Positions 1 to 43,150 of a stretch of DNA of 43,150 bases are shown one piece after another. Under the pieces are notes generated by a model, which did no database searches, was not told the origin of the DNA, and worked only from the letters and a program-made list of their open reading frames with translations. The position numbers and the translations under genes are program-made. Position 1 is the first letter of the stretch. Each line of letters starts with the position of its first letter. Source of the DNA: a virus; the IMG/VR virus record IMGVR_UViG_3300012354_000003, positions 1 to 43,150 of that record. One strand, written 5' to 3'.

Positions 1-31
1 CGCCGTACAGGTCAGCGCCGTACAGGTCAGC
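1..31. repeat. Terminal direct repeat, left copy (overlap of a circular genome)
   Basis: Bases 1-31 are identical to 43120-43150. Collapsing the two copies joins the two halves of the pentapeptide-repeat gene in frame. The simplest reading is assembly overlap of a circular (or circularly permuted) genome, not a biological terminal repeat. Because the overlap lies inside a 15-bp tandem repeat, the exact copy number at the join is uncertain. Confidence 0.85.
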
Positions 32-175
32 GTCGCGCAGGTCAGCGCCGCGCAGGTCAGCGCCGCGCAGGTTAGCGTCGATAACCGCCTCTTTCAGAGT
101 CGGTTTGTCTGATTCGTAGATTACGGAACCAGTGACCCAATTTAGGATCTTGATTGTTGCGTTTACTTTTGTCAT
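1..175 (-). CDS. Pentapeptide-repeat protein, N-terminal part (gene crosses the contig join)
   Basis: The ATG at 173-175 has an AAGGAG ribosome site just upstream (minus sense). A non-repeat N-terminus of about 35 residues (MTKVNATIKILNWV...) leads into tandem A(D/N)LxG pentapeptides that run off base 1. Such repeats fold as a right-handed quadrilateral beta-helix; some members mimic DNA, but no function can be assigned here. Reading directly from base 1 to base 43150 gives a stop. Merging the identical 31-base ends keeps the frame and gives a 203-aa protein ending at 42683. The gene lies 38 bases after lemA in the same minus-strand operon. The 15-bp tandem repeats could hide assembly errors in copy number. 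Confidence 0.85.
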   Translation of the reverse strand, partial: MTKVNATIKILNWVTGSVIYESDKPTLKEAVIDANLRGADLRGADLRDADLYGADLYG

Positions 176-213
176 GATTTCTCCTTATAGATTTTAATCG
201 CTATATATGGGGC

Positions 214-798
214 TCAACTACCAAATTGAACCCGCGGCACTTTATTTGCGCCGCTATCGGCCTTAAACAATGTACGCTCTTTGAATCCGTACATGTTAGC
301 AAATAGATTGCTCGGAAAGCGTTGTGTCTGAATGTTATATCTCGTCACTGTGTCGTTATATTTATCGCGGGCGCTCGCGACACCATTCTCAGTCTTGGAC
401 AGCTCGCCGATCAATGACTGGATGTTAGCACTGCTCTTTAGGTCGGGATAATTCTCGGTAATTACTAGCAGTCTGCTAAGCGCTGATTCGGTACTACTTG
501 CAGACTTTGCCTGGTCGTCAGCACTCCTTGACCCTGCATACTGGCTACGCGCCTGAGCTAAATCGCCAAATACCTTTTGTTCTTGCAATTGTGAACCCTT
601 TACCGAGGCAACCAGATTGTCGATCAGATCGAGCCGTCGCTGATATTGAGTTTCTACCTTCGACCAGGCCTGATCCACGCCATTTTTTGAAGTCGTCAGA
701 GAATTATATGAACCGGCAAATATCGCGCCTACAATGAGTAGAACCAGGAGTACGCCCCCGAGAACTGATACAGTAACAATTGCTTTCTTATTCTTCAT
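214..798 (-). CDS. lemA: LemA family membrane-anchored protein
   Basis: 194 aa. A Lys-rich start (MKNKK) precedes one N-terminal transmembrane segment (about residues 7-29) and a long helical extracytoplasmic domain. The LemA family signature is clear: N-G-V-D-Q-A-W-S-K-V-E-T-Q-Y-Q-R-R-L-D-L-I-D at 39-60, and ITENYPDLKSS near 114-124. LemA proteins are widespread bacterial membrane proteins of unclear function, often next to TPM-domain or peptidase genes. Finding one in a phage is unusual. It starts 2 bases after the Ser-rich membrane protein gene, so the two are probably translationally coupled and may form one envelope-modifying pair (inference). Confidence 0.9.
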   Translation of the reverse strand: MKNKKAIVTVSVLGGVLLVLLIVGAIFAGSYNSLTTSKNGVDQAWSKVETQYQRRLDLIDNLVASVKGSQLQEQKVFGDLAQARSQYAGSRSADDQAKSASSTESALSRLLVITENYPDLKSSANIQSLIGELSKTENGVASARDKYNDTVTRYNIQTQRFPSNLFANMYGFKERTLFKADSGANKVPRVQFGS

Positions 799-800
799 CG

Positions 801-1313
801 CTAATCATTCCTTGTCATAAATTTATATACGCCATAACACAGCCCACCGATTACCAAGAGGCCGATAATCACCATCATGAACCATGCGCCCCAATAGACG
901 TCGTCTCCGCCCTCCTCCGCCGTTTGCACCTCCTTGCCGTCTGGTTGCACGACAGATACTTGCTGGTTGCCGTTGTGCGTCGCGATATAATACCAGGGCA
1001 ACCAGCTCCAGCCGCTTAGCCCGCTGTCGTGATAATAAACAACTGATCCCTGCGGAGCGCTATAGCCCTTGAAAGATGGACTATAGTCATCACCGACAAC
1101 TCCCTTTGAAGTGCTGTATGTCTTGTTACTTGGAGCCTTTGGGCTTGTCTTAATCGTTTGGCCAGAGCTTGATTTGAATGATCCTCCAGGCTTGGTTGTT
1201 GATGATCCCGAGCTGGATGATTTGCTATTGGAGCTACTCGAGGATCGGCCACTGGATGAACTGCGTCCACCACTGCTAGTAGCTCCTTTCGCGAAATAAG
1301 TGTAATTATTCAT
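801..1313 (-). CDS. Ser/Gly-rich single-pass membrane protein, LemA partner candidate
   Basis: 170 aa, ribosome site AGAGGA 8 bases before the ATG. Residues 12-60 are a low-complexity Ser/Gly/Lys/Thr stretch. A middle segment rich in aromatic residues follows (Y-S-P-S-F, G-W-S-W-L-P-W-Y-Y), then one hydrophobic span (about 143-163) and a short basic tail. This suggests a flexible Ser-rich region on one side of the membrane, in the manner of proteins that accompany LemA in bacteria. No domain is recognised. The gene overlaps the end of the HNH gene by 8 bases. Confidence 0.7.
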   Translation of the reverse strand: MNNYTYFAKGATSSGGRSSSSGRSSSSSNSKSSSSGSSTTKPGGSFKSSSGQTIKTSPKAPSNKTYSTSKGVVGDDYSPSFKGYSAPQGSVVYYHDSGLSGWSWLPWYYIATHNGNQQVSVVQPDGKEVQTAEEGGDDVYWGAWFMMVIIGLLVIGGLCYGVYKFMTRND

Positions 1314-1677
1314 CTTTGATTCCTCTGGAGCTATTACTCCCTTTAATTTGATCTGTTATTTCCCGATGGTGCGGACGACACATAAATCGAACATTATGCA
1401 CGTCCATCTTCAATTGCTGGTGCGATCCCCGCTTCTTGATATGATCCACGTCCAGATTCGAGCTAACTGTGCACCCTCGCATAGTGCACACGTAGCCGAC
1501 CCTGGATGTCAGGTAGGGGATCGCCACCTTATCGCGCCAGACCTCGTACACCTTGGTCGCCTTGCCCTTTTTGGGGATCGGTTTGTAGGTCTTTTTGAGA
1601 CAATCTGAGCATTTGTTTTGCAGAGTGGTATACGCTACCATCTTTGAGCCACACAGTTTGCAGACGCGCTCTATCAC
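1306..1677 (-). CDS. HNH nuclease, NinG-like
   Basis: 123 aa. An N-terminal zinc knuckle (C6xxC9 with C23xxC26) precedes an HNH core: D78-H79 in LDVDHIKKRGSH, N95, and C100-x2-H103-H104 near 95-104. This arrangement resembles NinG/Rap-type phage recombination endonucleases that resolve branched DNA. Its place directly after an Erf annealing protein supports a recombination role. The start codon overlaps the stop of the 49-aa gene by 4 bases (ATGA). A standalone homing HNH is the alternative, but lack of independent expression signals makes that less likely. Confidence 0.75.
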   Translation of the reverse strand: MIERVCKLCGSKMVAYTTLQNKCSDCLKKTYKPIPKKGKATKVYEVWRDKVAIPYLTSRVGYVCTMRGCTVSSNLDVDHIKKRGSHQQLKMDVHNVRFMCRPHHREITDQIKGSNSSRGIKDE

Positions 1678-1823
1678 ACTATTGTTTTCTTCCTGACAAT
1701 CGACTTGAACAACTTCAGTCGCTTATGATAAACGATCCGCAAGCTGGACAGCAGCACCATTATCGGGTCGTAATCCAAGTGCTCGAAATGCAACTTGTAT
1801 TTGTCCAGCTCAGACTTATTCAT
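1674..1823 (-). CDS. Small basic protein (49 aa) between erf and HNH gene
   Basis: Starts at the ATG overlapping the Erf stop (Erf ends GAATAA, this gene begins ATGAATAAG) and ends with a 4-base overlap into the HNH gene. Composition is basic (C-terminal RKKTIV) and helical. The double overlap shows it is translated in the operon. No family is recognised; a DNA-recombination accessory is possible from context only. Confidence 0.6.
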   Translation of the reverse strand: MNKSELDKYKLHFEHLDYDPIMVLLSSLRIVYHKRLKLFKSIVRKKTIV

Positions 1824-2469
1824 TATGTTCAGCCACTTTCTTGTTCTCGACCTTCTTCTTAAGTTCATTAACGGCATCGGATGCCTTAGCGAAGGTATTG
1901 GCCTGCTCAACGATCTTGTCGCGAACTTCTTTATCGACACCCAACTGATGGAGATAGCCCCGAATAGCAATGAGTTGCTTGCCGGTAGGTGGATCCATAG
2001 TTGCCATAACTTTATCCTCGGTGGATATCGATGAAGGATTCCACTTGGAAGGTGTCTTTGCGGGCTTGGTCGAGTTGTCCATGGTGTCGGCGTCTTTGGT
2101 ATCGTCGATACAGAACATGCCGTTTAGGGCGTACTTGCGGGCGTAGGAGCTAGCTGATCCAGTGACCTGTGCCTCGTCCATACCTTTCTTAGTCTCAGCT
2201 TCGCGAGCATACGCTGTCGCCGTCTCGCATTGCGTGCCATCCCAGACCTTCACGCACGCTCTGACATAGTAACGATCGCCAAGCTGTACTAAATCGTCTG
2301 ATATGGTAAGTAGTAAGTTGTGCGATCTTAGAAGCGGCTTTACCGCCTCCAGGATGTCTTCACACGACCGATAGTTGTAGTTACCGAAAGTATTTTTTTG
2401 ATTTTTCGGAGCCTTTAACTCGGCCTGAATCTTCACTAGCTTGCCTTGGAGTGATTCTGCTTCAGCCAT
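1816..2469 (-). CDS. erf: Erf-family single-strand annealing recombinase
   Basis: 217 aa from the ATG at 2467-2469 (MAEAESLQGKL), which has a GAGGGTTAGG ribosome site. The longer open frame upstream is discarded because it runs through the preceding gene. The ERF signature is present: GNYNYRSCEDILEAVKPLL, then V-x-G-S-A-S-S-Y-A-R-K-Y-A-L around 110-125, with a C-terminal helical tail rich in Lys and Glu. Erf proteins anneal complementary single strands and circularise or recombine phage DNA. It sits upstream of a NinG-like HNH gene, a common recombination module. Confidence 0.92.
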   Translation of the reverse strand: MAEAESLQGKLVKIQAELKAPKNQKNTFGNYNYRSCEDILEAVKPLLRSHNLLLTISDDLVQLGDRYYVRACVKVWDGTQCETATAYAREAETKKGMDEAQVTGSASSYARKYALNGMFCIDDTKDADTMDNSTKPAKTPSKWNPSSISTEDKVMATMDPPTGKQLIAIRGYLHQLGVDKEVRDKIVEQANTFAKASDAVNELKKKVENKKVAEHNE

Positions 2470-2470
2470 C

Positions 2471-2740
2471 CTAACCCTCACACCCGTCAAAGCTGGCTTC
2501 ATTGTCCTTGGCTTGTTGATACGCATTGTCCGAATCATCGAGATTAACCAGCACTCTGACCTTCTTGTACTCGTGGTCATTGATCTCTTTGATCGTGCGA
2601 CCGAGCTTCAACTCTGATTTAATTCTATTTTTGTGGGCGCGCACGTCCTGCTGCAGCCCAATCTCTTCACGGGATTTTGCAATCCAGACAGGGAACATGC
2701 TATCTTCTTCGCCGGGCTGGTGAGTGACTTTAATCTTCAT
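2471..2740 (-). CDS. Hypothetical protein preceding erf (89 aa)
   Basis: Starts at the ATG 2738-2740 (MKIKVTHQPGEED) behind a GAAGGA ribosome site, and ends one base before erf. Charged, soluble, mixed composition, with central K-N-R-I-K-S-E-L-K-L-G and acidic C-terminus. Position next to erf hints at a recombination accessory. No family recognised. Confidence 0.7.
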   Translation of the reverse strand: MKIKVTHQPGEEDSMFPVWIAKSREEIGLQQDVRAHKNRIKSELKLGRTIKEINDHEYKKVRVLVNLDDSDNAYQQAKDNEASFDGCEG

Positions 2741-2742
2741 AA

Positions 2743-2823
2743 TTATCCTTCCTCGGCTGCTCGCCGTAGCGCATGAATGGGTGAAAGCGAAGCCGGCCGA
2801 CTCCTGAAACGCCCGGGTGACAT
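2743..2823 (-). CDS. Possible 26-aa Arg-rich peptide
   Basis: ATG at 2821-2823 with a GAAGAAGAG purine tract upstream. The peptide is Arg/Pro/Ser-rich (MSPGRFRSRPASLSP...) and stops 2 bases before the next ATG. The spacing suits a small coupled leader ORF, but length alone gives little support. Confidence 0.3.
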   Translation of the reverse strand: MSPGRFRSRPASLSPIHALRRAAEEG

Positions 2824-2846
2824 TTCTCTTCTTCATCCGCTACAGT

Positions 2847-2869
2847 AAGCAGCCGAAACTGCTTACGTG
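2847..2869 (-). other. Stem-loop after the 74-aa membrane protein gene
   Basis: Read on the minus strand, GTAAGCAG pairs with CTGCTTAC around a 6-7 base loop, directly after the stop at 2871. No T-run follows, so it is more likely an mRNA processing or stability hairpin than a terminator. Confidence 0.45.
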
Positions 2870-2870
2870 A

Positions 2871-3095
2871 TTAGGCTCGTGCCTTTTTTGCAACTGGTTT
2901 GATGCGTTCTTTCTTCTCAGCCAAGTTCAGGGTGTACCAACCAAACTCCAGGCCAATCGCGTACAGGATCGCTCCCGTACCCAGAACCTGCAAGACCGGA
3001 ATGTGACCCATGACCTCTAATGGCGGGAGCAAAAAGGTGCTCGCACCAGGTACGATTAGTAAAAGTTTGTTTAAGAACGTTAGGATTGTTTTCAT
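2871..3095 (-). CDS. Small two-span membrane protein (holin-like size)
   Basis: 74 aa. The ATG at 3093-3095 follows an AGGGGG ribosome site. An upstream in-frame ATG at 3120-3122 is rejected because it lies in the base of a large RNA fold and has no ribosome site. Hydrophobic spans are at about 8-33 and 38-58 and the C-terminus is strongly basic (AEKKERIKPVAKKARA). Small size, two spans and a charged tail resemble class II holins, and a lysin-like gene lies upstream. A clear lysis block exists elsewhere, so the role is uncertain. Confidence 0.65.
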   Translation of the reverse strand: MKTILTFLNKLLLIVPGASTFLLPPLEVMGHIPVLQVLGTGAILYAIGLEFGWYTLNLAEKKERIKPVAKKARA

Positions 3096-3116
3096 ATGCC
3101 CCCTAATTAGTTTTGG

Positions 3117-3339
3117 GTTCATACAGTCGCATGGAAGCCAGTAGAGACTCCCTGGGTTGCAACCTTGACTACCTACTCCCTATAGGGTTTCAGCAGATCT
3201 TAGCTTCTACTGGCTACTAGCGATAAACTCAATGTAATTACCGCTAGCGACCACATAAGTTTCCTTGCCAAAACGCGATTAAGGCATTAGAACACAAACG
3301 ATTTTTTGCGTACTTATGTGGCCATGTGACTGTATGAAC
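3117..3339 (-). ncRNA. Candidate structured RNA: tight four-way junction
   Basis: No gene fits 3096-3598. By eye, 3117-3134 pairs with 3322-3339 (18 bp, one non-Watson-Crick pair) and encloses three arms: 3137-3145 with 3206-3214, 3217-3226 with 3238-3247, and 3251-3260 with 3312-3321. Linkers between arms are only 0-3 bases, as in a folded RNA junction. On the minus strand (sense of the operon) the 3217/3247 arm and the neighbouring 3358/3408 hairpin gain G-U pairs. The closing stem gains its wobble on the plus strand, so strand is not certain. It could be an ornate phage ncRNA, a translational control element for the 74-aa gene starting 22 bases later, or a DNA structure such as an origin. 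Confidence 0.55.
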
Positions 3340-3357
3340 AGTTTTAGTTTTGTTAGA

Positions 3358-3408
3358 CGATACCTACGGTCAAGTGGGAAATTTCCTTACTGCTGACCGC
3401 AGGTATCG
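3358..3408 (-). ncRNA. Long hairpin next to the four-way junction
   Basis: 3358-3372 pairs with 3394-3408: 15 bp with one position that is G-U on the minus strand and A-C on the plus. The enclosed segment can extend the stem through GGAAATTTCC. Together with GCTAG-CAAC-CTAGC (3420-3433) and TGGAGA/TCTCCA (3445-3450 with 3469-3474) it forms a second domain of the structured region. Confidence 0.5.
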
Positions 3409-3598
3409 GAGATGTTTCTGCTAGCAACCTAGCGACGTTGTTCATGGAGAGCTGAGAGAATAAGCACGTCTCCAAACCATCTATGAAAATACTTGAGGAC
3501 TGTGTGGGTGAGCTACACTTTCACGGGGTAGGTACTAGCCATATAAGCCTGGCTCTTGCTGTGTGCCTATGCCCTCAGGTCCCCATGAACAACGGATT
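3409..3598. other. Gene-free remainder of the structured region
   Basis: Contains the two short hairpins noted for 3420-3474 and an outer pairing of 3491-3498 with 3573-3580 (8 bp with one T-G pair in plus sense). No open frame with a ribosome site is visible. It looks like a continuation of the structured RNA between the lysin stop and the four-way junction. Confidence 0.35.
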
Positions 3599-4069
3599 TT
3601 ACTTACATGCCCAAAGCCCCTGCTGCCCTGCTGCAAACATCTGCGCAGTCACCTCGGCATTCGCACGTGGGTCAAAAACTGAAGCGCCTGACCAGCCATA
3701 TTTAGCTGCCCGAGCAGGCCAATATCCACTTACGTGTTGATAAAGCCCCGACGGGTTGCCGTTCTCGTAATAGCTATGATTAACCGAGTTCGGATTCAGA
3801 CCGCTCTCACATTTCGCCACACGCACAAAGTGCTCTTCGTCAATGCCGTACTTGCGAGCCGCCTGCCGTACGATGAGTTCAATGTCACCGCCGGATGAAG
3901 CAGCCGCTTGGGGCGGACTGACTTTGGGATGTGTGTACTGTGCAATTTCGGTAATGTGCACAGTCGATAGACTAACCCGCAGCTTTGCTGGCTGCTGTGT
4001 GTGGATAGTCAGATTGTTAAAATGCGCTGGTTCTACAACCTTGTTGGTTGGAAGAGGCGTAACTGTCAT
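3599..4069 (-). CDS. Secreted lytic transglycosylase-like muralytic enzyme
   Basis: 156 aa from ATG 4067-4069. A Pro/Thr-rich N-terminal stretch leads into a C-terminal lysozyme-fold domain (about 62-156): VAKCESGLNPNSVN with candidate catalytic Glu88, GNPSGLYQHVSGYW, DPRANAEVTAQMFAAG and a closing W-A-C. C87 and C155 probably form a disulfide. Such domains cleave peptidoglycan and are common in Actinobacteria and Patescibacteria. The annotated ATG has no ribosome site. Extending to ATT at 4112-4114, 7 bases after a GAGGA, adds MRISTALIGTVTSVLM, which looks like a signal peptide (171 aa total). It lies in an early-type operon with erf, apart from the endolysin. Confidence 0.8.
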   Translation of the reverse strand: MTVTPLPTNKVVEPAHFNNLTIHTQQPAKLRVSLSTVHITEIAQYTHPKVSPPQAAASSGGDIELIVRQAARKYGIDEEHFVRVAKCESGLNPNSVNHSYYENGNPSGLYQHVSGYWPARAAKYGWSGASVFDPRANAEVTAQMFAAGQQGLWACK

Positions 4070-4269
4070 CAGAACCGAAGTGACAGTGCCTATCAGCGCG
4101 GTCGAGATACGAATAATCGTGTCCTCGGTTACGCTTCACCGCAGCCTTGCAGTTAGCGCGGTGGCGGAGTTTGTAAGACTCTGCTGTTCGTTTGTCCCCC
4201 TTATGGCAACCGCTGAGATAAGTGACTTATGAGCGTGCGTTCATGGGACACGGGTTTTTGATCCGCCTG

Positions 4270-4304
4270 CGTGAGGCTACTAGGAGTGACTTACTAGCCT
4301 CACG
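4270..4304. other. 10-bp stem-loop in the leader of the lysin operon
   Basis: CGTGAGGCTA (4270-4279) pairs perfectly with TAGCCTCACG (4295-4304) around a 15-base loop. No T-run follows on either strand, so it is not an intrinsic terminator. It lies between a terminator (4313-4340) and the lysin gene in the same transcript. Confidence 0.5.
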
Positions 4305-4312
4305 GGGTAAAT

Positions 4313-4340
4313 AAAAAACCGAGTGTTTTCTTCAACTCGG
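4313..4340 (-). terminator. Intrinsic terminator inside the lysin-operon leader
   Basis: On the minus strand CCGAGT (4340-4335) pairs with ACTCGG (4324-4319) around a 10-base loop, followed by six T residues (4318-4313) and more AT. It lies about 125 bases downstream of the strong promoter at 4472-4500 and before the lysin gene. It therefore acts either as an attenuator or as the end of a separate small RNA. Confidence 0.75.
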
Positions 4341-4465
4341 CTTAATCAGCTATTCCGTTATAGAGGTCGTTTTGGCTATATCCCCTTTCACGAAGGATAT
4401 ATTGTGCGACATACACGATTAGCTTTTAGCCGTTTGAAGTAAATGTTTATTTGTGAAGGAACGAT
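4341..4465 (-). ncRNA. Possible small leader RNA between promoter and terminator
   Basis: Transcription from the promoter at 4472-4500 would give about 150 nt ending at the terminator 4313-4340. It has no good open frame. Visible pairings include ATATCC with GGATAT around a loop (about 4382-4405), enclosed by GGCTA/TAGCC. The loop contains GTGAAAGG, nearly complementary to CCTTCAC near the 5' end. It could be an antitermination leader or an independent sRNA. Confidence 0.4.
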
Positions 4466-4471
4466 AACTGC

Positions 4472-4500
4472 ATTGTATCAAACAATCCTCTATTTGTCAA
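4472..4500 (-). promoter_or_regulatory. Near-consensus sigma-70 promoter, early-type operon
   Basis: Minus strand: TTGACA (4500-4495), 17-bp spacer, TACAAT (4477-4472). Predicted start near 4465, reading toward the lysin, the structured RNA, erf, lemA and onward across the contig join. It is one of the best promoters in the window. Confidence 0.85.
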
Positions 4501-4531
4501 TACGCTAGTGATTACCCGCGACCTACAGCGA

Positions 4532-4567
4532 TTTAAAAACACCGGAATTGACACCGGTGTTTTTAAA
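4532..4567. terminator. Bidirectional intrinsic terminator after the 83-aa gene
   Basis: 4532-4545 pairs perfectly with 4554-4567 (14 bp, A-tract, CACCGG core, T-tract), so it can terminate in both directions. It separates the 83-aa gene (stop at 4586) from the promoter at 4472-4500. Confidence 0.85.
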
Positions 4568-4585
4568 TTATATTGGATCGCTTAA

Positions 4586-4837
4586 CTACCTAGTCTGAAG
4601 TTCCAACCTGTTCAATAGCGCAACGAGTAATCTATTAAGAAATCTTTTGCGATTCCTTCCATAGCGAACTGAGAAAACTTTGGCGGCCTCAAAATCCATA
4701 CAGATCTTGCTCGTACACTCAGCATTCGGACAATAGCCTACGAATGCTCCCAGCCTTCCATTACCCATCCGTATCATCGTACCTACTTGTTTCTTTCGCC
4801 CACGAATGTTTGTCTTGACTGCGTTTAATTCGTACAT
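4586..4837 (-). CDS. Hypothetical basic protein (83 aa)
   Basis: ATG at 4835-4837 (MYELNAVKTNIRGRKKQ) behind an AGGAG ribosome site; an upstream in-frame ATG at 4891 lacks one. Three Cys near the middle (Y-C-P-N-A-E-C-T-S-K-I-C) and a very basic C-terminus (RYGRNRKRFLNR) suggest nucleic-acid binding, but no family is recognised. It stands alone, closed by the terminator at 4532-4567. Confidence 0.6.
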   Translation of the reverse strand: MYELNAVKTNIRGRKKQVGTMIRMGNGRLGAFVGYCPNAECTSKICMDFEAAKVFSVRYGRNRKRFLNRLLVALLNRLELQTR

Positions 4838-5118
4838 GGTGGATCTCCTGCCCTGCCCCCTAAATTTGCTCCAACTAGCTAGTCCTCTCATTTTAAATTT
4901 TTCAGAGATTTATTACTAGAATGGTGCTTACGTTTATAAATTGGTACTATTAGTTGTAGTGGCTTCGCTTGACAAATCTTTTTAATGTTTCCGTAATAGT
5001 ATGTCCGCTAACGCTCATTTTTGGGTGATTTCTCTTTCTTTATATTTATTAATATATAAAAAGGAAGGTACCCCGTTATGAACTTAAATTCTGAAGATCT
5101 GAACTTAAATTTTGAAGA
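4838..5118. other. AT-rich gap with a tandem repeat
   Basis: 281 bases with no convincing minus-strand gene. It holds the leader of the 83-aa gene and, at 5079-5120, two 21-bp tandem units (GAACTTAAATTyTGAAGATC core) next to the winged-helix gene. AT-richness and direct repeats beside a replication-type protein make it a weak origin candidate. Confidence 0.35.
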
Positions 5119-5224
5119 TCACGAGCTGTGGATAACTCTCCTTTTGGTGTTGCCTATTTCAACATATTTCTCCCAAAACTCACGCATGTTTCGGCGTCTT
5201 TGGGTGCCCTTCGTGGCTTCGTAG
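5078..5224 (+). CDS. Possible antisense small membrane peptide (48 aa)
   Basis: ATG at 5078 with AAGGAAGG upstream (spacing about 9). The start encodes a 7-residue repeat (NLNSEDL/NLNFED) from the 21-bp tandem repeat, then one hydrophobic segment (LWITLLLVLPISTYF) and a basic tail. It overlaps the 3' end of the 127-aa minus-strand gene by 106 bases, so it may be chance. Confidence 0.25.
   Translation: MNLNSEDLNLNFEDHELWITLLLVLPISTYFSQNSRMFRRLWVPFVAS
5079..5120. repeat. Two tandem 21-bp direct repeats
   Basis: Units 5079-5099 and 5100-5120 differ at one base. They lie at the end of the winged-helix gene and could be iteron-like sites for its product (inference). Confidence 0.7.
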
Positions 5225-5502
5225 GCGGTCGGTAAGACGTGAAATCGGAAGCCATTGCTAGTACGTTCGACAGACAGCCATTCAGTAGCTGATAGGACCT
5301 CTCGTGCCAATCGTTGCTTATGTTCACTCAGGCCGGTACGACCCTTTATCTCCTCTGTCTTATAAAAAAAGCAACTCTCCTTTTTGTATAGTTGCTGGCG
5401 ATATCGGATCGCCTCATAATACAAAGCTGTATCTTCACCACCAAACAGTTCAAACACCTCAGCAACGGTATTGTCATGTATTCTGAAGTTAAGCTTGCCC
5501 AT
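5119..5502 (-). CDS. Winged-helix replication-type protein
   Basis: 127 aa, strong AAGGAGG ribosome site. An N-terminal DnaD/replisome-organiser-like segment (ALYYEAIRYRQQLYKKES) is followed by a helix-turn-helix/wing region (Y-K-T-E-E-I-K-G-R-T-G-L-S-E-H-K-Q...LSATEWLSVERTSNGFRFHVL). This pattern occurs in small phage replication initiators and their paralogues. No helicase, polymerase or primase gene is recognised elsewhere, so this is the best initiator candidate. It has its own promoter (5597-5625) with a promoter-proximal hairpin. Confidence 0.6.
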   Translation of the reverse strand: MGKLNFRIHDNTVAEVFELFGGEDTALYYEAIRYRQQLYKKESCFFYKTEEIKGRTGLSEHKQRLAREVLSATEWLSVERTSNGFRFHVLPTAYEATKGTQRRRNMREFWEKYVEIGNTKRRVIHSS

Positions 5503-5541
5503 AAAAAGAACCTCCTTATGTTTTTAAAGAGGCTAGTATAA

Positions 5542-5582
5542 ACTAGAAAACTCGCCCTGGGCGCCAAGGCGAGAGATCTAGT
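5542..5582 (-). terminator. Terminator-like hairpin in the leader of the winged-helix gene
   Basis: Minus strand: CTCGCC (5573-5568) pairs with GGCGAG (5556-5551), followed by TTTT (5550-5547). An outer ACTAGA/TCTAGT stem (5582-5577 with 5547-5542) extends it. It begins about 10 bases after the predicted start of transcription, so it looks like an attenuator. Confidence 0.6.
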
Positions 5583-5596
5583 AAGTCACTGCTTAC

Positions 5597-5625
5597 AGTA
5601 TAACAGGTCTGTTAATGGGGTACAA
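5597..5625 (-). promoter_or_regulatory. Sigma-70 promoter for the winged-helix gene
   Basis: Minus strand: TTGTAC (5625-5620), 17-bp spacer, TATACT (5602-5597). Start expected near 5590. Confidence 0.75.
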
Positions 5626-5668
5626 GACTTTTGTTACTGCTTATAACCACGGCCAAGTGATTAAATTA

Positions 5669-6049
5669 TTAGCCTCTTACTGCTTGATACTCTTTCGAAT
5701 TGCGAGAGTAGATATTCTCAGATGAGTTACCCCCATGACCTATCTCCGTAGCGTCACGCTGTAAGGAGCTTGACCAGTCCTTTAACTCTTTTCGCACAAT
5801 CGACTTTACTGCTTCACGTTTCATCGGGTCGTCTGTCACCGCGTCAACAATGGTAAGCATCCGTCCCATGAGGTTCATTTCTGCCCTCATACATAGGGTC
5901 GGTAGGCAGCTGTAGCGCTCTATTGATCGAATGAAGACCGCAATCGGGTCGTTTGATTCTTTAACGGTTGTTTCTACCCTGGTGCCATCAGCATAAATAA
6001 TAAATGCTGACAGTTCTTCATACGCTGGTATCTTCTTTTCTTCTAACAT
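5669..6049 (-). CDS. Hypothetical protein (126 aa)
   Basis: AGAAGGAG ribosome site before ATG 6047-6049. Soluble and mostly helical in the second half, with Lys/Arg-rich M-K-R-E-A-V-K-S-I-V-R-K-E-L-K. No family recognised. It is the last gene of the lysis transcript, upstream of the promoter at 5597-5625. Confidence 0.65.
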   Translation of the reverse strand: MLEEKKIPAYEELSAFIIYADGTRVETTVKESNDPIAVFIRSIERYSCLPTLCMRAEMNLMGRMLTIVDAVTDDPMKREAVKSIVRKELKDWSSSLQRDATEIGHGGNSSENIYSRNSKEYQAVRG

Positions 6050-6112
6050 AACTGAAACTCCTTCTAAACTAAACTTGGCCGTGACTATAAACAGTAACTA
6101 CATACTTCCTCC

Positions 6113-6307
6113 CTACTTTTTATTGCTCACCACATAAACTCCCAGAGAACCCGCAAACGCCGTCAGTACTTGATACCATTCATTGGTGTTAACAGCAAAG
6201 GCCGCCTCTGTGTCCGTCGGCATACAGGCGAATAACAGTACACCGGCCGTTGCTATCAGTGCTGTGTAGAACTTTGCATACTTGCTTGGGTTTTTAAAAA
6301 TGTCCAT
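6113..6307 (-). CDS. Holin-like membrane protein
   Basis: 64 aa, strong AAGGAG site. The first transmembrane span (about 12-29) is followed by a short acidic loop and a second span (EWYQVLTAFAGSLGVYVVSN, about 43-62). The W-Y-x-x-L-T-A-F-x-x-x-L-G-V-Y-V pattern is that of small two-span holins encoded beside endolysins in actinobacterial phages. Its role would be timed membrane permeabilisation. Confidence 0.75.
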   Translation of the reverse strand: MDIFKNPSKYAKFYTALIATAGVLLFACMPTDTEAAFAVNTNEWYQVLTAFAGSLGVYVVSNKK

Positions 6308-6316
6308 ATGATCTCC

Positions 6317-6409
6317 TTAAAAAATATCGTCTAAAGCGTCAGCTACGGCGTCTTCAATCCCGCCGATGATTGCACCTGGTACCTGTAAAATGTCACCGAT
6401 TAGTCCCAT
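6317..6409 (-). CDS. 30-aa amphipathic peptide in the lysis block
   Basis: ATG at 6407-6409 preceded by AAGGAGGAAT, one of the strongest ribosome sites here. The peptide starts MGLIGDILQVPGAIIGG and ends with an acidic helix (EDAVADALDDIF). Hydrophobic and acidic residues alternate as in membrane-active amphipathic peptides. It sits between endolysin and holin genes with tight spacing, so a role in lysis is likely by context. It is too short for homology by eye. Confidence 0.6.
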   Translation of the reverse strand: MGLIGDILQVPGAIIGGIEDAVADALDDIF

Positions 6410-6417
6410 ATTCCTCC

Positions 6418-6678
6418 TTAACTTTCGTATTCTTTAATTGCTGGCAAAATTGCTTTCAACAGCGCCGCCAACTTCGGATCGTCCACAGTAATCTGCGGAT
6501 TCTGCAAAGCTGCATCCACCTTAGCGACCCACGACATGTGCGCCGAGTTGGCCTCACACCAGCGGATCATGCCATTTGTTTCGTTACCTTTCCATGCCTT
6601 GACGAACTCATCGCTGGCTGGATAGCCGAAGTACGCTTGTGATAGCGAGTTCAGCTCATATCTGTCGACCGTGCTCAT
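6418..6678 (-). CDS. Internal start: separate endolysin C-terminal domain (86 aa)
   Basis: Inside the endolysin gene, in frame, ATG 6676-6678 follows AAGGAGGAG (6689-6681), stronger than the site of the full-length start. The product (MSTVDRYELNSL...) is exactly the C-terminal domain after the linker. Several Gram-positive phage endolysins make such a free binding domain that assembles with the full-length enzyme. The sequence evidence is the ribosome site and its placement at the domain border. Confidence 0.7.
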   Translation of the reverse strand: MSTVDRYELNSLSQAYFGYPASDEFVKAWKGNETNGMIRWCEANSAHMSWVAKVDAALQNPQITVDDPKLAALLKAILPAIKEYES

Positions 6679-7119
6679 ATCTCCTCCTTCTAATTGCTTC
6701 GGGCGCAGATACCCGAGGATAGTGTTATCGATTGAATGCCGGACATATCTGCCCGGACTGCCTACGGTGAGGCTGGCATTGAACCAGTTCTGGTCAACTG
6801 AGGTAAAATAACTATCCTCAACAGATACAATGCCGTTCGTAATGTGTCCCAAGCCGCCATTGGATGGTGCCCGCTTAAAGACGGCGATATCACCCGGTTG
6901 TGGCGGGTTGCTACCCGGCGGAATGTAGTCGTAATTCTTGATGTACTCGTGGTTGTCCCAAATGTCCGCCGCATTGCGATAGGCCGAGAACGGCGCACCC
7001 AGGAACTCGGAATACTTTAGCGCCCCAACCATACACTGCGCCCCATAAGGATTGCGCGGATCGGTCTGAGCGCGACCAACGGTGGACTTTAGATAGTCAG
7101 TGGCTTGCTGGACGATCAT
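6418..7119 (-). CDS. CHAP-domain endolysin
   Basis: 233 aa from the ATG overlapping the holin stop (ATGA, 7116-7119). The N-terminal CHAP amidase/endopeptidase domain (about 20-140) has candidate catalytic Cys29 (YGAQCMVGALKYSEFLG), His92 (GGLGHITNG) and Asp109/Asn111. PPQPGDIAVFKR and ILGYLRP are typical family strands. A linker (KQLEGGD) joins a C-terminal domain of about 86 aa that is probably a cell-wall binding module. A strong internal ribosome site precedes Met148, so the C-terminal domain is probably also made alone. Confidence 0.9.
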   Translation of the reverse strand: MIVQQATDYLKSTVGRAQTDPRNPYGAQCMVGALKYSEFLGAPFSAYRNAADIWDNHEYIKNYDYIPPGSNPPQPGDIAVFKRAPSNGGLGHITNGIVSVEDSYFTSVDQNWFNASLTVGSPGRYVRHSIDNTILGYLRPKQLEGGDMSTVDRYELNSLSQAYFGYPASDEFVKAWKGNETNGMIRWCEANSAHMSWVAKVDAALQNPQITVDDPKLAALLKAILPAIKEYES

Positions 7120-7349
7120 GGTTTGCTCATAAAGTAGATGATGAATGGTGTCGCCAGCACAAGAATCGTACCAATGATCCCGATTGACCACTTCAACCCC
7201 TTAATCGTACCGAACGTATTCTCAAGCGAGCGCAAACGCACCTCATGATCCGCCTGTGAGGAAATGAAATTATCAATCTTGGCCTCAACACGAATTAACG
7301 CGTCATGGTCTTCTCTTTGCATCTTTTCCAAATCAGCTCTCTCCGTCAT
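7116..7349 (-). CDS. XhlA-like holin or spanin-type protein
   Basis: 77 aa from MTERADLEKMQ (ATG 7347-7349, AAGG upstream). Residues 4-48 are coiled-coil/helical and a single C-terminal span (WSIGIIGTILVLATPFIIYF) ends with a short tail. This matches the XhlA/haemolysin-type proteins next to endolysins. The stop overlaps the endolysin start by 4 bases. Upstream GTG codons in the same frame cannot be excluded as starts. Confidence 0.75.
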   Translation of the reverse strand: MTERADLEKMQREDHDALIRVEAKIDNFISSQADHEVRLRSLENTFGTIKGLKWSIGIIGTILVLATPFIIYFMSKP

Positions 7350-7381
7350 ACCTTCAACATTTTCACCTTTAATTAATACTG

Positions 7382-7531
7382 TCACTCCAACACAAAAAAC
7401 CCACAAAATGGGTCATCAAATCGTGGTACCATTGTGGTAGCGCCCCCGAAATAGGTGTCAACAGCCTCGCCTCGGGGGCGTTTTGGTTGGCGGCTCGCGC
7501 CGCTTGTCTCTATCCTAGCATATTTAGACAT
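7382..7531 (-). CDS. 49-aa leader ORF of the lysis operon
   Basis: ATG 7529-7531 follows AGGAG (spacing 7). The peptide is basic at the start (MSKYARIETSGASRQPKRPR) and ends F-C-G-F-F-V-L-E just before the holin. Its coding sequence contains a GC-rich hairpin (7441-7480) and, near its end, a short hairpin ACCCA-TTTTG-TGGGT followed by T6 in minus sense. This arrangement resembles an attenuator leader peptide. Not recognised as a family. Confidence 0.5.
   Translation of the reverse strand: MSKYARIETSGASRQPKRPRGEAVDTYFGGATTMVPRFDDPFCGFFVLE
7441..7484 (+). terminator. GC-rich hairpin with T-run (rightward sense)
   Basis: CGCCCCCGA (7441-7449) pairs with TCGGGGGCG (7472-7480), followed by TTTT in plus sense. 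It overlaps the 49-aa ORF. No plus-strand gene lies upstream, so it may insulate the chaperonin promoter or act as an mRNA hairpin in the leftward lysis transcript. Confidence 0.5.
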
Positions 7532-7544
7532 TATGGATCTCCTG

Positions 7545-7578
7545 TTGGGGAAAATCCACTACTAAATATAGTATACCA
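7545..7578 (-). promoter_or_regulatory. Leftward lysis promoter with leader cassette (copy E)
   Basis: A -10 candidate TATACT (7576-7571) leads into a leader containing GTGGATTTTCCCC, related to the cassette in front of virion genes. TGGAT pairs with ATCCA around the CCCC and the AGGAG of the 49-aa ORF. There is no clear -35; an AGAACA box lies just upstream. Confidence 0.5.
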
Positions 7579-7586
7579 CATCGAAT

Positions 7587-7616
7587 GCATGTTCTATTTC
7601 TGTTCTGTTTATGCTA
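7587..7616. promoter_or_regulatory. AGAACA box, site 1 (between divergent promoters)
   Basis: This 30-bp block is repeated exactly, inverted, at 22236-22265. Core in minus sense: AGAACAGAAATAGAACA, a direct repeat of AGAACA with 11-bp period. It lies between the leftward lysis promoter and the rightward chaperonin promoter and ends in TGCTATACT, an extended -10 element on the plus strand. Confidence 0.7.
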
Positions 7617-7620
7617 TACT
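7612..7620 (+). promoter_or_regulatory. Extended -10 promoter of the chaperonin operon
   Basis: TGC-TATACT on the plus strand, start expected near 7627. No consensus -35; the AGAACA box occupies that position and may bind an activator, a sigma factor or a repressor. Confidence 0.65.
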
Positions 7621-7631
7621 CCCATTGTTAT

Positions 7632-7688
7632 CCGTGGAGTATAAATTGTGAGCCCCATCCCTAGACTCCACGGCTAGGGATGGGGCTC
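7632..7688 (+). promoter_or_regulatory. Chaperonin leader RNA: 15-bp hairpin whose loop pairs with the 5' end
   Basis: 7650-7664 pairs perfectly with 7674-7688 (15 bp). The 9-base loop ACTCCACGG (7665-7673) is perfectly complementary to CCGTGGAGT (7632-7640), only about 6-14 bases from the predicted transcript start. Both pairings cannot fully coexist because no linker bases remain, so this looks like a switch or a partial pseudoknot controlling the GroES-like gene at 7713. Confidence 0.7.
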
Positions 7689-7712
7689 GTACCTTATAAA
7701 GAGGGGGGTAGA

Positions 7713-8093
7713 GTGGAACTATCAGCACTAAACGACCTAGCAAAGATCAAACTTGATAAAGATGAGTTTGGCTTTGGGTCAGATTCAAAGGGCACCGCAG
7801 AGAGTGGGGTACTTATTGCATTACCTAGTAAATTCAATTATTTCGGCATGTGGAGTTTTGCTTTTGAGGCCAGCTTTATGCGACACGGCAAACTTAAGAA
7901 ATTGCACAGATACTGGCAATCAAAGATCGGCCATCGCGTCTATTGGACTGCTCTTTCCGAAAAAGGCAACATCATCGAGAAGGACGGCGAGCGATTCGCT
8001 TTCGTCAAATTAACTAGCCTAATCGCCGAAGACGACGCAGACAGCACAGCACATAATATCCACAGCGATGGAGCAGGGAGTTTTTCATTATGA
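7713..8093 (+). CDS. GroES-like co-chaperonin (divergent)
   Basis: 126 aa from GTG 7713, behind GAGGGGGG. An upstream in-frame ATG at 7680 lies in the leader hairpin and is rejected. The frame of a GroES/gp31-type protein is visible: an N-terminal beta strand (LAKIKL), a Gly/Ser-rich mobile-loop-like segment (FGFGSDSKGTAESGVLIALP), an insert with aromatic residues, and the C-terminal barrel part (SKIGHRVYWT, KDGERFAFVKLTSLIA) like GroES VGDIVIF...DILAIVEA. It would cap the adjacent GroEL, and overlaps its start by 4 bases. Identity to GroES is low, so the call rests on pattern and context. Confidence 0.65.
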   Translation: MELSALNDLAKIKLDKDEFGFGSDSKGTAESGVLIALPSKFNYFGMWSFAFEASFMRHGKLKKLHRYWQSKIGHRVYWTALSEKGNIIEKDGERFAFVKLTSLIAEDDADSTAHNIHSDGAGSFSL

Positions 8094-9655
8094 GTCAAGC
8101 AAAAAGAGATCACAGAATCATTATCAAAGGCGACCAGGCGCGCGCCGAATTATTGGCTGGTGCACGATTCGTCTATGATGCTGTCACCTCGACCTATGGC
8201 CCCCGTGGTCGTAACGTTATGATTGAAAAGCCCTTTGGCCGGCCATTAACCACCCGCGACGGCGTATCAGTTGCCCGCGATACTTACTCGTCAGATCGCC
8301 CAAAAAACATGGGTGTTCAGCGTGTACTCGAGGCTTCCGAAACGACCAACCGGATTGCTGGTGACGGCACCACCGCCACCGTCGCCCTTGCTTACCACCT
8401 CATGCAGCGCGGCACCCTAGCGATTGCGGCTGGTATGCATCCGATGGAAGTCAAGCGACAGTTCCTGCAGGATAGTTACAAAGTACTCGACAAACTCACC
8501 GCAATGACCAAAAAAGTCAAAGATAGCCAGCTGAAAGAGGTGGCGACTATCTCCTCCGGCGACCCACTCCTGGGCGAACTAATCGCCGATGCTGTCCTGC
8601 GCGTCGGTGCTGAGGGGGGCATCATTACCGAGAAAGCTCCAGTCGATGACATCGAGCGTGAATACGTCGACGGCTACTATCTCCAGACAGGCTTCCAAGC
8701 ACTGCAAGCAGGTAAAAAAGAGCTAATCGATCCCTTCGTCATCGTCTCTATCCGTCGCCTGACCTCCGCCGCCGACATCGCCGACGTTCTAACCAAAGCC
8801 TTGCAATCCCGCAGTTTTAATCCTCAGACCGATGGCATCCCTCGCTTCTTGCTCATTGGTAATATCGAAGAAGCTGCTTACATGACTGCGGTAAACCTTA
8901 TTAATCAAGGAAAGATTGATGCCGTTATTCTGAAAACTCCCGCCATGTTCGGCGAGATGGGCAAATACTTACTTGAAGATATCGCCATCTATGCACGCTG
9001 TAACCCACTAACAGAGGGGTCTAACCTACGTGAACTAGACACATCCTGTGTAGGAACTGTGGATAAGGTAGTTGCCAACAAAAATGAGGCTACCCTATTT
9101 GCTGATAACGACACCGAAGCCGTCAAAACCCGCATTCAGGAAATCAAAGATCAAATCGAAGCCGAATTATCCGATGCTGTTAGTGAGAAAATGAAAGATC
9201 GCGTCGCCAAACTTGAGGGCAAGATCGCTCTCTTTCGCATCGGCGGCGCAATTGATAGCGTCAAAGAGGAGGTCGAGTCTCGAGTTGAAGACGCCATTCA
9301 CGCTACTCGCGCCGCCTACAGCACAGGTGTTGTCCCCGGGGGTGGTATTACTCTGCTTGAACTCAGCAAATTAGAAATCAGCGCGCCCTACGGTGAAGCC
9401 CTGCGAGACACCTTCATGCAACTGCTAATCAATGCTAACCTGCCCGCAGAGTTAAAACTCAATGAGGCAATGAAGGCTCCCGTAGGCAACGGATTTAATC
9501 TCAAAGGCAATGGCGAGCTTGTCGATATGGTCAAGACCGGAATCATCGACCCCGCTCTAGTCGTCCAACAAATCATCAAGAACGCCACAGCCAGCGCCAC
9601 AGACATGTTGACCACCGACACCCTCATCGTCTTCGAGGATGCGAAAGAAGAATAA
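8090..9655 (+). CDS. groEL: GroEL chaperonin, phage-encoded
   Basis: 521 aa. All ATPase signatures of a group I chaperonin are present: TYGPRGRNV near 35-43, DGVSVARD with Asp57, AGDGTT at 90-95 (Asp92), and VEDAIHATRAA with Asp401, equivalent to E. coli Asp52, Asp87 and Asp398. GVVPGGG follows. The apical domain (about 190-330) is divergent, and the C-terminus ends E-D-A-K-E-E without the GGM repeats of bacterial GroEL. The TTT of the usual DGTTTAT motif reads TTAT. Probably folds capsid or other phage proteins with the GroES-like partner. Translationally coupled to it by ATGA. Confidence 0.97.
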   Translation: MSQAKRDHRIIIKGDQARAELLAGARFVYDAVTSTYGPRGRNVMIEKPFGRPLTTRDGVSVARDTYSSDRPKNMGVQRVLEASETTNRIAGDGTTATVALAYHLMQRGTLAIAAGMHPMEVKRQFLQDSYKVLDKLTAMTKKVKDSQLKEVATISSGDPLLGELIADAVLRVGAEGGIITEKAPVDDIEREYVDGYYLQTGFQALQAGKKELIDPFVIVSIRRLTSAADIADVLTKALQSRSFNPQTDGIPRFLLIGNIEEAAYMTAVNLINQGKIDAVILKTPAMFGEMGKYLLEDIAIYARCNPLTEGSNLRELDTSCVGTVDKVVANKNEATLFADNDTEAVKTRIQEIKDQIEAELSDAVSEKMKDRVAKLEGKIALFRIGGAIDSVKEEVESRVEDAIHATRAAYSTGVVPGGGITLLELSKLEISAPYGEALRDTFMQLLINANLPAELKLNEAMKAPVGNGFNLKGNGELVDMVKTGIIDPALVVQQIIKNATASATDMLTTDTLIVFEDAKEE

Positions 9656-9886
9656 ATGACCATTCTGGCGTTCGTCATCGCCATTGTCGTTGCCTTCTAC
9701 GCCGGTTACAAGTATGACCAACTCAAAAAGATGATCCACAATCTACAACAATCCATCAAAGAGAAAGCTGATGTGAAAAGGCCCAAGCCCCAGAACAAAA
9801 GCGTCTTCCTTGATCCCCTCGACATCGCCACCCAGGCTAGAATGGAGCACAAAGCATTACTAAAGAGATTAAACCCTGATGACTAA
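9656..9886 (+). CDS. Small membrane protein after groEL
   Basis: 76 aa, ATG directly after the groEL stop. One N-terminal span (ILAFVIAIVVAFYAGY) then a charged coiled-coil-like cytoplasmic part (KYDQLKKMIHNLQQSIKEKA). No family recognised. Same transcript as the chaperonins. Confidence 0.7.
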   Translation: MTILAFVIAIVVAFYAGYKYDQLKKMIHNLQQSIKEKADVKRPKPQNKSVFLDPLDIATQARMEHKALLKRLNPDD

Positions 9887-10136
9887 ATGTTCCACATGTA
9901 ACCAGCCAGCCTCCAATTCCCGCAGCGTTATAAAACACGGCAAGATCATCACCGGTTGCGATATGTGTCTTCCACAGCAACTCCAACAGGGTGATAGCGC
10001 TGCTTTCGAGCGTCATTGGCAGCAAGTAGAATATCGACGTGATATCACTCAACCCAACCAACCGGAGTTCGCGCGCGCCTATCCTGAAGAGTTTCGCAAG
10101 CTACATGGAGATGAGCTGTATAGAAAAATGGGATAA
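9879..10136 (+). CDS. Small zinc-binding-type protein (85 aa)
   Basis: Overlaps the membrane protein gene by 8 bases. N-terminal C-x2-C (CSTC) and C-x2-C (CDMC) pairs about 25 residues apart suggest a zinc ribbon; the rest is charged. Short zinc-ribbon proteins of this kind are common in phages, function unknown. Confidence 0.65.
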   Translation: MTKCSTCNQPASNSRSVIKHGKIITGCDMCLPQQLQQGDSAAFERHWQQVEYRRDITQPNQPEFARAYPEEFRKLHGDELYRKMG

Positions 10137-10140
10137 GCTA

Positions 10141-10169
10141 TTGACATGTTTACATATGTGTAGTATAGT
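10141..10169 (+). promoter_or_regulatory. Consensus sigma-70 promoter
   Basis: TTGACA (10141-10146), 17-bp spacer, TATAGT (10164-10169) on the plus strand, start near 10176. It serves only the 82-aa membrane protein gene. Confidence 0.85.
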
Positions 10170-10199
10170 GTTCGTATATTAACCGTGGAAGGTCTAAAC

Positions 10200-10448
10200 A
10201 TGGAAAAGAATTCTAAAGCCCAAACAAATGTATCCGGAATCGCTGTCGCCTTGGCATTACTAAGTTCCGTCGCGTGGGTGATACCCATCGTCGGCATTCC
10301 AATTAGTATTATGGGATTAGTGCTTGGTGATAGGTCTTATAGCACAAATCGTGGGCGCTCATTGATCGCCATTCTTCTGTGCGTCTTTACCCTATTGCTC
10401 GCAGTTTTCAATGCTTATATAGGTTTTCGGAATACCCAACTAGGATAA
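10200..10448 (+). CDS. DUF4190-like membrane protein
   Basis: 82 aa from ATG 10200 (GGAAGG upstream). Two hydrophobic spans (about 14-40 and 52-74) flank a G-D-R-S-Y-S-T-N-R-G-R turn. I-P-I-V-G-I-P-I-S-I-M-G-L-V-L-G resembles DUF4190-type membrane domains of Actinobacteria and Patescibacteria. It has a strong promoter of its own, as lysogenic-conversion or moron genes often do. Its stop abuts the stop of the convergent virion operon. Confidence 0.65.
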   Translation: MEKNSKAQTNVSGIAVALALLSSVAWVIPIVGIPISIMGLVLGDRSYSTNRGRSLIAILLCVFTLLLAVFNAYIGFRNTQLG

Positions 10449-10637
10449 CTAGCCCTTCTTCCCTTTAGCTGCCATTTTAGCCATTCTCTTTTTCCCATAC
10501 ATCTTTCGGCCAATATATGCAGCTAACGCCGGTGACGCACCTTTCGACTCCATTTGGGCAAAACGGCCGCCGCCACCCAATTTGTTGCTCTTGCCTTGGA
10601 ATGTCCCTGTCTTCTTTGTTGTAAATTTTGCTTGCAT
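10449..10637 (-). CDS. Small very basic protein, last virion-operon gene
   Basis: 62 aa, rich in Lys, Gly and Met with only 1-2 acidic residues (tail KKRMAKMAAKGKKG). Possibly a DNA-binding virion or minor capsid component. Convergent with the plus-strand DUF4190-like gene, stop to stop with no intergenic base. Confidence 0.65.
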   Translation of the reverse strand: MQAKFTTKKTGTFQGKSNKLGGGGRFAQMESKGASPALAAYIGRKMYGKKRMAKMAAKGKKG

Positions 10638-10639
10638 GC

Positions 10640-12439
10640 CTAACCTCCTGCTGTTAATTGTGGCTCAGAATATTGAACACCGTATTCACGTTGTGCCGCT
10701 TGATCGTAAACTTGTTTTAAACCGTTTAGTTTGGTTCTCAATTGCTGCTCGCTATCGCCCGTTGTTGGTGCATATTGATTTAATAGAGCTTCCTCATTGG
10801 GAGTAAAGCTTGTACCAGCCCGTGCTTTGGCGATAGCCGCCTTTAAAGAACTGACCGTAGTATTAAAATCTAATGTCTTTTGATCAGCCATGCCGAAGAC
10901 ACCCTTAAGATTCTCAAGATTACCCCCTATCAAACCGCTCGAAACTCCTCCAGCATCAAGCTGACCTAAGGCCTTATCCGTAAGCTGGGCTGCTTCATCA
11001 CGCGCACGTTGAGTTTCTGTTTTCTTTATTGGTGTGGCCTGTTGTCCGAACGCCTTATACCCTTCTAGAATAGCTGAAGCGGACTTAGCGTCTCCTGCAG
11101 CAACCGCCTTGGTATAAGCATCTTGAACAGCCTGCGGATCAGACCAAATGCTATTATTACCTTGGGCTGGGCTATTATCTAGTCCAGGAGCAGTAAGAGA
11201 ACCGGGCGCGGCATTAGGAGGTGTTTCCTCGGGCTGTCCACTCAAGCCAGCACCCAAACTCTGTGCAACAGCCTGCTTCGTACCTGCCTTGAGCAAACTA
11301 GATGGCCGAAAAGCACTAGCCAAGGAGCTCTGATTAATCTTCCCCTTCGGGTTCGCTCCTTGCAACAGCGCGCCAAGTTTACTCTGGACACCTTTTGCGG
11401 CCTGGACCGGTGCTTTTGTACTCAATCCAGACGCCATCGGTACACCGATAGACTTTTGTCCAGCTTTTGCAATTTGTGGGGTTACCTCAAATATCTGTGC
11501 CATCTGTTGTTTCAACGGTTGGATCTCTGGAATTTGAGTCAACACCTCGTCCCCGGCCTTTTTCGCCGCCAGCGCCGCCGTTTCCTTGTCGGTCAGATTT
11601 ACGCCCCGTGCAATCTTGCCCTGTGCCCTAATCGCAATCGGATTCAGTTGCTTGACGTAATCATTCAGACTCTTAGCATCCGGAGACGCAGCAAATTTGT
11701 CTAGGTGCACTCCGAGTGCTCGCTGTGCCCCAGGAGTCGTTAGATCCAGTTCAGCATATTTAAGAGGATCGCTAATAGCCTGTTGCACCTGAGCCTTAAC
11801 ATCCGCGCCCTGGATGGGGGTAGGATTCTTTGCCAAGATATCATCGACTTGGCTAGATAGATTACCCATGTCTTTTTCCATCGCAACGCGTTGCTGTCTT
11901 GGCGTGCCGGTATATTTCGACATGAACTGTGATTGCTGCTCCAACCGCCCAACCCCACCGACAGTTGGTTCGGCCTTTAGGCCGGAGCCGTTCTCAGTTA
12001 GACGCTGGCCTGCACGCTGAAATATATTCGATGGGGTAGCTGCTCCCGCGGTTTGAGCTACCTCTTCTGCACCCTTGACGGCCTTTGCACCGCCGGCAAT
12101 TCCTTTTATCAACTTGCCAGCACCTGGAAGCGCTCCGAGCAATGTCTCGCTAGCAATATCACCAACATTAGTATCTTGCCCTAGCAATTTCTGCTTCACG
12201 ATGGCGCCCAGTCCAGCACCGGCAGCACCGCCCGCCGCTGTTCCCGCTACAGGGGCCAAGAATGAACCACCAACGGCGCCTAACGTTCCACCGATCACAG
12301 GTGCGGCATTAGCCAGGAATCCTGTCAAACCATTAACCTGGGGTTTTGGCTGAGCTGGAGCTTGATTATAGTCACTAAATAGCTTCCCAGCCATCTGCTG
12401 AGCCATCGCGCGATCTTGTTGTGTCAATTGATATGCCAT
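10640..12439 (-). CDS. Large Ala/Gly/Gln-rich internal virion (ejection-type) protein
   Basis: 599 aa from ATG 12437-12439; a TTG 12 bases upstream is a possible alternative start. Residues about 40-85 are Gly/Ala-rich and hydrophobic (repeated GxxxG), like membrane-inserting segments of podovirus ejection proteins. The rest is helical, with Gln/Ala/Lys-rich stretches and a disordered Pro/Asn region near 405-435. Its place at the end of the virion operon after the tail genes fits a P22 gp16/gp20-type ejected protein. No enzymatic motif seen. Confidence 0.65.
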   Translation of the reverse strand: MAYQLTQQDRAMAQQMAGKLFSDYNQAPAQPKPQVNGLTGFLANAAPVIGGTLGAVGGSFLAPVAGTAAGGAAGAGLGAIVKQKLLGQDTNVGDIASETLLGALPGAGKLIKGIAGGAKAVKGAEEVAQTAGAATPSNIFQRAGQRLTENGSGLKAEPTVGGVGRLEQQSQFMSKYTGTPRQQRVAMEKDMGNLSSQVDDILAKNPTPIQGADVKAQVQQAISDPLKYAELDLTTPGAQRALGVHLDKFAASPDAKSLNDYVKQLNPIAIRAQGKIARGVNLTDKETAALAAKKAGDEVLTQIPEIQPLKQQMAQIFEVTPQIAKAGQKSIGVPMASGLSTKAPVQAAKGVQSKLGALLQGANPKGKINQSSLASAFRPSSLLKAGTKQAVAQSLGAGLSGQPEETPPNAAPGSLTAPGLDNSPAQGNNSIWSDPQAVQDAYTKAVAAGDAKSASAILEGYKAFGQQATPIKKTETQRARDEAAQLTDKALGQLDAGGVSSGLIGGNLENLKGVFGMADQKTLDFNTTVSSLKAAIAKARAGTSFTPNEEALLNQYAPTTGDSEQQLRTKLNGLKQVYDQAAQREYGVQYSEPQLTAGG

Positions 12440-12440
12440 A

Positions 12441-13199
12441 TTATCCGCCAAAGAGAGCTAACGGGCCTTTCGTCCCTAGATAATTCAAGAATCCGCCAAA
12501 TCCGCTAAGGCTATCCGCCTGCTGCTTTGCTTTCTGCGAAACTACCTGAGCAGCTGGAGCCTGAGCACCGGCCATCTTGGACGCTTGCCGTCTCGCCTCA
12601 GCCATTATCGCTGCCTGTTGATCTGGGTTCTCTGCACCCCCGCCTGAGGGCTTGTTGTACAGCGCCAGTTGCGCTGCTGCGTTTTTCTGACTCGCAGCCA
12701 GCTGAGCATTAAACTGCCTAATCTGCTCTTGCCGCGCCGCTTCTTGCGCTGCTGCTTGTTTCGCTGATTCTTCACGGCTAAACAGAGTGTTATACAAATT
12801 CTGCATATAACTCAGCTTATTCTGCTGATCACCGTATTCCATATTAGCCGCCCCGGTCGCTTGCTGTAGCGCACGATCATAATCACTTTGAGCGTTGCCA
12901 TAATCCTGCGTCTGTTGATTCAGGTTCTGGGCAATCGGTTGCTGCTCATTAGCAACCTGACGATTTGCTTGTGCAGAGGTGACCAATGAATTAGCCGTTC
13001 GCCCCATAACGGATGGTGCAACCTGATTCAATAACCGAGTAGTATTTGTAATAGCCCCGCGTAATCCCTGTACGGTATCTTGAGCACCCTGCACGCCATA
13101 TTGCTGTTTCTGAGAGTTCAGAATATCAGCAGCGCCCTTAGAATTGGCCTGAGTCTGTTGTAGTTGAGTTAACGCGTCCTGCGAAGTTGACGGATTCAC
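12441..13199 (-). CDS. Gln/Ala-rich coiled-coil internal virion protein
   Basis: 252 aa, GTG start at 13197-13199 with the GGGG of cassette A as ribosome site. Almost entirely helical and very rich in Gln, Ala and Asn, with a hydrophobic C-terminus (LSGFGGFLNYLGTKGPLALFGG). Resembles small ejection proteins of podoviruses. Ends 1 base before the start of the large ejection-type protein. Confidence 0.6.
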   Translation of the reverse strand: MNPSTSQDALTQLQQTQANSKGAADILNSQKQQYGVQGAQDTVQGLRGAITNTTRLLNQVAPSVMGRTANSLVTSAQANRQVANEQQPIAQNLNQQTQDYGNAQSDYDRALQQATGAANMEYGDQQNKLSYMQNLYNTLFSREESAKQAAAQEAARQEQIRQFNAQLAASQKNAAAQLALYNKPSGGGAENPDQQAAIMAEARRQASKMAGAQAPAAQVVSQKAKQQADSLSGFGGFLNYLGTKGPLALFGG

Positions 13200-13203
13200 T
13201 ATA

Positions 13204-13250
13204 ATTCCCCAAATAATGGGGAATATCCGCTGTTGAATACATTATATCAC
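13204..13250 (-). promoter_or_regulatory. Leader cassette copy A: extended -10 plus SD-sequestering hairpin
   Basis: Minus strand: TG-A-TATAAT (-10 at 13246-13241), start near 13234, conserved GCGGATATTCCCC, then ATTCCCC (13224-13218) pairs with GGGGAAT (13210-13204). The GGGG of the stem is the only ribosome site for the GTG at 13199. 34 bp (13217-13250) are identical to copy B. Confidence 0.8.
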
Positions 13251-13675
13251 TAGGCGCCGTTCTCTGCGAATATATAATATGATACCTGTAGACTGGCGCT
13301 AGAACTCGTCCAAAAGAAGTCATCGTACATAGTAACTATGAATTGTGTCGCCGTCGCATAAGCGTCGATAGAAAGTGTCGCGCCTATGCCCACATTACCA
13401 ATTCCTGCCTCAGTGATTCCCCCGCTGTCCAAGAAAACGATGCTTGGTATAGTGAAAGGAATATATCCGTACCTGTGGTTCAAACTATAAACAGTAACAA
13501 CCGTGTTCTGGGGTAGGTTCGTAGTAAACCGGACATTCAATGTGGCAAAATGCGGTGTGGGCTGATCAACCTTTGCCTTAAACGGTGGATACGATGAGTG
13601 AACTGCGCATTGCTCAGGAATAGCTGATTTTACATCAACTCCTGGCAACGATACCTTGAATACAAAGTCATTCAT
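13250..13675 (-). CDS. Virion-surface/tail module protein (141 aa)
   Basis: Beta-rich. N-terminal module F-V-F-K-V-S-L-P-G-V-D-V-K...AVHSSYPPFKA matches modules in the upstream 265-aa protein. No signal peptide. Probably an appendage or tail component (inference from position after the gp10-like gene). Its 3' end overlaps cassette A. Confidence 0.6.
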   Translation of the reverse strand: MNDFVFKVSLPGVDVKSAIPEQCAVHSSYPPFKAKVDQPTPHFATLNVRFTTNLPQNTVVTVYSLNHRYGYIPFTIPSIVFLDSGGITEAGIGNVGIGATLSIDAYATATQFIVTMYDDFFWTSSSASLQVSYYIFAENGA

Positions 13676-14469
13676 GGCAGTGTAATATTAATGGTATCCC
13701 TAAAAAAAGGATCTTTTAATATAACAGCGGTCGCATCACCAGCGGCAGTCACGGATGCGCTACTCTCAGTGATCACCATTTTTGTAGAATCAATGGTGTA
13801 GAATGCATCTTGCACCCCAACAGGTGGCGGAGTTATATAATAATAATTGGGATTATGCCCTAAGCCAACGCCACCCGCGCCATATCGTACGTAAGCGAAC
13901 CCAATCGGCACATAATCAAGTTCATGGACAACCGTCCTGCTATAATCAAGGCCATTGAATGCCGTCGCACCCGTATCAATTTTTTGTATCATCAATGATC
14001 TTGTACTGGAGTGTAGTGCGAAATCTCTCAAATCATCAGAATCGATAGAAGCGCCGGGTTTACTAACCTTAAAACCATAATCATGGTCTATAGCATTCCG
14101 AATAGTGCCCTGCGGTATGACGGGTGCAGTAAAATTCTGATTAAGAGGCAGTCGGCAAACGTAGTAATAAAAACTTAGTGTGCCACCCCCCGAACTCGAC
14201 CCATCGAAAGCCAGAACGTTATTATCTACTCCCACACCGCTAAATCCGATTGTCGCATCGAACTTTCCATTAGTAATCACAAAATAGAGCGGAGGATAAC
14301 CTAGATTATGGGTATATATAATCTGTGGAGTCCCATTGATGTTGATCGTCGCGCTTCCCCCGGTTTGGATTTTCAACAACGGCCAAGATGAACTAAACTG
14401 AAGCAAATAATCAGTAACGGTATTTACATCATAGCCTGGTACAGAGCCCTTAGCCCCATAGTCGGCCAT
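13672..14469 (-). CDS. Tail/appendage protein with two repeated modules (265 aa)
   Basis: Two copies of a beta-rich module: residues 3-35 (YGAKGSVPGYDVNTVTDYLL...SSWPLLKI) and about 127-165 (YGFKVSKPGASIDSDDLRDF...HSSTRSLMI). A third copy opens the next gene. The family motif x-Y-G-x-K-V-S-x-P-G-x-D-V occurs in many phage tail-tip or appendage proteins of unknown function. ATGA overlap with the 141-aa gene. Confidence 0.65.
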   Translation of the reverse strand: MADYGAKGSVPGYDVNTVTDYLLQFSSSWPLLKIQTGGSATININGTPQIIYTHNLGYPPLYFVITNGKFDATIGFSGVGVDNNVLAFDGSSSGGGTLSFYYYVCRLPLNQNFTAPVIPQGTIRNAIDHDYGFKVSKPGASIDSDDLRDFALHSSTRSLMIQKIDTGATAFNGLDYSRTVVHELDYVPIGFAYVRYGAGGVGLGHNPNYYYITPPPVGVQDAFYTIDSTKMVITESSASVTAAGDATAVILKDPFFRDTINITLP

Positions 14470-14825
14470 TAAAATCCTCCAGGATCTTTGCCGATCAATA
14501 CACGATCATTTGTCCCGTCGTTCATAATCAAGCCGTCCTTGGTAATAGATATAAATGTGATAATCCCGTCAGTTATGACCAGACCCGAACTAGTAAGTTG
14601 TACTTGATATTTATCCGTTCCCTGTATCTTGCCCACACCGATACGCTCATTACTTGAATCAATAATGACGCCATCGCCACCAATCGTTTGAGTGCCGCGC
14701 ATATTACCAGTGCTTACTTGCCGAGGTAGTACCCGGCCGATGCTACTTCCACCGACAGGATTATCCCGTAATGAGGCAACCTTAATCTGGCTGTAGTCGC
14801 TTCCGTTAGGTGCATACTCGCTCAT
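14469..14825 (-). CDS. Small beta-rich virion protein (118 aa)
   Basis: Starts in a 4-base overlap with the gp10-like gene and its stop shares the A of the next ATG. C-terminal half has I-I-D-S-S-N-E-R-I-G-V-G and repeated G-x-I-x-F-I-S strands like short fibre or trimerisation pieces. A tail fibre/adaptor role is likely by context only. Confidence 0.6.
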   Translation of the reverse strand: MSEYAPNGSDYSQIKVASLRDNPVGGSSIGRVLPRQVSTGNMRGTQTIGGDGVIIDSSNERIGVGKIQGTDKYQVQLTSSGLVITDGIITFISITKDGLIMNDGTNDRVLIGKDPGGF

Positions 14826-16780
14826 TGCAGCACCTCTTGCACCAGCGTATCAATTACCGTGCTAATACTCGTAATTGTCGGGCTCTCGGTCACCGTGTCG
14901 TCACAGTAGATATTTATCCCCAGTTGCAGCTCGTTGAATCTACCCTGCTTACCCGTACTGCCGAACATGCTCGTTCGGGCGTAGTTCTGTAAATCCTGCC
15001 AGGTATTCGTATTTGTGAACCTATTGGACACATTAAATGCTCCTCGATTAATGGAATACTCCAGTTCAACACCGACACCATTCGGCAGCGCCAGCCATGA
15101 TCCCTCCATATAATTCGCCTCTTTATCCTTACCGACATACCCTCCGTCATAAATCAACGTCTGCAAGGTTGAAAAAGCCGCCGGTTTCGAGTTGCTGTTC
15201 ACCACATCCACACCGTACCCACCGTTCAGATCATCACGCCAAGATATCAGCAGATTGTCACCGAAGTTCTGCACCATGCCAATGCTCAGATTATTGCTAC
15301 CAGAATAAGTCTGCGAGCCAGTACTAAGCAAATAACTATAGCCAAACGAATTAGGTAGATTCTTGTCTACCTGACCCCAGGAATACACACCAAACTGAAT
15401 ATTAGTGTTAATCGATACCGATGGCCATGCCATCAGTTGAACACCGTTACGCACCGTCGCCGCATATGGATAAATCTTGGTCGAATCGTTGTTGTTATTA
15501 TAACCATTCTCGCCAAACGGCATCGTTCTGATCTTCATCGGCTGCGAATTAGCCGACGACATGACATACCAAGCACCCCCAGCATAGTAATACAGAATAT
15601 TCTTGTTCTGGTGAATAGCATACGGTGATCCTTCGGGTACCAACGTAAAGTAGTTATAAGTCGAACTCAGCCCATCCCAAAAGAATATAATCCCATCCTG
15701 CGGTGTATTGGATGCGCTGCTGCTCCTTTCGCAAGCAATCGCCAGGTACTCGTTAAATACTGCCAATCCACACACTTCATAGCCAGGCGGGAAAGTCAGT
15801 TTATGTCGCTGCCACTCGCTATTTGATGGCGCAGGCTGACCCAGAGGTTCGTAGACGCTCAAATAATGCTCGTTGCCGATGCAAATAAACTGCTGGAAGT
15901 TTGTTATTGGGTGCATGCCATTGATCGGCTGTACCAAGCGATCCGCCCACAACTGCATATCACAGGTGCTCAGATCATTAGCGGTCGTCGATGACACCGT
16001 ACCATCGGCAACGGTGGATGTCAGATGGAAGTGATATGTTTGCGCTGCTGGTGCGACCTGCGCCCTTACTGGAGTAGAAAAAGTAAAGTCATTCCACACA
16101 TTATTCACTAAGTTCGCATTGCTGACTGTTGCAGTCCCCAAAGAATTATTCAATCCGTCATGCAACGTCAACGTCCAATTCCCCGTTCCTTTCGCAACAA
16201 TAAATACTGATATCTTATTAATTGGCTCGATATCTGTCTGAAGATATCTCAGTTGTGACATACCTTCGCCCAATGTCGTCAGAATAGCCGTCGTCTTCGC
16301 GCCGCCCGCCTGGTTGGTATTCACGTTGAAGGTAGCGTTGGTCGTATTATCGTAGGTTGACTGTGAGATATTATAGAAGTTCGGCTGCAATACGGGAGTT
16401 GTGTTTAGCGGACTATATAGGCTAACTGTCTTAGCATGGGCAATATAAATTGCGTTCTGATCCTGACGATATGTCATGCCAAAATATCCGGCGGGTAGAT
16501 TCCCCTCGCTTGACCATACGCCAGCAGTTGTGCGTTTATAGAAGTACCCGCCACTACCAATTGCATAGATCGTTCCCGCGCTCGTCATGACGGCATTCTG
16601 TACAAGATCCTTGACCACTCCGCCATCCTCGCGGGTAGTGCGTGACAAAACAGTAATCTGCGACGGTGACTTGCGGAAATCAATTGATTGCGAAAAAGCA
16701 AACGAATTAGGGATACCGACCTTCTTGTCGGTCGCCCAGCCGCCCGAGAAATTGCTTAGAATTAATGGTTTTTTAGCCAT
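14822..16780 (-). CDS. P22 gp10-like tail/packaged-DNA stabilisation protein
   Basis: 652 aa. N-terminus (LILSNFSGGWATDKKVGIPNSF...) is typical of podovirus DNA-stabilisation/tail-hub proteins. Repeated Y-A-I-G-S-G/I-Y-I-A-H/Q-F-I-C-I-G-N-E/L-A-I-A-C-E strands suggest a beta-propeller body. It follows the gp4-like adaptor by one base, as gp10 follows gp4 in P22-type tails, and would plug the portal after packaging. Confidence 0.75.
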   Translation of the reverse strand: MAKKPLILSNFSGGWATDKKVGIPNSFAFSQSIDFRKSPSQITVLSRTTREDGGVVKDLVQNAVMTSAGTIYAIGSGGYFYKRTTAGVWSSEGNLPAGYFGMTYRQDQNAIYIAHAKTVSLYSPLNTTPVLQPNFYNISQSTYDNTTNATFNVNTNQAGGAKTTAILTTLGEGMSQLRYLQTDIEPINKISVFIVAKGTGNWTLTLHDGLNNSLGTATVSNANLVNNVWNDFTFSTPVRAQVAPAAQTYHFHLTSTVADGTVSSTTANDLSTCDMQLWADRLVQPINGMHPITNFQQFICIGNEHYLSVYEPLGQPAPSNSEWQRHKLTFPPGYEVCGLAVFNEYLAIACERSSSASNTPQDGIIFFWDGLSSTYNYFTLVPEGSPYAIHQNKNILYYYAGGAWYVMSSANSQPMKIRTMPFGENGYNNNNDSTKIYPYAATVRNGVQLMAWPSVSINTNIQFGVYSWGQVDKNLPNSFGYSYLLSTGSQTYSGSNNLSIGMVQNFGDNLLISWRDDLNGGYGVDVVNSNSKPAAFSTLQTLIYDGGYVGKDKEANYMEGSWLALPNGVGVELEYSINRGAFNVSNRFTNTNTWQDLQNYARTSMFGSTGKQGRFNELQLGINIYCDDTVTESPTITSISTVIDTLVQEVLQ

Positions 16781-16781
16781 A

Positions 16782-17684
16782 TCACGTCAATGGCCCCGGT
16801 ACTGGCGGGATTAGCCATGGGTTAAGGTACATATCATCTTCGGATATTACGTTGCTCGACATGCTGCTCGAATACTCTTGTTCGCAATCCAATTGCAGTT
16901 GATTGAATAAGCCCGTATGAAATTGGCTACGCTGTTCATTTCCTTGTGAGGAAAAATAATTACCCAATGCATAGTGCATCGGAGCATCCACATACTGCGC
17001 TGGCAGAATACTTAACTGACCAATCCGCCACGTTTTACCCGCTCCAGAGGTAGCGACATATGCCGACTTCAATGTCAATGTCGTTGCTGTCGCTGCCACA
17101 ATTTCATACGCAGTCGTGTCTATCTCGCCGGTTACCTGAAAGGACAAACCCGCCAAGCTCGAGCTAAAGACACTACTCGATGCCGTCACCGTCGCCGATC
17201 CATTCGTCACCGTGACCGTCGCACTTGTGGTAGTCGATGTAATATCCTCGATTGATAAATCGCCCGCAGTCGGCTGGTAGTAAAATCGCAACCCATTAGT
17301 CACGTTCTGTGACGGTACAGGCCACACCGATAGCTCGTCGTTGCCGATCATGAAATACCAAGCAGGCCAATTACTAGTCTGTTGGTATGAAGTAATCCCG
17401 CGCCACTGATACTCACTCCGCACTTCTTTCACTGGTGGCTGATAGGTATTGCTGACCATCACCGTCATGCCGGATATGCGCACGCAATCGACTGGCGTTT
17501 GATAGATCTGTTGATTCGCAATCAAGTTGGTAAACTGTTGTTTCCGTGTATAATAGCGGGCTAGTTTGGCATTAAACAGTTGGTAGCCGGTGTTCATATC
17601 CTGTTTAGCCTGTGTCAGAGTCCCGGGATTATCGTCGCGGGCTAGCCGTTGAAACTTCAGTTCTTGATCTGTCCAAGTAATCAT
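16782..17684 (-). CDS. Head-tail adaptor, P22 gp4-like
   Basis: 300 aa. N-terminal helices (TDQELKFQRLARDDNPGTL...GYQLFNAKLARYYTRKQQF) and a body with W-Y-F-M-I-G-N-D-E-L-S-V-W-P-V-P are characteristic of gp4-type portal adaptors in short-tailed phages. Residues about 155-210 look like an inserted Thr/Ser/Val-rich Ig-like domain. The C-terminal helix includes YALGNYFSSQGNEQRSQFHTGLFNQLQL. Confidence 0.75.
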   Translation of the reverse strand: MITWTDQELKFQRLARDDNPGTLTQAKQDMNTGYQLFNAKLARYYTRKQQFTNLIANQQIYQTPVDCVRISGMTVMVSNTYQPPVKEVRSEYQWRGITSYQQTSNWPAWYFMIGNDELSVWPVPSQNVTNGLRFYYQPTAGDLSIEDITSTTTSATVTVTNGSATVTASSSVFSSSLAGLSFQVTGEIDTTAYEIVAATATTLTLKSAYVATSGAGKTWRIGQLSILPAQYVDAPMHYALGNYFSSQGNEQRSQFHTGLFNQLQLDCEQEYSSSMSSNVISEDDMYLNPWLIPPVPGPLT

Positions 17685-17685
17685 T

Positions 17686-18639
17686 TTAGATAGCCATTAC
17701 TAGTATGGTTGCTGGATAGAGAGGATCGGCTTCAAATGTCCCCGTCCCGGCTGAGGTCTGAAAGCCAACATTATATGTCTTGCTCCCCGCAGCAGGCGTT
17801 ACGGAAGCAAAGAAACTACCCGAGTCAGCGGTCGTCCCGCCGTTATTTGTTACCTGCATGAGTAATGTCCCTGATCCCACAGTGCCATCCCACAGAGTGA
17901 TCTTGGTGGTGCCGGCAGTCGAGCAATAGAATGCCTCATAGGTAACCCAGATCACTAATGAACGACCGCCAGCAGGAACGGTGACCGTGGCGCTTAGTGA
18001 GGTTATCTGGACAGCCCCCGCGCTAACCGTCGTGAAGTTCGCAGTTCGTGAACCGCTTCCAAGTTTTATGGCCGATGTCGATAGCTGTGTCGCACCAATC
18101 CCCCCTTGCACTACAGTCCCCGCAGCAATACTGTTCGCCGTTGAAATCACCCCCGCTGCGATAGCGACCCCGTAGATCGTCCCGGTAGTTGACGCAGTGT
18201 GTCCAGCAATCGAATCCACCGTGATCGTACTGTTGTCAATCGTGCCACCAGTGATCGTTGGTGAGGTCAATGTCTTGTTAGTCAGCGCCTGCGTTGTCGA
18301 GAGGTCAACAAGAGTACTCGAAGCATTTGGCAATGTGTATGTCCGTGTCGTCCCTGTTGTAATACCTGATAGCTGAAACTGAGCCTGCTTCGTCACGTCC
18401 CCATCGTCCTGAAGCGTGAACAACGTATCTTTCAGCGTGACGGTGTTTGTGATGCCGATCGTCTTGTTAGTCAGCGCCTGCGTATCCGAAGTGCCCACAG
18501 GTGACCCAGTGATACCCAGGAACGTATTGCGATTGATCTTCTGGGTCGTCGCCAACGAGTTTGTAACAATTGGAAAATAATCCGCAGTTGCATCAATTGT
18601 AGCGGCGGCAGTTAGGGCGCTGATCTTTACAGTAGCCAT
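17686..18639 (-). CDS. Tail-fibre-like protein with ALTNKT repeats
   Basis: 317 aa from ATG 18637-18639 (GGAG 7 bases upstream; a TTG 6 bases earlier also possible). Repeats [10 protein letters not shown]...[10 protein letters not shown] are typical of phage fibre and virion-appendage shafts. The C-terminal 110 residues are a compact beta domain (V-I-W-V-T-Y-E-A-F). Its position between the capsid block and the gp4-like gene suggests a head or neck fibre. Confidence 0.7.
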
Positions 18640-18641
18640 GG

Positions 18642-18836
18642 TCAAACTCCATCATTCTCAGCCCACACAGTGGCTGGTTTCGGCGTAAAGGTACCGCTTT
18701 CGATAATCAAACTCAGCCCAGATTCGGTAATGATATCCAGACTACTCTCAGTGTCAATCAATGCCGAATTGGACACCCCCATCTCAGCATCACCATTCTG
18801 CGGGCGCCAGATCGTGACAGGTACGCTAGTTGACAT
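18642..18836 (-). CDS. Small virion-operon protein (64 aa)
   Basis: Beta-prone, repeated S[17 protein letters not shown] strands. Ends 2 bases before the fibre gene start. Family unknown; probably a small virion component. Confidence 0.55.
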
Positions 18837-18838
18837 CG

Positions 18839-19111
18839 CTACCTCGGCTGATTATTAGCTTGGTAGTTGACGGTGATATCACAGGTTGTACTGGTTACGA
18901 TACGCAGACCATTCTGCAAATTCCAGTATTCAAATATCTTCCCTGCGGCCGTAGGGTTTGTAATCGTCGCAACATTAGCCGTTGTACCAGCGGTGCCATC
19001 GATAATCTTGATGGTGCCGGTCAAATCGGCATTAACAGTTATAAGTGTCTTGTAGACGGCTCCAGTCTTTACCTGAGTCGTTGTACCAGTCGTGATGTAA
19101 GAGTAAGCCAT
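18839..19111 (-). CDS. Beta-rich small virion protein (90 aa)
   Basis: Y-S-Y-I-T-T-G-T-T-T-Q-V-K-T-G-A-V-Y-K-T-L and I-K-I-I-D-G-T-A-G-T-T-A-N-V-A-T-I show a small jelly-roll-like or decoration domain common in phage virions. Preceded by cassette B, whose GGGG serves as ribosome site. Confidence 0.65.
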   Translation of the reverse strand: MAYSYITTGTTTQVKTGAVYKTLITVNADLTGTIKIIDGTAGTTANVATITNPTAAGKIFEYWNLQNGLRIVTSTTCDITVNYQANNQPR

Positions 19112-19116
19112 TTAAA

Positions 19117-19160
19117 CCCCAATATTTGGGGAATATCCGCTGTTGAATACATTATATCAC
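19117..19160 (-). promoter_or_regulatory. Leader cassette copy B
   Basis: Minus strand: GTGATATAATG extended -10, conserved GCGGATATTCCCC, then CCCCAA pairs with TTGGGG (19131-19117). The GGGG lies 6 bases before ATG 19111. 34 bp (19127-19160) are identical to copy A. Confidence 0.8.
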
Positions 19161-19396
19161 GGAATCGTAATAACATTCCCGACCTTTGACTGCAAGGCAT
19201 TAAAAGCTATCAGATTATTCTTATATACAGTCCCGTCGGCGGTGATCGTAGCGACCGCCGAGGCCTGCGTCGTGTTGGACGTGAAGTTATATATCTTGGT
19301 GGACGTAAAGCTCGTCGCACTATCAAAGAAGGTCACCGTCACATTAAACTGATCGTTCTGAAAGTTAATACTATTGATAGTTGCCGTAAATGCCAT
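19157..19396 (-). CDS. Small beta-rich virion protein (79 aa)
   Basis: FTATINSINFQNDQFNVTVTF opening; Thr/Asn/Val-rich throughout. Similar composition to the neighbouring 90-aa protein. Ends at the -10 region of cassette B. No family recognised. Confidence 0.6.
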   Translation of the reverse strand: MAFTATINSINFQNDQFNVTVTFFDSATSFTSTKIYNFTSNTTQASAVATITADGTVYKNNLIAFNALQSKVGNVITIP

Positions 19397-19404
19397 AATT
19401 GATC

Positions 19405-20613
19405 CTATTGATAATAATTAATCCATACATCGACCGTGGCCGCCACTGCCCCAGCAGTAATCACATCTATACCACTCGTCATCTTCACTGGCGTCTGAAA
19501 ATTCACGACTGTTGGCGTAGTTGTCAAAGCGGTTGTCGAGAAACCATTAACCAGTTTTAATGGTGTTCCTTGTTTATCCTGAATTGTAACCGTGCTTGTG
19601 GTCCCAGTCGCCTCTGAGCTGATGGAAATGCTGGATATATAAGCAGTTGATGCCGTAGGCGTGTTAGTCGTATTCGTTGTTACACGCACCGAATAGGTAT
19701 TCAATGCTGTCCGCACGGGCATAAGGCCTACATCCTGGACTCCCGTGCTGCTGACAGAAATTGATCTAAGGTTAGTGCCATCACTTCCCCCGATACTGAA
19801 CGCATTGGCAGGTATAGCCGATCCTGTGGCAGAATTGGAACCGACCGTCCACGTACCCCCTTGAGAAGCCGTCGCGGCCTGAATGACGGCGGCATTGGTA
19901 TAAAAGGAGATCACCAAGGTCGCTGTATTACCTCCCGCCACGTTGCTCGATATTCTAAAATATCGCCCCGAACGTGGTCCATGAAAAGTTGCAGTAGCAG
20001 ATGTAGAGGTGCTGGCGGTGGCAGTGCCAGAAGGGCTCAACAGGTTCACTGATACAGCATTGGTCTGCGAGCTATCGCCAGCTGTTTGAAAGGTTAATGT
20101 GGCTGGAGTCGTATTAGTCAAGATACTCACTGATACCCAAGAATAATTGAGCATATCAAACCATGCCGTAGCAGGCGAACCAGCATTCAACGTAAGTGTG
20201 GCAGTTGAATATCCAGTACCAGCCGTGATCGTTGCGTTCTGCGTAGATGCAATAGTGCCATCGGCTTTTAGCACGCCTGCTACATTGGTGCCATCAGTGA
20301 TCTTGGTCTGTTGAGTGCCATTCGTCTGGTTAGCCGACGTAGCCATCAGGCCATTTGATGTGCTAATGTCGGCACTAATCTGCCTTAGTTTCCCAGATAT
20401 AGTCCCGGCACTGCCCGCCGTTACCGCAGCATCGGTGGTTGTGCCCTCAGCGACGTCCGCACCATCAGCGATCGTGACAGCCCCACCGCTGCCGCTCGTA
20501 ACGGCAACATTCAAAGCCCCGCCGGTACTCTTCAGGTACTCCTGAAGGCCGGTGATGGTACTGATCGCACTGATGACCTCTCTCTGATTAGGCGATATCC
20601 TTATTGAAGACAT
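19405..20613 (-). CDS. Large Thr/Ser/Ala-rich virion structural protein (402 aa)
   Basis: N-terminal A-V-T-I-A-D-G-A-D-V-A-E-G-T-T-T-D-A-A-V module occurs in many environmental phage structural proteins. The rest is beta-rich with repeated S-I-S-V-S-S-T/T-A-T-L-V-I-S-F strands, like capsid decoration or fibre domains. Expressed from cassette C. Confidence 0.65.
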   Translation of the reverse strand: MSSIRISPNQREVISAISTITGLQEYLKSTGGALNVAVTSGSGGAVTIADGADVAEGTTTDAAVTAGSAGTISGKLRQISADISTSNGLMATSANQTNGTQQTKITDGTNVAGVLKADGTIASTQNATITAGTGYSTATLTLNAGSPATAWFDMLNYSWVSVSILTNTTPATLTFQTAGDSSQTNAVSVNLLSPSGTATASTSTSATATFHGPRSGRYFRISSNVAGGNTATLVISFYTNAAVIQAATASQGGTWTVGSNSATGSAIPANAFSIGGSDGTNLRSISVSSTGVQDVGLMPVRTALNTYSVRVTTNTTNTPTASTAYISSISISSEATGTTSTVTIQDKQGTPLKLVNGFSTTALTTTPTVVNFQTPVKMTSGIDVITAGAVAATVDVWINYYQ

Positions 20614-20658
20614 TTTTCCCCTTTTATATGGGGAAAATCCGCTATTAGTCTAATTATA
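20614..20658 (-). promoter_or_regulatory. Leader cassette copy C
   Basis: Minus strand: TAGTATAAT (-10 at 20658-20653), AGCGGATTTTCCCC, then TTTTCCCC (20637-20630) pairs with GGGGAAAA (20621-20614 on the other arm) around an 8-base loop. The GGGG directly precedes ATG 20613. Confidence 0.75.
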
Positions 20659-21450
20659 CTACAGATCTAATAGTGATGCGTTCTGTTGTATGGCAGATTC
20701 CTGTATTTGCGCCTTTTGTTCACGCCGCTTTAATACTTCCTCCCGATCATCCAGTGCCCGCTTGCGCTGTGCTATTTCTTCGCGCTCTCTTGCAATACTT
20801 TTCTGCTCCAACGCGATATCTTGTTTGACTGATAGCAATCGGGCATCTAGCCTATCCAATGTGCCCTGCTTGTCAGTGGTTTTCGATTCAAAATCTTGCT
20901 TCTGACTAGCAATCTTACCGGTCAGGTACTCTATATCGTTCTTAATACCAGCCAGCAGGGTGTCTTTAATCGATAATTCCGAATTAATCGAATCCAGTTC
21001 GCTATTAGCACGACTAATCGCCTCCCGCAAGGCCTTTTCTTGGCTGACCGACAGCTCAATAGCATGCTTATTAGCATCAAGGTCGCTATGAGCGGTCTTT
21101 AATTCTTCCTGCAAGTCATTATTCGTCTTCTCAAGCTCAGCAATGGACACGCGCAGAGCGTCTTCTTTGCCCATAGCCACACTCAAACGCGTCTCTGCAA
21201 CAATTGCATTCTTTTCCAGATTAGTAATGCGCTCTTCTAGTGGTTTAGATAATTCTTCTAGCTCACGCCGCCTCTTGTCTAACAGCTTGGCTGTCTTTGC
21301 ATCAATATCAGACTGGAGTTTTCGCTGCTCGGCCGCGATTTGATCTAATTCCATTTTGGCGTGGGCTACTCGCGTCTCCATTGTCGCCGCTTCCGTCGTC
21401 ATTTCCTGCATCTGTTGGACTAGATTCGAGACTGGGGAACTCTTGTTCAT
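20659..21450 (-). CDS. Long coiled-coil virion-operon protein (263 aa)
   Basis: Nearly continuous heptad pattern, Glu/Lys/Leu-rich (EELSKPLEERITNLEKNA; REREEIAQRKRALDDREEVL). No enzymatic motif. Overlaps the preceding gene by 143 bases in another frame if the first ATG is used; internal Met14 or Met17 (GCAGGAA upstream) are alternative starts. A structural rod or scaffold accessory is plausible. Confidence 0.65.
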   Translation of the reverse strand: MNKSSPVSNLVQQMQEMTTEAATMETRVAHAKMELDQIAAEQRKLQSDIDAKTAKLLDKRRRELEELSKPLEERITNLEKNAIVAETRLSVAMGKEDALRVSIAELEKTNNDLQEELKTAHSDLDANKHAIELSVSQEKALREAISRANSELDSINSELSIKDTLLAGIKNDIEYLTGKIASQKQDFESKTTDKQGTLDRLDARLLSVKQDIALEQKSIAREREEIAQRKRALDDREEVLKRREQKAQIQESAIQQNASLLDL

Positions 21451-21991
21451 TCTGTTGCTCGTTTAATGTGTTAACCGCACCATGCAACTGATCTGTCATG
21501 CTCTGAGGTACAGCACCAAGGATCTCCTCGACACTTTTACGGCCTCTGATGACTCTAGCCTCGACCAGTCGGCGTTGATGAAAGTCTGCCAGATGCAGTT
21601 TCTTTCCCTCACGCTGCAAGATCTCAGTCACCAGTTGGCGGACAATCACCTGTGCTTCATTACCAAGTATATTTCGCGTCTTCCCGCTAGGGATAATAAT
21701 CCTATTCACAATCGGCATCTTCGCTGGATGATCCTTGTTCTTTAGCGATAGGCCATAATTCTGCTGTACGGCGGATTCACTTAAACTCACGACAGAGGTA
21801 TGCTGATCATGCCTGATCTGGAACGGCACATTAACTGGTTTGCTCTGCCCAACTTGGCCAACAAAGTCAACACTCAGCGGATTAAAGATCGTCACGTACT
21901 CGTACTCACTTGCTCCGTCTAGGGTTGAGCCTGGTTCGGCGGTATTCTCAACTATTGCTCCAGGACCGGCCGCTTGGTTATTCTGATCCAT
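21308..21991 (-). CDS. Hypothetical virion-operon protein with disordered tail (227 aa)
   Basis: ATG 21989-21991, GAGGG upstream. Residues 30-130 form a beta-rich domain (YVTIFNPLSVDFVGQVGQSKPVNVPF); 95-175 are helical and basic; the last 50 residues are disordered (Ser/Asp/Gly/Asn). That disordered tail is encoded where the coiled-coil gene overlaps. Function unknown. Confidence 0.65.
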   Translation of the reverse strand: MDQNNQAAGPGAIVENTAEPGSTLDGASEYEYVTIFNPLSVDFVGQVGQSKPVNVPFQIRHDQHTSVVSLSESAVQQNYGLSLKNKDHPAKMPIVNRIIIPSGKTRNILGNEAQVIVRQLVTEILQREGKKLHLADFHQRRLVEARVIRGRKSVEEILGAVPQSMTDQLHGAVNTLNEQQNEQEFPSLESSPTDAGNDDGSGDNGDASSPRQNGIRSNRGRAAKTPV

Positions 21992-22223
21992 TCTCACTAC
22001 CCTCGCTCTCTTGGTTTAATGACTCCTCGACATCAATAACAGAAGTAGGATCAGGAGCGGGTTGGGGAATGGTCTCATCAATCTCCTGGATCAAATCACC
22101 ATATGCACTATACGCCCCTTGAAGCCGATTCATTTCAACATCAATACTAGCCTTCTGCTGCAACAACTCATTGAACCTAGCCTCAGCCTCAGTCCGTTTC
22201 TTTTCAAGATTTACCACGTCCAT
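21978..22223 (-). CDS. Small helical protein from a leaderless-type promoter (81 aa)
   Basis: MDVVNLEKKRTEAEARFNEL begins at ATG 22221-22223. A longer frame upstream would read through the promoter and is rejected. Helical then acidic disordered tail. No ribosome site is visible, and the -10 element lies only 8 bases upstream, so the mRNA is probably leaderless. Confidence 0.6.
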   Translation of the reverse strand: MDVVNLEKKRTEAEARFNELLQQKASIDVEMNRLQGAYSAYGDLIQEIDETIPQPAPDPTSVIDVEESLNQESEGSENGSE

Positions 22224-22231
22224 ATGTGAGC

Positions 22232-22265
22232 ATAATAGCATAAACAGAACAGAAATAGAACATGC
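22232..22265 (-). promoter_or_regulatory. AGAACA box site 2 with extended -10
   Basis: 22236-22265 is an exact 30-bp inverted copy of 7587-7616. In minus sense it ends in TGC-TATTAT (-10 at 22237-22232). Same architecture as the chaperonin promoter. Confidence 0.7.
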
Positions 22266-22282
22266 GAGACAAAAAAGCCCTG

Positions 22283-22888
22283 CTACGAAGTTGCGAACGG
22301 CGTGCTGGGCGTGCCGCCTGCGATCGTCATACCAACAGCCTCCCATAACGTCGCACTGACACAAGTAAAGCGTAACCAGCTACCGATGATGCCCCCTGTC
22401 GCATTTGTCGAAGCGGCAGCCTGCGTGACGGCCAAATGAGTCGTACCATTACCGACCCATGACTTATTGGCAGTATTATCGACATTGCCCAAGATAGCCC
22501 CAGCGACAAGAGTTGTGCCGGCATCGGTGATGACCTTATAACTGTTGCTCGTCACGGTAACTGTGGTCATGAAATCAAACTCTAGACCAACAGCCGGTGC
22601 AGGCAGAGTATAAACAATCCCGGCAGCCCGGTCGAATAAACAGACAGATCCACTCTGTGCTGCTGTTAATGTTACAGTCGCGCCACTGCCAGAGATGACG
22701 CTTGCCTTGCTATTAGTTGCGCCAGTAAAGGTAGTTGTACCTGTTACAGCCAAGTTTCCTGTTACTGTCGCGTTGCCACCAACAGCCAGCGTCGCAGCTG
22801 TGCCAGAAAGCGTGACCGGAAGTTTAGTACTCAAACCACGTGCCTGCTTCACCGCTGGATCGTAGTTCTCGATATATATGTTAGCCAT
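22283..22888 (-). CDS. Head-fibre/decoration-type virion protein (201 aa)
   Basis: N-terminal NIYIENYDPAVKQARGLSTKLPV; a middle with GNATVTGNLAVTGTTTFTG repeats typical of phage fibre/decoration proteins; and a C-terminal beta domain (SWLRFTCVSATLWEAVGM). Location after the coat genes suggests capsid surface. ATG after cassette-free short gap. Confidence 0.65.
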   Translation of the reverse strand: MANIYIENYDPAVKQARGLSTKLPVTLSGTAATLAVGGNATVTGNLAVTGTTTFTGATNSKASVISGSGATVTLTAAQSGSVCLFDRAAGIVYTLPAPAVGLEFDFMTTVTVTSNSYKVITDAGTTLVAGAILGNVDNTANKSWVGNGTTHLAVTQAAASTNATGGIIGSWLRFTCVSATLWEAVGMTIAGGTPSTPFATS

Positions 22889-22890
22889 GA

Positions 22891-23139
22891 CTATACCCGA
22901 CCGCCCTGCTTCTTATCTTCTAGTGCTCGTTCAGCAGCATCTAGCTCACTCTGAGCTTGAAGCACCTTCAGCTTTGCCTCTTCAACAGCGCCATAGTAAG
23001 CGTTGATGTGAACAGTACCAGGCACGTGAACGTACTCGGGCTCTTCGACAGGCTCCGTAATGACTATCACCTTATCAACTGATGTTTCAGGAAGCTCTGA
23101 TTTCTTAACCTTAACTTCTACTTTGGTATCTTCGTTCAT
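22891..23139 (-). CDS. Small charged virion-operon protein (82 aa)
   Basis: Lys/Glu/Val-rich N-terminus (EVKVKKSELPETSVDKVIVI) and C-terminal helix (EEAKLKVLQAQSELDAAERALED). No family recognised; between the two likely capsid-surface proteins. Confidence 0.55.
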   Translation of the reverse strand: MNEDTKVEVKVKKSELPETSVDKVIVITEPVEEPEYVHVPGTVHINAYYGAVEEAKLKVLQAQSELDAAERALEDKKQGGRV

Positions 23140-23150
23140 TGCGATCCCCC

Positions 23151-23888
23151 CTAGCTTAAAGTCAAGTTCACCAGTTGATATTGACCGGATACACCGAGCT
23201 GCATCGCAACGCCATAGGTTGGCAAGGTAGCCACCTTTAGTGAGCCAGATCCAGCAACACCTGAAGCGGCCTGTGATACTTCTTCACCTAGTGTGTAAAC
23301 AGTCGCATCGCTCAATAGCGGACAAGGACCGCCGACTTGCAACCAACCATAGTTGGCAATCGGCAGACTTGATCCAGTAAAGACACCGATTGGAGGTCCA
23401 CCAGCAGTAGCGGCGGATGGAGTAAGTGTCGCGCCGCTATACAGGGCGGGAAACAAACTTGTCTTAGTAGAGGTCGTAATCGCTGTTTGGATCGGCTCAA
23501 CCAAGGTTAGGGTCAGGTTACCAGTAGTCGTTGCTTGGGCTGGATTCCCTTTAATCAGGTAACCAATACCTAAGCCAGTCGAGGTAGCGTTACACCACAG
23601 CGTGCCACCCGCATACTGATCGAGAGTTGCGGCAGTACCACCCAGCGTTACTGTTACAGCGAAGTCACCAACCGCTGCGGCGGCGGCTGTCACCAAGTTA
23701 ACATGGTTGGCGACGACTAATGCACCGTCATTCATCTTGCCAGGGGCAAGGGCGACCAGTCCACCTTTACCATAGCGGAACTTTCGGCCATCGTCAGTCT
23801 CCGCTGATTGGCCTAGGGCAGCCGCACCCTGAGTACTTGATACTGTGCGTGCATCTTGGTCAAAGATCTGCATTCTTGCTGCTAACAT
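23151..23888 (-). CDS. Capsid decoration/stabilisation protein candidate (245 aa)
   Basis: Follows the coat gene by 26 bases with GGAGAA ribosome site. Ala/Thr/Gly-rich beta protein with F-R-Y-G-K-G-G-L-V-A-L-A-P-G-K near residues 37-51, a pattern found in small proteins next to coat genes of many podoviruses. No signal or membrane span. Confidence 0.65.
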   Translation of the reverse strand: MLAARMQIFDQDARTVSSTQGAAALGQSAETDDGRKFRYGKGGLVALAPGKMNDGALVVANHVNLVTAAAAAVGDFAVTVTLGGTAATLDQYAGGTLWCNATSTGLGIGYLIKGNPAQATTTGNLTLTLVEPIQTAITTSTKTSLFPALYSGATLTPSAATAGGPPIGVFTGSSLPIANYGWLQVGGPCPLLSDATVYTLGEEVSQAASGVAGSGSLKVATLPTYGVAMQLGVSGQYQLVNLTLS

Positions 23889-23914
23889 AATAGTTTCTCC
23901 ATATTCCTTTCTAC

Positions 23915-24988
23915 TTAAGTCGCTGTAATGGCGCTGATCAGCGCGTTACGGTTAGGGTTCTCGCAGTAGAAGTTACCGTACATGACAAAGATTCCGACTT
24001 CGCTCAGTGCGTTGACAGGGCTCATGAATTCGCGGAACTGGAATGAACTCACTTTGTAATCGTCGTAGGCACCGGCGGTAACACTTTCAGTCGTCGCAAC
24101 AATGTTCAGGCCAACTAATGGCAAGCTGCGGAAGTGGAACCAGTCTTCGTTCAGGAACCACATCTTACCGGCTGGACTCTTTTGGTCGCGGACAAGTGGT
24201 TTTGCGCGGAAGCGAGTAGAGGTCGCGCCACCGTTCAGGCTGAAGCCCTCACCTGCACTCGGGGCTTGCTTGACAGCCGTTGAGCCATTGATGAATTCGC
24301 CACCCAGACCCGAGAAGGTTGAGCGAACAGTTGGTTCCAGCAAGCTGTCGTACAAGCTCCAGACAGTCTGGTTCGTCAGGATAACATTCGGCGTTTCGCT
24401 CATATCGCCCGAGATAGTCGCACCATCATCAGCCGAAGCCATCGTGGCGAGGTCAAGGACACCAGCCGAAGCACTGACCAAGAATCCGTTAATCGTTGGG
24501 TAAGTAGCGCGCGTCAGGCCACCGTAGCTCGAGGTGCTCGTGCCGTCGTCGACAATCAGTGCCAAACCGTCAAAGTCATTACCGCTACCAATACCATAGA
24601 AGATGTTAGCGAGGGCTGTGACCATTGAGTTCTGAGCATACTGATAGGACACTTTGTACAGATCAATCACACCAGCTGGTGTCGCGTTGATCGATCGCTC
24701 GACAACCGAGATACCGACGGGTTGGGCATAACCAGTAGGATACCAGGTCATATTAACCGTGTTCATATCGATAGCAGTATCGAATGTTTCTACACCTTTA
24801 AAACTCTGGCCAAGGCTCGAGTTATTAACAAAGATCGGACTCTGATAGCTGCGGCCGTTCCAACGATCTGGACGGCTAACAACGCGCTTCATGATTTCAC
24901 TAGAGCGGTTGACGGTATCAACAACTTTCGCGTTGATTTCTTCGAGAGTGATGTTATTCACTCTGTCATTCTGTGCTGTCTGCGACAT
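23915..24988 (-). CDS. Major capsid (coat) protein
   Basis: 357 aa, GGGAGA ribosome site. Between scaffold and decoration-type genes; has the strongest virion promoter (25068-25096). HK97-fold-like composition: N-terminal helix (TLEEINAKVVDTVNRSSEIMKRV), W-F-L-N-E-D-W-F-H-F-R strand and F-V-M-Y-G-N-F-Y-C-E-N-P-N-R-N C-terminal segment typical of podovirus coat proteins. Coat assembles on the scaffold (next upstream gene) around the portal. Confidence 0.85.
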   Translation of the reverse strand: MSQTAQNDRVNNITLEEINAKVVDTVNRSSEIMKRVVSRPDRWNGRSYQSPIFVNNSSLGQSFKGVETFDTAIDMNTVNMTWYPTGYAQPVGISVVERSINATPAGVIDLYKVSYQYAQNSMVTALANIFYGIGSGNDFDGLALIVDDGTSTSSYGGLTRATYPTINGFLVSASAGVLDLATMASADDGATISGDMSETPNVILTNQTVWSLYDSLLEPTVRSTFSGLGGEFINGSTAVKQAPSAGEGFSLNGGATSTRFRAKPLVRDQKSPAGKMWFLNEDWFHFRSLPLVGLNIVATTESVTAGAYDDYKVSSFQFREFMSPVNALSEVGIFVMYGNFYCENPNRNALISAITAT

Positions 24989-24994
24989 ACTTTC

Positions 24995-25073
24995 TCCCTG
25001 TGTAATGCCAGGGAATGCCTAAATAGAAAATTCCCCAACTGGTTAGTTAGGGAATGCCATTGCCTACATTATC
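24995..25073 (-). promoter_or_regulatory. Coat-gene leader: cassette copy F with two SD-region hairpins
   Basis: Minus strand, after the -10 at 25073-25068: ATTCCCTAACT (25055-25045) pairs with AGTTGGGGAAT (25040-25030) with one U-G pair. TCCCTG (25014-25009) then pairs with CAGGGA (25000-24995), which contains the ribosome site of the coat gene. Same CCC/GGG logic as the other cassettes but more elaborate. Confidence 0.7.
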
Positions 25074-25096
25074 TGATAGTTTCCAGGCCAAGTCAA
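25068..25096 (-). promoter_or_regulatory. Sigma-70 promoter of the coat gene
   Basis: Minus strand: TTGACT (25096-25091), 17-bp spacer, GATAAT (25073-25068). AGAACA box site 3 (25095-25113) abuts and overlaps the -35 by two bases. Confidence 0.8.
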
Positions 25097-25113
25097 GAAC
25101 AAAAATAGAACAG
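25095..25113. promoter_or_regulatory. AGAACA box, site 3
   Basis: AGAACAAAAATAGAACA core in plus sense, immediately upstream of the coat promoter -35. Confidence 0.65.
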
Positions 25114-25116
25114 TTA

Positions 25117-26022
25117 TTAAAATCCCCAGCCAGAATTTATATCACGCAGGCTACCACCCCGCCCAACCGCTATACCCTTCGGCACATTGGATACGGGTGC
25201 AGGCGATGATCCTGCGACACGGGCGCCAGCTACCTTGCGAGCCTCAGCTGCTTGGGCTTTAACATCGGTCGCTTTTTGGTCACGCTGCTCTAGCATCATC
25301 CCATTGTAAGCATCAATCGCCGATGTCACTGGCTGAATACCCGCCCGCAATCGTGCAGCGTTCTCCTTGGTCATGTAGTTAATCAGCTCAATCTGCTCTT
25401 TGACACCCGGCTGCTTAGCTATTTCTGGATCACGCCAGTCAGCTGCCATCAGCGCGGCTGAAACCTTCGGCAATTTACCTTTAGATACCAGATAGGTGAT
25501 CTCATTGACAGTTCGAGTAGTCGCCGCTTCTCGTTCTTCTTGGGTACCAACTTGCGTATCATAGGTCTTCTTTTTCTCTTCCCAGACAGATTTATCGCGC
25601 TCTTGGCTTGTCTCCATCTTGGTAGCCAGGCGCTGTGCCTTGAGTAGCGAAGCCGATGTGCCGAAATTAGCATCTTTTTCTAACAGCGCATCCCAATCAT
25701 CGAGCGAGGCAATCTTAACTGTTTTGGCATTTTTGCCCTCTTCATCATAGACAGTTACTTCAAATGAATAATCTTTGGGCTGATATTCACCAGGATCGTC
25801 AGCCGTGACGACAGGAGTAGGATCATCGTACTCTTCGATAGGCTCGACTGGGTCATCCTCGTCAACCACATCATCTGCTGGGGCAGGACGCAGATCGCCG
25901 CCGCCCTCTTTCTTAACGCCTGGCTCAATGATCTGTGCACCATTACCCCACTCGCTCAGCTCATCAGCTGTCAGCACATGTCCTCTTACTTCAGTTGGTT
26001 GGTTTTGCTTGTCGTCTTCCAT
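25117..26022 (-). CDS. Scaffolding protein
   Basis: 301 aa between portal and coat. Acidic Pro/Asp-rich N-terminus (DPVEPIEEYDDPTPVV), long charged helical middle (LLKAQRLATKMETSQERDKS) and basic C-terminal end (GVAVGRGGSLRDI-like) fit podovirus scaffolds, whose basic C-terminus contacts coat. Call rests on position, size and composition. Confidence 0.75.
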   Translation of the reverse strand: MEDDKQNQPTEVRGHVLTADELSEWGNGAQIIEPGVKKEGGGDLRPAPADDVVDEDDPVEPIEEYDDPTPVVTADDPGEYQPKDYSFEVTVYDEEGKNAKTVKIASLDDWDALLEKDANFGTSASLLKAQRLATKMETSQERDKSVWEEKKKTYDTQVGTQEEREAATTRTVNEITYLVSKGKLPKVSAALMAADWRDPEIAKQPGVKEQIELINYMTKENAARLRAGIQPVTSAIDAYNGMMLEQRDQKATDVKAQAAEARKVAGARVAGSSPAPVSNVPKGIAVGRGGSLRDINSGWGF

Positions 26023-26034
26023 AGATTCTCCTTA

Positions 26035-28122
26035 TTATTGCGTTGGTACGGGTGGGGCTGACTGAACAGGTGGCGCACCGGCCGGACTGCCGGGGACTGC
26101 TGGTAGCCCACCGGGCTGGGGCTGGCCTGGGGCACCGGGTGTGCCAGTAGGTACCGGCTGGGGTGAGGGCATCGGAATCATTCCGGCATCGTCTAGGATC
26201 AATTCTTGTAGACCAGCGCTATCATTAGCGACATGCTGAACAGCCATCTGGAAAGCCGTGATACGTTGGGCAGCCTCAGGATCAGTGCCCTGGAGTTTAG
26301 AAAAGCGATTCTTTGATACAAAATCGTTAAAGTAATTGATGTAATCAGCATCATAGTCATCGCGCTCTTCGGGCACCTTGTTCTCAATGAGCAATTTGAT
26401 GTCAGCCTCAGCCGAGGTATTAATCTGCGATAGCTCAATAGATTTGGTGTATGCAGCTGGGTCCAATTTGCTCTTCATGTATCGCTCAGCTCGTACATCT
26501 GGGTTAGGCAGCCCCAAATCGTCCATCAGTGTGCGATAGTCAATCGACTGACCAGTTTGCCATAGTTGCAGCGCAGTAGCACGAATCTGTTGCTTGTCCA
26601 ACGGCAACGTCGAATCAACTTGCACACCAATCTTCACGTTCGAGTCGATATTATCACCATTGATCATGATGAACTCGTACTTACCGTCTGCTCCTTTGCA
26701 CTGGAACCAATAATCGTCGGTATAATAGACGCGCATCATCTGGAGCTTAATCTTGTAATACTCCTCCATGCTGGTTGAGACGGCCTTCACTAGGTCATCT
26801 TGCAGCATCCCAGCCTGTTGTTTGACCATCATGTCACGACCCAGAGTATCCTGTTTGTCAGGCGATGCACCCCGGAACTGTGAGGGCGTCCCCATCATGA
26901 CGTCAATCTCATTACGGGTGTCTAGCAGCGTGTTGTACACATATGCTGGTAGTTCTGGAGATCCAACATTGACCAATGCTTTGCTCACATCATCTGAATC
27001 AGCCAGCGCCACTGTCTTGGCGCCCTTATTCACGATCTTGTAGGCGTCCTCAGCACTAAAGGACTTCTTACTAGCCACCCAACGTCCATTTACATAGTCT
27101 GCATTCTCCCAAATCTGTCGTCCGCGTCGGTTCAGCATCTCCTGCAGCGGGCGAGCCTGCTCAAACAGACACGTCTCGTCGATAAATGAATGTCCTAGGT
27201 TGATATAATTAAAGGCCACAAATGGTTTCGGAGGCCGCTGCAGCACATTCGTCATCTTATCTTTCTTGTCATCACCCGTGTACATCCAGTTTGGGTTAGG
27301 CATCTTGTCCAGAATCAGTTTATACTCTGGTACAAACCAGGCCACGCCCTCTTTCGGTACATTCTTCTCCATATAGGTGAACCATGCCTCAAAGTACGTC
27401 ACAAACCGCGCCATCTGCGTATAACGACCCTGCTTAATCGAATAGACCACACGGATTTCATTAGCTTTCTTCGGAAACCTGGCGATCAGTTCGTCCACTG
27501 AACACCGCACACGGTGATAAATAATGTTCGGATTCCCAAGATAAGGCGCGAACCGATCAACGATAATATCCTCAGGGTTACACACCTCAGTCACCACATC
27601 CCCATACATCCCTGCATTCGGATCAAAGCGCAGTTTCAAATATCCCCGCTTACGAGTGATCAGATTAAGTACCGCTGCCCGCGTCTTTGCCTCAACCTTC
27701 TCATCGGCTGAATGCTGATACAACGCACTCTGCAAATCCCGCGCACCCTTCAGATAAATCTCATCGCCCCGGCTCGGTGTCAGCTCTGGAACCGCCAATT
27801 GCCCAGTAGCATAGCTTAGAATCGCTCGGATAGAAGAAAACAGCCGATTATCCTTATACTTCGCATCATCCTGCAAGAACTTAATATCCTCCAGCTGGTC
27901 ACCTAGCAGGAAGTTAACATTCTCTTTATCGACTTTCTGCAGTTGCCAAGGCTTCTGATTCCAATACTGGACATTCAAATCCAGCGAATCAATCAGCATC
28001 TTCTGCAATCGGTCATCCGGCATCGACAAATTGAACAGTTCATACTCTTCATCAGGCAAATACGTCTCGCTAAACAGCGGTTCGTATGCATTATTAGTCT
28101 GAGTGTAAGGATTACCGTCCAC
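26035..28122 (-). CDS. Portal protein, P22-like
   Basis: 695 aa, GTG start at 28120-28122 overlapping the HNH gene by 11 bases. Typical portal layout: N-terminal helical wing ([23 protein letters not shown]), the core with [32 protein letters not shown] and the [19 protein letters not shown] motif, then a Pro/Gly-rich tail of about 45 residues. Forms the dodecameric DNA channel and docks the terminase. Confidence 0.9.
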
Positions 28123-28594
28123 GGGTTAGAGCTTCCACCGGGCTTAAACCTGCGCGTATCCGAGAGTGAATGGTAGTGTCTGGTAGATCCAACTCTCGCG
28201 ACCACTGAGATATAGTCAGCTTTTCTCCGCGATACTCTATATAGTGGCTGCTGCGTCGATTGTTAGCCTGCTCACTTCGCGTTGCCCATCGGCAGTTGCC
28301 GGGCTCGTAACCGCCCTCGTTATCGATACGCTCAATGGTATGCCCGAGAGTTGGACGACTACCCATGTCGATGGCAAAGGCATCGTAGCTATTCGCCCAC
28401 CGATCACACATTTGTATCCCACGTCCACCGTAATAGAGATATTCTTTGCGGCTTTCAGAGTAGCATCGACGTCTAATGCCGATCCATATTACGTAGAGTG
28501 GCCTCTCATCCGTGTAATGTCTATTCCGATGTGCCTGATTCTTGTAGTCAGTGTACTTGCATTCAGCATCTTCACAGAATAGTTTATTCCCCAT
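28112..28594 (-). CDS. HNH homing-type endonuclease (free-standing)
   Basis: 160 aa. [10 protein letters not shown]...[13 protein letters not shown] followed by [30 protein letters not shown] is the standard free-standing HNH/AP2-type phage endonuclease core (H-N-H: His105, Asn119 region, N131). A C-terminal segment ([32 protein letters not shown]) is the usual NUMOD/HTH DNA-binding module. Inserted just before the portal gene and under a copy of the virion leader cassette, with its own start codon built into the hairpin. Confidence 0.88.
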
Positions 28595-28638
28595 ACCAAA
28601 CTCCGCTATGGGGAATATCCGCTGTTGCCCTAATTGTA
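28586..28638 (-). promoter_or_regulatory. Leader cassette copy D (start codon in the stem)
   Basis: Minus strand: TAGTACAAT (-10 at 28638-28633), CAGCGGATATTCCCC, then ATTCCCCAT (28616-28608) pairs perfectly with ATGGGGAAT (28594-28586). The ATG of the HNH gene is inside the stem and its ribosome site CGGAG in the 13-base loop. Confidence 0.75.
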
Positions 28639-28653
28639 CTATTTTTGTTCTAG
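28636..28653. promoter_or_regulatory. AGAACA box, site 4
   Basis: Minus sense AGAACAAAAATAGTACA, one mismatch to the others, overlapping the -10 of cassette D by three bases. Confidence 0.55.
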
Positions 28654-28674
28654 CTTAGCTAGGCTTTTATTCGC

Positions 28675-28914
28675 TTATCTCTGATGGAAAAGCCTTTTGA
28701 ATAGGAACTTTACTGCGTCTAAGGGATACTCACGAGCCTGTCTCCAGCACCAATGACCCCATTGCATACAAGCGTGTCGTCGGTAGTCGCTCATGAAGTT
28801 GCTCTTATAGATATGCTGGTAATAGGCGACGCTCGTGCCATCGTCAACGTTCAAGTTGCTCAGATCATCCCGCTGAATTTCTTTACCTTTGTAAAATATC
28901 TTGTCGAAACTCAT
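28675..28914 (-). CDS. Hypothetical protein (79 aa)
   Basis: First of a run of small coupled genes between terminase and portal; last in transcription order. Contains C-M-Q-W-G-H-W-C-W-R, an aromatic/Cys cluster, and a basic C-terminus. ATGA overlap with the preceding gene. No family recognised. Confidence 0.6.
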   Translation of the reverse strand: MSFDKIFYKGKEIQRDDLSNLNVDDGTSVAYYQHIYKSNFMSDYRRHACMQWGHWCWRQAREYPLDAVKFLFKRLFHQR

Positions 28915-29243
28915 CCGAATACCGCCCTGTACAGATACTCAATTGGATCATCGGCTATTACGGCTTGCATCGGGTGGTACTGGTAAGCGAGAGTGGAGAA
29001 CTGCCATGTGTTACCGTCTTCATCTACTTCTAGGTGGCGCACCATTTTGGCCCCAAACAAAGCACGGGCAAAGTCGTGGTTGAATAGAAAACTATAGATC
29101 GGACGAGGATCGTATTGCTCATAAGTCTCTTCATTCAGTTCATGATTCCAGGGATTGTATTCCCACGAGTCGAGTAGTACGTCATCCCATCCGCCCTTGG
29201 TTGCTTTTCGTACCAATGCTTCTAGTTTCTCAGCTTGCGTCAT
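28911..29243 (-). CDS. Hypothetical acidic protein (110 aa)
   Basis: N-terminus TQAEKLEALVRKATKGGW, then Trp/Tyr/Asp-rich, ending P-I-E-Y-L-Y-R-A-V-F-G. This family pattern (short phage protein with W-D-D...Y-N-P-W-N-H) is seen in accessory regions but has no assigned function. Coupled on both sides. Confidence 0.6.
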   Translation of the reverse strand: MTQAEKLEALVRKATKGGWDDVLLDSWEYNPWNHELNEETYEQYDPRPIYSFLFNHDFARALFGAKMVRHLEVDEDGNTWQFSTLAYQYHPMQAVIADDPIEYLYRAVFG

Positions 29244-29380
29244 TCCAAGTCCAGCCTCTCTTCAATATTCTGAATCCGTCGCATCATAGCAAACAGCACA
29301 TCGTATAAGGCTGCCTCAAAATCCTCAGTACCGCTCAGCTGAGTACCCAATGCTTCAAGTTTTCGTTCAGCGTCTTTCAT
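29240..29380 (-). CDS. Small helical protein (46 aa)
   Basis: MKDAERKLEALGTQLSG start; helical heptads. ATGA overlaps at both ends (29377-29380 and 29240-29243) show it is translated. Function unknown. Confidence 0.55.
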   Translation of the reverse strand: MKDAERKLEALGTQLSGTEDFEAALYDVLFAMMRRIQNIEERLDLE

Positions 29381-29586
29381 AGCGACACAACCTCGATTCC
29401 CCTAAAAAGGCTAACTTGCCCATTACGCCCACCATAGCCCTTAGCCCATGCTTTATACAGCCCAGCATCAATATACAGCTGCTCTGGAGTATGGCCGAGA
29501 GACTTATCAACCGAGTTATAAATAGCCGCCATTACGCTCAGAACCGGACCATCGTAATCATCGGCAAATATTTGTTCTTGGCTCAT
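29377..29586 (-). CDS. Hypothetical protein (69 aa)
   Basis: Acidic N-terminus (QEQIFADDYDGPVLSVMAA), C-terminal G-Y-G-G-R-N-G-Q. Coupled by 4-base overlaps. Unrecognised. Confidence 0.55.
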   Translation of the reverse strand: MSQEQIFADDYDGPVLSVMAAIYNSVDKSLGHTPEQLYIDAGLYKAWAKGYGGRNGQVSLFRGIEVVSL

Positions 29587-29798
29587 AAGCCCCTCAAAGC
29601 ACTTCCTCGTTGTCGTTTCATGCGCCGTAAAGCCTCATACTTCAACAAGTTTACTTCTTCGCCAATCTCACGAGCCGCGTCATACTCCGCACGGCGTATA
29701 TGCTCTTCAAGTCTCCACGAGGTGTCTGTTAACACACCGAGCAACTTTTCATCATCCCATTCTTTGATTTCCTCTGAGAAAGCTTGGGTCATGACCAT
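29583..29798 (-). CDS. Helical charged protein (71 aa)
   Basis: GGAG 7 bases before ATG 29798. Almost wholly helical (DEKLLGVLTDTSWRLEEHIRRAEYDAAREI). Unrecognised; coupled to the 69-aa gene. Confidence 0.55.
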   Translation of the reverse strand: MVMTQAFSEEIKEWDDEKLLGVLTDTSWRLEEHIRRAEYDAAREIGEEVNLLKYEALRRMKRQRGSALRGL

Positions 29799-30130
29799 CT
29801 AATCTCTCCGCCCTGTTTAGGATCAGATGCAAGTATCCGAGTCATTAATACATTTGACTTGAGAACTGAATCAACAGCTCTAGCAATAATAACGCCATGA
29901 TAGCGATAACCAATTGGCTTACCAACCCCGACTTGCATTGGCTGCCAACCCTCAAACTCGCCGTATTCTCCATACGCTCGATATTTCTTAGTGCGATACT
30001 TGGCATACACAGCACTATAATAGACCTTGCGCTCGCTATCCAGTTCAGCATACTCATCGGGAAATAATTTAGCTTCCCAGCCCTCAGGGGGTTTATCCGT
30101 AAGTTGCGTGACTTGTTCGTTGAATTTCAT
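29789..30130 (-). CDS. Hypothetical protein (113 aa)
   Basis: Starts MKFNEQVTQLTDKPPEGW at ATG 30128-30130; the longer frame lacks a ribosome site. Lys/Tyr/Gly-rich. Contains Q-P-M-Q-V-G-V-G-K-P-I-G-Y-R-Y. No family recognised. Confidence 0.55.
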   Translation of the reverse strand: MKFNEQVTQLTDKPPEGWEAKLFPDEYAELDSERKVYYSAVYAKYRTKKYRAYGEYGEFEGWQPMQVGVGKPIGYRYHGVIIARAVDSVLKSNVLMTRILASDPKQGGEIRWS

Positions 30131-30372
30131 AACTCCCCCAATAGCTCTTCTGGCCAAGTAATATTCAGACCATCAAAGTACGCACCTCGCGATCCGCGGC
30201 CAGACATCCTGAGGTCTTTAAGATCACTGAGCCCAAAATCGTATATCGTCATAGGCGATAATATGGCTTTCACCACAATAGTAGACCCATTATAAATGGT
30301 GATATCACGCATTTTTGATGTCATGTTCCTAACCTGATGCAATCTGCACTTGTCCCCATAAAGTATCCTCAT
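30127..30372 (-). CDS. Hypothetical protein (81 aa)
   Basis: AGGACT precedes ATG 30372; Met17 (AGGAAC upstream) is an equally good start. Beta-prone (DITIYNGSTIVVKAILS). C-terminal N-I-T-W-P-E-E-L. Unrecognised. Confidence 0.5.
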   Translation of the reverse strand: MRILYGDKCRLHQVRNMTSKMRDITIYNGSTIVVKAILSPMTIYDFGLSDLKDLRMSGRGSRGAYFDGLNITWPEELLGEL

Positions 30373-30373
30373 C

Positions 30374-30670
30374 TTATAGTCCTAGCTTAGCTTTATTAGT
30401 ACGGATACGGTGAAGTGCATGCTCGGCACTTTCGAGGATCTTCCCCTCATAGTGCGTGCTGCTTTTATCCGCTTCTAGTACGAGATGGTCAATTATATCG
30501 GAGATGAGTTGCTTGATCTCCGCTTTAGCTTCCAGGATAGGACGATTACTACTAGATAATTGCCTGGCATGTTGCCCACCAACAGAATAAAGCTCCCATA
30601 CTAGGCGCTCGATATATTTATCAAGATTTAGCTCTGGTTTCCAACGAGGCTTTAGTTCTTCGCTAGTCAT
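30374..30670 (-). CDS. Helical protein (98 aa)
   Basis: LNLDKYIERLVWELYSVGGQHARQL followed by helices with Lys/Glu. Overlaps the upstream gene by 8 bases. No family recognised. Confidence 0.55.
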   Translation of the reverse strand: MTSEELKPRWKPELNLDKYIERLVWELYSVGGQHARQLSSSNRPILEAKAEIKQLISDIIDHLVLEADKSSTHYEGKILESAEHALHRIRTNKAKLGL

Positions 30671-30872
30671 GAGACTCTCCCTTAAGCTCGTGTTGTATCC
30701 TGTCGGCCCAATCGTTGCTGAATAAAAACCATTCTCTTAGGGTATCGCAAGTATAGATGTCAGTTTTTCCACATCGCCAACACGAGCCATGGGCATGCAA
30801 CCAGCTACCCACAATCTCAGTTTCATAATGCCAGTGATGAAGGCCGAGCTTGCAACGAAGAGGTTTGCTCAT
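30663..30872 (-). CDS. DUF1660-like Cys/His protein (69 aa)
   Basis: C-K-L-G-L-H-H-W-H-Y at the N-terminus and C-W-R-C-G-K near residue 35 resemble small phage proteins of the DUF1660 kind (C-x-L-G-x-H...C-x2-C-G), probably zinc-binding. Confidence 0.6.
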   Translation of the reverse strand: MSKPLRCKLGLHHWHYETEIVGSWLHAHGSCWRCGKTDIYTCDTLREWFLFSNDWADRIQHELKGESHD

Positions 30873-31009
30873 ATCTCAACCCCACTCGAATCACAATAGA
30901 AGCAATCCGTATTCCTGCAATAGGTCGTCTCGTAAAGCAGGCCAGTTATTTGCCCCAGCTCGGTTCCACATCGCGGGCATAGCTCGTCTATGGCTATAAT
31001 TGTTGTCAT
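30869..31009 (-). CDS. Small zinc-ribbon protein (46 aa)
   Basis: MTTIIAIDELCPRCGTELG start; C11-x2-C14 and C31...C36-x2-C39 form a zinc ribbon. ATGA overlaps both neighbours (31006-31009, 30869-30872). Function unknown. Confidence 0.6.
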   Translation of the reverse strand: MTTIIAIDELCPRCGTELGQITGLLYETTYCRNTDCFYCDSSGVEI

Positions 31010-31320
31010 TCTAGCCCGCTCGCACGCTTAGCGGCCTTAAGGTAGAAGTCAGCCCAAGTTGCTAGCGTCCCATCATCGCATACAAGATCACTATTGGACG
31101 ATTGGAGTTCATGGCTGAAGCGGTCATACCAAGCCTGACCCGTCATAATATTATTGACTGTGAATCCTTGAAGACCAATAGCATTAGTGTCCACCCACCC
31201 AGCATCTTTAAAGGCTTGTTTGATAAGCTCCACATAATCATCTGTTTTGACATCCGGCTCATCCTCTATGCCACCATCAATGAGCAGGGCTCGTAGCCTT
31301 TTATCTAAATCACTTGCCAT
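31006..31320 (-). CDS. Hypothetical protein (104 aa)
   Basis: Acidic, helical N-terminal half (DLDKRLRALLIDGGIEDEP...YVELIKQAFKDAGW), C-terminal W-A-D-F-Y-L-K-A-A. Unrecognised; coupled. Confidence 0.55.
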   Translation of the reverse strand: MASDLDKRLRALLIDGGIEDEPDVKTDDYVELIKQAFKDAGWVDTNAIGLQGFTVNNIMTGQAWYDRFSHELQSSNSDLVCDDGTLATWADFYLKAAKRASGLE

Positions 31321-31516
31321 TATTAGCCTCCGGCTCGGTGATCCCTAGATTTTCGCCCAACAGATCCCAGCTACATTTGCGAGGCTCTGGCTTAGGTATA
31401 AGTCCAGAATCCCGAAGTCTTTTAGCCTGTTCTAACGATAATATAAGAGTTGGCTCATACACGTGCTCCTTGCCGGAGTTTAAGAAATCATCAATCGCTT
31501 TTTCAGTGAGCTCCAT
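31310..31516 (-). CDS. Hypothetical protein (68 aa)
   Basis: ELTEKAIDDFLNSGKEHVYEP, then S-L-E-Q-A-K-R-L-R-D. Overlaps the next gene by 11 bases. Unrecognised. Confidence 0.5.
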   Translation of the reverse strand: MELTEKAIDDFLNSGKEHVYEPTLILSLEQAKRLRDSGLIPKPEPRKCSWDLLGENLGITEPEANNGK

Positions 31517-31536
31517 TCTTCCTCCTATAATACGCC

Positions 31537-31794
31537 TTACTTACACCCTTTTACGAGACATTTGCCCTTGGGTTGGTAATGTTGGCAAACTTCTTCCTTG
31601 TACGTACCGTCAAAATTAGTCCTGAATATTTTACCCATCTTAGAGACCGCCACACCATCGTCTGCAATAATATCTTTTAATCCTTCAAATGCGAGATCAG
31701 GATTGAGTGCACAATGCAACCACTCCGGCTTATTCTCGATAGCCTTCCATTTAGCTTCGTCTTCGTTGCGTATCCAGATGGTTACTTTAGGCAT
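31537..31794 (-). CDS. Small protein with RHH-like start (85 aa)
   Basis: ATG 31792-31794. MPKVTIWIRNEDEAKWKAI opens like many phage ribbon-helix-helix or Arc-type proteins. C-terminal C-Q-H-Y-Q-P-K-G-K-C-L-V-K-G-C could bind zinc. DNA binding is a guess. Confidence 0.5.
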   Translation of the reverse strand: MPKVTIWIRNEDEAKWKAIENKPEWLHCALNPDLAFEGLKDIIADDGVAVSKMGKIFRTNFDGTYKEEVCQHYQPKGKCLVKGCK

Positions 31795-32014
31795 CCTTTT
31801 TGAGCTTTCTCTCGTAAATCCTGGCTGTCTTCTCGCCAAACCACTCAGGTTCCACAGTAAACACAAAACTACTATCACCTATCTTTACCCTAGGCTGAAT
31901 GTAACTTTTGCCTACGATTTTCCCATTGACCGCTTCAACCCCCCAGTCAATCATTTTATCCAAAACTTCATGGATCAAAGCCCGTTGATAGTAAGAAAGT
32001 TTCACTTTAGTCAT
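31787..32014 (-). CDS. Hypothetical protein (75 aa)
   Basis: KVKLSYYQRALIHEVLDKMIDW, then beta strands (KIGDSSFVFTVEPEWFGEKTAR). Overlaps the next gene by 8 bases. Unrecognised. Confidence 0.55.
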   Translation of the reverse strand: MTKVKLSYYQRALIHEVLDKMIDWGVEAVNGKIVGKSYIQPRVKIGDSSFVFTVEPEWFGEKTARIYERKLKKDA

Positions 32015-32051
32015 ATATACATACTACCACGTACGCCGCCATGCGTCCATC

Positions 32052-32324
32052 TTAGACAACCTCCTTCGGCGGCTTATCACTCAAATTAAAGTAATACCAA
32101 AAGTTACACCGCCCGATCCCCGTAGGACTGCGCCCACCACACCGATGCCCAACCAATCGCTTATCCGTATTCCGCATATCGAAGAAGTCTGTCATCGACT
32201 GCACTTCATCATTCACCAGCTCTGTTACGGGGTACTGACAATGTGGACAGTGCCATGTCCAATACCTCGGCCGATCAGTCCGCATCAAATTAACTAATAT
32301 CCTGTAACGCAAATCACGCTCCAT
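32052..32324 (-). CDS. Zinc-ribbon protein overlapping terL end (90 aa)
   Basis: ATG 32322-32324 lies inside the last codons of the large terminase gene. W-H-C-P-H-C-Q-Y-P and a second Cys pair (H-R-C-G-G-R...G-R-C-N-F-W) give a probable zinc ribbon. Small Cys proteins beside terminase genes are common; function unknown. Confidence 0.55.
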   Translation of the reverse strand: MERDLRYRILVNLMRTDRPRYWTWHCPHCQYPVTELVNDEVQSMTDFFDMRNTDKRLVGHRCGGRSPTGIGRCNFWYYFNLSDKPPKEVV

Positions 32325-33915
32325 AATCCATCCTTTCAAAGGTATCCTCCACGGCCTTATCTAATGTTGTTTGATATCTCCCGTTTTCTGTCACCGTATC
32401 AGTGATCGGCGCATTACTCGCATCGAACTGCGGCTCGATGAATGTTGATACACCGCCCATGACCCGGCTCAGCCCTATGCGGCAATATGCTGTCGCGAAA
32501 CTAAAATCACTTAACTGCCCCTCCTTTTTTAACCACTCACTTTTAATACGGCCGTCCTCTTCCTCGACAGTCGTCCGGTAAATATTCTGCCAATCTTTGA
32601 TATAGTCCTCCAGCTCATACGGCCGCTCGCGAAATAATAGCCTAGCTTCAGCAATCTCAGTCGCCACCGTATCGAGTAGTCGCGTGCGGTCCGCGTATAC
32701 CACGCTATCTTTCCACTGCAAAATCTCCATGCCATCCATCTGCTTGAAATAACATAGGTACCAGTCATGATACTTGGCCGCCATCTTCTTCGGCATAGTC
32801 GAGTAAGGATTCGGATCACACACCACCACAGCATCGTACATCAGCTTCAAATGCTCGATCTCTTCCCAACTCTTAGCCTTACCATGCGCAAACATGCCCT
32901 GAGCCGTTGCAGCCACCCAAATCTGCTCAGACACGTTCTGGTCCACCCCAATCGCTACGTTGATGCGAGGGATGCTGCTGGGGGCGCAAGCACGCAGGAT
33001 TGTCTCACGATTCACCACCATGTCTGAAGGCGTGTAAGCCTTCCCCAGTACAAAGTTATAGAAGAAGTCGATGCTAGAATCATCTTCCTGTTCTAATATG
33101 CGCTCAGCGGTTACCCAAGGCGCCATCATCTGAGAGAACCAATAGCCATGCCTATTACGTGATGGAAATCGCGCCACCCACTCACCATTACGCCGGTCAG
33201 CGTCATCAATAGCCTTATGGCACTTACCACACGCATATATCTTGGCCTTCTTGTCAACGAAGTGTGCTTTAGATGCCTCATCCTTCTCGAAGTCCATGAA
33301 CCATCTGTGACCACAATGATGACATTTGACGAACCAATGCCGTTGATCTGAGTCCTGAAATAACGAATCAACTCCAAACCCCACAGCGCTAGGATTAGAG
33401 AATCGCCACCGCCAGGCATAGGGCGATGCCTGCAAACGCGAGTCATAGGTATTCAAGACGTTCATATCCATGCAACGGTCATACTCGTCAATCACTAACA
33501 GGTCAGCGGATGTACTGATAGCTTCTCGCTGGCTCGCCGATCCTTTGTAGTGGATAAACCTATCGCCAATCTGTTTGAGTGTTACGGAATCTTTGCTAAC
33601 AAACTTCTGGATAACACTGTTAGACGCAATCAACGGATCAATCTTAGGGTTAACAAAGCTCTTCACAATGTCCTGTGTTGGTAACACATAGATCGTGTTG
33701 AGGTTCTTGTAACGTGCTAACCAAAACGACTTAAGGATCGCTAGCACACTAAATCCCACCTGTGCCGACTTCTTTACGACAATATCACCATGCATATCAT
33801 CGAAAGGCTCAATCAAAAAGCGGTGATCTTTAAACTCGATAGGTTGCTGGTTTTCATTGATGATTCCATTCGCTACTATCCACGCCGTAGGGGAAATGGA
33901 GTCAAGCTCAGCCAT
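32314..33915 (-). CDS. terL: Terminase large subunit (GpA-like family)
   Basis: 533 aa. N-terminal ATPase: Walker A-like KKSAQVGFS (48-56), Walker B with catalytic acid LLVIDEYD (139-146). A Cys4 zinc finger (C198, C201, C229, C232) is inserted as in GpA-family terminases. C-terminal nuclease with V-A-I-G-V-D325 and V-V-V-C-D367-P. It pumps DNA into the prohead through the portal and cuts it. The gene overlaps the small subunit by 8 bases. Confidence 0.93.
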   Translation of the reverse strand: MAELDSISPTAWIVANGIINENQQPIEFKDHRFLIEPFDDMHGDIVVKKSAQVGFSVLAILKSFWLARYKNLNTIYVLPTQDIVKSFVNPKIDPLIASNSVIQKFVSKDSVTLKQIGDRFIHYKGSASQREAISTSADLLVIDEYDRCMDMNVLNTYDSRLQASPYAWRWRFSNPSAVGFGVDSLFQDSDQRHWFVKCHHCGHRWFMDFEKDEASKAHFVDKKAKIYACGKCHKAIDDADRRNGEWVARFPSRNRHGYWFSQMMAPWVTAERILEQEDDSSIDFFYNFVLGKAYTPSDMVVNRETILRACAPSSIPRINVAIGVDQNVSEQIWVAATAQGMFAHGKAKSWEEIEHLKLMYDAVVVCDPNPYSTMPKKMAAKYHDWYLCYFKQMDGMEILQWKDSVVYADRTRLLDTVATEIAEARLLFRERPYELEDYIKDWQNIYRTTVEEEDGRIKSEWLKKEGQLSDFSFATAYCRIGLSRVMGGVSTFIEPQFDASNAPITDTVTENGRYQTTLDKAVEDTFERMDYGA

Positions 33916-34285
33916 CGTGTGTTTCGCTCTTTAGAAACTCGGTCCACTTACTAGCTAAAGCCGGGTCAACCGGGTTCATATTAACAGGATTCTCGGGATC
34001 ATTACTTAGCTGTAGTTTGGTACCATAGCCATACTTGCCCAATGCGTCAAAGGCTTTCACATCGCCGGCCATCGCTTTGAGGATGAGCGCCCTAATAATG
34101 GCTTTAACAGGGGCACCAGTATATTCTTTCCAGCCTTCTTTCGGGTCAGTAACCCAAGTCGTAAACTCTGGGTCATTCAAGAGATTCTGGATATGAGTTG
34201 AGAGATGGAGTGCGCCCTTTGGCTTATTCCCACGGCGTGGATCATCGCCTTTATTGAAGGGAACTAGATTTCCATCATTTGCCAC
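33908..34285 (-). CDS. terS: Terminase small subunit (probable)
   Basis: 125 aa from GTG 34283-34285 (VANDGNLVPFNKGDDPRRGN). The longer frame up to 34342 runs through an AGAACA box and is rejected. N-terminal N-L-V-P-F-N-K-G-D-D-P-R-R-G-N-K-P-K-G is the DUF5681-like DNA-binding start of many small terminases or packaging regulators. It overlaps terL. Confidence 0.7.
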   Translation of the reverse strand: MANDGNLVPFNKGDDPRRGNKPKGALHLSTHIQNLLNDPEFTTWVTDPKEGWKEYTGAPVKAIIRALILKAMAGDVKAFDALGKYGYGTKLQLSNDPENPVNMNPVDPALASKWTEFLKSETHDG

Positions 34286-34313
34286 TGTAATCTCACTATA
34301 TTTTATTAAGGAG

Positions 34314-34334
34314 TGTTCTAGTTTTGTTCTATTT
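34314..34334. promoter_or_regulatory. AGAACA box, site 5
   Basis: Minus sense AGAACAAAACTAGAACA core, between the terminase leader hairpin and the terS start. Confidence 0.65.
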
Positions 34335-34342
34335 AAATGCAA

Positions 34343-34385
34343 AAACCAAGACTCATTAGATCCTGCGACCTAACTATCTTGGTTT
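34343..34385 (-). terminator. Terminator-like hairpin in the terminase leader
   Basis: Minus strand: AAACCAAGA (34385-34377) pairs with TCTTGGTTT (34351-34343). Inside, TTAGGTC (34373-34367) pairs with GATCTAA (34362-34356) with one G-U on the minus strand and tetraloop GCAG. A T-run of five follows. It starts only about 3 bases after the predicted transcript start of the promoter at 34395-34400, so it looks like an attenuator. Confidence 0.6.
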
Positions 34386-34394
34386 GGTGACGTC

Positions 34395-34400
34395 ATTATA
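34395..34400 (-). promoter_or_regulatory. -10 element of the leftward terminase promoter
   Basis: TAGTATAAT on the minus strand, like cassette C. No good -35 (TAGCAT at 34423-34418). Start near 34388. Confidence 0.5.
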
Positions 34401-34456
34401 CTATAGATTGGGATAAAATGCTACCGAACCGGAGTGCTCATTAATTCTAGCAGACA

Positions 34457-34470
34457 TGCTACTATAGAGG
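34457..34470 (+). promoter_or_regulatory. Extended -10 and ribosome site of the beta-propeller gene
   Basis: TGC-TACTAT (34457-34465) then AGAGG (34466-34470) 7 bases before ATG 34478. The leader would be only about 5-10 bases. Confidence 0.55.
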
Positions 34471-34477
34471 TATTACA

Positions 34478-35407
34478 ATGCGTAACAAAACACGTTTTCT
34501 TGGGATCACGTTAACACTTCTCGCAACGGTTGGTTTGACGTCGCTGTCCATCAATCTACCGCTAACAGATGCTCACGCGCTACCACCCCCAGCGCCTCTC
34601 ACTAATATGAGAATCGAGAGAACTGGTATCATGCTCCAAGATGCCGCCGAATCCTCATGGTTCATCTGGGGCGGCGAGAAATACTACGTCTTCACCGATC
34701 GGGATGCCGTAGGCACTAGTCGGCAAATGAAGATCGTGCGTTTCTCTGACAACACCGTCATCTCAACATTTGGCACGGGCTATGGCTGCCAGGATGCTGT
34801 CGTGCAGGGTGGAACACTCTATGTCTTCGCCACCAACTGCTTTATGGACTTCTCGCACGCCGGTAATAGCATTGTGCGGTTTAGCACCACCAATCTGACA
34901 ACTTGGAGCAGTCCAACAACTATTTATACAGCTGAGTCACAAGCCCAGATTTATAACCTGTCTGTCGTCAAGAACCCCGACCAATACACAATTGCTTACG
35001 AGATCCACCGTTCGTCTGGTTACAGCGCCTACTTCAATATCCGCTTTCTACAGAGCCTCGACGCGACGACCTGGATCAGTAATGGTACAGACCACATTCT
35101 GGCTGACCAAAGCTGCCCTGATCTCCACTGGAGCGACGGCAAGTACTATATCTTCACTGGCCATCGCTCGAACACAGTTGTCAGCTCTACCAATGACTTA
35201 TTCAACTTCTCGACCAGCAGATTACCCGTCCTAAAGCCCATTTATGAGTTTGAGGACGACCACACCAGCGATCCCGACCTAATCGAAGACAGCGGTAAGG
35301 TATATATCCTCTATTCGGTTAACGACCAGAGCACCTACATGCGCGAGACATATGCGACGTACAATGGAACCATGGCTCAGCTGCTCAGCATCTATCCTGG
35401 TCTGTAA
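34478..35407 (+). CDS. Secreted beta-propeller protein (glycosidase-like)
   Basis: 309 aa. N-terminal signal peptide: MRNKTRFLGITLTLLATVGL then a small-residue region to about residue 35 (A-H-A-L). The mature part has repeated blade-like strands: SWFIWGGEKYYVFTDRDAVG, G-G-T-L-Y-V-F-A-T, W-S-D-G-K-Y-Y-I-F-T-G and G-K-V-Y-I-L-Y-S-V. This looks like a five-bladed propeller of the GH43/GH32/GH130 type. D-A-A-E-S-S-W and S-C-P-D-L-H-W could supply acids, but catalytic residues are not certain. It is a lone plus-strand gene with its own promoter and terminator beside the packaging genes, as expected for a moron acting on surface glycans. Confidence 0.75.
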   Translation: MRNKTRFLGITLTLLATVGLTSLSINLPLTDAHALPPPAPLTNMRIERTGIMLQDAAESSWFIWGGEKYYVFTDRDAVGTSRQMKIVRFSDNTVISTFGTGYGCQDAVVQGGTLYVFATNCFMDFSHAGNSIVRFSTTNLTTWSSPTTIYTAESQAQIYNLSVVKNPDQYTIAYEIHRSSGYSAYFNIRFLQSLDATTWISNGTDHILADQSCPDLHWSDGKYYIFTGHRSNTVVSSTNDLFNFSTSRLPVLKPIYEFEDDHTSDPDLIEDSGKVYILYSVNDQSTYMRETYATYNGTMAQLLSIYPGL

Positions 35408-35412
35408 ATCAT

Positions 35413-35458
35413 AAAGCCCCGGTCAACCACCATTACAAGTCAGACCGAGGCTTTATTT
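35413..35458 (+). terminator. Intrinsic terminator after the beta-propeller gene
   Basis: AAAGCC-CGGTC (35413-35424) pairs with GACCG-GGCTTT (35443-35454), one or two bulged bases, then TATTTATT. The A/T-rich arms may also stop leftward transcription from the 82-aa gene. Confidence 0.8.
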
Positions 35459-35475
35459 ATTCTAACTGCACAATA

Positions 35476-35724
35476 TTAATCGGTCATGACATCGATATCC
35501 ACACCTTTGGGATACTTCATGATGATGGATTTCTTAAAGAACATATCCAGGGATGTACCTGGTTCGATCAACCCGTTATTGTCTCGTACTCGGCCAACAA
35601 AGGCCAAATCAACTGTAATACGTAGTTTGTGACCATCGTAGAACTCTGCTATTCCTGGGTGTGGTTCTTCCATTGAAATACCAATTAGAACACCAGGACC
35701 AGCCTTAACAATTCTTTCTTCCAT
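35476..35724 (-). CDS. Hypothetical protein (82 aa) with its own regulated promoter
   Basis: Beta-rich: E-R-I-V-K-A-G-P-G-V-L-I-G-I-S and G-H-K-L-R-I-T-V-D-L-A-F-V-G-R. Acidic C-terminus. No family recognised. It is the only gene between a strong promoter with switch-like leader (35749-35884) and a terminator, so it is separately controlled. Confidence 0.6.
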   Translation of the reverse strand: MEERIVKAGPGVLIGISMEEPHPGIAEFYDGHKLRITVDLAFVGRVRDNNGLIEPGTSLDMFFKKSIIMKYPKGVDIDVMTD

Positions 35725-35748
35725 ACCAGCCTATCTTTTAGTTTAAAT

Positions 35749-35850
35749 AAAAAAGGACGACCGTGCGGTTGTCTACACCTACAGCTGGAGTTGTCTCCGA
35801 GCTTACACGGTCGCCCATTCATGGAGATAACTTAAGCTGTAGTGTAGACA
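35749..35850 (-). promoter_or_regulatory. Switch-like leader: terminator versus 5'-end pairing
   Basis: Minus strand: GGGCGACCGTG (35816-35806) pairs with CACGGTCGTCC (35765-35755), followed by T6 (35754-35749), an intrinsic terminator. The 16 bases at the predicted 5' end (35850-35835) are complementary to 35786-35770, inside the terminator loop, with one bulge. Forming the second helix would topologically hinder the first, so it may act as antiterminator. Confidence 0.65.
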
Positions 35851-35855
35851 GGACG

Positions 35856-35884
35856 ATTATACCATTCCCATACGACCGCACCAA
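35856..35884 (-). promoter_or_regulatory. Sigma-70 promoter before the switch-like leader
   Basis: Minus strand: TTGGTG (35884-35879), 17-bp spacer, TG-G-TATAAT (-10 at 35861-35856). Predicted start near 35849. The -35 lies in a 10-bp inverted repeat (about 35872-35905, ACGGCCGCAC with GTGCGGTCGT in minus sense, one G-U). Confidence 0.75.
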
Positions 35885-35913
35885 CATCTCGAAAGTGCGG
35901 CCGTAAAGAAATG

Positions 35914-36126
35914 CTATATCTTCTTCTGGCTCGTCAGATGGTAGTGGGGGCAGTAGAGGCATTTGTACGAGCGCAGACCGTGCTTAGCGGCAGCTACATC
36001 AGCTTCAAACTCAGTGTCATAGCCGATCTTATTCAGGCAGCCGCGCAGTTCTTTTTGGTCAATATCTTTCCGGGCGCTCTTAATGATGTTGTTGAGCTTT
36101 TTGTAGATCTTATCATAGCTACTCAT
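35914..36126 (-). CDS. Small zinc-finger-like protein (70 aa)
   Basis: ATG 36124-36126 (MSSYDKIYKKLNNIIKSAR); overlaps the 77-aa gene by 8 bases. C-terminal Y-K-C-L-Y-C-P-H-Y-H-L-T is the phage C-x2-C...H-x-H-L-T zinc pattern. Last gene of the large accessory operon. Confidence 0.6.
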   Translation of the reverse strand: MSSYDKIYKKLNNIIKSARKDIDQKELRGCLNKIGYDTEFEADVAAAKHGLRSYKCLYCPHYHLTSQKKI

Positions 36127-36352
36127 AATGTGCGTCATTGATCTTCTCTGCCTGCAACATCGCCACCTTATCCAGCACAAGCGATTGTAGCTCTTCTTCG
36201 CTAAACTCAATCTTGGGCACGACAACTTGATCGACCAGAGCCTTTACTAGCTGGTGACGTACTTCTTGTTTCACTGTTCTGGTGATCCAGTCCAGGTTAT
36301 TCGAAAGGTCGGTGTCAAGCCAGTTGTCTGGTAGTTCTATTAGTACTTTCAT
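36119..36352 (-). CDS. Hypothetical protein (77 aa)
   Basis: MKVLIELPDNWLDTDLSNNL, helical middle (TRTVKQEVRHQLVKALVDQ). Typical phage accessory small protein with IxLPDxW start. ATGA coupling to the upstream gene. Confidence 0.55.
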   Translation of the reverse strand: MKVLIELPDNWLDTDLSNNLDWITRTVKQEVRHQLVKALVDQVVVPKIEFSEEELQSLVLDKVAMLQAEKINDAHYE

Positions 36353-36627
36353 CCCAACTTCTCCAATTCCTCATTAATGATGGAGCGTACTCTTTCAAGC
36401 GCATGATTATGCCCGTTTTTGAATGCGGTGGGGACCTCTAGGTTTTTATCTCTGTCGTCTAGTGATTGGGGCAGCCTCTCCAACAGCGCAGTAGCTTGAG
36501 CCTTGCGGTCGGCGGCAATCCAGCGAGCTAACGCCTCAACACTAACCACCACGTCATCACTGGGGCCAATTGCACGTACTGGGAGGCCAGGGAATTGTGT
36601 TTTTATTTCTAGCTTGTTTTCGCTCAT
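36349..36627 (-). CDS. Hypothetical protein (92 aa)
   Basis: V-S-V-E-A-L-A-R-W-I-A-A-D-R-K-A-Q-A-T-A and K-N-G-H-N-H-A-L-E-R-V-R. Helical. The F-K-x-G-x-N-x-A motif is common in small phage proteins. Unassigned. Confidence 0.55.
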   Translation of the reverse strand: MSENKLEIKTQFPGLPVRAIGPSDDVVVSVEALARWIAADRKAQATALLERLPQSLDDRDKNLEVPTAFKNGHNHALERVRSIINEELEKLG

Positions 36628-37130
36628 ATCTGTCTTTCTAAAATATTAAGAGGCATTGACCATCTCTTAGCCCATTCTTTATTGCGCACCTCAGCATGAG
36701 CATCGGCATGATGCTGCCAACAAAGCCATTTGCCAACAAGCCATTTATCGGGTGCATATCCTTCGCCATGATGAAATTGCGAATTGATATTTTGACATAC
36801 TTCACAGGGGGATTTAAGGAGATGCCCTTTTTTGACAGCTTCTGCCACGGCGGTGCGGGCCTTCAGCTTATTAGGGGACTGTTCTTTATCTCTATGATAT
36901 ACACGATTGTACCTAGCCCGGTAGTCATCCATATGGGATTTACGATTATCCTCGTGCCGTTGTTTTATGATTTCACGATTTTCACGATAGCGCTTGCGGT
37001 CATATAGGCTCTTGCAAACTTTGCACTTCCTATCACGCCATCTCTGCATTTTATGGAAGTCTGCTAGAGGCCGTCTGACTCTGCATTTTATACAGAGCTT
37101 GGAGTCATCCTCTGGTGTACTATCCTTCAT
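36624..37130 (-). CDS. HNH-like nuclease with N-terminal zinc knuckle
   Basis: 168 aa. C-I-K-C...C-K-V-C at 13-42 (zinc knuckle), a basic helix (LYDRKRYRENREIIKQRHED), then C-E-V-C...N-S-Q-F-H-H-G-E-G-Y and W-L-C-W-Q-H-H-A-D-A-H, matching HNH endonucleases of phage accessory regions. Coupled at both ends, so probably a phage DNA-metabolism nuclease or domesticated homing enzyme. Confidence 0.75.
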   Translation of the reverse strand: MKDSTPEDDSKLCIKCRVRRPLADFHKMQRWRDRKCKVCKSLYDRKRYRENREIIKQRHEDNRKSHMDDYRARYNRVYHRDKEQSPNKLKARTAVAEAVKKGHLLKSPCEVCQNINSQFHHGEGYAPDKWLVGKWLCWQHHADAHAEVRNKEWAKRWSMPLNILERQI

Positions 37131-37348
37131 TGCCCCGCACCTCCTATGGTGTTTGAGAGTTCGTATTTCCTGTAAGCATCTTGGACACTCTTTTGGTCAG
37201 CCAAAGGATTATTGGCAATCTTTTCATATCTCTCTCGATTGCTGGCCATCACCACTGGGCACTGATGGATATAATCTGATGCTGGTAGCGGGGCGGCACA
37301 GTGCTGGCATGGCTTTTGAATTTTAGCCTCTGGTGTACTATTACTCAT
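37127..37348 (-). CDS. Small Cys protein (73 aa)
   Basis: N-terminal C-Q-H-C and a later C-P-V pair around H-Q-C. Possible zinc binding. Unrecognised; ATGA overlap both sides. Confidence 0.55.
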   Translation of the reverse strand: MSNSTPEAKIQKPCQHCAAPLPASDYIHQCPVVMASNRERYEKIANNPLADQKSVQDAYRKYELSNTIGGAGQ

Positions 37349-37707
37349 GAAGATACTCCCTTATGTTGGTAACTGACCCGGTCAAATTGATGTTTATGCT
37401 TCCAGCCGCGTCTAACAAACCAGTCAACAAGTCGCTTATTTATTAAGTGTTTAACATACAGTTTATAGCCCACATCCTCAGCCCCATCTTCAAGATATTC
37501 TATAAATCGTTGAAAATCTCCGTTATGTGGCATATTATTGCCAATAAATAACAGCTCCAGAGATCGCTTGCCAAGTATTAGATTCCCTTCGACTGTGCCG
37601 AACTTGTAGTTATAGATGCCTTTGGTGGAGATGTTGAATGCTTCCACTCGGTTATCAGAAGTTAGATCGAGATTGTTTAGCACGTCCTGCATGGTTTGCT
37701 TACTCAT
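37345..37707 (-). CDS. Possible GNAT-fold-like protein (120 aa)
   Basis: Contains E-G-N-L-I-L-G-K-R-S-L-E-L-L-F-I and a final K-R-L-V-D-W-F-V-R-R-G-W-K, reminiscent of the last helix-strand of acetyltransferases, but no clear acetyl-CoA loop. Treat as unknown. Confidence 0.55.
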   Translation of the reverse strand: MSKQTMQDVLNNLDLTSDNRVEAFNISTKGIYNYKFGTVEGNLILGKRSLELLFIGNNMPHNGDFQRFIEYLEDGAEDVGYKLYVKHLINKRLVDWFVRRGWKHKHQFDRVSYQHKGVSS

Positions 37708-37958
37708 GATTGCTCCCCTTTCAGGGCGGTTAGTTGGGCTTCTAGCTGGTCGGTCTTCTCAATTATCCACGAGCGACCAGTAGGAACCACGCCTCGGGCT
37801 CTCCCGCCTAATCCAAGGTCATTCTTATACTCAATGATGTATCCTGCCTCAGGGTACCTCTGGGCATGCAACCTTGCTAGTTCTAAAGTCGGTATAGAGC
37901 GTTCAAACCAGTAGGCATTAAGGCCAGTTGAATTTTTATCACTAATAACGTACTCCAT
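37704..37958 (-). CDS. Hypothetical protein (84 aa)
   Basis: ATG 37956-37958 with AAAGGAC upstream; the longer frame has no ribosome site. M-E-Y-V-I-S-D-K-N-S-T-G-L-N-A and basic/acidic C-terminal helix (EKTDQLEAQLTALK). Unrecognised. Confidence 0.55.
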   Translation of the reverse strand: MEYVISDKNSTGLNAYWFERSIPTLELARLHAQRYPEAGYIIEYKNDLGLGGRARGVVPTGRSWIIEKTDQLEAQLTALKGEQS

Positions 37959-37993
37959 GTCAGTCCTTTCTTTTATAGGGTCGGATTGGTTAT

Positions 37994-38242
37994 TCACGGC
38001 AACCACACTTTCCTGAATCCAGATTTTACAGCTAAGTCACTGTCAGGAAACGTGCCGCCTTCGCAATAGGCATGGTCACGATAATATCGAGACGCGAATT
38101 GGAATATTTGTTTGTGCTTAACACAGGCTGGCCGCCAGAAACCTATAATTGACCAGAGGAAAAATGGGTAGGGCATAGGGCGTTCCCAGCCTTCGCCATC
38201 ATTAGTTTGTATGCCTGTATCTGTAAATCTAGTTATTCTCAT
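37994..38242 (-). CDS. Hypothetical protein (82 aa)
   Basis: Aromatic-rich (PYPFFLWSIIGFWRPACVKH), possible single hydrophobic stretch; C-terminal C-E-G-G-T-F-P-D-S-D. ATGA overlap with the 127-aa gene. Unrecognised. Confidence 0.55.
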   Translation of the reverse strand: MRITRFTDTGIQTNDGEGWERPMPYPFFLWSIIGFWRPACVKHKQIFQFASRYYRDHAYCEGGTFPDSDLAVKSGFRKVWLP

Positions 38243-38622
38243 GATGTCTTTTCCAAATAATCACGCAACCTATTAGCCACATCTTGTGGCGTATGCCCAT
38301 CATACTTGAGTAAGTACTGCGGTTTTAGATGCGGTATTTTGAATAGATCCCAATATTCATCCTCATAGTGATTACTTATTTGGCCCATTGGCAGGACAGC
38401 AACAACGATAAACCAACCGCCGCCAAAGCACAGCAGACCATCCTCATGCACACGGCTTTTGTAAACTTTGTATTTATGCTGCGATGCCCATTCGTTAAAG
38501 AGCGCTGCATTATAAAGCATGCGGAACTCGTACAGCTCATTGAATGTGTGATAGCCATCTGATACTTGGCCAATGTCAGGATATTCGTTTTGTCCATTTT
38601 CGTCCGTAACCCAAATGCTCAT
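38239..38622 (-). CDS. Conserved phage protein type (127 aa)
   Basis: I-S-D-G-Y-H-T-F-N-E-L-Y-E-F-R and G-G-W-F-I-V-V-A-V-L-P-M-G-Q-I-S-N-H-Y-E are hallmarks of a family frequent in siphovirus and podovirus accessory regions, function unknown. Coupled both sides. Confidence 0.65.
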   Translation of the reverse strand: MSIWVTDENGQNEYPDIGQVSDGYHTFNELYEFRMLYNAALFNEWASQHKYKVYKSRVHEDGLLCFGGGWFIVVAVLPMGQISNHYEDEYWDLFKIPHLKPQYLLKYDGHTPQDVANRLRDYLEKTS

Positions 38623-39146
38623 AGTCTCTCCTTATCATTATTAGGGGTGTTTGGTTGGTTTCTTGGGCTGGAGCGCATATATTGCACATTTTCTGAGGTA
38701 ATTTCTTTCATGTCGCTCCACAGCTCACCTATAACTTTACTCGTCATGATGGGCAATCCCTGCGCCCTGTGCGCTAATAGGTAGCCAACATGATGGTCGA
38801 TTCTTGAAATGGCTAAATACGCACCGATACCTTCATGCTTCCTTACAGCTACTTGGAGGTACTGGTCGAAGAGGGCCATAATCTTATCCATAACTCTGTC
38901 TCCGATGAGTTGCCCGACAGTTATGTTGTGGGATACAAACATGTCTTTAGGCACAGGTAGCTCAATCGATTCAATCTTTTGGCGTAGCTCCTCCCTATCT
39001 ACCTGTGGGAGGGGAGGGGGTTGGGGGGTCATCTCTTGCCGCTCGATTTCTACAAGTTTGGGTTTATCGATACAGCCTTTTGTATCATCACCCAGGCAAT
39101 AATAACCATGTACGGGGCACTGTATCTCTGATGCTGATTTGGTCAT
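38619..39146 (-). CDS. Hypothetical protein (175 aa)
   Basis: N-terminal Cys cluster (C-P-V-H-G-Y-Y-C...C-I-D), Pro-rich linker, then helices (LRQKIESIELP; IMALFDQYLQVAVRKHEGIG). Possibly a zinc-linked adaptor. Unrecognised. Confidence 0.55.
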   Translation of the reverse strand: MTKSASEIQCPVHGYYCLGDDTKGCIDKPKLVEIERQEMTPQPPPLPQVDREELRQKIESIELPVPKDMFVSHNITVGQLIGDRVMDKIMALFDQYLQVAVRKHEGIGAYLAISRIDHHVGYLLAHRAQGLPIMTSKVIGELWSDMKEITSENVQYMRSSPRNQPNTPNNDKERL

Positions 39147-39442
39147 AGTTTGCCCTCTCTAACTAAAGTGGCATATCTCTCGCCCCTGATGTAATCTGGC
39201 TCAGATATAGAGACAAGAGGCGGTGCCATAACGAGATGAGCATTACCGTGAGCGACTTCCTGCTCGTATACATCCCAGGCAGATGGGACTAAGGGGTTGA
39301 CCGGTGCTTGCGAGGGACGTCTTATAATTCGTTTCTCGCAGACAGAACACTCAAATAATATCTTCGGGTCAGGATATCCTTGCATCAATTGGTTAGTATC
39401 AACCCAGTAGTGTCTATGCCTGTTGAATATTCTTAATCTCAT
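39143..39442 (-). CDS. Hypothetical protein (99 aa)
   Basis: ATG 39440-39442 behind GGGAGGGAG; the longer frame extends into the nuclease gene and is rejected. C-S-V-C-E-K-R-I-I-R-R may be a zinc knuckle. Unrecognised. Confidence 0.6.
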   Translation of the reverse strand: MRLRIFNRHRHYWVDTNQLMQGYPDPKILFECSVCEKRIIRRPSQAPVNPLVPSAWDVYEQEVAHGNAHLVMAPPLVSISEPDYIRGERYATLVREGKL

Positions 39443-39485
39443 TTCTCCCTCCCATCTGCTGTAGGGTCTTTTGGTGTGGTAGGGG

Positions 39486-40307
39486 TCATAGTTCCTCCTT
39501 TTTCGAAAACTCTTCGGCGATTGTGAGCATTTTTCTGGATGCGACCGCCACCGATTCAAGCTCCCATTTTATTGTCCGCATATCACCTGCAAGCGCTATT
39601 TTTATTGCCGACGACAACTGTCTTGGCGTGAGATTCCAAGATCCGCCTGATACAAGCTTTTGTAGCTCAAAGCTGCCGATTCTCGCGTACCAGTCACCTG
39701 GACGGTCACTACTGTTACTATTCTCAAGTTTTATGCCAAGCTCGTTGTGCAACTCTTTGACAAAAGAGAGCAGGCCAGAATATCGTGCCTTATATTCGGC
39801 TTCTAAATTCAGCCGCTCATCTTTCAGCTCATCATTGTGCACATCCAGTGGGATGCTGCCGCGGGCATCGGTGCGTAGCAAGGACGCGACAAAATCATGT
39901 GACATGGGTGCGGATTGCAGCAGTGGCGCTTTTTTTATTACTTTTAGTTCCCCATCCACGACAGCCATCATGCCCCAATCTTCGGGTAGTTCACCGCCTT
40001 TGACCATTGATTGATCGGCAATAACTAGCCACCACTTGTCGCAGTATTTTTTGTTTTCATACGATTTATTGGGTTTCTTTAGTTCGTTTAGCCAATCAGC
40101 GCGGCTGATTTTTACCTCAAAGCCCTCTAGTAAATTGCCACTACTATGCCACGCTCCAAGCACCATTACGTCGGCTATGCAGTTTGCCCCGCCAGTCGAC
40201 GAAGCTACTTGTGAGAGCACAATGTACTTTGCTAGTTGCTCTGCACCATTCTCGCCGCCATACTTGTCTATGACCATGTGGGTTAGCTCCCCAGTCCTGA
40301 CACTCAT
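39486..40307 (-). CDS. PD-(D/E)XK nuclease-like protein (MmcB/VRR-like)
   Basis: 273 aa, GGAGGTGG ribosome site. N-terminal restriction-endonuclease-like fold: Glu/Gln helix (GAEQLAKYIVL), candidate Asp46 (C-I-A-D-V-M-V-L), Glu64 and Lys66 (G-F-E-V-K-I-S-R-A-D-W-L), then a strand and Y-C-D-K-W-W-L-V-I-A-D. This is the active-site pattern of MmcB-type DNA repair nucleases. The C-terminal half is helical and charged, perhaps for DNA binding. Coupled to the 89-aa gene. Confidence 0.75.
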   Translation of the reverse strand: MSVRTGELTHMVIDKYGGENGAEQLAKYIVLSQVASSTGGANCIADVMVLGAWHSSGNLLEGFEVKISRADWLNELKKPNKSYENKKYCDKWWLVIADQSMVKGGELPEDWGMMAVVDGELKVIKKAPLLQSAPMSHDFVASLLRTDARGSIPLDVHNDELKDERLNLEAEYKARYSGLLSFVKELHNELGIKLENSNSSDRPGDWYARIGSFELQKLVSGGSWNLTPRQLSSAIKIALAGDMRTIKWELESVAVASRKMLTIAEEFSKKEEL

Positions 40308-40573
40308 TTTCCACCTCCATATTCCTTAACAATTTGTGATAGTCTGGCCGAAAGATATTCGTCTGGATGGCCTAAGCCTTCGAGTAATCCGACTGCGCGG
40401 GCAAGGTCGGATACAAGCCTAGCGTTTTCTGCTGCAAACTCTTTATGGATGGCGGTGAGGGCTTCGCCAATATATTTCTCCCATTCCGCAGCGGTTACGG
40501 GTCTAGTATGACCAATCGAACGGCCATCAGCGAATAAGTCGCTGAGTATTTCTTCTAGTTTATCTTGGTCCAT
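40304..40573 (-). CDS. Hypothetical protein (89 aa)
   Basis: MDQDKLEEILSDLFADGRSI (ATG 40571-40573), ends H-P-D-E-Y-L-S-A-R-L-S-Q. Helical. Overlaps the 48-aa gene by 19 bases. Unrecognised. Confidence 0.55.
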   Translation of the reverse strand: MDQDKLEEILSDLFADGRSIGHTRPVTAAEWEKYIGEALTAIHKEFAAENARLVSDLARAVGLLEGLGHPDEYLSARLSQIVKEYGGGK

Positions 40574-40701
40574 GAAGCCTCCCAACAATTTTTAAACATT
40601 TCTTTCCAGGTAAAACGAGGTCTTTCGGTAAACCAGATCATTGTTACTACCATAAGAGTCATTGGAAAGATCAATATTAGAAACATTCTGTATTTACTCA
40701 T
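40555..40701 (-). CDS. Small membrane protein (48 aa)
   Basis: MSKYRMFLILIFPMTLMVVT opens with one transmembrane segment; basic C-terminus. ATGA overlap with the 98-aa gene. Inner-membrane peptide of unknown role. Confidence 0.55.
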   Translation of the reverse strand: MSKYRMFLILIFPMTLMVVTMIWFTERPRFTWKEMFKNCWEASWTKIN

Positions 40702-40994
40702 TCTTGTCTCCTTGGGGCCTGTAACTCAGCTAGGCGCTCAGCAAATTCATCGCCAAGCGCATTCCAGTCTTGAGCTTCATTGTTTATTGCATCAGTCAGC
40801 CGGTCATCATACCATTTACGCTCATCAATCCGTATCTCAGCTTCCCGAGCCTTACGGTCTTCTGAGATGAGGTTCATGATTGATTTAACTGCTTCGATTG
40901 TAGTCATTGGGTAACCATAGCCTTTTGCCCGATCAACCAATTTAGATATCTCTTCGCGCAGTTCTTCATTATTATTACTGAGTGGGGTGTTCAT
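40698..40994 (-). CDS. Helical protein (98 aa)
   Basis: ATG 40992-40994 with GGAGGTG upstream. M-N-T-P-L-S-N-N-N-E-E-L-R-E-E-I-S-K; charged helical body; C-terminal LAELQAPRRQE. Coupled to the 56-aa gene. Unrecognised. Confidence 0.55.
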   Translation of the reverse strand: MNTPLSNNNEELREEISKLVDRAKGYGYPMTTIEAVKSIMNLISEDRKAREAEIRIDERKWYDDRLTDAINNEAQDWNALGDEFAERLAELQAPRRQE

Positions 40995-41161
40995 GGCATA
41001 CACCTCCCCGGAAGATAAGTGTTTCTCAGATACCAATTAGTCTTCCAGGATGCGCAAGGGGCGGTATACCATATTAACCCGCCACCGATTAATAGAGTGA
41101 TTGCCATGCCCCAGAACAGTAGGTATAGAACTATTACAATTCTATCTTTTATCTTACTCAT
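40991..41161 (-). CDS. Small membrane protein (56 aa)
   Basis: MSKIKDRIVIVLYLLFWGMA is followed by GGGLIWYTAP: one or two hydrophobic segments. ATGA overlaps both neighbours. Unrecognised. Confidence 0.55.
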   Translation of the reverse strand: MSKIKDRIVIVLYLLFWGMAITLLIGGGLIWYTAPCASWKTNWYLRNTYLPGRCMP

Positions 41162-41349
41162 ATTTTCTCTTTGCTTTCCGGTGTCTTGTTCGCCCGATCA
41201 AATTCATTATCAAGCCATGTCATAAAATCAGCGAAGGTAGGCACGTTCTCTTGATCGGTTAGACGGTTATACCCACGTTCACGAAGGAAGTATGCCCAGA
41301 GGCTAAGAATGTTCTCGGCTAGATCTAGCTTTTCTTCGTCTTTAAACAT
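41158..41349 (-). CDS. Hypothetical acidic protein (63 aa)
   Basis: LDLAENILSLWAYFLRERGYN then T-F-A-D-F-M-T-W-L-D-N-E-F. Helical. Coupled. A 20-aa ORF upstream (41349-41411) lacks a ribosome site. Confidence 0.55.
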   Translation of the reverse strand: MFKDEEKLDLAENILSLWAYFLRERGYNRLTDQENVPTFADFMTWLDNEFDRANKTPESKEKI

Positions 41350-41413
41350 TATTGCTTCTCCTTATCTAGTTCTTTATGGGGGCTTATTAAAAATTCACTG
41401 GCGGTAAGCATGA

Positions 41414-41632
41414 TTAGTTGGCTGTCTTTTCTGCCCAAGGGTTTTTGTCACCCATCAAGAGCTGCGCATCATCCAAACGATGGATAGCATCTTCTATGTG
41501 GCGGAGAGCCAATACAAGTTCTTGTACAACGGGTGGCTTAGATACGCTGATATTTTCTTTTAAGTTTCGGTGGGCTATAGCTAACCGCTCTCGTGCATTC
41601 ACTAAAAGTTCTGGGGCTGCTGTATTTTCCAT
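41414..41632 (-). CDS. Helical protein (72 aa)
   Basis: E-R-L-A-I-A-H-R-N-L-K-E-N...A-L-R-H-I-E-D-A-I-H-R-L-D-D-A: two-helix hairpin pattern. A resemblance to Acb2/Tad1-type anti-defence proteins was considered but is not good enough to claim. ATG preceded by AAGGAGAAT. Confidence 0.55.
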   Translation of the reverse strand: MENTAAPELLVNARERLAIAHRNLKENISVSKPPVVQELVLALRHIEDAIHRLDDAQLLMGDKNPWAEKTAN

Positions 41633-41673
41633 AATTCTCCTTTATCTCACCGCCAGTAAAGACGGCCACTTAA

Positions 41674-42015
41674 TTATATAGCCCGATCAATTTCGTCCAA
41701 TTTCCGCTCAGTAGCTGCATCTTCCAGCCGAACCATCATGTCAATAAAGTGCTCTTCCTCTTCTTTATCGATAGCTTCCAAATCTTTAATAGCCATCTCA
41801 GTAGCCTGTCGCATACAGTCAAAGATCACCAGCCAGTTCTTGGCGTAATCGATGGTGCGACCGGAGAAGTACCATCTCTTGTCTGGATACGGAGCGCCTA
41901 TGGCATCGGGTAAGTCAACTAAGCTGATCGTCTTCTTAACCCGATCAATCTTGACTAAAATATCGATTCCGCCGCTGAATTTATACCTACGAATTGTCAA
42001 TAAATCTTTAGTCAT
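41674..42015 (-). CDS. Hypothetical protein (113 aa)
   Basis: MTKDLLTIRRYKFSGGIDIL from ATG 42013-42015 with GAGGTC upstream and 4-base overlap. Beta-rich start then C-terminal acidic helix (DKEEEEHFIDMMVRLEDAAT). Unrecognised. Confidence 0.55.
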   Translation of the reverse strand: MTKDLLTIRRYKFSGGIDILVKIDRVKKTISLVDLPDAIGAPYPDKRWYFSGRTIDYAKNWLVIFDCMRQATEMAIKDLEAIDKEEEEHFIDMMVRLEDAATERKLDEIDRAI

Positions 42016-42206
42016 AACTTGACCTCCTCCGGCCAATCATCCAAATCATAATCACCGCTATAGATATGCACCGTCTCGCTCTCAGCAGGCATTCCGTGCA
42101 AACTCAGGTGATTGCCCACCATTTCCAGTGCATCTTCTGACGAATTGGCTTCAACTTCCATTTCGCCGTTATGAGTATAGCTAAAGGCAACTTTGTAATC
42201 ACGCAT
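42012..42206 (-). CDS. Hypothetical protein (64 aa)
   Basis: MRDYKVAFSYTHNGEMEVEA; acidic, beta-prone, with E-D-A-L-E-M-V helix. Similar small acidic proteins are frequent in phage accessory operons. Overlaps the 53-aa gene by 8 bases. Confidence 0.6.
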   Translation of the reverse strand: MRDYKVAFSYTHNGEMEVEANSSEDALEMVGNHLSLHGMPAESETVHIYSGDYDLDDWPEEVKL

Positions 42207-42360
42207 GGTTTGCTCCGTTCTCTGCGACTTCGCCCAAATGACGCAACAGATTTAACTTGATATCTTGAAAGACTTCATAACTCTCGTAACAGGGCTCGTG
42301 AGGATGGACCATGTGATCGGTAACTTCCTCTAGATCGTGCTGGATACTCTCAGTATTCAT
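42199..42360 (-). CDS. Hypothetical protein (53 aa)
   Basis: MNTESIQHDLEEVTDHMVHP, with C-Y-E-S-Y-E-V-F. ATG 42358-42360. Overlaps the 64-aa genes on both sides. His/Glu-rich; unrecognised. Confidence 0.55.
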   Translation of the reverse strand: MNTESIQHDLEEVTDHMVHPHEPCYESYEVFQDIKLNLLRHLGEVAENGANHA

Positions 42361-42544
42361 CGTATGCCTTTCTAACCCATACTAGGCCCATGATGAGGGT
42401 AGATGCTCCAATAGCGAACTCCAGGATACCGAAGATCGCCCGTGAATAGTCTGGAAGGCTCATAATATTAATGAGCCCCCGGACGATCAGAGCCAAGCCA
42501 TTCACCAAAACTAACGCGCTGAGTGTGATCAAAAGGTATTTCAT
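42350..42544 (-). CDS. Membrane protein (64 aa)
   Basis: MKYLLITLSALVLVNGLALI: two hydrophobic segments around a short charged turn (SLPDYSRAIFG). ATG 42542-42544; 4-base overlap with the 46-aa gene. Pair of adjacent tiny membrane proteins. Confidence 0.55.
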   Translation of the reverse strand: MKYLLITLSALVLVNGLALIVRGLINIMSLPDYSRAIFGILEFAIGASTLIMGLVWVRKAYDEY

Positions 42545-42681
42545 TGTCTTTTCTCTATCATTCTCATTACTACTGCCCAAATCACATAGCCGACGAACAT
42601 CAAGGTGAAAACGGTCAGGACGAACAAGAACAATAGCTCGAATACTCGGATGGTGTAATATAGAACCTCATTCCAACGCAT
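42541..42681 (-). CDS. Small membrane protein (46 aa)
   Basis: One transmembrane segment (ELLFLFVLTVFTLMFVGYVIW) and basic tail. It starts just after the pentapeptide-repeat gene (TAAT-ATG arrangement) and overlaps the next membrane protein by 4 bases. Confidence 0.55.
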   Translation of the reverse strand: MRWNEVLYYTIRVFELLFLFVLTVFTLMFVGYVIWAVVMRMIEKRQ

Positions 42682-42682
42682 A

Positions 42683-43150
42683 TTATTTCTCCTCAAGTAC
42701 CCTATCGATCAGCACCAAGACATGCTTTGCGAATTCATTATTCTCAGGCGTGTCACCTTTACGAATATTCAGGAACCATTGCTCACCCGGATTATGGGTA
42801 CCTTTTTCGTAAAAAGGAATCGCTTGGCAAACATTGTCGACTCCGCCATCTGCGTTGCCGAGTGTGCCCACCAAGCAAGCACAGTCACCTTCGTATTGAG
42901 TTCCGTCAACCTTACCCTTAATCAGCTTTTCCCGCAGAAACGGTACTTCGGCCTTTAGGCATCCTAGAATAAACAGAATGTCTCGGCTGGCTTGATTGAT
43001 ATAGTCCTGAGGAAGCTTATCTAATGTTTGGCCGCGCAGGTCAGCGCCGTACAGGTCAGCGCCGCGCAGGTCAGCGCCGCGCAGGTTAGCGCCGCGCAGG
43101 TCAGCGCCGCGCAGGTCAGCGCCGTACAGGTCAGCGCCGTACAGGTCAGC
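42683..43150 (-). CDS. Pentapeptide-repeat protein, C-terminal part
   Basis: Continues the gene at 1-175 when the 31-base overlap is merged: about 10 more A(D/N)LxG repeats, ending [12 protein letters not shown], then a compact C-terminal domain ([29 protein letters not shown]...[21 protein letters not shown]). That C-terminal domain is widespread in phage pentapeptide proteins of unknown function. Whole protein about 203 aa. Confidence 0.8.
43022..43150. repeat. Pentapeptide-coding 15-bp tandem repeat array, right end
   Basis: Tandem 15-bp units (CAGGTCAGCGCCG core) encode the A(D/N)LxG pentapeptides. Bases 43120-43150 equal 1-31. Confidence 0.9.

Follow-up and report, generated by a model that had tools for sequence, protein, structure and literature searches.

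The DNA analysed here (the window) is a 43,150-base contig of an uncultured phage, in which the gap between a lysozyme-type gene and a gene for a small membrane protein is filled by a structured stretch of ∼480 bases (3117-3594, minus strand). The lysozyme-like gene lies directly upstream, and along the minus strand its stop codon (3599) is followed by a branched module (module 1, 3594 to 3436), a small hairpin, a 15-bp hairpin, a second branched module (module 2, 3339 to 3117), and the ribosome-binding site and ATG (3095) of the membrane-protein gene (Table 1). Within the region, the minus strand holds no open reading frame (ORF) of at least 60 amino acids, and its small ORFs (40, 23, and 19 amino acids) all begin with TTG; none is credible, and a protein-coding explanation of this gap was rejected.

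Table 1. Features of the structured region and its flanks in the window
Feature	Position	Strand	Details
Lysozyme-like gene (SLT transglycosylase domain)	3599-4069	-	Pfam SLT (PF01464) above cut-off; syntenic lysozymes in G002, G025, and G030
Module 1	3436-3594	-	Closing stem 3563-3594/3436-3467 around two arms, 3555-3539/3526-3510 and 3500-3487/3482-3468
Small hairpin GCTAG/CTAGC	3420-3433	-	
15-bp hairpin	3358-3408	-	Arms 3358-3372/3394-3408, 15 nt, 93% complementary
Module 2 (four-way junction)	3117-3339	-	Closing stem and three arms
9-bp direct repeat CAAAACTAA	3107-3115, twin 3344-3352	-	Flanks module 2; possible insertion scar, weak
Small membrane protein	2871-3095	-	Two apparent hydrophobic helices; likely start ATG 3095 after AGGGGG
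Element E3 (second structured element)	2751-2858	-	After the membrane-protein gene; 27-nt arms; ends just before the next gene's ribosome-binding site

The small membrane protein matched nothing in Pfam or PHROG and is termed holin-like from its size, its helices, and its place. A second endolysin gene (CHAP, 6418-7191), adjoined by a gene for another small membrane protein (6113-6307), is present, so lysis may depend mainly on an enzyme other than the lysozyme at 3599-4069. The signal-peptide-like lysozyme frame (3599-4130, minus strand) stays open upstream of its ATG (4069) to an ATT after CGAGG, with an identical arrangement in the relative G002, and the true start may lie a little upstream, at this rare ATT codon. 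Ahead of the lysozyme, ∼250 nt (4060-4320, minus strand; 16629-17013 in G002) are roughly 83% identical to G002, which is above the identity of the lysozyme's own catalytic part, and are a candidate noncoding leader or attachment-site region. The near-palindrome ATAAGTCACTTAT / GTAAGTCACT occurs at 4218-4230, 4282-4294, and 5581-5593 (4 matches versus 0.7 expected) and may be an operator for a repressor or an arm site for an integrase. Several relatives carry, just upstream of the lysozyme, an integrase gene (L005, 5338-6222) or tRNA, tRNA-like, and tmRNA-like fragments (L221, 1971-2044; L204, 1914-1988; L258, 1954-2017), which places the lysozyme probably beside an attachment site.

Other observations concern more distant parts of the contig and a relative. 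A 24-nt inverted repeat (21/24; 5635-5658 and 6073-6096) brackets the gene at 5669-6049, a LemA-family gene lies at 214-798 (minus strand), and a GroEL gene (7680-9655, plus strand), which is kept in the syntenic relatives, has a small gene before it. At ∼35745-35885 (minus strand), a promoter-like TTGGTG-17-TATAAT precedes a long hairpin and then a T run, and the loop of the hairpin could base-pair with sequence after the stem; this looks like a small RNA gene. A G002 gene (L068, 976-2127) contains a long in-frame repeat coding for (SAW/SAG/SAR)n, the DNA of which forms a nearly perfect hairpin of ∼270 nt.

The initial annotation had described a gene-free tract at 3117-3580 with an 18-bp closing stem, three arms, short linkers, and an adjacent 15-bp hairpin, and stem search and folding located all of these where they had been placed. 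The closing stem of module 2 (3322-3339/3117-3134, 18 nt) has one mismatch on the minus strand; the arms, of 10 to 13 bp, are formed by 3312-3321/3251-3260 (10), 3238-3248/3216-3226 (11), and 3202-3215/3136-3149 (core 3136-3145/3206-3215, 10), and the linkers between them measure 0 to 2 nt. The start of the tract also held, but its structure continues to 3594, and the list of stems had omitted the largest one of the region, the closing stem of module 1 (32-nt arms, 30 bp), which is the best long-range stem of the contig. With this stem added, the region comprises two stem-closed modules and two hairpins rather than a single four-way junction with a hairpin. A possible pairing between a loop of module 1 and one of module 2 (TACCTACCCC with GGAGTAGGTA) was set aside, as a rough estimate puts the chance expectation for a region this large at about three matches of the kind.

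Folding energy sets the region clearly apart from shuffled sequence. For 3117-3594, the z score was −8.56 on the minus strand and −6.85 on the plus strand, with none of 100 shuffles folding as well on either strand, and in a GC-corrected scan of the whole contig the three best-scoring segments were this region on the minus strand. There is thus a strong, real structure at 3117-3594. The pairing of module 2 is read from folding energy, because no homologue of its four-way junction was found in any sequence searched; G002 lacks it at the corresponding position.

Two genomes are syntenic with the window across the locus, namely, G002 (terminase 95% identical) and G025 (80%). Their gaps between the lysozyme and membrane-protein genes also fold strongly, with z scores of −6.5 for G002 (where the folded stretch takes in part of the lysozyme gene) and −9.16 for G025, and are likewise built of stem-closed branched modules; G002 has a stem-closed module of ∼150 nt where the window has module 1, and the G025 gap contains a possible 50-amino-acid ORF with a ribosome site. 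The gap sequences themselves cannot be aligned with that of the window, except for the 15-bp hairpin, which is 77% identical in G002 (nhmmer E value, 1e-6) and is the only alignable part of the region. In the more distant G030, one 100-nt stem module lies between the lysozyme and a small membrane-protein gene, just before the ribosome site AAAGGAGG, whereas the corresponding gaps of G037, G043, and L004 are without structure. In the window, G025, G030, L211, and L222, no more than ∼20 nt separate the end of the final stem from the ribosome-binding site that follows. Across the window, G002, G025, and G030, the modules have no sequence in common beyond a single hairpin shared by one pair and a single stem shared by another, and no conserved core was found to connect the modules of the window with those elsewhere among the phages. 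A DNA search of phage records with the region gave no match, and both a DNA pattern scan of IMG/VR for the 15-bp hairpin and a scan with the holin alignment returned G002 only. A set of 52 loci related through the Erf gene was discarded because, G002 excepted, they are not syntenic. That equally strong folds occupy the same spot with almost unrelated sequences points to a shared RNA role.

Where stems could be aligned, we looked at how substitutions fall on the pairs, each comparison being between one pair of sequences. The 15-bp hairpin differs between the window and G002 by seven substitutions, comprising two two-sided and three one-sided changes, and no pair is broken, whereas an average of 4.5 broken pairs would be expected from random substitutions (P = 0.001); the check for covariation proposed with the initial annotation thus came out in favor of this hairpin. 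Likewise, seven substitutions between a stem of L240 and that of G025 break no pair (P = 0.0005), and none of the 16 between the modules of L222 and L224 newly breaks one (P = 0.00005), so that over the three comparisons 30/30 substitutions preserve pairing. The proposal of a functional structured RNA therefore draws support from the folding energy, from the strongly folded stretches at the equivalent position of relatives, and from compensatory changes in the region's one alignable stem, the 15-bp hairpin, but not from a match to a known family.

The wobble pairs had originally been taken to give a mixed strand signal. By energy, the minus (gene) strand is favored in each of the three syntenic genomes, being the more stable by 10 to 17 kcal/mol in the window, G002, and G025, although such a comparison over loci is biased because the loci were chosen by gene-strand z score. 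Alignable stems contain 13 G-U versus 0 A-C appositions on the gene strand, having been picked by RNA pairing, and a strand-neutral count gave a modest excess of G-U over A-C (38:22; P = 0.03). These observations favor an RNA and make a role of the DNA less likely.

A scan with the lysozyme C-terminal domain yielded 76 phage loci for a survey seeded by the lysozyme, in which other gaps and random windows from the same loci served as controls. The 200 nt after the lysozyme stop had z scores below −2.5 in 31.6% of the 76 loci, compared to 16.7% of other gaps of at least 150 nt and 11.2% of random windows; the share truly like the window's fold is lower than this count, since some folds may be ordinary terminators. 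The distribution of post-lysozyme z scores was shifted relative to other gaps (P = 0.006) and to random windows (P = 0.0002; rank tests). Very long stems occurred in 19 of 80 sequences (a set that takes in the window, E3 elements, and a few near-duplicate loci), versus 1 to 4 after shuffling. One subfamily (G025, G030, L240, L241, and L243) shares the stem GTGCTRGTAG/CTACTAGCAC, which was rejected as a motif common to all because it is missing from the window, and L222 and L224 form a second subfamily. The modules vary among phages in number and in size (about 100 to 540 nt). Which gene follows them is variable, too (membrane protein, GroES-like, and others), and this makes a holin-specific role unlikely.

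Our preferred reading, to which we assign a probability of about 50%, is that the region is a structured intercistronic RNA of the minus strand, cotranscribed and acting in cis, that insulates or times the gene after the lysozyme. One message would carry the lysozyme gene, the small membrane-protein gene, and the following genes, and the two branched modules and two hairpins would hold the lysozyme stop apart from the next ribosome-binding site. The fold may keep ribosomes that finish the lysozyme from restarting on the next gene in cis, and the two parts of the message could receive separate stability or processing, for example, by cleavage in the long stems; the membrane protein would thereby be made at its own rate and time. 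Closure of the structure right before the next ribosome-binding site would suit both functions, namely, shielding the next gene from translation of the lysozyme and letting the two parts decay or be processed separately. Element E3, which is placed likewise ahead of the following gene, repeats the arrangement of the main region; its arms CGGCTGCT/AGCAGCCG are kept in G002 and G025, and it is 83% identical to that of G002. This cis-acting role is weakened by the variable downstream gene, the unstructured gap in some relatives, the missing common core, and the modest wobble test. In addition, the strongest promoter-like site (4500-4472) appears from the sequence to be cut off from the lysozyme by a terminator-like hairpin and T run near 4310-4340, which complicates any account of how the message is made.

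The size, the compact multiarm fold, and the gene-poor phage location would also suit a large noncoding RNA acting in trans in the style of GOLLD or ROOL, cut from the message or made apart from it and serving as a folded particle or scaffold in infection. GOLLD and ROOL, phage RNAs that are larger and whose function is unknown, are often close to tRNA genes (PMC12286853), and in some relatives (L221, L204, and L258) the lysozyme has a tRNA or tRNA/tmRNA-like fragments in its vicinity. The region resembles them in being large, multibranched, noncoding, and phage borne; it differs in being smaller, in lying between a lysozyme gene and the next gene of the same strand, and in its varying modules without a shared core, unlike GOLLD, which has a universally conserved 3′ region (PMC12286853). 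The initial annotation had raised GOLLD and ROOL as candidates, and identity with either is ruled out by the lack of a covariance-model match: Rfam 15 at the gathering score matched no family in the whole window, a relaxed search (E values up to 5) gave one chance miRNA match (19.8 bits versus 72 needed), and Rfam searches over 14 related loci found only a tRNA, outside the region. No promoter or terminator of its own was found at the flanks of the region, and we consider a trans-acting RNA unlikely. With the packaging RNA of phi29 (under 200 nt), the region shares its phage origin and a compact, branched form, but the terminase gene here is ∼29 kb off, the position is tied to the lysozyme, and Rfam gave no match.

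Slightly less probable still is an element acting at the level of DNA, either a hairpin site for recombination or integration or a small mobile unit, with module 2 as a recent insertion bearing a 9-bp target duplication. Module 2 has an 18-nt inverted repeat and, on both sides, the 9-bp direct repeat CAAAACTAA, which in a MITE-like element would be the terminal repeats and the target-site duplication, and it is missing at the same place in G002, a genome with an integrase gene and a tRNA-like fragment close by; its inverted repeats fold as DNA, too (minus strand of the region, z score of −7.28). However, no further copies of the modules were found in the phage's own genome, its relatives, phage records, or 2 Mb of related sequence, a 9-bp repeat may arise by chance, and the unit is filled by internal arms, which is unusual for a simple inverted-repeat element. 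Changes in the alignable stems, moreover, keep G-U pairs on the gene strand.

Equally improbable, in our estimate, is a plain spacer for nuclease processing or message stabilization, without finer regulation. In T7-like phages, intercistronic RNase III sites, such as those separating early genes of T7, are strong stems between genes of one message, and the region resembles them in its strong intergenic stems (15 to 30 bp), which are likewise proposed to separate the expression of neighbors. Strong folding retained without sequence would suit such a spacer, as fast turnover is expected if only double-strandedness matters. Against this, the region is much larger than those sites, two tightly branched stem-closed modules in a row exceed the needs of a cleavage site, and any processing here is putative. 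A riboswitch-type RNA was rejected for want of a conserved ligand-binding core, as was a replication origin, since the cumulative GC skew falls steadily through the region with no turning point and there are no iterons or repeat array.

Beyond the window, the intercistronic RNA favored above could tentatively belong to a class of phage RNAs set by place and architecture, with sequence that turns over almost completely, that times or insulates genes after the lysozyme in a broad set of uncultured phages; we hold this wider claim less firmly than the local one. Structured phage RNAs as such are a known kind, and what would be new is conservation by position and shape despite sequence turnover. 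RNA-family searches based on sequence would miss such folds because the sequence changes so fast, and folding the gap after the lysozyme offers a simple search rule for more cases. The phage yield of an infection depends on when lysis occurs, a timing for which proteins are the usual explanation. Were these folds to control the gene that follows the lysozyme, phages of uncultured hosts would have in RNA architecture a widespread additional layer of control.
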